A DNA stretch of 38,496 nucleotides from a bacterium (GTDB lineage: Bacteria; Campylobacterota; Campylobacteria; Campylobacterales; Sulfurovaceae), in assembly GCA_018822805.1 (NCBI GenBank), contig JAHJJU010000117.1, positions 1-38,496 on the forward strand. The letters are read 5' to 3'. Of this stretch, positions 1 to 38,496 are shown in pieces; within the stretch, counting starts at the first letter, position 1, and each line of letters starts with the position of its first letter. The notes beneath the pieces were generated by a model, which had not been told where the DNA came from, did no database searches, and saw only the letters and a list, made by a program, of their open reading frames with translations. Position numbers and translations under genes: made by a program.

Positions 1-110
1 AATATTTATAATTTAAAATATTATTATATGTTTAATTTAGTCTTATTTTAATATACTTCCATTTGTGTGAAAAAATTACACAATTTATTTCAAAATGGGA
101 GGATAAAATA

Positions 111-638
111 ATGATACAAAAAGTTTTATTTTTGTTGTTATTTTCATTTACAGTGTTATTGGCAGATACTCAAGAGGAGTTTTTTATTGAAGAAGATGTT
201 TCTTCAGGAGGATTAAACTTTGGTATTGGAGCAGGTGTTATTTTGTTGAGCGATGCTGATATTGTTGATACAACTATTGATAATGGGCGTGTTCGTGTTA
301 CTACTGAGGAGAAAGAGAAGTTAGGTTTTTGGTTAACCAGTAGTTGGGTCAACAACAGTTGGCCCTCAGAAGATATTCAAGTAGGACCTTTTGTTGGACT
401 TCAATTTGGTGGGGATAAAGATTTTTTAAATTCTTTAGCTGTTGGATTAAATTTATCATTTATGAAAGTTAAATATGGGTTACCATTGGATTTTCAAGTG
501 GGTTGGGCATGGACAAAAACAACACAATTAGCTGATGGATATAAAGACAATGAATTACTTCCGACAGGGTCTACAAAAGTTATTACTAAAGATATTGTAA
601 CGGATGGATTTGTTTTTATTACTTCCTATAAGTTTTAA
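111..638 (+). CDS. Small outer-membrane beta-barrel-like protein
   Basis: Encodes 175 residues, function unknown. The N-terminus is a typical Sec signal peptide: MIQK, a hydrophobic stretch LFLLLFSFTVLL, and a likely cleavage after Ala before DTQEEFF. The rest is rich in alternating aromatic/Gly strands (GLNFGIGAGVILL, VGPFVGLQFGG, FQVGWAWTKT), and the chain ends in Phe (ITSYKF), as expected for BAM-inserted barrels. The ATG at 111 is preferred to a TTG at 63 because GGAGG lies 9 bases upstream and the signal peptide begins there. The gene is convergent with bioD and shares a hairpin with it. An eight-strand OmpW/OmpX-like barrel is possible, but no family was recognised with confidence. Confidence 0.75.
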   Translation: MIQKVLFLLLFSFTVLLADTQEEFFIEEDVSSGGLNFGIGAGVILLSDADIVDTTIDNGRVRVTTEEKEKLGFWLTSSWVNNSWPSEDIQVGPFVGLQFGGDKDFLNSLAVGLNLSFMKVKYGLPLDFQVGWAWTKTTQLADGYKDNELLPTGSTKVITKDIVTDGFVFITSYKF

Positions 639-645
639 AATAATG

Positions 646-680
646 ACAACAAAGTAAAAGTTTTATATTTACTTTGTTGT
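646..680. terminator. Bidirectional hairpin terminator between OMP gene and bioD
   Basis: A perfect 13-bp stem (ACAACAAAGTAAA at 646-658 with its complement at 668-680) encloses a 9-base loop. The bioD stop codon (669-671) lies inside the right arm. On the minus strand the hairpin is followed by a T-rich stretch, so it suits termination of bioD and possibly of the opposing gene. Confidence 0.65.
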
Positions 681-1313
681 TTGGTACTTCTGAACAAAAT
701 TTTCTAATTGTTTTTGCACACTCCACCATTCAGGAAACACTTCATCATAAAACGGTTGTGTAACTTCTTTAAATTTTTCTCTGTCTTCATATAAATTTAC
801 ACACCAGTCAAAGGTAATTTTTCTATTTTTTAAAGCTTCTATGCTCAAGAGTGTGTCGTTTATAGATCCAAGTTTTGAAGGTGTTACTAAAAGTACCATT
901 GTATTAAGCTCTTTAGCGAGGTCAATCATGCTGTAGTTTGCCGTAATTGGTACCATGAGACCTCCTGCTCCTTCGATAATAAGTAGGTCACATAGGCTTT
1001 GCAGTTCGTCTATTTTTGCTTTTATAGTTTCTAGTTTAATCTGTTTGTTGATGTCAGCACAAAAGGGGGCAGCAGGAAGTTTAAAGGTATATGCTGTAAT
1101 ATCTTGAGGTTGTAGAGTTTTAAAGTTGTTATTGTATTTTTGTACCGTTTCTAAAAGCAGTTTAGCATCAAGAGGTTCATTAGTAACACCCGTCTCTATG
1201 GGTTTACATACACCCACACAGATACCTGTTTGTGCAAAGTATTCAATGAGTTTTACCGTGGTATAGGTTTTACCAATATCGGTATTGGTGGCTGTAATAA
1301 AAAGGGATTTCAC
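669..1313 (-). CDS. bioD: Dethiobiotin synthetase
   Basis: BioD closes the ureido ring of dethiobiotin from 7,8-diaminopelargonate, CO2 and ATP, the penultimate step of biotin synthesis in the cytoplasm. The product is 214 residues, the usual family size. It begins VKSLFITATNTDIGKTYTT, where TNTDIGKT is the P-loop typical of BioD. Further motifs are CVGVCKPIETG (substrate Lys) and IIEGAGGLMVPI (conserved EGAGG). The GTG start at 1313 is chosen because GGAG lies 7 bases upstream and it gives the canonical N-terminus; the reading frame stays open a further 41 codons upstream, overlapping clpS, and that part is unlikely to be translated. No other biotin gene is present in the window. Confidence 0.93.
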   Translation of the reverse strand: MKSLFITATNTDIGKTYTTVKLIEYFAQTGICVGVCKPIETGVTNEPLDAKLLLETVQKYNNNFKTLQPQDITAYTFKLPAAPFCADINKQIKLETIKAKIDELQSLCDLLIIEGAGGLMVPITANYSMIDLAKELNTMVLLVTPSKLGSINDTLLSIEALKNRKITFDWCVNLYEDREKFKEVTQPFYDEVFPEWWSVQKQLENFVQKYQTTK

Positions 1314-1357
1314 AATTAAACTCCAAATTTTTATTAAGATTGTAACATAAAATAAGC

Positions 1358-1363
1358 TATACT
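1358..1363 (+). promoter_or_regulatory. -10 element for the clpS-clpA-aat operon
   Basis: TATACT preceded by AGC, 32 bases upstream of the clpS start and in the bioD/clpS divergent gap. No clear -35 is seen, which is normal for this phylum. Confidence 0.5.
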
Positions 1364-1395
1364 CCTTATGGATAACTACGATAGAGGACAGAGCA

Positions 1396-1692
1396 TTGCC
1401 TAGAATAGAAGAAGAGATAGAAGCAGATTTGGCCATAGCAGAGCCGGAAAAATATAAGGTTTTGTTACATAACGATGATTATACGACCATAGATTTTGTG
1501 GTTGATATACTCATGGCTGTGTTTCATAAAAACGAAACTGAAGCAGAAAGAATAATGATGGACGTACATAAGAAAGGTCGAGCAGTTTGTGGTGTTTATA
1601 CCTATGAGATTGCTCAGACCAAAGTCTATCAGGTCAAGGAATTGGCAAAAAGTAATGGTTTTCCATTATTAGCAACAATGGAAGAAGCATAA
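1396..1692 (+). CDS. clpS: ATP-dependent Clp protease adaptor ClpS
   Basis: ClpS binds proteins with destabilising N-terminal residues (N-degrons) and delivers them to ClpAP. The 98-residue product has the family signature: HNDDYTTIDFVVDIL near residues 25-39 (the Asn/Asp residues that bind the substrate amino group), then VHKKGRAVCGVYTYEIAQTKV, which carries the pocket His and the ClpA-contact surface. The start is TTG at 1396 with GAGG 8 bases upstream; an upstream ATG is out of frame and stops at once. clpA follows after 26 bases and aat overlaps clpA, so recogniser, unfoldase and N-degron-making transferase are co-transcribed. Confidence 0.93.
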   Translation: MPRIEEEIEADLAIAEPEKYKVLLHNDDYTTIDFVVDILMAVFHKNETEAERIMMDVHKKGRAVCGVYTYEIAQTKVYQVKELAKSNGFPLLATMEEA

Positions 1693-1718
1693 ATTCAAAG
1701 TAATACAAAGGATAAAAA

Positions 1719-3929
1719 ATGATAAGTATAGAACTTAACAATATATTTAGAGCATCTGTCAAGTTTGCTAAAGAGAATAGACATGAATATCTAACTTTAG
1801 AACATATCTTTTTATCAGTTTTAAAAAGTGCAGAGGGTCGGGAGATACTCACCATAGTAGGTGGAAATGTAGAGCACATGCAAAAACTTGTTTCAAACTA
1901 CATTCATGCCAATAATCCTGTAATGGAAGAGTTGGAGGAAGAGGGTGCTGTTCATGATCCGTATGAGACTGTGGCACTGGCTGAAGTCATGAATGATATG
2001 GTGAGTCACATTAACAGCTCCGGTCGTCATGAAGCAAAAATAGGGGATCTGTTGGCTTCGATGTTTACACAAACCAAGAGTTATGCTTATGCTGTACTTC
2101 AATCAGAAGGTATTAATCGATTGGATATTTTACAGGTTATTTCACATAATGATATTAATGAAACTACAGACTCAGAACAGCAGCGTGATGAAGATCCTTA
2201 TCCCAATTTAACAGCCTATACAACTGAATTGGTTGCAGTAGCAAAAAGTGGTAAAATTGATCCTGTGGTAGGTCGTAAATCTGAAATAGACAGAGTCATG
2301 CAGACTTTGTGTCGAAGAAAAAAGAACAATCCTCTTTTAGTGGGTGAACCAGGCGTTGGTAAAACAGCCATTGCTGAAGGTTTAGCACTTAAAATTGCAA
2401 ACCATGAAGTTCCTGAAATTTTAGAAGGAAGTACGGTGTATGCATTGGATCTTGGAGCCATGATCTCCGGCACCAAATATCGAGGCGATTTTGAGAAGCG
2501 TCTTAAAGGGGTACTCTCTGAGCTACAAAGTGTGGATAAAGCGATTATGTTTATTGATGAGATTCATACTTTAGTCGGTGCAGGGGCAACCAGTGGTGGT
2601 AGTATGGATGCAGCCAATTTACTGAAACCTGCATTGGCAAGGGGTGAGTTAAAATGTATAGGGGCAACCACCTATGCTGAGTATCGTAACTACTTGGATA
2701 AAGACAAAGCACTCTCACGTCGTTTCTCTAAAATTGACATAGAAGAGCCAAGCATTGCTGACACCATGACCATACTTCAAGGGGTAAGACATAAATATGA
2801 AGCCTATCATCAAATTAATTTTTCGGATGAAGCGTTGCAGTCAGCTATTAATTTGAGTGTGAAGTATCTGCATGATCGGTTTTTACCCGATAAAGCGATG
2901 GATATTGTCGATGAAGTTGGGGCTCATTTTATGCTTCAAGACAAGAAAGAGATTACCGTGACTAGCAATGATATTGAAGAGGCTGTAGCAAAGATGTTAA
3001 AGCTTCCATCGACCGTGGTTTCAACAGATGATACCTCTAAGTTAAAAAATTTGGCTGCTGAGATTAAGAAAAAAATTATTGGTCAAGATGAGGCGATAGA
3101 TAAAATTGTTCAATCAATAAAACGTTCTTATGCCGGACTGAATCAAGAGAATCAGCCGATAGGCTCATTTCTTTTTGTAGGACCTACCGGAGTGGGAAAA
3201 ACAGCATTGAGTGCACAGTTAGCAGAGAGTATGGACATTCATTATGAACGAATAGATATGAGTGAATATATGGAGAAACATGCTTTAAGTCGTTTGATTG
3301 GTGCACCTCCCGGGTATGTTGGGTATGAACAAGGTGGTTTGTTAACCGAGATGATTAAGAAGAATCCTCATACGGTTTTGTTACTTGATGAGGTAGAGAA
3401 AGCACATCCGGATATTATGAATATTTTACTTCAAGTGATGGATGGTGCCAAATTAACCGATAACAATGGAATGGTGAGTGACTTTAAAAATGTTATTTTA
3501 ATCATGACTTCCAATCTTGGAACGAAAGAAGCAAATGTTATGGGCTTCAACAAAGATACCGGCTCCAAAACAGACAATGCGTTAAAAGATTTTTTCTCTC
3601 CGGAGTTTAGAAACCGACTCTCTGCTGTGGTTGAGTTTGAGCACTTAAGCCTTGAAGTGGTGGAAAAAATTGTAGAGACAGAAATAGCAAAACTCAATAA
3701 GCAGATGGCAAGTAAAAATATTAGCATTAAGTTGGGTAAACGAGCACGAGCTTACATTGCAAAAGAGGGGTACAGTAACGTCTACGGTGCCCGAGAGATT
3801 GCTCGTGTGATTGACCAAAAAATTAAAGAGGCACTCACCGATGAAATTCTCTTTGGTAAGCTTAATAATGGGGGCTCTGTAAAAGTAGTCTACAAAGAGG
3901 AGAAGTTGGATTTTGTCTTCAATATTTGA
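1719..3929 (+). CDS. clpA: ATP-dependent Clp protease ATP-binding subunit ClpA
   Basis: This hexameric AAA+ unfoldase feeds substrates to the ClpP peptidase. It has 736 residues: Clp N-domain at about 1-145, first AAA module with Walker A GEPGVGKT at 209-216 and Walker B IMFIDEIHT, second AAA module with Walker A GPTGVGKT at 488-495, Walker B VLLLDEVEKAHP and pore loop GAPPGYVGYEQGG. There is no long ClpB-type middle coiled coil between the modules. The tripeptide MGF, in VMGFNKDTGS before FFSPEFRNRLS, sits where ClpA carries its [LIVMP]-G-[FL] ClpP-docking loop. The 3' end overlaps the aat start by 17 bases. ClpP is not encoded in this window. Confidence 0.96.
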   Translation: MISIELNNIFRASVKFAKENRHEYLTLEHIFLSVLKSAEGREILTIVGGNVEHMQKLVSNYIHANNPVMEELEEEGAVHDPYETVALAEVMNDMVSHINSSGRHEAKIGDLLASMFTQTKSYAYAVLQSEGINRLDILQVISHNDINETTDSEQQRDEDPYPNLTAYTTELVAVAKSGKIDPVVGRKSEIDRVMQTLCRRKKNNPLLVGEPGVGKTAIAEGLALKIANHEVPEILEGSTVYALDLGAMISGTKYRGDFEKRLKGVLSELQSVDKAIMFIDEIHTLVGAGATSGGSMDAANLLKPALARGELKCIGATTYAEYRNYLDKDKALSRRFSKIDIEEPSIADTMTILQGVRHKYEAYHQINFSDEALQSAINLSVKYLHDRFLPDKAMDIVDEVGAHFMLQDKKEITVTSNDIEEAVAKMLKLPSTVVSTDDTSKLKNLAAEIKKKIIGQDEAIDKIVQSIKRSYAGLNQENQPIGSFLFVGPTGVGKTALSAQLAESMDIHYERIDMSEYMEKHALSRLIGAPPGYVGYEQGGLLTEMIKKNPHTVLLLDEVEKAHPDIMNILLQVMDGAKLTDNNGMVSDFKNVILIMTSNLGTKEANVMGFNKDTGSKTDNALKDFFSPEFRNRLSAVVEFEHLSLEVVEKIVETEIAKLNKQMASKNISIKLGKRARAYIAKEGYSNVYGAREIARVIDQKIKEALTDEILFGKLNNGGSVKVVYKEEKLDFVFNI

Positions 3930-4641
3930 CGATGATTACTATATTCCTCAATTACGAATGGCCCATATATTCCCCAGTGCTAGAGAAGCCGGAGAAGAGG
4001 GGCTATTGGCGTATGGGGGTGATTTAAACCCCAATCGTATTTTAAAAGCATATCGAGAGGGTATTTTCCCTTGGTTTAACTCGGATGATCCTATTTTATG
4101 GTGGTCACCAAACCCTCGTATGCTACTTTACCCCAAAGATTTCAAAACCGGTAAATCCTTTAGACGTGTATTACGTAATAAAGGATTTGAAGTAAAGTTT
4201 GATACCAATTTTGAAGTTGTTATTCATCATTGTGGTGAGGTTCCCCGAGAAGGACAAGTAGGTACATGGTTAACCAAAGAGATGAAAGAGGCATATATTG
4301 AACTTCATCATATGGGATTTGCCCATTCGGTTGAAACCTATTATGAAGGAACGTTGGTTGGAGGACTCTATGGTATTGCCATGGGTGGAGGTTTTTTTGG
4401 TGAATCAATGTTCTCTTTAATGCCCAATGCCTCTAAAGTTGCCATCAAAGCCTTAAGTAATATTTGTGTCAAAAAAAGTTATGATTTTATTGATTGTCAG
4501 GTTGAGACTCCTCATCTAATTAAATGGGGTGCCAGATTGGTTGAACGTGATACTTTTTTAGATCAATTAAAAGAGACACTTACGAGGTCAACAGATTTTG
4601 GTTCATGGAGTGATTGGTCATGGGAATACACAGAGGAATAA
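3913..4641 (+). CDS. aat: Leucyl/phenylalanyl-tRNA--protein transferase
   Basis: Aat attaches Leu or Phe from aminoacyl-tRNA to proteins with N-terminal Lys or Arg, creating N-degrons read by ClpS. The 242-residue product shows family motifs LLAYGGDLNPNRILKAYREGIFPWF, WWSPNPRMLL, GGLYGIAMGGGFFGESMFS and DCQVETPHL. The TTG start at 3913 overlaps the end of clpA and retains the usual YYIPQL leader; AGGAG lies about 10 bases upstream. The next Met would remove that conserved leader. The overlap implies translational coupling with clpA, giving a complete N-degron branch in three adjacent genes. Confidence 0.94.
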   Translation: MSSIFDDDYYIPQLRMAHIFPSAREAGEEGLLAYGGDLNPNRILKAYREGIFPWFNSDDPILWWSPNPRMLLYPKDFKTGKSFRRVLRNKGFEVKFDTNFEVVIHHCGEVPREGQVGTWLTKEMKEAYIELHHMGFAHSVETYYEGTLVGGLYGIAMGGGFFGESMFSLMPNASKVAIKALSNICVKKSYDFIDCQVETPHLIKWGARLVERDTFLDQLKETLTRSTDFGSWSDWSWEYTEE

Positions 4642-4656
4642 GGAAGTAGAGTCGTT

Positions 4657-5652
4657 ATGGTAAACAGAGATATTAATTTTTCATTATGGTTGGATTTCAT
4701 TGAAAGAGACTATTTAAAAAATGAGTTTGGTAAATTATTGGATGCAGGGATAGTTAATGGAGCAACATCAAATCCGGCTATTTTTGCTTCGGCTATTACG
4801 ACTTCTGGGGCGTATAAAGAGCAATTGGCATCTTTAGAAGGAAAAAGTTCTAAAGAGAAATATGAAGCTTTAGCCATTGAAGATATTAAAACTGCTGCAC
4901 AGATGTTAAGACCTCTTTATAAGAAGGGGAATGATGGATATATTTCTATTGAAGTCGATCCTTTTTTATGTAATGACACACAAGGAACCATTGAGGAGGG
5001 GAGACGTCTTTTCCACGCGATTGGTGAACCAAATGTTATGGTTAAGGTTCCTGCGACACAAGCCGGTTATGAAGCGATGACAACATTAATGGCCGATGGC
5101 ATTTCGGTAAATGCAACGTTAGTATTTTCTCCTAAACAAGCAACACAATGTTTTAAAGCAATGACAAAGGGAATTTCAGAGGGTGTAAAGTATGGTGCTT
5201 GTCGTGTTGAAGGGGTGATCTCTGTATTTGTCAGTCGATTTGACCGATTATTGGATGCTGAGTTGGAGCAGTCGGGTATTGATCCTTGGAAAACAGGTAT
5301 CTATAATGCTGCAAAAATTTATAACATGATTGAGGGAAATAATATTTCAAATATTCGAGCACTTTTTGCAAGTACCGGAGTAAAAGGTGATAATTTACCG
5401 GCAAATTATTACATTAAAGGTCTTATGGCTGCACACTCGGTCAATACAGCACCATTAGCAACCATAGAAGCACATATAAAAACAGATGATTCAGCAGAAG
5501 CATTGCCAATAGATGATGCCGTACTCAATGGCTACTTTATGAACCTAGAGGACAATGGGTTTAACATGGAAGAGATCTATAAGCAATTGCTTGATGAAGG
5601 ACTGCTTGCCTTTGAAGAGTCGTTTAAAGAGATGTTAGATCAAATCAAATAG
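4657..5652 (+). CDS. tal: Transaldolase
   Basis: Transaldolase moves a dihydroxyacetone unit between sedoheptulose-7-phosphate and glyceraldehyde-3-phosphate in the non-oxidative pentose phosphate pathway. The product is 331 residues. Visible motifs are VNGATSNPAIFASAI near the N-terminus, SIEVDPFLCNDT, the Schiff-base lysine segment NVMVKVPATQAG, and NATLVFSPKQA, followed by SVFVSRFDRLLD. It starts 15 bases after the aat stop and probably ends this operon, since a hairpin and T-rich run follow. Confidence 0.93.
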   Translation: MVNRDINFSLWLDFIERDYLKNEFGKLLDAGIVNGATSNPAIFASAITTSGAYKEQLASLEGKSSKEKYEALAIEDIKTAAQMLRPLYKKGNDGYISIEVDPFLCNDTQGTIEEGRRLFHAIGEPNVMVKVPATQAGYEAMTTLMADGISVNATLVFSPKQATQCFKAMTKGISEGVKYGACRVEGVISVFVSRFDRLLDAELEQSGIDPWKTGIYNAAKIYNMIEGNNISNIRALFASTGVKGDNLPANYYIKGLMAAHSVNTAPLATIEAHIKTDDSAEALPIDDAVLNGYFMNLEDNGFNMEEIYKQLLDEGLLAFEESFKEMLDQIK

Positions 5653-5677
5653 CAATTCTTCGGCTATAAATCTTCTA

Positions 5678-5718
5678 TAAGAGTAGCTTGCGTACTACTC
5701 TTACTTCTTTTTCTTTAT
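5678..5718 (+). terminator. Rho-independent terminator after tal
   Basis: A 9-bp stem (TAAGAGTAG at 5678-5686, CTACTCTTA at 5695-5703) with an 8-base loop is followed by the T-rich run CTTCTTTTTCTTT. It separates the clpS-tal operon from the PilT-like gene. Confidence 0.75.
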
Positions 5719-5732
5719 TAAAATACTTATGT

Positions 5733-5738
5733 TATAAT
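5733..5738 (+). promoter_or_regulatory. -10 element for the PilT-like gene
   Basis: A perfect TATAAT 27 bases upstream of the ATG at 5766, within an A/T-rich tract after the tal terminator. Confidence 0.6.
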
Positions 5739-5765
5739 TTAAAAAAAAATTAATAAAGTATTCTT

Positions 5766-6920
5766 ATGGAAAAAAAACTACAATTCTATCTTAAAAATCT
5801 TATTCATAATAACGGTAGTGATTTACATTTAAAATCGGGAGCAATTGTGCGTCTTAGAGTGAATGGTGAATTGCTTAAACTTGGTAATAAAGAGATCAGT
5901 AATGAAGAGTTAACAGCGATTGCAGAAGCAATTTTAAGTAAGAAGCAGTATGCAGATTTAACTTTTAAAAAAGAATTGGATGCGACCTATGTTTTGGATG
6001 AAGCACATCGTTTTCGTATGAACTTTTTTTATCAAATAGATGGAATATCGGCTGTTTTTAGGATTATTCCCGTTAAGATTCTAACTTTAGATGAATTGGC
6101 ACTTCCTCCTGTTGTAAGGGAACTCTCAGAGATGCACAGAGGTCTTATCTTGGTAACAGGAGTGACCGGTTCAGGTAAATCAACAACTTTGGCTGCCATG
6201 CTCGATCATATTAATCGTACCAAGAAAAAACACATCATTACGGTTGAAGATCCGGTTGAATTTGTTCATAAAGATAAAGAGTCTCTTTTGTCACAACGGG
6301 GATTAGGACAAGATACCCACTCTTTTGCCAATGCATTAAAGGCAGCTTTACGTGAAGATCCGGATATTATTTTTATAGGAGAGATGCGTGATTTAGAGAC
6401 CATTGAGATTGCTTTACATGCAGCCAATACCGGTCACTTGGTATTTTCAACCCTTCACACATTGGATGCAAAAGAGACCATTAACAGAGTGATTGGAATG
6501 TTTCCAAAAGAGGAACAAAATCGTATTCGTATTACTTTGGCATCGGTTTTATCGGGGGTGCTTTCTCAACGTTTGGTGAAAACGGTTGATGGAAAACGGG
6601 TTGCTGCTCTTGAGATTATGAAACAGACCCCTAGAATATCAGATTTAATTGCTAAAAATATGGATTATGAGATTTTGGATACCATTGAAGAGGGAAGAGA
6701 GATTTATGGTTCGCAATCTTTTGATCAAGCTCTTTTAGCTCTTTTTAATGAGGGAAGAATTGATGAAGAGACGGTACTAAACAATGCAACAAATGCCTCG
6801 GATATGAAACTGAAGTTACAGGGAATTGGTATAATTGTTAACAAAGATAATAAAGATAGTGATTCAGATGGAATTAAAGATATTTTTGACTTAAAAGAGA
6901 AAGAAGAATTAACAGAGTAA
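5766..6920 (+). CDS. pilT: PilT/PilU-family retraction-type ATPase
   Basis: These hexameric GspE-superfamily ATPases power type IV pilus retraction at the inner membrane. The 384-residue product has the PAS-like N-domain start NNGSDLHLKSGAIVRLRVNGEL, Walker A GVTGSGKSTT, an Asp box with HIITVEDPVEFVHK, Walker B DPDIIFIGEMRDLETIE, and the His box TGHLVFSTLHT. It lacks the GspE zinc-binding tetracysteine, which favours PilT/PilU over assembly ATPases. The C-terminus is odd: after the usual helical end, residues near 356-372 read NKDNKDSDSDGIKDIFD, an acidic DxDxDG pattern like calcium-binding loops. No other pilus gene is in the window, so the partner machine is unknown. Confidence 0.85.
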   Translation: MEKKLQFYLKNLIHNNGSDLHLKSGAIVRLRVNGELLKLGNKEISNEELTAIAEAILSKKQYADLTFKKELDATYVLDEAHRFRMNFFYQIDGISAVFRIIPVKILTLDELALPPVVRELSEMHRGLILVTGVTGSGKSTTLAAMLDHINRTKKKHIITVEDPVEFVHKDKESLLSQRGLGQDTHSFANALKAALREDPDIIFIGEMRDLETIEIALHAANTGHLVFSTLHTLDAKETINRVIGMFPKEEQNRIRITLASVLSGVLSQRLVKTVDGKRVAALEIMKQTPRISDLIAKNMDYEILDTIEEGREIYGSQSFDQALLALFNEGRIDEETVLNNATNASDMKLKLQGIGIIVNKDNKDSDSDGIKDIFDLKEKEELTE

Positions 6921-6985
6921 CTTATAAATAAAAACTAATGTAAAAAGCTAAAACCTATGCTATTTACTTCTATAACTTTTTACAA

Positions 6986-6991
6986 TATAAT
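6986..6991 (+). promoter_or_regulatory. -10 element for the OmpA-domain gene
   Basis: A perfect TATAAT 26 bases upstream of the ATG at 7018. Just upstream, GTAAAAAG and CTTTTTAC could pair across a long loop, possibly a weak terminator for the preceding gene. Confidence 0.5.
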
Positions 6992-7017
6992 AAAACAATT
7001 GATAAAAAGGATTGAGA

Positions 7018-7677
7018 ATGAATAGTAAAATGGTAATAATTGCCGGATTAATTGCGTCACTTTTGTTGATTTTCTTATGTATATTTTTTAATGCCCAACG
7101 CTATTATAAAGAGTTAGCGTTGGGTACTACCAATACATCATTGATTTCAACTTCTACTCTTCCTCTTGAAACTATAGAAACAACAATTACTAAACCAATT
7201 GAGACGAAAGAAGAGAATATAGAAATAGGGAGTATTACAACCGTTGTTTCAAGCGATATTAATCAATCATTTACTGTTCCAAAAGAGACAAAACCTCTTG
7301 TCATTAAAGAGACGCTTGAGGTTGTTCAAGAAGAGATCAACACTCTTTTAAAACATAGACAGATTAATTTTAAGAAAAATAGTGGACATATCACGCTTGA
7401 AAGCCAGAAAGTTTTAGATGAAGTGGCTACTGCTTTAGCCGGGAAAGATGATGTGCTGATTGAAGTACAAGGACATACAGATGCCGGTGGAAAAGCAAAG
7501 GTCAATCGTAGTATTAGTCAAATGCGTGCCAATAAGGTGAAAGTGTATTTGATTAAAAAAGGACTTAAGGGTGAACATATTAGAGCAAAAGGTTTTGGTG
7601 AAACGAAACCTCTTTCTACTGTTGATCCTAAAAATATCTTAAACCGACGTGTTGAGATTTATGTAACAAGGAGATAA
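7018..7677 (+). CDS. OmpA-C-domain protein with N-terminal membrane anchor
   Basis: The 219-residue protein has one N-terminal transmembrane segment (VIIAGLIASLLLIFLCIFF) without an obvious signal cleavage site, a Thr/Glu-rich linker to about residue 95, and a C-terminal peptidoglycan-binding OmpA domain (DVLIEVQGHTDAGG, SQMRANKVKVYLIKKG, IRAKGFGETKPL, NRRVEIYV). It is probably anchored in the inner membrane and reaches the cell wall, a MotB/Pal-like topology but without a MotB plug. The ATG at 7018 is preferred to the TTG two codons upstream because AAGG is then 7 bases away. The next gene, a membrane coiled coil, starts 3 bases after the stop, so the two products probably act together. Confidence 0.8.
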   Translation: MNSKMVIIAGLIASLLLIFLCIFFNAQRYYKELALGTTNTSLISTSTLPLETIETTITKPIETKEENIEIGSITTVVSSDINQSFTVPKETKPLVIKETLEVVQEEINTLLKHRQINFKKNSGHITLESQKVLDEVATALAGKDDVLIEVQGHTDAGGKAKVNRSISQMRANKVKVYLIKKGLKGEHIRAKGFGETKPLSTVDPKNILNRRVEIYVTRR

Positions 7678-7680
7678 AAA

Positions 7681-8460
7681 ATGACAGCATTAATAATGAA
7701 AATGATTTTCTGTTTGCTAGCAGCACTTTTATTGGGACTCTTGATTGGTTGGTTGCTCTCAAAAGCCATTAAATCAAAAAAACATAGAGAAGAAGTAGAA
7801 CTTTTGCATCATACGATAGAGGATAGAAATGAATTTATTATACAGCTAGAAAAAGAGTATGATGATGAAAAGATAAGGGCTTTTGAATTAAAAGATCAAC
7901 TTCTTGAAAAAACAAACATGTTAGAAGATCAATCCAATCAATTAACTCAAATGAAACAGGCTTTAAATCGTGCAGAGAACAGTGTACACGAGCACAGGGA
8001 TGCTAAAGAACATAACCATGCGTTAATAGAGCAGATTCATAAATTAGAAAAATTGATTAAAAGTCGAGAAGAAGAGATGGCATCGTTGGAGAGTGTATTG
8101 GTTAAAGCAGAAGAAACCATTGAAGAGAAACACAATTTATTTTTAAAGAGTGATCATCAACTTGAAAAACTTGCTGCCAATAATCGCGAATATGAAAACT
8201 CTATAACAGAGTATCAAAATACCATTGCACGCTTAGAAGAAGAATTGAAATTTTATAGTGTAAACGGTGAAGAGGATGAATTTATTATTTCAAAAGATCA
8301 GTTTACCCATATTGAAAACCAGTTGATTGAGTATCAAAAAGAGATAGCAGCTTTAAAAGAACAGAAGGGTTTGACAGCCAAATCAACAACATCAGAGTTG
8401 GACGATATAGCCATTGTCAAACTTTTCCGTGATACCTATAAGAAAATTACTAAATCTTAA
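7681..8460 (+). CDS. Membrane-anchored coiled-coil protein, unknown function
   Basis: Not recognised as a named family. The 259-residue product has one transmembrane segment (MIFCLLAALLLGLLIGWLL, about residues 8-27), a basic patch KAIKSKKHRE, then about 200 residues of charged heptad-rich coiled coil (for example ARLEEELKFY, IENQLIEYQKEIAALKEQ), ending in IVKLFRDTYKKITKS. By the positive-inside rule the coiled coil faces the cytoplasm. AGGAGA precedes the ATG by 6 bases. The tight spacing with the OmpA-domain gene suggests a shared envelope-organising or positional role; that role is inference only. Confidence 0.75.
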   Translation: MTALIMKMIFCLLAALLLGLLIGWLLSKAIKSKKHREEVELLHHTIEDRNEFIIQLEKEYDDEKIRAFELKDQLLEKTNMLEDQSNQLTQMKQALNRAENSVHEHRDAKEHNHALIEQIHKLEKLIKSREEEMASLESVLVKAEETIEEKHNLFLKSDHQLEKLAANNREYENSITEYQNTIARLEEELKFYSVNGEEDEFIISKDQFTHIENQLIEYQKEIAALKEQKGLTAKSTTSELDDIAIVKLFRDTYKKITKS

Positions 8461-8471
8461 TGAAAAGTCGG

Positions 8472-8477
8472 TATAAT
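8472..8477 (+). promoter_or_regulatory. -10 element for rplY
   Basis: TATAAT 31 bases upstream of the rplY ATG, in the short gap after the coiled-coil gene. Confidence 0.6.
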
Positions 8478-8508
8478 TCGCCCCTAATTTTAATTATTAA
8501 GGACAAAC

Positions 8509-9045
8509 ATGTTAGAAGGTATTACTAGAGAGAGTATCGGATCAGGTTCTGCAAAGAAGCTTAGAAGAGATGGTTATCTAACAGCTAACATCTATGCAAA
8601 TGGTGTAGAGAATATTCAAGCTGCGTTTAAAAGAGGTGACTTTGTTAAAGCTGTAAGAGCTAAAGAAGATTTGACACTTGCTTTAAAAGTAGAGGGTAAA
8701 GATTTAAAAGTTGTTATTCAAGAGTATCAACTACATCCTGTAAATGGTGATGTTGTACACGTTGACCTTAGAGTCGCAGTACCGGGTCAAGTGACAAATT
8801 TCCTTATTCCTGTAAAAACTGTAGGTACACCAAAAGGTCTTAAAAATAAAGGTGTATTGATGATTCAAAAGAAAAGAGTTAAAGTAAGAGGGGCAATTGA
8901 AAATATGCCGGCAAACTTTACACTTAATGTTGAAAATCTTGATAGAGATGACTCAATTCTTATTAGAGACATGGAAGCTCCGGAAAACTGTAGATTAATG
9001 GACAGAGCAGACGTTGCCGTTTGTGGTGTTATTAAAGCGAAATAA
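8509..9045 (+). CDS. rplY: Large ribosomal subunit protein bL25 (CTC/TL5 type)
   Basis: bL25 binds 5S rRNA in the large ribosomal subunit. The product is 178 residues, the longer two-domain CTC form: an N-terminal L25 barrel (LEGITRESIGSGSAKKLRRDGYLTANIYANG, then VVIQEYQLHPVNGDVVHVDL) followed by the C-terminal TL5-type beta domain (IPVKTVGTPKGLKNKGVL through VAVCGVIKAK). It starts a block with pth and an LptF/G permease. Order and neighbours match the C. jejuni rplY-pth region as remembered. Confidence 0.95.
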   Translation: MLEGITRESIGSGSAKKLRRDGYLTANIYANGVENIQAAFKRGDFVKAVRAKEDLTLALKVEGKDLKVVIQEYQLHPVNGDVVHVDLRVAVPGQVTNFLIPVKTVGTPKGLKNKGVLMIQKKRVKVRGAIENMPANFTLNVENLDRDDSILIRDMEAPENCRLMDRADVAVCGVIKAK

Positions 9046-9059
9046 GCTAAGTCTCTTTA

Positions 9060-9623
9060 ATGTTATTAATCGTAGGACTGGGTAACCCCGGCACACAATA
9101 CGAAAATACACGACACAATATTGGTTTTAAAGTCATTGACAAGCTTGTCTCTGACTTTGGAGCTAGAGACATCTCCAAAAACTCCTTTTACGGAGAACTT
9201 TTTAAATCTTCAGACATTTTACTGTTAAAACCAATGACTTTTATGAACCTTTCGGGTAAAAGTGTACAAGCTGTTAAAAATTTCTATAAAATAGAACTGG
9301 AAGATATTGTTGTCATTCATGATGATATCGATTTGCCTTTTTCAGCACTACGTTTTAAAAATGGTGGTGGACATGGTGGACACAATGGTCTACGTTCGAT
9401 TGATGGAATTCTAGGTAAAGAGTACGTTCGTATCCGTATGGGGGTAGGAAAACCAGAATATAAATCTCAAGTTGCCGATTATGTTTTACATGATTTCTCA
9501 GTGGAAGAAGAGAAAGTTCTAAAGGGATGGGTAGAACATACAGCACATGCGATTAAAGAGTTACAATCTAAAACACTTGACGAGGTAAAATCCAGATATT
9601 CTTTGAAAGCATTTGAGGTCTAA
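9060..9623 (+). CDS. pth: Peptidyl-tRNA hydrolase
   Basis: Pth releases tRNA from peptidyl-tRNAs that drop off the ribosome. The 187-residue protein has the family N-terminus LLIVGLGNPGTQYENTRHNIGF, with the catalytic His in TRHNIGF, the segment LLKPMTFMNLSGKSVQ with the substrate-binding Asn, VIHDDIDLPFSALRFKNGGGHGGHNGLRSI with the catalytic Asp, and RMGVGKP. The gene follows rplY after 14 bases, coupling two translation genes, and the permease ATG comes 4 bases after its stop. Confidence 0.96.
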   Translation: MLLIVGLGNPGTQYENTRHNIGFKVIDKLVSDFGARDISKNSFYGELFKSSDILLLKPMTFMNLSGKSVQAVKNFYKIELEDIVVIHDDIDLPFSALRFKNGGGHGGHNGLRSIDGILGKEYVRIRMGVGKPEYKSQVADYVLHDFSVEEEKVLKGWVEHTAHAIKELQSKTLDEVKSRYSLKAFEV

Positions 9624-9627
9624 GTCG

Positions 9628-10683
9628 ATGTTTTTTAAGTATGTTGCTTTACATTATGTAAAAAATATGCTTATTATTTTAATGGGGTTAACAGGATTAT
9701 TTACAGGACTCGATTACCTAATGAACGGTACTTCTTTGGGCTCGTTTAACATTAAAGTTTTATATGCTTTTTCTAAATGGCAAGAGTCATTAAGTCTTCT
9801 TTATCCTTTGGCAATTATTTTTGGTGGTATCTGGACAAAAATTTTGTTCATTAAACAAAATACTATCGCTTCGTTTTACGCTTTAGGTGTGACACGAAGA
9901 GAGCTTTTTAAACCTTTTTTTGTGGTTGGATTGGCAACCTACTTACTCTTCTTAGGATTAAATTTTACTTCATTTGCTACAGCCAATGATACAGCAGAAA
10001 TGGTACAAAAAAATCAATATACCATGAGTAAAACAGAAGATCTCTTTTTTAAATATGATAACAGTTTTGTCTATATTCGAACATTGATTCCTGAACGCTA
10101 CAAAATGGAAAATCTTACCATCTTTAAAATGGAAGATAATCAAGTTGTTGAGACATTTACGGCTAAAGAGGCATGGTACAATATCTATGAATGGGTTGCT
10201 TCTGATGTTGTTAAAAAGAGTAAAATAGTAGATACTTTGGGTAATCAACGTTTAAAAGTGGAACATATTTCAATTTTACATACCTTAAAAGAGTATCAAC
10301 CAAAAATTTTGAAATCAATTTATGATGGTAAGAATTTAACACTCTCTGAAAGTTTTATGGCAAAGAGACTGCTTGAAAATCAAGGTTTAGGAACAGAAGC
10401 TGTACGTGCTGATATGTACAGTAAAGTGGTTATGCCACTCTTTTCTATAGCGTTGTTAATGATTCTTTTTTTCCGTTTTCCATTTCATGCACGCTATATG
10501 AATATTGGGGCAACTACCATGAAAGCATTAGGTGGAACACTTTTTATTTGGGGTGTTTTATTTGCTTTACAGCGTATTGGTGGGAATGGAACGGTTAATC
10601 CTGAATTGGTCATTATTTTACCGATTATCTTGCTGTGGATCTATGCTTTTTATACACTTTCGAAATCCCAAAAACGAATTTAA
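9628..10683 (+). CDS. LptF/LptG-family (YjgP/YjgQ) permease
   Basis: LptF and LptG are the membrane subunits of the LptB2FG transporter that extracts lipopolysaccharide from the inner membrane. This 351-residue protein has the family plan: two or three N-terminal membrane segments (MLIILMGLTGLFTGL; LLYPLAIIFGGIW), the coupling-helix-like segment FYALGVTRRELFKP, a periplasmic beta-jellyroll (about residues 115-245), and three C-terminal segments (VMPLFSIALLMILFF; IWGVLFALQRIG; LVIILPIILLWIYAFY). The ATG at 9628 has GAGG 9 bases upstream. The second LPS permease is not in this window, so LptF and LptG cannot be told apart. Confidence 0.88.
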   Translation: MFFKYVALHYVKNMLIILMGLTGLFTGLDYLMNGTSLGSFNIKVLYAFSKWQESLSLLYPLAIIFGGIWTKILFIKQNTIASFYALGVTRRELFKPFFVVGLATYLLFLGLNFTSFATANDTAEMVQKNQYTMSKTEDLFFKYDNSFVYIRTLIPERYKMENLTIFKMEDNQVVETFTAKEAWYNIYEWVASDVVKKSKIVDTLGNQRLKVEHISILHTLKEYQPKILKSIYDGKNLTLSESFMAKRLLENQGLGTEAVRADMYSKVVMPLFSIALLMILFFRFPFHARYMNIGATTMKALGGTLFIWGVLFALQRIGGNGTVNPELVIILPIILLWIYAFYTLSKSQKRI

Positions 10684-10722
10684 GTACTTTTCCTTATTAA
10701 CCATCTGTAACCAAATTTTAGA

Positions 10723-10728
10723 TAAAAT
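10723..10728 (+). promoter_or_regulatory. -10-like element for lysA
   Basis: TAAAAT (in TTTTAGATAAAATCG) 33 bases upstream of the lysA ATG. Weaker than the other -10 elements listed. Confidence 0.4.
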
Positions 10729-10761
10729 CGCGACCACTACAATAATTAGGAACGATTTATC

Positions 10762-11982
10762 ATGAGTTTAGATATAAGCACTTTAGTCAAAAAGTATGAC
10801 ACCCCACTCTATGTGTATGATTTCAATAATATTACAAAACGATACGAAGAGCTTAAAGGTGCTTTTGATGGAAAAAAATCATTGGTAGCCTATGCTGTCA
10901 AATCGAACTCTAATTTGGCTGTTATTCGCCATCTAGCCAACCTTGGTGCCGGTGCTGATTGTGTGAGCATAGGGGAAGTGCAACGTGCCTTGAAAGCAGG
11001 GGTTAAGAAGTATCGTATTATTTTTTCAGGTGTGGGTAAAAAAGACTCTGAAATAAGAGCAGCCCTAGAAGCTGATATTTTATTGATTAATCTTGAGAGT
11101 GAAGCAGAGATGAAACGGGTTGAGATGATTGCTAAAGAGCTTGGTGTTGAAGCACGTATCTCTATTCGTGTTAATCCTAATGTTGATCCTAAAACCCATC
11201 CGTACATCTCTACCGGGTTACATGAGAATAAGTTTGGTGTAAGTCTGGATGCTGCAAAACGTATGTATATTTATGCCAAAAAATCTGAAAACTTAAATCC
11301 TGTGGGTATTCACTTTCATATTGGTTCTCAGTTAACCGAGTTGGCACCCATTAGTGAGGCTTGTGAGATTGTAGCTGATTTGGTACGCTCATTAAAGGCA
11401 ATTGATATTGACATTAAATTTTTTGATGTTGGTGGAGGGCTTGGTGTTGTTTACAATGATGAAACAACAATCAAACCAGAGGCTTATGCTCAAGCCATTG
11501 TTCAAAAATTAAAAGGCTTGGATTTAACCATTCTATCTGAGCCAGGTCGTTACATGATGGCAAATTCAGGTATTTTTTTAACCAAAGTTCTTTATGAAAA
11601 AGTCAATGGTGACAAACGTTTTGTTATAGTGGATGGAGCAATGAATGATCTTCTTAGACCAAGTCTTTATAATGCCTATCATAAAATAGAAGCCGTCAAA
11701 AAAGAGGGTGAATCAACAGCAGCAGATGTGGTAGGTCCAGTCTGTGAGAGTGGTGATTTTTTAGGAAAAGATGTGGCACTTCCCCCAATGAATCATAACG
11801 ATATCATCGTGGTTCATAGTGCCGGTGCTTATGGATTTACAATGTCCAGTAATTACAATACCAGAGGACGTGCAGCCGAAGTTGCTGTTCTTGATGGAAA
11901 AGATTATTTGATTCGTGAACGTGAGCGTTTTGAAGATCAAGTACGCCTTGAAGTGAGTTGTGACACAAGTTGGCAATCGTAG
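10762..11982 (+). CDS. lysA: Diaminopimelate decarboxylase
   Basis: This PLP enzyme (alanine-racemase fold) makes L-lysine from meso-diaminopimelate. The 406-residue product has YDTPLYVYDFNNI, the PLP lysine in LVAYAVKSNSNLAV, GIHFHIGSQL, FDVGGGLGV for phosphate binding, LSEPGRYMMANSG, and CESGDFLGKD with the partner-subunit Cys. After the canonical end (REREFEDQ-like) the protein carries a short unusual tail, LEVSCDTSWQS. The TAG stop is part of a REP-like palindrome (11979-12000), so the present C-terminus may have been set by insertion of that repeat. Confidence 0.95.
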   Translation: MSLDISTLVKKYDTPLYVYDFNNITKRYEELKGAFDGKKSLVAYAVKSNSNLAVIRHLANLGAGADCVSIGEVQRALKAGVKKYRIIFSGVGKKDSEIRAALEADILLINLESEAEMKRVEMIAKELGVEARISIRVNPNVDPKTHPYISTGLHENKFGVSLDAAKRMYIYAKKSENLNPVGIHFHIGSQLTELAPISEACEIVADLVRSLKAIDIDIKFFDVGGGLGVVYNDETTIKPEAYAQAIVQKLKGLDLTILSEPGRYMMANSGIFLTKVLYEKVNGDKRFVIVDGAMNDLLRPSLYNAYHKIEAVKKEGESTAADVVGPVCESGDFLGKDVALPPMNHNDIIVVHSAGAYGFTMSSNYNTRGRAAEVAVLDGKDYLIRERERFEDQVRLEVSCDTSWQS

Positions 11983-12000
11983 GGTGCAATTCATTGCACC
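11979..12000. repeat. REP-like hairpin with GTAG foot, supplies lysA stop
   Basis: GTAG (11979-11982) is followed by a perfect 8-bp hairpin, GGTGCAAT with ATTGCACC around a TC loop. A conserved GTAG foot plus palindrome is the hallmark of REP sequences recognised by RAYT (TnpA-REP) transposases. A near-identical unit occurs at 20890-20911. The TAG of the foot is the lysA stop codon. Confidence 0.75.
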
Positions 12001-12005
12001 ATAAT

Positions 12006-12032
12006 TCGTTCCCACGGAGACCGTGGGAACGA
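12006..12032. repeat. Perfect 12-bp inverted repeat (second palindrome type)
   Basis: TCGTTCCCACGG (12006-12017) and its exact complement (12021-12032) enclose the loop AGA. It lies 6 bases beyond the REP-like hairpin and 20 bases before pheA. It is GC-rich compared with its surroundings and has no T run downstream, so it looks like an interspersed repeat rather than a standard terminator, though it could stall transcription. Confidence 0.7.
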
Positions 12033-12052
12033 GAATAGGTAAAGGAAAAATA

Positions 12053-13111
12053 ATGACATTAGATGAGTTGCGTGTTGAAATTGACAACATTGATGACAAG
12101 CTTTTAGAACTTTATAACAGACGAATGGAGTATGTTCATCAGGTTGGAGAATTAAAAAATACAACAGGTGCCCCCATCTATCGTCCGGAACGTGAACAGT
12201 CCATTTTAAATCGTTTAAAAAAACAAAATAAGGGAAAATTAACGGATGGAGCCATTGATGCACTCTTCTTAGAACTGTTTGCCGTAGCACGAAACCTTGA
12301 ACGTCCTGAAGCCATTGCATATCTTGGACCGGAAGCGAGTTTTACACATCAGGCTGCAGAGAGTAAATTTGGAGCCATGAGTGCCTATTGGCCGGTGGGG
12401 TCTATTAAAGGTGTATTTAGAGAGGTGAGCAGGGGCTCAGCCAAGTTTGGTGTTATTCCTATTGAAAACTCTTCAAATGGCATTGTGAGTGATACACTGA
12501 GCTGTTTAAATGATTATGATTTAAAAATTATTGCCGAAGTATTTGTAGCGATTCATCATACCTTAGCAACACGATGTGATACTATTAAAGATATTAAAAA
12601 AATATACTCTAAAGATATTGCTTTTGATCAATGTCATAATTTTTTACAAGATTTTGGTTTGGATGAAGTGGAACTTATTCCTGTAGAATCTACTGCAAAA
12701 GCTGCAAAATTAGCCATGACGGAAGAGGGTTCTGCAGCCATCTGTGCCGATGTAGCAGCAAAAATGTACAATTTACCAATTTTATTTGAAAACATTGAAG
12801 ATTGTGCCGATAATATGACACGATTTTTTATCGTCAGTAATTTTGATAATTTACCATCGGGTGATGATAAAACATCTATGTTGGTACGTTTACCTAATAC
12901 TCCGGGCTCTTTGGTGGAGTTTTTAAATGATTTTGAAAAATACCATGTTAATTTAACGAAGATAAAATCGCATATTGTTGAAGGAACATCAATATTTTTT
13001 ATTGAGTTTAATGGACATCAGGATGACAAAGAGATAGCCGAAATCATTGAAAAGCATCAGGGCTTTGTTAAAGTATTGGGTTCATACGTCAAAGAGAATG
13101 ATGATATTTAA
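12053..13111 (+). CDS. pheA: Bifunctional chorismate mutase/prephenate dehydratase (P-protein)
   Basis: Converts chorismate to prephenate and on to phenylpyruvate for phenylalanine synthesis. The 352 residues comprise an AroQ-type mutase domain (LDELRVEIDNIDDKLLELYNRR, about 1-90), a prephenate dehydratase domain (AYLGPEASFTHQAA to NMTRFFIV, including the catalytic TRF motif and PIENSSNGIV), and a C-terminal ACT regulatory domain (SMLVRLPNTPGSLVEFL, HIVEGTSIFFIEFNG), which normally mediates Phe feedback inhibition. The ATG at 12053 is preferred to an upstream GTG inside the palindrome. hisC follows after 15 bases. Confidence 0.95.
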   Translation: MTLDELRVEIDNIDDKLLELYNRRMEYVHQVGELKNTTGAPIYRPEREQSILNRLKKQNKGKLTDGAIDALFLELFAVARNLERPEAIAYLGPEASFTHQAAESKFGAMSAYWPVGSIKGVFREVSRGSAKFGVIPIENSSNGIVSDTLSCLNDYDLKIIAEVFVAIHHTLATRCDTIKDIKKIYSKDIAFDQCHNFLQDFGLDEVELIPVESTAKAAKLAMTEEGSAAICADVAAKMYNLPILFENIEDCADNMTRFFIVSNFDNLPSGDDKTSMLVRLPNTPGSLVEFLNDFEKYHVNLTKIKSHIVEGTSIFFIEFNGHQDDKEIAEIIEKHQGFVKVLGSYVKENDDI

Positions 13112-13126
13112 AAGTAAAGGATAGTA

Positions 13127-14221
13127 ATGAAATTTAAGGACGCACTGAAAGAGATACAAATTTATGAAGCCGGAAAACCTATAGAGTTGGTGGTTAGAGA
13201 GTTTGGTATTGATCCAAAAGATGTGGTAAAATTGGCATCGAATGAAAATCCAAAAGGCTGTAGTCCTAAAGTGGCCAAGGCCATTGCGAACAATGCCTAT
13301 AAAGCCTTTTTATACCCTGATGACAGTATGTTTGAACTCAAAGCTGCACTATCAACTAAATTTGATGTAAGTGATAAAAACATTATTATAGGGGCAGGAT
13401 CAGATCAAGTTTTAGAATTTGTCTCTCGTGCTTTGTTAAGTGAAGGGGATAATGTTTTAATGTCACAAGTAACCTTTGCCATGTATGAGATTTATGCAAA
13501 GCAGATGGGGGCGAATATTGTTAGAACACCTTCCTATGAGCACAAGGTAGATGAGTTTATAGCAGCCTATAATGAACATAAACCAAAAATTGTCTACCTT
13601 TGTACTCCCAACAATCCAACGGGTGATGCAACGAGTAAAGAGGATGTTTTAAAAATTATAAATGCTGTAGATCAAGAGACACTTGTGGTGGTTGACGGTG
13701 CGTATATGGAGTATGCAGCTGCACGTGATGAAAGATACCGTATTACACCTAATGATCTTATCGGTTTTGATAATGTTATTTATCTTGGTACCTTCTCTAA
13801 AGCCTATGGTTTGGGAGGTATGCGTGTAGGATACGGTATTGCAAATGCTGCTTTGATTCATGAACTGTACAAAATGCGACCACCGTTTAACATTACCACA
13901 CTCTCTTTACTTGCAGCCATTGAAGCGTGTCAAGATGAAGCCTTTATTGAGGCATCAATAGCCCTTCATCAGCAAGAGTTACCACGCTATGAGACCTTTG
14001 CAAAAGAGCATGGTTTCTCATATATTGAGAGTTATACCAACTTTATTACCTACCTTTTTAATGACGACATGAATTCAACAAAAATTGCAGATGAACTCTT
14101 TAAGGAGGGTGTGATTATTCGTAACTTGGCATCATACAAGATGAATGCTGTGCGTATTACCATTGGAACTAAAGAACAAAATGATAGACTTTTTGCAGTT
14201 TTAAAGAAGGTGTTAACATGA
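13127..14221 (+). CDS. hisC: Histidinol-phosphate aminotransferase
   Basis: A class-I/II PLP aminotransferase for histidine synthesis; in organisms lacking separate enzymes it may also transaminate aromatic precursors. The 364-residue product shows KLASNENPKGCSPKV, IIGAGSDQVLEFV, the PLP-contacting CTPNNPTG and VVDGAYMEY, and the PLP-lysine segment GTFSKAYGLGGMRVGYG. Its position directly after pheA suggests a role in the final transamination to phenylalanine as well. Its TGA stop overlaps the dxs ATG in an ATGA junction. Confidence 0.93.
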   Translation: MKFKDALKEIQIYEAGKPIELVVREFGIDPKDVVKLASNENPKGCSPKVAKAIANNAYKAFLYPDDSMFELKAALSTKFDVSDKNIIIGAGSDQVLEFVSRALLSEGDNVLMSQVTFAMYEIYAKQMGANIVRTPSYEHKVDEFIAAYNEHKPKIVYLCTPNNPTGDATSKEDVLKIINAVDQETLVVVDGAYMEYAAARDERYRITPNDLIGFDNVIYLGTFSKAYGLGGMRVGYGIANAALIHELYKMRPPFNITTLSLLAAIEACQDEAFIEASIALHQQELPRYETFAKEHGFSYIESYTNFITYLFNDDMNSTKIADELFKEGVIIRNLASYKMNAVRITIGTKEQNDRLFAVLKKVLT

Positions 14222-16041
14222 ACAAGTTTGGAGATTTAAAAGACAAAAGCATTAAAGAGCTAGAGGCTATAGCTAAGCAGGTGCGTCAAAAAATTTTAGA
14301 AACCGTAAGTAAAAATGGAGGACATTTAAGTTCAACATTGGGAGCAACCGATATTATTGTGGCGATGCATGCTGTATTTGATGCCCAAAAAAATCCTTTT
14401 ATTTTTGATGTTTCTCATCAAGCATATGCCCATAAATTAGTCACAGATAGATGGGATGAGTTTGATACCTTACGTCAATTTGGTGGGCTTAGTGGGTACA
14501 CCAAACCCAAAGAGTCAGATACAGACTACTATATGGCCGGTCACAGTTCAACTTCTATCTCTTTGGCTGTGGGTGCAGCCAAAGCCATTGCCTTAAATGG
14601 CGAGCAGGGGTATCGTGTTCCTCTTGCTATGATTGGTGATGGGAGTATGAGTGCCGGTATGGTGTATGAAGCCATGAACGAATTGGGAGATCGAAAGTAT
14701 CCAGCCATTATTATTTTGAATGATAATGAGATGAGTATTGCTTCTCCTATTGGAGCCTTAAGTCGTATTTTATCGCAATCCATGGCTTCACCTTTTTACC
14801 AAAAGTTTAAAACAAAAACCAAAGAGATGTTAGAGAATCTTCCACAAGGTGCTACCTATTTAGCAAAAAGATTTGAAGAGTCTTTTCACTTGATTACTCC
14901 CGGAATTTTGTTTGAAGAGTTGGGCTTAGAGTACATTGGACCTATTGATGGTCATAATATGGCTTCACTTAAAGAGACATTGTTATTGGCTAAAGAGATG
15001 AAACGTCCTGTTATTATTCATGTTCAAACCACCAAAGGCAAAGGGTATGAGGTCGCTGAAGGTGTGGGTAAAGAGCATTGGCATGGGGTTGGAGCTTTTG
15101 ATTTGAATTCAGGTAGTGCATTAAAAAAATCAGCAGCAAAAGCTGCTACAGCAATTTTTTCAGATGTTTTACTAGAATTGGCTGATAGAGATGATAAAGT
15201 GGTAGGAGTGACAGCAGCCATGCCAAGTGGAACAGGAATGAGTGCAGCTTTAGAAAAATATCCGAAGCGTTTTTGGGATGTTGCTATTGCTGAACAACAT
15301 GCCGTAACCTCAATGGGACCGTTGGCAAAAGAGGGATTTAAACCATTTTGTGCTTTATACTCTACTTTTTTACAACGTGGGTATGATCAAGTCATTCATG
15401 ATATCTGTTTAATGAATTTGGGTGTTGCTTTTGCGATAGATAGAGCAGGAATAGTGGGTGAAGATGGTGAAACGCATCAAGGTGTTTATGATATCTCTTA
15501 TCTACGAGCCATTCCAAACATGACCATTTTTGCCCCTTCAAGTGATGGTACAATGAAATTGGCAATGGAGTTTGCTAAAGATTTCCCTACACCATGTGCC
15601 TTTAGATACCCAAGAGGAGCATTCTCTTCTTACGATGAAGATACTACGCCGTTTGAATTGGGGAAATCTCATACAATTCAAGAGGGTTCAGACGTTTTAT
15701 TGATTGGTTACGGAAATGGTGTAGGTCGTGCCCTTCAAACAGCTGAGCTTCTTAAAGGAAATCCAACCATCTTGGATTTACGTTTTGTGAAACCATTGGA
15801 TAAAGAGAGATTAATTGAGTTGGCAAAAACACATAAAAAGTGGTTTGTTTTCTCTGACAGTGCAAAAATGGGTGGTGTGGGTTCAGCCATTTTAGAGTGT
15901 TTAAATGAAGAAAATATTAGGGATATAAAGCTTGAAACATTTGAGTATGATGATACATTTATTACCCATGGAAATACGAAATTGGTAGAGGAGTCTTTAG
16001 GACTTTTACCTGAACAATTGGCTAAGAGGATTGAGGATTAA
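14218..16041 (+). CDS. dxs: 1-deoxy-D-xylulose-5-phosphate synthase
   Basis: This thiamine-diphosphate enzyme condenses pyruvate and glyceraldehyde-3-phosphate in the first step of the MEP isoprenoid pathway and also feeds thiamine and pyridoxal synthesis. The 607-residue product has GGHLSSTLGATDIIVAMH, the GHSSTSIS segment, the ThDP motif beginning GDGSMSAGMVYEAMNE with the later NDNEMSI, the transketolase centre AEQHAVTSMGPLAKEG, and DRAGIVGEDGETHQG. It is slightly shorter than the typical 620 residues. It overlaps hisC by 4 bases and ends before a strong terminator. Confidence 0.96.
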   Translation: MNKFGDLKDKSIKELEAIAKQVRQKILETVSKNGGHLSSTLGATDIIVAMHAVFDAQKNPFIFDVSHQAYAHKLVTDRWDEFDTLRQFGGLSGYTKPKESDTDYYMAGHSSTSISLAVGAAKAIALNGEQGYRVPLAMIGDGSMSAGMVYEAMNELGDRKYPAIIILNDNEMSIASPIGALSRILSQSMASPFYQKFKTKTKEMLENLPQGATYLAKRFEESFHLITPGILFEELGLEYIGPIDGHNMASLKETLLLAKEMKRPVIIHVQTTKGKGYEVAEGVGKEHWHGVGAFDLNSGSALKKSAAKAATAIFSDVLLELADRDDKVVGVTAAMPSGTGMSAALEKYPKRFWDVAIAEQHAVTSMGPLAKEGFKPFCALYSTFLQRGYDQVIHDICLMNLGVAFAIDRAGIVGEDGETHQGVYDISYLRAIPNMTIFAPSSDGTMKLAMEFAKDFPTPCAFRYPRGAFSSYDEDTTPFELGKSHTIQEGSDVLLIGYGNGVGRALQTAELLKGNPTILDLRFVKPLDKERLIELAKTHKKWFVFSDSAKMGGVGSAILECLNEENIRDIKLETFEYDDTFITHGNTKLVEESLGLLPEQLAKRIED

Positions 16042-16048
16042 ATACTAT

Positions 16049-16073
16049 AGGAGGATTTTTTATCTTCCTTTTT
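16049..16073 (+). terminator. Rho-independent terminator after dxs
   Basis: An 8-bp stem with one G-T wobble (AGGAGGAT at 16049-16056, ATCTTCCT at 16062-16069) and a TTTTT loop runs directly into a further T run. Confidence 0.75.
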
Positions 16074-16149
16074 ATCCATCATTATCGAAGATGATTGAAG
16101 TTAAAATAAATATTTAAAAATAACAAATTATTGTAAAAGGAAATAAAAA

Positions 16150-17310
16150 ATGGCAAAAGAGTACATTTTTACCAGTGAATCAGTTACAGAGGGTCATCCG
16201 GATAAGATGGCAGATCAAGTGAGTGATGCGATTTTAGATTATATTATAGAAAGAGATCCTACAGCCAGAGTAGCTTGTGAAACATTACTCAGTAATGGAT
16301 TTTGTATTATAGCAGGTGAATTGAAAACGCATACGTATGCTCCTATGCAAGATATTGCACGTGAAGTAGTACGTGAAATTGGCTATACCAATGCAGCGTT
16401 TGGATTTGATTATCGTAGTGCCGGTGTTTTAAATGGGGTTGGAGAACAGAGTCCCGATATTAACCAAGGTGTTGATCAGGCATCCGGAGAGATTGGAGCC
16501 GGTGATCAAGGTTTAATGTTTGGTTATGCGTGCAGAGAGACACCTGAACTTATGCCTTTACCGATTCTATTAGCACATAAAATTACGGCTAAACTTGCAG
16601 AGGTTCGAAAAAACGGTACAGTTCCGTTTTTAAGACCCGATGGTAAAGCACAGGTGAGTGTTAAATATATTGACGATAAACCTGTAGCCATTGATACCAT
16701 TGTTGTCTCAACCCAACATGATGATGAGATAACGCATGAAGTTCTCTCGAAGGCTGTTATGACGGAAGTACTTCAAGAGGTAATACCGGCTGAATTGCTT
16801 AGTGATGATATTATTTATCATATTAATCCAACAGGTCGTTTTGTCATTGGTGGTCCTCAAGGTGATGCCGGTTTAACCGGTCGTAAAATTATTGTAGATA
16901 CTTATGGTGGCTCTTGTCCTCATGGTGGTGGAGCATTTTCCGGTAAAGATCCTACAAAAGTGGATCGTTCGGCAGCATATGCAGCAAGGTATGTAGCAAA
17001 AAACTTGGTAGCTGCCGGTGTGGCTGATCGAGTAACGATTCAGATAGCGTATGCCATTGGAGTGGTTCAGCCTGTTTCGATTATGGTGGATACACATGGA
17101 ACCAATAAGGTGGAAGAGTTAAAAATTGAAGCTTGTGTACGAGAGCTTTTTGATCTTTCTCCAGCCGGTATTATAAAGGAACTTGACCTTTTAAGACCGA
17201 TATATAAGAAAACAGCAGCCTATGGACATTTTGGTCGTGAGAATGAAGGTTTTACTTGGGAAATGACCAATCGTGTCGATGAGATAAAAAGCTACTTATC
17301 GATACAATAA
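16150..17310 (+). CDS. metK: S-adenosylmethionine synthetase
   Basis: Makes S-adenosylmethionine from ATP and methionine. The 386-residue protein begins with the ATP-binding [17 protein letters not shown] and carries [16 protein letters not shown], the glycine-rich phosphate loop [21 protein letters not shown], and [35 protein letters not shown] precedes the ATG. It lies alone between the dxs terminator and the ferredoxin promoter; no SAM riboswitch-like structure is seen in its 108-base leader. Confidence 0.97.
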
Positions 17311-17356
17311 TAAAAATTAATGTTAATCATTAAAGGGTTATTTAAACTACTTTTGC

Positions 17357-17362
17357 TATAGT
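17357..17362 (+). promoter_or_regulatory. Extended -10 promoter of the ferredoxin gene
   Basis: TATAGT preceded by TTTTGC, an extended -10 (TGC). It lies 26 bases upstream of the chosen ATG. The same TTTTGCTATA core occurs before purH. Confidence 0.65.
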
Positions 17363-17388
17363 TTGGAAACTCAAATTAAGGAATGAAA

Positions 17389-17664
17389 ATGGCAGTAAAA
17401 ATTTTAGATACTTGTATCAATTGTGCAGCTTGTATTGACGAATGTCCAACAGAAGCTATCGTAGATGAAGATGATAACCCAACGGGAGAAGAGATTTACT
17501 ACGTATACGAAGATAAGTGTGTTGAATGTGTAGGTCACTTTGATACTCCAGCATGTGCAGAAGCTTGTCCAACTGAAGATTGTATCGTATGGGATGAGCC
17601 TAAAGATGGTTTAACCCTACACCCGGATAGAGGTGAAGCAGGTACAAACGTAGTTGAAGACTAA
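17389..17664 (+). CDS. 2[4Fe-4S] ferredoxin, YfhL/Allochromatium type
   Basis: A small soluble electron carrier of 91 residues. The first cluster motif is CINCAACIDECP; the second is the expanded form, CVECVGHFDTPACAEACPTEDC, with an eight-residue insertion between the second and third Cys plus an extra Cys. This matches the Allochromatium/Azotobacter low-potential class and the C. jejuni ferredoxin found next to ndk. The ATG at 17389 is chosen over one two codons upstream because AAGGA touches the first ATG but is 6 bases from the second. In this phylum such ferredoxins serve pyruvate and 2-oxoglutarate oxidoreductases. Confidence 0.92.
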   Translation: MAVKILDTCINCAACIDECPTEAIVDEDDNPTGEEIYYVYEDKCVECVGHFDTPACAEACPTEDCIVWDEPKDGLTLHPDRGEAGTNVVED

Positions 17665-17679
17665 GTCTCTACGTGTGCT

Positions 17680-17709
17680 ACAAATCATGGCTTTTTAGCT
17701 ATGATTTGT
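17680..17709 (+). terminator. Hairpin terminator after the ferredoxin gene
   Basis: A 12-bp stem with one G-T pair (ACAAATCATGGC at 17680-17691, GCTATGATTTGT at 17698-17709) and loop TTTTTA, followed by a modest T/A-rich stretch. Confidence 0.65.
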
Positions 17710-17817
17710 TATTCTCTATAATTTAACTTCAGTAGTTACTTTAAACTACAAGTTACATCTTCGTTATCAATTTCAATTTTTTCTTTTTTATGAACCTTTT
17801 ATTTAATAGTTTTCTGA

Positions 17818-17823
17818 TATAAT
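17818..17823 (+). promoter_or_regulatory. Extended -10 promoter of ndk
   Basis: TATAAT preceded by TGA (TG-n extension), 63 bases upstream of the GTG start, leaving a leader of about 55 bases. It probably drives ndk through fabH. Confidence 0.6.
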
Positions 17824-17886
17824 TCCAGCTCAAAATACTTTAGTAGTGGTCAGAATTACCGGAATCACTAGCTTATGGAGCAAATC

Positions 17887-18300
17887 GTGGAACAAACATT
17901 ATCAATCATTAAACCAGATGCAGTAGCTAAAAATGTAGTAGGACAAATTCTTGCGAGATTTGAAGCAGCAGACCTTAGAATCGCAGCAACTAAAAAGATT
18001 CAATTGAGTCAAGCAGATGCAGAAGCATTTTACGCAATTCATGCCCAGAGACCTTTCTTTAAGGATCTTGTAGAGTTTATGATCTCTGGACCAGTTGTTG
18101 TAACGGTACTTGAAGGTGAAAATGCAATGGCTAAAAACAGAGAATTAATGGGTGCAACGAATCCTAAAGAAGCCCAAGCCGGTACAATCAGAGCTGACTT
18201 TGCAGAGAGTATTGATGCAAATGCTGTTCATGGTTCTGACTCTGTGGAGAATGCTGTTAACGAAATTAACTTTTTCTTTGCACAAAGAGAGCTTGTATAA
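17887..18300 (+). CDS. ndk: Nucleoside diphosphate kinase
   Basis: Transfers the gamma phosphate between nucleoside triphosphates and diphosphates through a phospho-His. The 137-residue product reads [18 protein letters not shown], then [30 protein letters not shown] and the catalytic-His segment [12 protein letters not shown]. The GTG at 17887 is chosen because GGAG lies 6 bases upstream and the N-terminus then matches the family; an in-frame ATG four codons upstream overlaps that ribosome-binding site. It heads the ndk-DUF177-rpmF-plsX-fabH cluster. Confidence 0.95.
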
Positions 18301-18312
18301 GGGTCTTAAACT

Positions 18313-18687
18313 GTGAAAATAGTTTTTGATAAAGTTGGTCAGACTAAAAAACCCTTCTCTTTAAGCGTTTCAAACGTTTCATTAGAAGGAACACTGGCAA
18401 AAAGTGGTTATCATCGACTCAAACTAGAGGGAAACCTTGACGGCATTCTTGAACTTCATTGTGATAGATGTGGAGAAGCGTATCACTATGATATGAAGTC
18501 ACCTCTTAATTTAACTTTAAGTGATGAAGTTATTGAGACTGAAGATGATTTAGATATAATCGAATTTATTGATGGGGTAATCGATCTTGAATTTATTGTT
18601 CAAAGTGAAATTGCTTCTGTTCAGAACGCTTATCACTACTGTAAAAAGTGTGAAGAGAGTGAAGAAGAACTAGAATTTGAATTTTAA
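18313..18687 (+). CDS. DUF177/YceD-family protein
   Basis: The 124-residue protein begins at GTG 18313, 12 bases after ndk. DUF177 proteins sit before rpmF in most bacteria and have been linked to 23S rRNA accumulation. Visible features are a beta-rich N-terminal half, LHCDRCGEAYHYDM with a CxxC pair, the acidic stretch EDDLDIIEFIDGVIDLEFIVQSEIA, and a second pair in YHYCKKCEESEEE. The paired CxxC motifs could hold zinc, which is an inference. The acidic C-terminal tail is typical. Confidence 0.85.
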   Translation: MKIVFDKVGQTKKPFSLSVSNVSLEGTLAKSGYHRLKLEGNLDGILELHCDRCGEAYHYDMKSPLNLTLSDEVIETEDDLDIIEFIDGVIDLEFIVQSEIASVQNAYHYCKKCEESEEELEFEF

Positions 18688-18716
18688 AATAGTAATAATT
18701 TTCCAAAGGATAAAAA

Positions 18717-18878
18717 ATGGCAGTACCTAAGAGAAGAGTCAGTAAGACTAGATCGGCAAAAAGAAGAACGCATTATAAATTAACATTACCAAGACCTGTA
18801 AAAGATGCAGATGGTACATGGAGAATGCCTCACCATATGAACATGACAACTGGTGAATACAACACAGCAAAAGCGTAG
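18717..18878 (+). CDS. rpmF: Large ribosomal subunit protein bL32
   Basis: A 53-residue basic ribosomal protein. It starts [21 protein letters not shown], the standard bL32 signature, and continues [20 protein letters not shown] to the end. The four-cysteine zinc site of some bL32 proteins is absent, so this is the zinc-free form. AAAGGA precedes the ATG by 7 bases, and plsX starts 12 bases after the stop, the widespread rpmF-plsX-fabH arrangement. Confidence 0.95.
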
Positions 18879-18890
18879 TAAGTAGTTCTT

Positions 18891-19886
18891 ATGATTAGAA
18901 TTGCTATTGATGCAATGGGTGGGGACTTCGGTCCCGAACCTATCATAGAAGGTGTTATTCAGGCACTTGACGAAAAAAGTTTTATTCCTATACTTGTAGG
19001 AGATAGAGAACAAATTATTTCATTCCTCCCTCAATATTATCTTGATAAAGTTGAAATTGTAGAATCTACAGATGTGATTTCTATGAGTGATCAAGCTACA
19101 CAAGCTTTAAAACGAAAAGAGTCATCCATATATAAGGCAGTTGAGTTGGTTCGCGATGCTCAAGCTAATGGTGTTGTTTCAGCAGGACACTCCGGTGCAA
19201 CCATGACGTTAGCTACACTCCGTATAGGAAGATTACCTCACATATCAAAACCAGCGTTGGCAACCATCATGCCAAACAAGTCACTTCGAGCAAAAACCTT
19301 ACTATTAGATGTGGGTGCCGTGACTGATTGTTCAGCTCAAAATCTTTATGAGTTTGCTATGATGGGTGAGGTGTATGCACAAAAACTTTTAGGTTTAAGT
19401 AATCCAACCGTTGGACTTCTTTCTAATGGAGAAGAGGACAGTAAAGGAAATGCTTTAACCAAAGAAGCATTTAAGTTGATGCATAAAGTTCCAGGTTTTA
19501 AAGGCAATGTTGAAGGATCAGATATTTTTAATGGTTCAGTTGATGTAGTCGTTTGTGATGGTTATACCGGTAACATCGTACTTAAAGCGAGTGAAGGTGT
19601 GGTTTCAACCGTTTTTGATTTAATGAAAACAGAAATTCGTAAATCGATTCCAGCAAAGATTGGAGCATTTATGATGAAGAAGAAAGTGTTTACAAAACTC
19701 AAAGAGAAGGTAGATTACGCAGAATATGGTGGTGCACCTTTACTTGGAGTTAAGGGTTGTGCTATTATATCACACGGTAAGAGTAACGCAAAGGCGATTA
19801 AAAATGCCATTTTCCAAGCAATGGCTTATCATGATTTAGGTGTAAATAAAGCTATTGAAGAGTTACTCACTAAAAACAACGCATAA
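18891..19886 (+). CDS. plsX: Phosphate acyltransferase PlsX
   Basis: Converts acyl-ACP to acyl-phosphate, the acyl donor for PlsY in phospholipid synthesis. The 331-residue product has MIRIAIDAMGGDFGPEPIIEG, SAGHSGATMTLATLRIGRL, RPALATIMP-like PALATIMPNK, LLDVGAVTDC, LLSNGEEDSKGN and CDGYTGNIVLKASEG. It sits between rpmF and fabH with gaps of 12 and 8 bases. Confidence 0.96.
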   Translation: MIRIAIDAMGGDFGPEPIIEGVIQALDEKSFIPILVGDREQIISFLPQYYLDKVEIVESTDVISMSDQATQALKRKESSIYKAVELVRDAQANGVVSAGHSGATMTLATLRIGRLPHISKPALATIMPNKSLRAKTLLLDVGAVTDCSAQNLYEFAMMGEVYAQKLLGLSNPTVGLLSNGEEDSKGNALTKEAFKLMHKVPGFKGNVEGSDIFNGSVDVVVCDGYTGNIVLKASEGVVSTVFDLMKTEIRKSIPAKIGAFMMKKKVFTKLKEKVDYAEYGGAPLLGVKGCAIISHGKSNAKAIKNAIFQAMAYHDLGVNKAIEELLTKNNA

Positions 19887-19894
19887 GGTAAATA

Positions 19895-20893
19895 ATGTAC
19901 GCAAAATTTCATTCTATTGGAGCTTATGTTCCTTCTAAAATATTAAGTAATGCCGATCTTGAAAAGATGGTCGACACCAGTGATGAGTGGATTATAAAAC
20001 GTACAGGGATAAGTGAACGACGTATAGCAGCCAGTGATGAAGTAACCAGTGATATGGCTGCTAAAGCTTCTAAATTGGCCATAGAAAGAGCTGGGTTAGA
20101 GAGTTCTGATATTGATTTGGTTGTTTGTGCCACGGTGACTCCTGATTACTTTAATATGCCGGCTACAGCGTGTATTATTTCCGATAAACTTGGTATTAAA
20201 AATGTCCAAGCTTTCGATATTTCGGCAGCTTGTAGTGGCTTTGTTTATGCTTTGTCGGTGGCAAAAGCGTTTATCGAATCGGGTATGAAAAAACATGTGC
20301 TTATTATTGGTGCAGAAAAGTTTTCTTCAATAGTTGACTATACCGATCGAACGACCTGTATTTTGTTTGGTGATGGTGCCGGTGCTGCTGTAATTTCAGC
20401 AACTGAAGATAAATCTGAAGCAATGATTGATGTTCATGCTTCTGCTGATGGTTCTTATTCCGATTTTTTAGTAACACCTGCTCCAGGTGCGTTATATCCT
20501 GCCTCTCAACAAGTGATTGATCAAGGGCTTAATTTTGTTCAAATGAAAGGTAATGAAACCTTTAAATTGGCCGTTAAAACTTTGACCAAGGATGTTAAAG
20601 ATATCTTGGCAAAAAATGAGATAAAAGCAGAGGATATTCCACATTTTGTTCCTCATCAAGCCAATTATCGAATCATTAAAGCAGTGGGCGATGCATTAAA
20701 AATGAAAGAGGAACAAGTGGTTTTAACCGTTGGTAAGTATGGAAATACTTCAGCAGCTTCTATTCCAATGGCAATTAACGATATTTATGAGTCGGGACGT
20801 CTTAAAAAAGGTGAACTGATGTTGCTTGATACCTTTGGTGGTGGATTAACATGGGCAAGTGCTTTACTCCCTTTTGCAGGAGAGAGTAAGTAG
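19895..20893 (+). CDS. fabH: Beta-ketoacyl-ACP synthase III
   Basis: Starts type II fatty acid synthesis by condensing acetyl-CoA with malonyl-ACP. The 332-residue protein carries the Cys-His-Asn triad: Cys in [14 protein letters not shown], His in VPHQANYRI, Asn in [13 protein letters not shown]. The N-terminal part shows [16 protein letters not shown], which is characteristic. Its TAG stop lies in the GTAG foot of a BIME-like palindrome shared with the opposing gene. Confidence 0.96.
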
Positions 20894-20952
20894 GGTGCAA
20901 TTTATTGCACCATGATTTCTATATAAAATGGTGCATTAAAATGACACCCTAC
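20890..20952. repeat. BIME-like pair of inverted REP units between fabH and DUF309 gene
   Basis: The left unit is GTAG plus GGTGCAAT-TT-ATTGCACC (20890-20911). The right unit (20930-20952), read on the minus strand, is GTAG plus GGTGTCATT-TT-AATGCACC, a slightly decayed copy in opposite orientation. The 18-base spacer is A/T-rich. Two inverted REPs are a BIME. The left TAG is the fabH stop (20891-20893); the right TAG is the minus-strand stop of the DUF309 gene (20949-20951). The structure could also serve as a bidirectional terminator. Confidence 0.75.
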
Positions 20953-21290
20953 AGTTGATGTAATTTTTTTAATGCTTCAACTTTAAAACACGCCTCTTCA
21001 AACAGTTCAAAATGTTCAATCCCATTCACGCACAATCCTTTATGACGTTCAAATGAGTTAATGACTTTGGATGCTTTTTTATAAGAATTTTCTCTATCTC
21101 TTTTAAGATGTTCAAAACAGATAGCACCATTAATTAAGCCTTTGACGAGGTTTTTTAAGGGATGATTTTTTTTTCGTAGAGGATGCCATGCTTCTTCAAG
21201 TACTTCATGGGCATTAAAATATTCTTCTTGATGGAGTAGATTTATATAATTATGTAAGGCTTCTTTTAAATTAAGATTTTCTTTTAACAT
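20949..21290 (-). CDS. DUF309 family protein
   Basis: The 113-residue cytoplasmic helical protein shows the DUF309 signature: EEYFNAHEVLEEAWHPLRKK followed by LKNLVKGLINGAICFEHLKR, corresponding to the conserved FEAHEvLEeaW and KGliQ/A segments. Its molecular role is not established. It is convergent with fabH; its stop codon belongs to the shared BIME-like repeat. The ribosome-binding site upstream of the ATG is weak. Confidence 0.85.
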   Translation of the reverse strand: MLKENLNLKEALHNYINLLHQEEYFNAHEVLEEAWHPLRKKNHPLKNLVKGLINGAICFEHLKRDRENSYKKASKVINSFERHKGLCVNGIEHFELFEEACFKVEALKKLHQL

Positions 21291-21442
21291 GGTTGCTCAT
21301 TTTAACGTATTTTTTTAATCATCAATAAATTTTATGGACAGTATTTCAATTATTTACATCCGTATAGAAAAAACTTCACACTCTATCTTATTCCTCTCTT
21401 AAATGTGACAATAATTAATTTTATCATTAACTATTAACCTAA

Positions 21443-21461
21443 AACAATATAGTATATTGTT
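21443..21461. promoter_or_regulatory. Candidate operator: perfect 19-bp palindrome upstream of the oxidoreductase operon
   Basis: AACAATATAGTATATTGTT, two 9-base arms around a single G, 67 bases upstream of the operon ATG. A TATAAA (21465-21470), a possible -10, starts 4 bases further on, so a dimeric regulator bound here would overlap the promoter. It does not match an FNR/CRP consensus. Confidence 0.55.
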
Positions 21462-21527
21462 CGTATAAATAAGGTTATTTATAAAAATAATCGTAACTTA
21501 TGATAATTATAAAAATGAGGAGGAAAC

Positions 21528-22292
21528 ATGAAATTAGGTTTTTTAGTCGATCTTAATCTTTGCATGGGATGTAAAGGATGTGAGATTGCCTGTAAAGTTG
21601 AAAATGAAGTGCCATTAAGCTCTTGGCGTTTACGTGTAAAATATATAGATATAGGGTCTTTCCCTGATACCTCACGTTCGTTTACACCATTAAGATGTAA
21701 CCACTGTGAAAATGCTCCTTGTGAGCGAATTTGTCCAGTATCGGCATTACATTATTTAGATAATGGTATTGTAAACATTGACAGTAAGCGATGTATTGGT
21801 TGTGCAGGTTGTATGATGGCGTGTCCTTATGGTGCGATCTATATGGATCCAGAGTCAAATACGGCTGACAAATGTACCTATTGTGCACATAGAATAGAAG
21901 GTGGCATGATGCCGGCTTGTGTTGTTGCCTGTCCTGTTGAAGCCAATATTTTTGGTGATGTTGAAGATGAGACTTCTCATATTTCACGATATATTATGGA
22001 ACATCAAGGTGCAGTTCAGGTAAGAAAACCTGAAAAACATACAGATCCTAAACACTATTATGTTGGTGGTGGTAATCAAACACTTAATCCTCTAGCTCAC
22101 GAAAGAATTGAAGGTTATGGACTGTTTAATAACATTACACATCTTGACCATGTAGGTGATCCTCATCACTCTATATTAGATAGATTTATTGCACCTATTT
22201 TTGGTGGACATAATGATCATTTAAAAAATGAGGGCTTTGTTGATATGTCAAATGATGTCGAAACTCATGATAAAAAAGAAGGAGGACACTAA
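21528..22292 (+). CDS. Four-cluster [4Fe-4S] electron-transfer subunit of Mo oxidoreductase (PsrB/NrfC/DmsB type)
   Basis: This 254-residue protein is the electron-transfer subunit linking the membrane anchor to the catalytic subunit. It has four cluster motifs: CMGCKGCEIACK, CNHCENAPCERICP, CIGCAGCMMACP, and CTYCAH with CVVACP. It lacks a signal peptide, as expected for a subunit exported by Tat together with its catalytic partner. About 90 C-terminal residues extend beyond the ferredoxin core and are His-rich (HLDHVGDPHHS, GGHNDHLKN, a final GGH); most PsrB-type proteins are shorter. GGAGG precedes the ATG. Its stop overlaps the next ATG by one base. Confidence 0.92.
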   Translation: MKLGFLVDLNLCMGCKGCEIACKVENEVPLSSWRLRVKYIDIGSFPDTSRSFTPLRCNHCENAPCERICPVSALHYLDNGIVNIDSKRCIGCAGCMMACPYGAIYMDPESNTADKCTYCAHRIEGGMMPACVVACPVEANIFGDVEDETSHISRYIMEHQGAVQVRKPEKHTDPKHYYVGGGNQTLNPLAHERIEGYGLFNNITHLDHVGDPHHSILDRFIAPIFGGHNDHLKNEGFVDMSNDVETHDKKEGGH

Positions 22293-23242
22293 TGGATCAC
22301 GGTACAGTTATAGAGGCAACCAAAGCAGTTGTAACGCTTGATGTTGCACTTCCAGGAATTATTTGGGGTTGGATGATTACACTTAACATGTGGGCTAAAA
22401 GTATCGGTACAGGTGTAATACTTGTGGGTGCATTTTTACTTTATAGACATAAAAAAGAGGACATGCCGAACCTTAGATGGTTGATGCCCCTTATTTCTTT
22501 TATTGCATTAAATGTATTTTTATTGTTTACATTGGTCGATTTACACCAGCCACTAAGAATGGTAAACATCTTTTTACACCCACACTGGACATCAGCCATT
22601 ACCGTTGGTGCATGGATGGCATCACTCTTTACAGGGCTTGTGACGTTAATGGCACTGATCGGTGCCTTAGATCAATTTCCTGATTGCAGAAGACATTGTG
22701 GTATTGCTAAAGCAGTAAGAGCAAAAAGTGGATTGTATGAAAAAATCTTCCCATTTGTTGTATTTCTTGCGATTCCGGTAACACTATATACGGCTGTTAT
22801 TATGGCACAGTCAAGTGCCAGAGAATTATGGGCAGCACCGGCAGAGTTGGTACAGATGTTAATGGCAGCCTTTATGGTTGGTTCAGCAACACTATTACTT
22901 ATCGCTGAAAAATGGTCAGCAGAAGCTAGAAAAGATTTAGCTATGGTATTGGCTCTTTCAGTTTTCTTCTCATTTTTAATGTACATGGGAGAATACTTCT
23001 TCTCGTATAAAGCATCAGAAATTGAAGCGACAATAGCGTATGTTCATTCAGGTGGATCATACAACTTACAATTCTGGGCAGCAATGGTTCTAGGATACAT
23101 TATTCCATTCTTTATTGCAATGGGTTCTTTAAGAGAAGAGAACAGAACAATGATGAAGTTTGCAGCAGTAACGACAATTATTGGTCTTTACCTTGCAAAA
23201 AGTACGTGGCTTGAAATTCCACAAATGATACCGTTAAGTTAA
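22292..23242 (+). CDS. NrfD/PsrC-family membrane anchor subunit
   Basis: This 316-residue polytopic protein has eight or nine hydrophobic segments, among them GVILVGAFLLYRH, LMPLISFIALNVFLLF, FVVFLAIPVTLYTAVIMAQ, LMAAFMVGSATLLLIA and MVLGYIIPFFIAMGSL. NrfD/PsrC subunits exchange electrons with the quinone pool and may couple this to proton movement. Conserved-looking features include VDLHQPLRMVNIFLHPHWTS and a Ser/Arg-rich segment SSARELW. It sits between the Fe-S and catalytic subunit genes (1-base overlap and 11-base gap), so the three form one complex. Confidence 0.9.
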   Translation: MDHGTVIEATKAVVTLDVALPGIIWGWMITLNMWAKSIGTGVILVGAFLLYRHKKEDMPNLRWLMPLISFIALNVFLLFTLVDLHQPLRMVNIFLHPHWTSAITVGAWMASLFTGLVTLMALIGALDQFPDCRRHCGIAKAVRAKSGLYEKIFPFVVFLAIPVTLYTAVIMAQSSARELWAAPAELVQMLMAAFMVGSATLLLIAEKWSAEARKDLAMVLALSVFFSFLMYMGEYFFSYKASEIEATIAYVHSGGSYNLQFWAAMVLGYIIPFFIAMGSLREENRTMMKFAAVTTIIGLYLAKSTWLEIPQMIPLS

Positions 23243-23253
23243 GGAGAATATAG

Positions 23254-26200
23254 ATGACAAAGAAAATGAATAACAATAAATCTTCTTTTTTTGAAAGCAG
23301 ACGAACATTCCTAAAGGGAACAACGTATGCAGTAGCCGGTGCTGCTGTAGCTAAGGGTGTATTTTCTACCATTGTAGATACACCGGCTTTTGCTGAGGAT
23401 ACCAAATTTACATCAACACCGGAGAACTTGGTATTTTATCCACCTTTTGATCAGTGGGACAGTTTTACTGAACTTGATGGACAAGATTGGAAACGTGGTG
23501 GTACAGGTAGAAACGGTGTTCAGAGTGCTGAGAATCCCGATGGAATTAAAGCGACTGAATACATGTTGGTACCAACTGCATGTTCAAACTGTGAAGCGTC
23601 ATGTGGTTTAACTGCATGGGTTGATATTGGTGAGTACAAAACAACTAAAAATCCAAAAGATCTTAAAGTTAAAAAATACATGGGTAACCCACTTCATGCA
23701 GGTAGCCGTGGACGTAACTGTGCCAAAGGGTATGCAACACAATCACAAATGTATGATCCAGATAGAATTCCTTTCCCATTAAGAAGGGCACCGGGAAGTA
23801 AAAGAGGTGAAGGTAAGTGGGTAAGAAGTTCATGGGATGATGCCATGAAAGAGATTGGACAAAAAATGCATGACACCCTTAAAGTGGGTGATGAGATGTC
23901 TAAAAAACTCATTATGTACCAAGTAGGACGACCAAATGAGAATGGATTTGGACCTAGAGTACCTCAGTCACTAGGTGTTGATGGATGGAACTCACATACC
24001 AACATCTGTTCTGCAGGTGCGAGACAAGGAACCATTCAATGGACGAATGATGATAGAAATTCACCGGATTGGTCAAATGCCAATTTGATTTTCTTACAAT
24101 CATCTCACGCAGCTGATGCCGGTCACTATTTCCAACAAGCAGCCGGTAGAATTGCTGATGCTAGAAAAAGAGGAGCCAAACTTGTTGTTATGGATCCACG
24201 TATGTCAAACTCAGCCGGTATGGCTGATTTATGGGTTCCTTGTTGGCCGGGAACAGAGACAGCACTTTACCTTTATCTTGCAAATCGAATTCTTAATGAA
24301 AAAGGTCTTAATGGTGAAGATCTGGTAAATCACAATTTTGTAAAAAGTTGGGTGAACTGGGACAGACTCATGGCAAATAAAGAGTATTTAGCACTGCTTG
24401 TTGAGAAAAAATATATTAAGTCGGTACCACAAGGTGATAGCTATGAAGATTTTATTGGGATGATTTCTGAAATGTATAGCCCTTATACCCTTGATTTTGT
24501 AACCAAAGAGTGTCGAATTGAAGCTCGAACAGTTGAAAAACTTTACGATATGTTCATTGATGCCGGTGCAAGAGTTGCAACCTATATCTGGAGAGCTGGA
24601 CCAATTGCTCACCGTGGTGGTTGGATGATTGCTCGTTCAGCATTTTTACCATTTGTACTTCGTGGAGCAATGGCTGGAGATAAAGGTGGCGTAGGTCTAC
24701 ACCATTGGCATGTTATCTCAGTTAATGGTAAAGGAGATAAGGCAACCCAAGCAGGGGAAGCACCTGCAAAAGTTGATGCATGGAATGAATTGGCATGGCC
24801 ACCTGAGTACCCTTTAAGTACGTACGAGATGAGTCACCTTTTACCACACCTATTGTTGGATGATGAATGGAGAGACAAATGGAAGGCTAAAGGTTTAAAT
24901 GTTCCTTCAAAATTGGCTGTGTATATTCCAAGAATTTATAACCCAGTTTGGATTAACCCAGATGGATTTAGATGGATTGAAGCATTAAAACGTGAAGATA
25001 AAATGGAACTTACATTTAACCTTTCACCAACATGGTCTGAGACCAACTGGTATTGTGACTATGTATTACCTGTTGGATTAGCAGGTGAGCGACATGATCA
25101 ACATTCTGAAGCGACACAACCATCAAGATGGTTATCATTTAGACAACCGGCACTTAGAGTAGCATTAGAAAAAATGGGATGGAAACCTAAAAATCCAGCA
25201 AGAGGAACACTAGAAGCACATATTGCTGCCGGTCTTGGTGAAGTTTGGGAAGAGGTTGAGTTCTGGGCAACGCTTATTGCTGAGTATGTTGATGCTGATG
25301 GAAGTTTAGGTATGAGAAAATACTGGACTTCAAAAGAGGATCCAACTAAAACGGTAACGATTCCAGAGTGGTATCAAGCAGCATTTGATAACCTACCGAA
25401 CTTAAAAAAAGCAGCTGCTGCAAACCCTAAGTACAAAGACTCTAAGTATCCTAACTATGAGTTAATGAGAGATATGGGTACATGGTTAGAAGAGGATAAC
25501 ATCTATAGACCACAAGAGCGACCACTTAAAAAAGAAGGTGATAGCTATATTGCACATGGACATAAGTATCCTATTGATGAAGTGGAAAAAGATGCGTTTG
25601 GAACTTTAATGGTAGAGCATAAAGGTGAAAAACAGGCTATTGGTGTTGAAATTGATGGTGAAATTATGGATGGATTCCATACCTTAAGTAAAAAATTGGA
25701 GTTCTTCTCTGAGTGGTTTGCTGAATGGAAATGGCCGGAATATGCTGTACCAATTTATCCAACCAATAAAGAAGATAGACAGAAAATGATTCACCTTGTT
25801 ACACAAGTTCACCATGATCATATGGAAAAAGAGAATGAGTTTGCATTGAATACTGTATTTAGATTACCGTATAATATCCATACACGTTCAGTAAACTCTA
25901 AACACCTTATGGAGATTTCTCAAAACCATAACCCAGTTTGGATCAATACTGATGATGCAAAACGATTGAACATTAAACAGGGAGATGCTATTAAAGTGAC
26001 CATTACTGATACGCTTTCAGAATTGGAATCAGGTTACTTTATTGCGATGGCTGTTCCAACGGAAGCCACCATGCCAGGGGTATTGGCGAACTCACATCAC
26101 GCCGGAAGATGGAAACTTAAAAATGCTGTTGAAATTCCAGGATTTAGTCATAAACTAGGGGTAATGGGGCTTGGAGCACCACTTTATGATATGACAATGG

Positions 26201-26601
26201 ATGGTAAAATTGGTACACTTAAACCAAAACAAGGTATTGATGCAGGTATGATGGAGCGTCAAGATAGTTGGCAGTTTAAAGAGTACAACAAAGATCTTGA
26301 TAATATCTGGTGGGATGGATTAAGTGGTTCTTGGCAAAATGCTGTAGCTCCATCACATCCGGATCCAATTGCAGGTAATCATGCATGGCATCAAAAAGTA
26401 AGCATTGAATTGGCTGGAGCTGATGACCAAATTGGTGATATTTATGTTAACTATGAGAACAACATGAAAGTTTACCAAGCGTGGAGGGACAAATTAACAC
26501 GTCCACTTAACAGTTCTGATACATTAAGAAGACCAACACACATGAAACGAACAGGTCCAAAACTTTCAGCAAAAGCGTATGCTGTTAAGATTACGGATTA
26601 A
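23254..26601 (+). CDS. Tat-exported molybdopterin oxidoreductase, catalytic subunit (CISM family)
   Basis: Large catalytic subunit, 1115 residues, of a complex iron-sulfur molybdoenzyme. The Tat signal has RRTFLKG at residues 16-22, followed by a hydrophobic stretch and cleavage near FAED. An N-terminal [4Fe-4S] site is C110-x2-C113-x3-C117-x38-C156, followed by Lys as in periplasmic members. C252 in HTNICSAGA is the likely Mo ligand, placing it with the Cys-ligated Psr/Phs/Ttr/Arr-like group rather than the Ser- or Asp-ligated DMSO and nitrate (Nar) enzymes. It is much longer than PsrA (about 760 residues). Polysulfide, thiosulfate, tetrathionate or sulfite are candidate substrates; none is proven by sequence. 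Confidence 0.88.
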   Translation: MTKKMNNNKSSFFESRRTFLKGTTYAVAGAAVAKGVFSTIVDTPAFAEDTKFTSTPENLVFYPPFDQWDSFTELDGQDWKRGGTGRNGVQSAENPDGIKATEYMLVPTACSNCEASCGLTAWVDIGEYKTTKNPKDLKVKKYMGNPLHAGSRGRNCAKGYATQSQMYDPDRIPFPLRRAPGSKRGEGKWVRSSWDDAMKEIGQKMHDTLKVGDEMSKKLIMYQVGRPNENGFGPRVPQSLGVDGWNSHTNICSAGARQGTIQWTNDDRNSPDWSNANLIFLQSSHAADAGHYFQQAAGRIADARKRGAKLVVMDPRMSNSAGMADLWVPCWPGTETALYLYLANRILNEKGLNGEDLVNHNFVKSWVNWDRLMANKEYLALLVEKKYIKSVPQGDSYEDFIGMISEMYSPYTLDFVTKECRIEARTVEKLYDMFIDAGARVATYIWRAGPIAHRGGWMIARSAFLPFVLRGAMAGDKGGVGLHHWHVISVNGKGDKATQAGEAPAKVDAWNELAWPPEYPLSTYEMSHLLPHLLLDDEWRDKWKAKGLNVPSKLAVYIPRIYNPVWINPDGFRWIEALKREDKMELTFNLSPTWSETNWYCDYVLPVGLAGERHDQHSEATQPSRWLSFRQPALRVALEKMGWKPKNPARGTLEAHIAAGLGEVWEEVEFWATLIAEYVDADGSLGMRKYWTSKEDPTKTVTIPEWYQAAFDNLPNLKKAAAANPKYKDSKYPNYELMRDMGTWLEEDNIYRPQERPLKKEGDSYIAHGHKYPIDEVEKDAFGTLMVEHKGEKQAIGVEIDGEIMDGFHTLSKKLEFFSEWFAEWKWPEYAVPIYPTNKEDRQKMIHLVTQVHHDHMEKENEFALNTVFRLPYNIHTRSVNSKHLMEISQNHNPVWINTDDAKRLNIKQGDAIKVTITDTLSELESGYFIAMAVPTEATMPGVLANSHHAGRWKLKNAVEIPGFSHKLGVMGLGAPLYDMTMDGKIGTLKPKQGIDAGMMERQDSWQFKEYNKDLDNIWWDGLSGSWQNAVAPSHPDPIAGNHAWHQKVSIELAGADDQIGDIYVNYENNMKVYQAWRDKLTRPLNSSDTLRRPTHMKRTGPKLSAKAYAVKITD

Positions 26602-26612
26602 TTTATACAGTA

Positions 26613-26648
26613 AGTATGGGCACATCTCTGCCCATGCTACTCTTTCTT
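26613..26648 (+). terminator. Hairpin terminator after the catalytic subunit
   Basis: A 10-bp stem with one G-T wobble (core ATGGGCA with TGCCCAT) around loop CATCTC at 26623-26628, followed by T-rich sequence (CTCTTTCTTCTC). It may let the B-C-A genes be expressed more strongly than the downstream TPR gene. Confidence 0.75.
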
Positions 26649-26721
26649 CTCTCCATTTTTAACTAAATACTTTAAGTTTATTTTAATATTATATGTTAAA
26701 TACATTTTAAAGGATACTTCA

Positions 26722-28947
26722 TTGTGGAAAAATAAAAAAAATACCTATGAGAGTACAGATGTAATCTATCATGGTGGTATGAAGTATGGTGCTGATATTC
26801 ATGGTGTCACGCTGAAAGTTAATAAAATCATATGGGACATGATTAAAATTTTAGAGGAAAAAGAGCTCTATGGATTTCATTTTACAGCCAAAATTGGTGT
26901 TAATAAAAGTATTGTCATTATAAGGCACAAAGATATTGAAATGTTGGATAAAGCCAAACAGCTTTTAAAAGAGTTTCAAGAGATTCAAAATTTATTAATA
27001 TTAATGAAGCCCCACCAAGAGCAAGGGGAAAGTAGGGCTAAATTTCGGATAGGAATGCTATTTATTATTTTGTTACTTACTGCTGTAGGTACAAGTCTAT
27101 TTTATTACTATAATCATATGAAAAATGTACCCATTGAGAAGAAAATAAAACTTTCTACAAATGAAGATCCTATTATAGAAAAAGTAGAGATAGACATAAA
27201 GACTTTGAAAGCACTGCAAGAGAGCTTTGAAAATGAGAACACACCGGAACAAGCCATGGTCATGCAGGCTATGGAGATAAGTACAGCCGTTATATCCGAT
27301 ATGGTACCTGATTCGATGAAAGAGGAGTACAGTAGTGAAGCATTGGTTCAAAATTTTAAAGGAAAAAGTGGTATTCAGTTTGTCTTAAAGGATACCAATA
27401 TGAGTGAAGATTTAAATTTAAGTATTAAAGAGCTTCATCGTTATGCAACGAAATTTATTGATGACAATAATGTTTCAAATGCTTTAAAGTGTTATGACAA
27501 AATATTAGAGTCCCATACCTCTCAGCTGAAAGAAGAAGAGATGCTAAATGTTCTGGCTGATATGGGGGATGCTTATGTACAAATGGATGAGCTAGTAAAA
27601 GCAGATGAGGCTTATTCAAAATCTTTAGAGATCAATCAAAAATTAGCAAAGAAAGATTTTGAACACTATGCTGCAGCTGCTGCTTTAACCATGACTAAAT
27701 TGGTGCATATTGAGGAAGATTTAAATCAAACAGATGCAAGTACAAATTTTTTTCTAGCCATAGACCACCTTAATGATGTTGAAAAAATTTATAAAGATTT
27801 GGTAGTTGTTTATAGAAAGCTTGCTCGTAAAAATCCTAAATTTCATGAACAAAACTTGGCATGGTCGCTGAATACTTTAGCCAATTTTTACAATGATGAA
27901 AAGGGAGACTTTAATCAATCCATAGAAGTCCGAAAAGAAGCACTTGAACTTTATACAAAATTATCTAAGAAAAAACCTAAAGTATTTAATTTAAAACTGT
28001 TTCAAACTTTGAACAGTTTGGCAAAGAGCTATATGTCTATCTATAAACTAAAATTGGCACTAAAAGCGTATGAAAAAGCTTTACTACTTATTGAAGGTAT
28101 GGTAAAAGAGAATGAGGCACAATATCGTCAATATTTGGCACTCTCTTTAAACAGTTTGGGAACGTTACATACAAAAAAAGAATCATTTAAAGAAGCACAA
28201 AAATATTATGAAAAAGCTTTAGTTGTTTATCAAGAATTGGTCAAAAAGGAACCTGAGATATATCGTCCGTATATGGTTTTTATTCAGCATGATGTGGCTT
28301 CACTTTACAGTCATAAAAAAGAATTTTCTGTAGCCAAGAAGAAGTACAACGAGGTGATTGGTGAATACGAAAAACTTAATCTACTATTGCCTTATAAATA
28401 CAATGCTAAGATGGCTCAAGCATTGCAAAGTTCAGCATGGATAGATATAGTACAAGGGAATAATTTAATAGAGGCAAAAAGAAACCTAAATGAAGCAATC
28501 AAGTTGGGGCGAAGTATCGAGACTGAAAATCGTAAAAGCTCTAAAGCAATCGTGGCTGTAAGTTATGCATATTTGGCACACGTTTCTATTTTAGAAAAGA
28601 GGATAGAGTCTGCTTTGAGTTATTATCAACAGTCTTTGGATTTGGTACAAAATTTTAAGGTGGCTAAAGCTCATGCTAGACTTTTAGGCGAGAGAAAAAT
28701 GTACATTAAAGCCAGAGCTGCATTTGAATCGATGTTAAAAACGTACCACCAAAAAGAGGAGCAAGCAGAAACATGGATGTTGTATGGAATGTTCTATTTA
28801 GATATCGATAGTAACGGTGCTAAGAATAAATTAAAGAGGTCTTTAGAACTCTATACTGAGTTGGATAAAGAAAATGTAAAAATTTATCCAGAGCTTAATG
28901 AAATTAAGCTATTACTAGAGAGCAATATTACTGCTGAAACAAATTAA
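26722..28947 (+). CDS. Membrane-anchored TPR-repeat protein
   Basis: The 741-residue protein is not assigned to a named family. Residues 1-100 form a soluble alpha/beta domain (YGADIHGVTLKVNKIIWDMIKILEE), a transmembrane helix lies at about 110-130 (IGMLFIILLLTAVGTSLFYYY), and about 230-735 contain many tetratricopeptide repeats (ALKCYDKILES, ADEAYSKSLEINQKLAKK, ALKAYEKALLLIEGM, AQKYYEKALVVYQELVKK). The TPR part probably faces the periplasm. The TTG start at 26722 has AAAGGA 7 bases upstream; no ATG lies nearer the conserved start. It sits between the oxidoreductase subunits and their chaperone gene, suggesting scaffolding of that system, which is an inference. Confidence 0.75.
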   Translation: MWKNKKNTYESTDVIYHGGMKYGADIHGVTLKVNKIIWDMIKILEEKELYGFHFTAKIGVNKSIVIIRHKDIEMLDKAKQLLKEFQEIQNLLILMKPHQEQGESRAKFRIGMLFIILLLTAVGTSLFYYYNHMKNVPIEKKIKLSTNEDPIIEKVEIDIKTLKALQESFENENTPEQAMVMQAMEISTAVISDMVPDSMKEEYSSEALVQNFKGKSGIQFVLKDTNMSEDLNLSIKELHRYATKFIDDNNVSNALKCYDKILESHTSQLKEEEMLNVLADMGDAYVQMDELVKADEAYSKSLEINQKLAKKDFEHYAAAAALTMTKLVHIEEDLNQTDASTNFFLAIDHLNDVEKIYKDLVVVYRKLARKNPKFHEQNLAWSLNTLANFYNDEKGDFNQSIEVRKEALELYTKLSKKKPKVFNLKLFQTLNSLAKSYMSIYKLKLALKAYEKALLLIEGMVKENEAQYRQYLALSLNSLGTLHTKKESFKEAQKYYEKALVVYQELVKKEPEIYRPYMVFIQHDVASLYSHKKEFSVAKKKYNEVIGEYEKLNLLLPYKYNAKMAQALQSSAWIDIVQGNNLIEAKRNLNEAIKLGRSIETENRKSSKAIVAVSYAYLAHVSILEKRIESALSYYQQSLDLVQNFKVAKAHARLLGERKMYIKARAAFESMLKTYHQKEEQAETWMLYGMFYLDIDSNGAKNKLKRSLELYTELDKENVKIYPELNEIKLLLESNITAETN

Positions 28948-29042
28948 GTTATATTTTACACGTCTATTATTATTAGAAATGTTTATGGCTTATATTTAAA
29001 GAAAATGTAGTTTTAATGTAGTAGAATATATTTTTTAATAAA
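28948..29042. other. Short A/T-rich gap after the TPR gene
   Basis: Together with the following inverted-repeat element this makes a 377-base stretch without a gene. These 95 bases show no convincing hairpin or coding signal; TAGAATATA near 29024 is a weak possible -10 for the chaperone operon. Confidence 0.4.
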
Positions 29043-29309
29043 AACCTGAGTTCGACGGAATACCATAGCCACAAAAGTCTAAAAATAGGTAAGATTTTCA
29101 AAATTAAATTTGTAGGACTAGCCGTAGCTAATTCAAGAATTTTATTTAGGAAAGATTGTCTATTTTTAGACTTCCCTTTGGGTTTTACGAGGTTTCCCAT
29201 ATGCTTAGACACATTTTTTTGAATTAACCTGTTAGTCCTGCAAAAATGTGCCGTTGCCTATGAAAAACCTCGTAAAATTGTGGCTATGGTATTCCGTCGA
29301 ACTCAGGTT
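29043..29309. mobile_element. MITE-like element with 32-bp perfect terminal inverted repeats
   Basis: The left arm 29043-29074 (begins AACCTGAGTTCGACGG) and right arm 29278-29309 are exact reverse complements. The 267-bp unit has no transposase frame. Inside it are four more complementary pairs: 29075-29088 with 29160-29173 (14 bp), 29109-29120 with 29233-29244 (11 of 12), 29183-29195 with 29265-29277 (13 bp, adjoining the right terminal repeat), and 29210-29218 with 29242-29250 (9 bp). No clear target duplication is seen. It lies immediately upstream of the ribosome-binding site of the chaperone gene. Confidence 0.75.
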
Positions 29310-29324
29310 AAAAAGAGGGTTTGT

Positions 29325-29960
29325 ATGAACATAACAAAAGAAGAGATAGAGAATCGTATTGCACTGTATGCATTAATTTCAAGATTGATGATCACGGAAA
29401 TTGATGCTGAGTTTCTCAAGTCGATAGAAAGCAGTGCAGAACTACTTGAACTGTTTCCAAACTATAAAAATTGGGATAAACGAAAAGAGTTTAGTAACAC
29501 CATTTTAAAAGAGCGATATATAGATGTCGATTATACCAATCTGTTTTTACTGCACCTGGTGCCGTATGAGACCTTTTATATTCGTGATGATCAGATGATA
29601 GAGAGTGGAGGAGACAACCCTGTTTTAGCACTTTATAACTCATTTGATTTTAGGGTTGATCTTGACAAAGCCAGAGTGGTTAGCCCTGATCATATTGGAG
29701 TAGAGTTAGAGTTTATGTACATGCTTTGTGATGCTTTAAAGAAGGCTTATGAAGCCGAAGATAAAGAGGGTATGATTGAAATTTTACAAGTTCAAAAAGG
29801 TTTTTTACAGGACCATCTTTTAAATTGGGCACCGATGTATCTTATTAATATGAAACGTGAATCAAGAACACCACTCTATCACGATGGTGCAGAGTTGGCA
29901 TTAGAGTTTATATTGAGTGATTATGAATATGTGAGTGAACAATTGGAAGCACTGGTTTAG
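29325..29960 (+). CDS. TorD/DmsD-family molybdoenzyme chaperone
   Basis: The all-helical 211-residue protein resembles cytoplasmic chaperones that bind the Tat signal and apo-form of molybdoenzymes until cofactor is loaded. Family-like segments are YTNLFLLHLVPYETFYIRD, SPDHIGVELEFMYMLCDALKKA (the conserved P-DHxGxELEFm), and FLQDHLLNWAPMYLINM. It most likely serves the 1115-residue catalytic subunit upstream. The ATG at 29325 with GAGGG about 6 bases upstream is chosen; the frame extends upstream into the inverted repeat (GTG at 29280), which is unlikely to be translated. The ferredoxin-like gene follows after 2 bases. Confidence 0.85.
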   Translation: MNITKEEIENRIALYALISRLMITEIDAEFLKSIESSAELLELFPNYKNWDKRKEFSNTILKERYIDVDYTNLFLLHLVPYETFYIRDDQMIESGGDNPVLALYNSFDFRVDLDKARVVSPDHIGVELEFMYMLCDALKKAYEAEDKEGMIEILQVQKGFLQDHLLNWAPMYLINMKRESRTPLYHDGAELALEFILSDYEYVSEQLEALV

Positions 29961-29962
29961 TC

Positions 29963-31057
29963 ATGAGTTTAAATTTTGATCCAAGTAGCTGTGTAAGGGC
30001 AAGCAGTAAATTTTCCCAATGTACCAAATGTGTTGATATCTGTCCTGTTTCTACCATAAAAATAGTGGATAATATTCCGGCATTTACTCCTTCATCCTGT
30101 ATTGAATGTGGAGGATGTGTGGGTTCTTGTCCTACAGAATCTTTCTCTTTGAGTGATTTTTCAGCCATTAATTTTTTCTTTGGAGCATTAGAGAAAAAAG
30201 AGCATAAGTTTGCGTGTAAAACAGAGCTTCCCTGTTTGAGTGTTTTAAGTGTTGAGCACCTTATCGCTTTGGCATTGGGATCAGATGAACCACTTATTTT
30301 AGATGCCAAAGCCTGTGCCTGTGGTGGTGACTCTGGGGTGTTAAATAATCAAATAGAAGCCAACATAGAAGAAGCAAACTTTGTCCTTTCAAGTTTTTCA
30401 TCTAAGCAAATTTTAGTTGATTCCTTGACAGATATTACAGAACAAGAGCATGAAGAATCTGTACGAGACAGACGTTCATTTCTTTCCCTTAAAGGGGCAA
30501 TGAAAAGCAAACAAGATTTTGATAAAGCAGTAGAAGCAGATGAGTTAAAAAAGTTTGAGTTAGATAGTGAAGTGATCATGGGTATTAAAGATAAAAAAAT
30601 ACCCGATAAACGAAAACTACTTTTTTCTCTGCTTAAACGACAAAAAAGACCGGAAGTCTATGAGGTTTTAGCTACTGAAGATGTTGGTTTCACCTCTCAA
30701 AAATTTGTAGATGCGTCTTGTACCAACTGCCAAATTTGTTATCGTATCTGTCCTACAAGTGCATTAAGTTCGGATATGAAATTTTCAGTCATTAACTTTG
30801 ATGCGATGATGTGTGTAAAGTGTCACCTTTGTCATGATGTTTGTGAGCCAAATGCCATTCAACTACAACCTGGTTTTGAGATTAAAGAGTTCTTTGAACC
30901 AAAGCAGAGAACTTTAGCAAAGTTTGATATACAACGCTGTAATGAGTGTGGAAACTACTTTACTTATACCGGTGGCGTAAAAGAGTGCTTCCGATGTAAA
31001 ATTGAAGAAGATGAAGCAATGGAGTTGCATGAGAATGCTAAAAAGATGGATTTTTGA
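29963..31057 (+). CDS. Multi-cluster ferredoxin with central Cys domain and zinc-ribbon-like end
   Basis: The 364-residue protein has four [4Fe-4S]-type motifs: C10-x9-C20-x2-C23-x3-C27P (first spacing unusual), C46-x2-C49-x2-C52-x3-C56P, C253-x2-C256-x2-C259-x3-C263P, and C284-x2-C287-x2-C290-x3-C294. Between the pairs lies a domain with C85, C91, C118 and C120 (ACKTELPCLSVLSVEHL, AKACACGGDSG), vaguely like the Cys domain of MvhD/hydrogenase Fe-S subunits. The C-terminus has CNEC and CFRC, zinc-ribbon-like. It has no export signal, so it is cytoplasmic. A NapF-like role in maturation or electron supply for the molybdoenzyme is plausible. Confidence 0.8.
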   Translation: MSLNFDPSSCVRASSKFSQCTKCVDICPVSTIKIVDNIPAFTPSSCIECGGCVGSCPTESFSLSDFSAINFFFGALEKKEHKFACKTELPCLSVLSVEHLIALALGSDEPLILDAKACACGGDSGVLNNQIEANIEEANFVLSSFSSKQILVDSLTDITEQEHEESVRDRRSFLSLKGAMKSKQDFDKAVEADELKKFELDSEVIMGIKDKKIPDKRKLLFSLLKRQKRPEVYEVLATEDVGFTSQKFVDASCTNCQICYRICPTSALSSDMKFSVINFDAMMCVKCHLCHDVCEPNAIQLQPGFEIKEFFEPKQRTLAKFDIQRCNECGNYFTYTGGVKECFRCKIEEDEAMELHENAKKMDF

Positions 31058-31118
31058 TTTTAATTCATCAATCGTACAGTTAGAATCACAATTACTGAAC
31101 CAATAGGAGAACCTTTAT

Positions 31119-31583
31119 ATGAAACCAGAAGAGATCAAACCAGACACGCAACTTTGTACCATTTTAGGTTATAACGCACAGACAGGAAAGTGTAGAAAGT
31201 ATTTTAATGCCATATTAAAAGAGAATGGTATTAATGCTACCGGTATTGCTTTGAACATTAAAGATGAACATTTTGATACGACCATGGAAAATGTTGCTGA
31301 TTCTAAAGTTGACAAAATGATACTTGAACAAGAGTTTAAAGAGGGTGCTGTCGCGTATTGTGATATTATGAACAGTGCTGCCATGACCTATAATTCTGTG
31401 GACTACATAGAGATTGAAGATGGGAATGTTGTAGGTGAATGTTTGGACGATAAGGTTGATGAACTTGTTAAAAAGCCGGAGTTTGTTGATGAAAATATGC
31501 GACTGGCAATCAAAATGATGCTTTTGGCAAACCAATGGTATGGGGCTAAAATAGATATGGATTTAATCCCAACCTTGATATAA
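31119..31583 (+). CDS. Uncharacterised protein, possible stand-alone AroE-N-like domain
   Basis: The 154-residue soluble protein is not firmly recognised. LCTILGYNAQTGKCRKYFNAILKENGINATGIALNI has the pattern of the substrate-binding N-domain of shikimate dehydrogenase (IxGxPxxhSxSPxxhNaxfxxxGixaxY), but the catalytic Lys/Asp region and the NADP domain are absent, and the SxS motif is replaced by TGK. AGGAGA precedes the ATG. It follows the ferredoxin gene by 61 bases and precedes another small protein by 13, so it probably belongs to the oxidoreductase locus. The AroE resemblance is pattern-based and uncertain. Confidence 0.7.
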   Translation: MKPEEIKPDTQLCTILGYNAQTGKCRKYFNAILKENGINATGIALNIKDEHFDTTMENVADSKVDKMILEQEFKEGAVAYCDIMNSAAMTYNSVDYIEIEDGNVVGECLDDKVDELVKKPEFVDENMRLAIKMMLLANQWYGAKIDMDLIPTLI

Positions 31584-31596
31584 AAGGAAAAAATAT

Positions 31597-32049
31597 ATGA
31601 GAGATATAGAAGATTTACGAGCCGAATTTGAGGCAATGAAAAATGGTGATGCATTCTGTGCCGATGGTTCATGTGCCACCGAAGAAGAGGTTGATTTAAG
31701 AGATTACCCTTCCTATACAGAAGCATTGTATGCTAAGCTGGTAGCACCACATGTGAGTGGTATTTATCTTTCGCGTTGGGACATTAAAGATATTGCCCAA
31801 TCAGCAGGAGATTCGATGTCCATTCACCCAAGAAAACGCATGTTTGAATTATTGATGAAGTTTGCAGTAAGTCAAGAGCGTATGCAGCTGGTATTGGATG
31901 CTTTAGAAGCACATATGCGAGGAAAAATGGAAATTTATAAAGAGTTGGCAGAGGATTTTCCTCATTCAGCATCGATATTTCAAGAGAAAATAGATAAAGC
32001 AGAGAAGACAATTAAACTTTTTCCTCAAATTATGAAAGAGTATTTTTAA
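31597..32049 (+). CDS. Uncharacterised helical protein of the oxidoreductase locus
   Basis: The 150-residue soluble protein was not recognised. It has an acidic N-terminus with a Cys pair, AFCADGSCATEEEVD, followed by a mostly helical domain (YTEALYAKLVAPHVSGIYLSRWDIKDIAQSAG, RKRMFELLMKFAVSQERMQLVLDALEAHMRGKMEIYKELAEDFP). The helical composition and size are like TorD-type chaperones or small docking proteins, but no signature is visible. It is co-directional with and 13 bases after the previous small gene; AAAGGA supports the ATG. Confidence 0.7.
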   Translation: MRDIEDLRAEFEAMKNGDAFCADGSCATEEEVDLRDYPSYTEALYAKLVAPHVSGIYLSRWDIKDIAQSAGDSMSIHPRKRMFELLMKFAVSQERMQLVLDALEAHMRGKMEIYKELAEDFPHSASIFQEKIDKAEKTIKLFPQIMKEYF

Positions 32050-32083
32050 GATAAACGTGTTTTTTTAAGATAAAGGATAGGTT

Positions 32084-32572
32084 ATGCACAAAGTTATTTT
32101 AGATGGACTCTTTTTTTTATTCACTACATGTATTTTTATTGGTTGCATGGGAAAACCGAATGTTTCTATTGAAAATATGACACTGTTAGAGTCGAATAAC
32201 TCTATTATTCAAGAGGCTAAAAAATATTTAGGTAAACCTTACCAAGATGGAGCCATAGGACCTGATAGTTTTGACTGTTCAGGCTTTGTTTACGGTGTTC
32301 ATAAAAACTTAGGTATCAGCATTCCTCGTACTTCTTTAGATCAGTCTAATATTACCGGTCAGAAACTTACAAAAGAAGCTCTTAAAGTAGGTGATTTGGT
32401 CTTTTTTGATACCTCTTTAAAAGGTCACGTGAATCACTCCGGTATCTACTTGGGAAATGACAAATTTATTCATGCCAGTTCGGGAAAAGCTTATTCTGTT
32501 ACCATATCCGATATGAATGGATGGTACAAAGACAAATTTAGATGGGGAAAACACATTAATGAAAATAAATGA
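32084..32572 (+). CDS. NlpC/P60 family lipoprotein, cell-wall peptidase
   Basis: The 162-residue protein has a lipoprotein signal (FFLFTTCIFIGC, lipobox IGC) and an NlpC/P60 domain: catalytic Cys in FDCSGFVYGVHKNLG, His in VNHSGIYLGNDKFIHASSGKAYS, and the usual GDLVFFDTS. Such enzymes cut stem-peptide bonds in peptidoglycan. It is clearly related to the minus-strand NlpC/P60 protein at 35280-36032 (shared DCSGF, GDxVFFDTS, FIHASSGK and FRWG/FLWG endings). AAGGATAGG precedes the ATG. The next gene overlaps its end by 14 bases. Confidence 0.9.
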   Translation: MHKVILDGLFFLFTTCIFIGCMGKPNVSIENMTLLESNNSIIQEAKKYLGKPYQDGAIGPDSFDCSGFVYGVHKNLGISIPRTSLDQSNITGQKLTKEALKVGDLVFFDTSLKGHVNHSGIYLGNDKFIHASSGKAYSVTISDMNGWYKDKFRWGKHINENK

Positions 32573-33032
32573 TATATTATATAAGATTAAAACAGCACTC
32601 TCTTTAGACAATGAGCGCATGTTAAAAGCCTATACTTTAGCTGATTATACCATGAGTAAAGAGCGTTTAGAGAGTATTTTAAAACGCCATCAAGACAAAG
32701 GTTATGTAAAGGCTGACTATGAAGAGTTAGGTGTTTTTTTAGACGGTTTGGTTTTATTAAAAAGAGGACCTAGCTCTCAAGTAAAAGATGATGTAGAAGT
32801 GCTTGAACTGAGTAACAATCTGATTCTAAAAAAGCTTCGGGTAGCTTTAGAACTTAAAGAGCCTGAACTGGTCATAATTTTTGCATTAGCTGATGTAGAA
32901 CTAAGTAAACGACAAGTTGGATCACTCTTCAGAAAAGAGGACAACAAGAACTTTAAAGCCTGTTCCGATGAACTGCTCATGGCATTTCTAGAAGGACTAG
33001 ATGAGTTCTATTATGATGGGGTGGAGATTTAA
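32559..33032 (+). CDS. DUF1456 (YehS-like) protein
   Basis: The 157-residue cytoplasmic protein consists of two tandem copies of a helical unit of about 70 residues: INDILYKIKTALSLDNERMLKAYTLADYTMS to FLDGLVLLKRG, then LSNNLILKKLRVALELKEPELVIIFALADVELS to FLEGLDEF. This duplicated pattern is the DUF1456 signature. Function unknown. The start is ATG 32559, which overlaps the NlpC/P60 gene; the longer frame upstream is only the shadow of that gene. Confidence 0.85.
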   Translation: MKINDILYKIKTALSLDNERMLKAYTLADYTMSKERLESILKRHQDKGYVKADYEELGVFLDGLVLLKRGPSSQVKDDVEVLELSNNLILKKLRVALELKEPELVIIFALADVELSKRQVGSLFRKEDNKNFKACSDELLMAFLEGLDEFYYDGVEI

Positions 33033-33169
33033 ACGTTATAAACAATATAATTAAATATTTTTAGTTGTATTTTATTGTAAAAGTATGTTCACTATTTAGA
33101 ATTATTTAAAATTTTAAAAAAAACATAAAAAATAATCAAAGAGACAGGTAAAAGACACATTTTTCAATT

Positions 33170-33175
33170 TATAAT
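33170..33175 (+). promoter_or_regulatory. -10 element for the secreted repeat protein
   Basis: TATAAT (in TTTATAATTATTTT) 31 bases upstream of the ATG at 33207. The 174-base gap around it is otherwise plain A/T-rich sequence. Confidence 0.55.
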
Positions 33176-33206
33176 TATTTTAATAAAGAAAATTAAAGGA
33201 TTGAGA

Positions 33207-35273
33207 ATGAAAAGAAACAGCACTTTAAAAAGTTTCGTGGTGGCAACAGCACTTTTAAGTACAGTAGTAACTTCGCTAACTGCCGGTGAAGAGTTGGTTA
33301 AAAATGGAAGTTTTGAAAACTTTAGTATTGATAGAGATAGAGGAAATTGGAAATTGGTTCAATTTGACAACTGGAATGGTGCAGGTGAAGTATGGAATCA
33401 TAAAATTGGTCGAGTAGCCACCAAAGGAACCTATAAAGCAGAACTCGATGTAGGTCGTAGTAGTGTTAACAGTTTAACTCAAAGTATATCAACTGTCGAA
33501 GGTGAAACTTATACATTTAGTTTAGATGCTTATGCTCGAAAAGCAGGCTCTTCTGATTTTGAACTGATTGTTGATGGACAAACTCTTTTAACAATTACTC
33601 CTGCAAAAGATTGGGAAAAATACGGCATTGAATTTACCGGTACGGGAAGTGAACAAACTATTACTATTAAAGAGATAGCTGATCAAGATAATGGTTTGGG
33701 AACGGTTATTGATAATGTTTCTGTGCAAAGTGGAATTTCGTTAGATGAACTAAAAGCTCAAGATAGAGCAATATTTGAGATTATGGAACCAACGGGATTG
33801 GATCAAATTCATGAAATTATTAATAATGACAGACTTATTAATTCAAGAGTTTCATCGGATGATATTACCAAAGCCAAAGAGGCGATTAATCAAATGAATG
33901 CTTTAATTAATGAAGCCATTAAAGCTGAAGGATTGGCTAATGATGGGGTAATTTCTATTGCTGATACATTAGAAATAAACCGTTATTTAGTTGAAAATCA
34001 TACAGATAAATGGGTTAGTTTACGAGCTGCATATGCCTTGGTAGAGCCACGTTCACATACCATTGCTATGAATACCAATGCTGTTCGAAATGTATGGGGA
34101 CAAATCTATAATTTAGGATTTGCTTCAACCAATAAAAATCGTAATCTTACCAATGCTAACGGTAAAAGAACAACTGGCTTTACAAGCGTTGGTTATTATT
34201 TGGGTACAGTGGTTCAAAATGACATTATAAGTGGAGCACTAGAGAATCCTACTTATGAAGAAGTGAAAGGTACAACGGGAACCAAATTGGACATGATAGT
34301 AAATGTTATTTTAACCGATACTGGTCTGTTACGACGTGTACCAACGAGTGATTTAAGAGCAGGTGCAACAGCTGCCAATGAAATGAACCATCTGATTGTT
34401 GAAGCAATAAAAGCAGAAGGTTTAGGAAATGATCAAGTACTCACCACAGCTGATATTCGAACCATTAATAACTACTTGGTTGAAAATCATGTAGATAAAT
34501 GGGCAGAGCTTCATGGTGATGATGAAGATGGTGAAGAGACCGGTTACCACAGAGTTCAAAATGATGGAGCAACCACTAGAATGTATGCTGACAATGTCAT
34601 GAACAGCATTGCTGATGGAGTGTATCATCTAGGATTCCCCACACGATTTAAAGATAATCTGGAAAATGAAGACGGTAATAAAAATAAACGATTTGAAAAA
34701 GTCGCATGGTGGTTAGACAGCTCATTGAAAAAAGATTTAGAAGAGGGTAAATTCAATAATGATGAATACCAAGAAGTAGAAGGAACCACAGGAACAACTT
34801 TTGATAAAATTGTACCGTATATCTTTAATGATGAAGGATTACTTCTTAATGTTTCTATGGATGATATGAGAGCAGGGGCTAAAGCAGCAAACGGTATGAA
34901 TGAACTGATTATTGAAGCAATTAAAACAACAGGTGCTGCTACTGATAACTACATTTCAATTGATGAAGTTAAAGCTATAAATAAATATTTGGTTGAAAAC
35001 TATGCCTCAGAGTGGGCAGAGCTTCATGGTGATGATGAAGATGGTGAAGAGACTGGTTATCATAGAATACAAAATGACGGTGCTAGAGGTATAGGTTATA
35101 ATAAAAATATTATTAATAATTTAGCTGACGGTATTTACCATCTAGGATTTGCAACCAATGATGCTAATCGATTACTCAATGAAGATGGTAATAAAAATGT
35201 AACATTTGCTAACGTTGCTTACTGGTTAAATAAATCATTACAAGAAGATTATGCAAAAGGGTTTCTTAAGTAG
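33207..35273 (+). CDS. Secreted protein with N-terminal carbohydrate-binding-like domain and three long repeats
   Basis: The 688-residue protein has a Sec signal (residues 1-26, ending LTA), a beta-sandwich of about 150 residues starting ELVKNGSFENF (galactose-binding/DUF642-like), and three tandem repeats of about 140-170 residues (about 205-377, 380-545, 550-688). Each repeat contains a dockerin/EF-hand-like stretch, NDGVISIADTLEINRYLVEN in the first, and ends with IxNLGF or YHLGF plus a WL/YL segment. Repeats 2 and 3 share the acidic WAELHGDDEDGEETGYHR. Calcium binding and adhesion or matrix roles are plausible, not shown. The ATG at 33207 has AAAGGA 6 bases upstream. Confidence 0.85.
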   Translation: MKRNSTLKSFVVATALLSTVVTSLTAGEELVKNGSFENFSIDRDRGNWKLVQFDNWNGAGEVWNHKIGRVATKGTYKAELDVGRSSVNSLTQSISTVEGETYTFSLDAYARKAGSSDFELIVDGQTLLTITPAKDWEKYGIEFTGTGSEQTITIKEIADQDNGLGTVIDNVSVQSGISLDELKAQDRAIFEIMEPTGLDQIHEIINNDRLINSRVSSDDITKAKEAINQMNALINEAIKAEGLANDGVISIADTLEINRYLVENHTDKWVSLRAAYALVEPRSHTIAMNTNAVRNVWGQIYNLGFASTNKNRNLTNANGKRTTGFTSVGYYLGTVVQNDIISGALENPTYEEVKGTTGTKLDMIVNVILTDTGLLRRVPTSDLRAGATAANEMNHLIVEAIKAEGLGNDQVLTTADIRTINNYLVENHVDKWAELHGDDEDGEETGYHRVQNDGATTRMYADNVMNSIADGVYHLGFPTRFKDNLENEDGNKNKRFEKVAWWLDSSLKKDLEEGKFNNDEYQEVEGTTGTTFDKIVPYIFNDEGLLLNVSMDDMRAGAKAANGMNELIIEAIKTTGAATDNYISIDEVKAINKYLVENYASEWAELHGDDEDGEETGYHRIQNDGARGIGYNKNIINNLADGIYHLGFATNDANRLLNEDGNKNVTFANVAYWLNKSLQEDYAKGFLK

Positions 35274-35279
35274 CCGGCA

Positions 35280-36032
35280 TTAAATATCAGAAATCTTTTT
35301 CTGTAAAAGAGCAGCAATTTTTTCATTGCTCTGCTCTTTTAGTACCCTTCTTCCCCAAAGAAAACGGTTTTTGTAAAATTTCTTTTTATTAAAATTTGTA
35401 ATAACCACTGCTTTTTTACCCGAGCTTGCATGGATAAAGTTATTTTTCCCTAGATAAATTCCTACATGGTTGACTTCTCCGGTATGCTCTTTGCTTGTGT
35501 CAAAAAAAACCATGTCACCTTGTTTAAGTCGATTGTATTTAACGTAGGTACCAACTTGTGCTTGTTCTTTTGAAACACGAGGCAGATTGATACCGGCAGT
35601 TTTACGATAGATTTTTTGTGTAAATCCAGAACAGTCAAATGTTTTTGGTCCTGTTGCACCCCATACATATTTATGTCCTAAAAATTTTTTAGCATACGAT
35701 TCAATTTTTGCATAGGTAGAGGTTTTTGTTGTATTCTTATAAACCTTACAAATAGGGTTGGATTTTTTTGTAACTTTAGTTTTACTTGATGCTACTTTTA
35801 ATGTATCTGTATATTGTGTGGAGAGAGGAAGTTCTTTTTTCTTAGTTTTTAGATCATGTACTACCGTTACCATAACAATGTTGTCAATCATTTTTTGATT
35901 AAAGGTTGAAAAGGAAGAAGGTTTATTGGTAGTAGAAGTTTGTTTATTTTCTTGATGAATAAACTTTATGTACAAAAATCCTAATAACTGTAAAAATGCC
36001 ACAACCATGAGAGTATTTCTAATTAAGTTCAT
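35280..36032 (-). CDS. NlpC/P60 family peptidase with N-terminal membrane anchor
   Basis: The 250-residue protein has one N-terminal hydrophobic segment (LMVVAFLQLLGFLYIKFI), a basic Thr/Lys/Ser-rich linker, and an NlpC/P60 domain from about 110: YVWGATGPKTFDCSGFTQKIY with catalytic Cys, GDMVFFDTSKEHTGEVNHVGIYLG with His, and FIHASSGKKAVV. It is likely anchored in the inner membrane with its domain in the periplasm, unlike the lipoprotein relative at 32084. GGAG lies 8 bases before the ATG. It is convergent with the repeat-protein gene (6-base gap) and divergent from purH. Confidence 0.9.
   Translation of the reverse strand: MNLIRNTLMVVAFLQLLGFLYIKFIHQENKQTSTTNKPSSFSTFNQKMIDNIVMVTVVHDLKTKKKELPLSTQYTDTLKVASSKTKVTKKSNPICKVYKNTTKTSTYAKIESYAKKFLGHKYVWGATGPKTFDCSGFTQKIYRKTAGINLPRVSKEQAQVGTYVKYNRLKQGDMVFFDTSKEHTGEVNHVGIYLGKNNFIHASSGKKAVVITNFNKKKFYKNRFLWGRRVLKEQSNEKIAALLQKKISDI
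35305..35340. terminator. Hairpin inside the 3' end of the minus-strand NlpC gene, likely terminator for the repeat-protein gene
   Basis: AAAAGAGCAG (35305-35314) pairs with CTGCTCTTTT (35331-35340); CAAT/ATTG extends the stem after a 2-base bulge, leaving a 6-base loop. On the plus strand it lies 32 bases after the repeat-protein stop and ends in TTTT. It is embedded in coding sequence, forced by the 6-base gap between convergent genes. Confidence 0.55.
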
Positions 36033-36179
36033 CTATTTCTCCTTATTAAATAATAAAAAACATAAACTAATAATATATAATACTAAATCAAAGCTTAATC
36101 TATTCATAAAATTAAATATTTATTTATGATGAAGCTGGATTTCTAAATTTGAACAATCTGCCTATTCAAGACATTTTGC

Positions 36180-36185
36180 TATAAT
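36180..36185 (+). promoter_or_regulatory. Extended -10 promoter of purH
   Basis: TATAAT preceded by TTTTGC, 26 bases upstream of the purH ATG, in the 179-base divergent gap. No other structure is evident in that gap. Confidence 0.65.
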
Positions 36186-36211
36186 GCCGAAAAATCTTTT
36201 AAGGGTAGTAA

Positions 36212-37744
36212 ATGAGAGCATTACTAAGTGTAAGTGACAAAAGTGGTATTGTAGCGTTCGCACAAGGATTAGAGAAATTAGGATGGGAAATTATCTCAAC
36301 AGGTGGAACGTATAAGAAATTATCCCAATCAGGTGTAAACGTTATAGAGATTGATGAAGTGACTAAGTTTCCGGAGTGTTTTGAAGGGCGTGTCAAGACA
36401 CTTAATCCTTATGTTCATGGTGGAATTTTACACAAACGTGGTGACGAAGCTCATGTGGCACAAGCCAAAGAGTTAGGGGTAGAAGGCATTGACTTGGTAT
36501 GTGTAAATCTTTATCCATTTAAAGCAACCATTGAGCGAACTGAAGATTTTGACGAAATTATTGAAAATATTGATATTGGTGGACCAACCATGGTACGTTC
36601 AGCAGCGAAAAACTTTAACGATGTGTTGATTGTGACCGATGCAAATGATTATACTTCAGTAGTAGAAGCACTTGAAAATAAAACAGACGATTTAGAGTTT
36701 AGACGTAATTTGATGATTAAAGCTTTTGAACACACAGCAGCCTACGATGGTATGATTGCCAACTACATGAATGGGCGTTTTAACGATGGTTTTGGTGCGT
36801 ACCAATTTATTACAGGTAAAAAATCATTTCAGACACGTTACGGAGAAAACCCACACCAAAAAGGTGCTTTGTATGAGTTTGATAATCACTTTTCTGAGAA
36901 CTTTCAGCAGGTAAAAGGTGAAGCATCTTTCAACAACATTAACGATGTTAATGGTGCATTAAAAATTGCCTCTTCATTTGGTGATGAAAATGCAGTTTGT
37001 ATTGTCAAACATGGTAACCCTTGTGGATTTGCGATTAAAGAGAGTTTGTTAGCGTCCTATACCGAAGCACTGAAGTGTGATCCTGTGTCTGCTTTTGGTG
37101 GTGTTGTGGCTGTTAATGGTGTCGTAACAAAAGAGCTTGCCGAGAAAATGAATGAAATTTTCTTAGAAGTGGTCATGGCAGCAGATTTTGAAGCAGAAGC
37201 ATTAGAAGTATTTGAGAAGAAAAAACGTCTTAAACTCTTTGCACAAGGTGGTAAAAAATTGGTAATGAGTAATGATACCCATGACTTTAAACATGTTGAT
37301 GGTGGATTTGTTTACCAAAATTCAGACTGTATTTGTGATAATGAAGTACATAATGCCCACAAAAAATCAGAATTAACAGCAACCAAGCAAGAGATGAAAG
37401 ACTTAGAGATTGCATGGAAAGTGGCAGGGCTTACTAAGTCTAATTGTGTGGTTTATGTAAAAGACTCAGCCATGGTGGCTGTAGGTATGGGTATGACAAG
37501 TCGTGTAGATGCTGCACAGTGTGCCTTGAAAAAAGCCAAAGAGATGGGTCTTGATGTAAGTGGTGCAGCCATGGCTTCTGAAGCATTCTTCCCATTCCGT
37601 GACAGTATTGATGCTGCAGCTGCAGCCGGTGTGAAAGCGATTATAGAACCGGGTGGCTCGATAAGAGATGATGAGGTGATTGAAGCTGCCAATGAGCATG
37701 GAATTTCACTTTACTTTACTACGGTTAGACACTTTTTACATTAA
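36212..37744 (+). CDS. purH: Bifunctional AICAR transformylase/IMP cyclohydrolase
   Basis: Catalyses the last two steps of purine synthesis, AICAR to FAICAR to IMP. The 510-residue product has the N-terminal cyclohydrolase domain ([57 protein letters not shown]) and the C-terminal transformylase domain ([26 protein letters not shown] with the catalytic Lys-His, and [27 protein letters not shown]). It appears monocistronic, with its own promoter and a terminator hairpin after the stop. Confidence 0.96.
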
Positions 37745-37749
37745 TGATT

Positions 37750-37776
37750 AAAGAGGCTAAATTAATTAGCTTCTTT
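37750..37776 (+). terminator. Rho-independent terminator after purH
   Basis: A 10-bp stem with one G-T pair (AAAGAGGCTA, TAGCTTCTTT) and a 7-base A/T loop, ending in TTT and followed by CTCCTT. TGATTA and TAATCA outside the stem could extend pairing. Confidence 0.65.
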
Positions 37777-37838
37777 CTCCTTAATAATCATGCTTTATTT
37801 ACGAATCATTCACGATTACTTGTTATCATGTGGCTTAA

Positions 37839-37844
37839 TATAAT
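37839..37844 (+). promoter_or_regulatory. -10 element for the rhodanese gene
   Basis: TATAAT 24 bases upstream of the ATG at 37869. A second candidate, TGATAAAAT, lies closer but would leave almost no leader. Confidence 0.5.
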
Positions 37845-37868
37845 TTTGATAAAATAAGGACAATAAAA

Positions 37869-38297
37869 ATGAAAAAAACACTATTAGGACTGCTACTTTT
37901 GGGCTCTACACTTTTAGCAGAAGTGACCAATACGCCAGCAACAATAGATTTTATAGAAGTAAAAAAGATGAAGATTATTGATATACGCACTGAGGGCGAA
38001 TGGATTCAGACAGGTATTATAAAAGATGCAAATCTTATTACTTTTTTTGATGAGAAATACGGGTACGATACTGAACAGTTTATGGGTGCATTGAATAAAG
38101 TGGTAGAGAAAGATGAACAGTTTGCTATTATTTGTAATACAGGGAGTAGAACCAAACTTATTGCCAATTTTTTAGGGAACAAACATGACTATAATGTTGT
38201 GAATTTAACAGGAGGAATGGTAAAACTTTTCCAAGAAGGTTTTCAACCGGAATTCTATGCTCCTCCTTCTATAGAAGAGAGTAACACTTCAAACTAA
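37869..38297 (+). CDS. Periplasmic single-domain rhodanese-like protein
   Basis: The 142-residue protein has a Sec signal peptide (MKKTLLGLLLLGSTLLA, cleavage before EVTN) and one rhodanese domain: KMKIIDIRTEGEWIQTGIIKDA, and the active-site loop AIICNTGSRTK with the persulfide-forming Cys, followed by NLTGGMVKLFQEGF. Rhodaneses carry or transfer sulfane sulfur; a periplasmic one fits a sulfur-metabolising cell and could act with polysulfide chemistry of the kind suspected for the Mo oxidoreductase upstream, though it is not linked to that operon. AAGGA precedes the ATG. Confidence 0.9.
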   Translation: MKKTLLGLLLLGSTLLAEVTNTPATIDFIEVKKMKIIDIRTEGEWIQTGIIKDANLITFFDEKYGYDTEQFMGALNKVVEKDEQFAIICNTGSRTKLIANFLGNKHDYNVVNLTGGMVKLFQEGFQPEFYAPPSIEESNTSN

Positions 38298-38298
38298 G

Positions 38299-38316
38299 GT
38301 GGGTTTTAAAACCCAC
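38299..38316. terminator. Perfect 18-bp palindrome after the rhodanese gene
   Basis: GTGGGTTTTAAAACCCAC starts 2 bases after the stop codon. The central TTTTAAAA would form the loop of a GTGGG/CCCAC stem. No T run follows, so it is a weak terminator or a repeat boundary beside the neighbouring insertion sequence. Confidence 0.5.
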
Positions 38317-38367
38317 GTAAAACAATTCCAAGATAGAGTGCAACAGTTCCTAAAAGGGTCATGCATC

Positions 38368-38496
38368 TCAAAGTAGTTGACGATTATAACGATTAATGAC
38401 AAGGTTCACAGAATATTCAAGCCTCTCCCAAGACTTAGAAAACTTAATAGTTTTTCGTTGAAGCCTAGCTAAAACCATTCTCATCCTAAGATTAAA
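38368..38496 (-). CDS. IS1-family transposase (InsB type), C-terminal part, cut by window end
   Basis: On the minus strand an open frame enters from the window edge and ends at the TGA 38370-38368, giving 42 residues. It reads NLRMRMVLARLQRKTIKF then SKSWERLEYSVNLVINRY and NRQLL. The pattern LRxRxxLARLxRKTxxFSKSxE is the conserved C-terminus of IS1 transposases (compare the E. coli InsB end LRARLARLGRKSLSFSKSVE, from memory). The frame has no stop within the visible part, so the element may be intact beyond the window. Its terminal repeat should lie between 38317 and 38367 but cannot be fixed without the other end. Confidence 0.7.
   Translation of the reverse strand, partial: FNLRMRMVLARLQRKTIKFSKSWERLEYSVNLVINRYNRQLL

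Follow-up and report, generated by a model that had tools for sequence, protein, structure and literature searches.

In a Sulfurovum-like genome of the Sulfurovaceae, the convergent genes for fabH and a DUF309 protein both end inside a single palindromic element, the stop codon of each forming part of a GTAG tetranucleotide at the element's outer edge. The locus lies in a window of 38,496 nucleotides (the whole stretch of DNA that was analysed) and raises the question of whether the element supplied the two stop codons or settled on stops that the genes already possessed. The 63-bp element (20890-20952) consists of a pair of REP units in inverted orientation, GTAGGGTGCAATTTATTGCACC on the left and GTAGGGTGTCATTTTAATGCACC, inverted, on the right, with an 18-nt spacer between them, and reads in full GTAGGGTGCAATTTATTGCACC - ATGATTTCTATATAAAAT - GGTGCATTAAAATGACACCCTAC. 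Its parts and the flanking genes are as follows.

19895-20893, plus strand: fabH (3-oxoacyl-ACP synthase III), 332 aa, an ORF ending in the left-foot TAG.
20890-20911, plus strand: REP unit 1, a GTAG foot and the palindrome GGTGCAATTTATTGCACC; its first 12 bases have 22 exact copies in the genome.
20891-20893, plus strand: TAG, the fabH stop, positions 2-4 of the left GTAG foot.
20912-20929, unstranded: spacer of the REP dimer, 18 nt, differing among congeners with the same dimer.
20930-20952, minus strand: REP unit 2, a GTAG foot and the palindrome GGTGTCATTTTAATGCACC.
20949-20951, minus strand (read 20951-20949): TAG, the stop of the DUF309 gene, positions 2-4 of the right GTAG foot.
20949-21290, minus strand: DUF309 protein gene, 113 aa (Pfam PF03745, E 9e-15).

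The initial annotation described two inverted REP-like units with GTAG at both outer ends, the left TAG stopping fabH and the right TAG, on the minus strand, stopping the DUF309 gene; the sequence and the ORFs confirm this description. Fifty-five bases separate the two stops, and the first G of each outer foot is the wobble base of the final sense codon (AAG TAG in fabH, CTG TAG in the DUF309 gene). In both arms the conserved GTAG stands 5' of a short palindrome, and the units are inverted with their feet pointing outward. The arms are related, non-identical sequences with the cores CAATTTATTG and TCATTTTAATG, and on either strand the element forms a single long hairpin (z about -7, RNA fold against shuffles). 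The element is a GTAG-family REP dimer of the BIME type. It has no match in an Rfam search, and the closest named relatives of its fabH are from Sulfurovum and Campylobacteraceae MAGs.

The focal genome (G000; 2.79 Mb in 121 contigs) contains many such units. GTAGGGTGCAAT occurs 22 times, against 0 for a reversed control, while the pattern GTAGGGTG-N5..20-GCACC has 80 matches against 1 in the control, and a somewhat broader pattern finds 100. The cores among the 80 units are CAATTTATTG, TCAATTTATTG, TCATTTTAATG, CGTTTCCCAACG, and CGATTGCCATCG. The units are mainly extragenic: 42 lie between co-directional genes, 12 between convergent and 2 between divergent genes, 8 at contig ends, and 16 touch an ORF, some of these being spurious ORFs or mere end overlaps. 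A GTAG foot is present on nearly all recognisable cores (about 5 exceptions), whether or not it serves as a stop, which argues that the tetranucleotide is intrinsic to the element or required for its mobility. Another hairpin repeat, GTTCCCACCG...CGGTGGGAAC, is also abundant; it has no relation to the GTAG REPs, often adjoins them, and is found at about 12010-12050 of the window and at many loci of two close species, G011 and G022.

The REP/BIME label given by the initial annotation, which had also suggested looking for a RAYT (REP-associated tyrosine transposase, a Y1 transposase) gene, is borne out by this repetition and by seven Y1-transposase/RAYT-like genes in the same genome, two of which (on contigs C86 and C25) score above the NCBIfam cut-off (NF047646). 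A RAYT-like ORF of 92 aa (L125, C88:134-361) falls just below the cut-off and is either a truncated gene or a contig-end artefact. Units of both focal types, CAATT and TCATTTTAATG, lie 90-105 nt upstream of it, and this fragment is a candidate mover of the CAATT-type REP. Across the genus the number of REPs ranges from 0 to 100 per genome, and they are commoner in genomes with a RAYT above the cut-off (Mann-Whitney P 0.0025, genus-wide and without phylogenetic correction). Another REP type, GTAGGTCGGGTTGCCCTCATCCCG, lies directly downstream of the C25 RAYT (L104), and a REP resembling it sits at a stop codon in the congener G010 (L147).

These properties agree with the GTAG-tagged REP superfamily, which Di Nocera et al. 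2013 (PMC3733652) report from all divisions of the Proteobacteria, with mention of GTAG repeats in Sulfurovum. Shared features are the GTAG foot, a 20-40 bp palindrome, high copy number, inverted dimers, a location mostly between convergent or co-directional genes, and a TAG foot serving as the stop of an ORF. The element also resembles the BIME/REPIN arrangement of Bertels and Rainey 2011 (PMC3116915) in having two inverted REPs that form one hairpin, and a RAYT in the genome. REPIN doublets are described as conserved units that replicate as such; the focal dimer has dissimilar arms and a spacer that varies between congeners.

The coincidence of foot and stop recurs throughout the genome. For each of the 80 units we measured how far the foot TAG lies from the closest stop of a same-strand ORF. 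A same-strand gene end lies within 30 nt in 32 units, and in 23 of these the in-frame stop and the foot TAG coincide exactly (P 2e-34 against a uniform null). The initial annotation's view of the foot as a stop codon therefore extends well beyond its own locus, and holds in a second species too, 16 of 27 feet within 30 nt being at distance zero in G011; a smaller mixed sample of G011/G022 loci gives a weaker spike. All gene ends are from simple ORF calls, and the genomes are mostly MAGs in many contigs. A stricter null takes GTAG sites as given: 25 of the 48 GTAGs in the zone comprising the stop and the next 30 nt are themselves stops, so that 52% would be expected at stops where 74% are seen (residual P 0.01). 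This null accounts for much of the spike.

The genes that end on a REP foot include ordinary conserved ones, namely fabH and galU-, polA-, valS-, and lysA-like genes, the last four names being our own assignments, read off the translations. Within the window, a second REP unit, GTAGGGTGCAATTCATTGCACC, lies at 11979-12000, its TAG foot being the in-frame stop of the 406-aa lysA-like gene. In three convergent pairs both feet are stops. Besides fabH/DUF309 these are the following two, at each of which one REP hairpin or dimer supplies both GTAG feet.

C35:2557-2582 (L105): convergent pair of a polA-like gene (896 aa) and a 143-aa gene, both stops being GTAG feet.
C39:26865-26917 (L106): convergent pair of a valS-like gene (877 aa) and a 780-aa gene, both stops being GTAG feet.

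One explanation, put forward by the initial annotation, is donation, in which a REP landed inside both genes close to their 3' ends and the TAG feet then served as new stops, truncating or replacing the original C-termini. In its favour, GTAG is intrinsic to the element. The nearest congeners available for comparison are about 80-82% identical in fabH DNA, a distance above strain level. In four that lack the REP (G010, G023, G009, and G019), FabH ends ...GESK at the same residue as in the carrier, with the stop TAA; the last residue of the DUF309 protein is likewise the same leucine, with the stops TAG, TAG, TGA, and TAG, respectively. Strong donation at fabH/DUF309 is rejected on these end residues, which indicate that the element sits on existing stops and did not create them. 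The initial annotation had named, as evidence against its own proposal, orthologues that lack the palindrome and end at the same residue and TAG: the residue is the same at both genes, whereas the TAG is not shared at fabH (TAA) and is found in most of these orthologues of the DUF309 gene (TAG or TGA).

Other carrier genes follow a similar pattern. For 21 of them, the 140 REP-free orthologues end at the identical residue in 89 cases and no more than two residues away in 132, counted without phylogenetic correction. The offset of zero in most genes speaks against donation, as does the fact that only 1 of the 80 units in the focal genome is read through, although two of the three frames would allow it. 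On the other side, about 5 of the 21 genes (galU, C23, C11_17534, C21_5651, and C39_26917) are consistently 1-5 codons shorter in the carrier than in REP-free relatives, so modest truncation with a REP-supplied stop does happen elsewhere, if not at fabH/DUF309. As an account of the focal locus, donation is thus improbable.

Among the congeners that do carry a REP here, the same dimer is present in G014 and G004, and the fabH stop of G021 bears a REP of another kind. The arms of G000 and G014 are identical (45/45) with differing spacers and 82% identity in fabH DNA, a pattern that conservation, homogenisation, or recent independent arrival could each explain. In G004 the dimer is decaying and its right foot reads ATAG, so in this one case the TAG stop outlives the REP motif.

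The close species G011 and G022 provide a presence/absence pair. The filled site (L414) reads ...GAG GTG TAG GGTGCGATTGCTATCGCACC ATATTAAATTGC and the empty one (L448) ...AGG GGT TAA TTATTAAATTGC. The two differ by a 20-nt palindrome directly after the stop, through insertion or loss; the stop is at the same codon, TAG when filled and TAA when empty, and the proteins are of equal length with near-identical flanks. Several other candidate empty sites in this pair of species were set aside, containing other repeats or unalignable spacers. At L406/L449, a native AAG TAG stop stands at the orthologous end without a REP.

If the stops are native, the exact register of foot and stop still calls for an explanation. 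One reading, akin to the alternative that the initial annotation had named (selection for a compact repeat that unites stop codon and terminator), is that insertion near gene 3' ends is unbiased and that deletion of neutral spacer, with selection for an unaltered protein and a 3' hairpin, brings the foot flush with the stop. In favour of this reading, the GTAG-site null covers much of the spike, and the fabH/DUF309 gap of relatives holds hairpins of unrelated sequence, which is expected if a hairpin is useful there. These hairpins belong to at least four types by sequence, and each folds better than its shuffles; among them are a TAGGTTCGATTTTATCGAACCTA type in G023, G019, and G009, a 47-nt palindrome in G022 and G011, and CCTATAGTCTCTATAGG in G010. 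A hairpin in this gap seems to be tolerated or useful whatever its sequence. Against compaction, a hairpin a few nucleotides downstream should be no less effective, but just 8 of 31 units are located 1-30 nt past the stop, and the G011/G022 pair retains nearly every post-stop base and merely adds 20 nt. Selection and compaction alone are a serious possibility to which we give somewhat less than even weight.

The other reading is that RAYT insertion prefers a TAG/TAA-like tetranucleotide and that, where the genome is compact, stops are the chief places at which a REP can land safely. Among orthologous stops free of a REP, 17% are GTAG against a background of 9% (P 0.003), an enrichment that is modest and without phylogenetic correction. 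Of 157 orthologous stops, 17 bear a REP foot, many more than the 0.4% predicted by a rough genome-wide estimate in which common ancestry is disregarded. At the galU stop, four congeners have four different REP cores, and the C25_8811 stop likewise has different cores in different species. Such recurrent occupancy may instead reflect shared ancestry and core replacement; between G011 (L374) and G022 (L342) the flanks of the galU site are near-identical and the cores different, through either core replacement or repeated insertion. In one RAYT system GTAG takes part in cleavage-site choice, but it is thought to act as a guide for cutting at CT or CA and not as the target (PMC8266576), and for this reason we offer stop targeting as a hypothesis. 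A strict need for a pre-existing GTAG is not supported, given the 17% at REP-free orthologous stops and the TAA of the clean empty allele, though stop turnover could mask a former GTAG at REP-free stops. We regard a RAYT preference as tentative, roughly a one-in-three prospect. The fuller version, in which RAYT-driven spread is directed to native stops by the machinery or by GTAG/N-TA(A/G) microhomology and the cores repeatedly swap, is a little more doubtful still. Selection and RAYT preference are sub-mechanisms of the explanation preferred below, and the weights given to them overlap with its own; the data are compatible both with insertion biased towards stop-like tetranucleotides and with selective survival and compaction.

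A stable hairpin in a convergent gap might also be no more than an intrinsic bidirectional terminator without mobile origin. One weak inner hairpin in the element is terminator-like, against 0.5 such hits expected, but no U-run directly follows the outer stem on either strand, so the element is not a classical intrinsic terminator. Because the genome has RAYT genes and no fewer than 80 close copies of the unit, this explanation is very unlikely, and a pure terminator is rejected on copy number and the missing U-run. The focal REP may nonetheless have a role in mRNA 3'-end protection or translation termination. In Escherichia coli, REPs within 15 nt of a stop stall ribosomes, according to the summary in PMC12306157. 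The focal element shares with the REPs described there a hairpin beside the stop codon; it differs in that its stop codon lies inside the stem base.

We therefore consider it probable that the element is a palindrome of RAYT type which came to lie on native stops and has been retained as a compact 3'-end hairpin. The REP dimer, one of at least 80 units, was presumably spread by a RAYT single-strand transposase and would have arrived through RAYT activity at or beside the stop triplets. Each GTAG foot overlaps a stop in the convergent gap that was probably there already, the protein ends predating the element; the fabH stop, mostly TAA elsewhere, is TAG where the REP is present, and the DUF309 stop is unchanged. 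Retention may have been favoured by leaving both proteins intact while giving each of the two mRNAs a compact hairpin at its 3' end.

That the termini of GTAG REPs often provide the TAG stop of a flanking ORF is already published (Di Nocera et al. 2013). Relative to the part of that paper drawn on here, the present analysis adds evidence that the stops are ancestral, a quantified spike at distance zero, and a convergent gene pair in which both stops are REP feet. The exact overlap of foot and native stop in two species, together with a presence/absence pair, makes the choice of landing site by REPs a testable matter, one possibility being that RAYTs favour sites resembling stops and the other that genomes retain mainly the copies flush with a stop. 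If targeting proves true, a selfish element would be rewriting host stop triplets across the genus while leaving the proteins unchanged. Whichever holds, the overlap cautions that mobile palindromes partly set TAG usage and the 3' ends of genes in REP-rich genomes.
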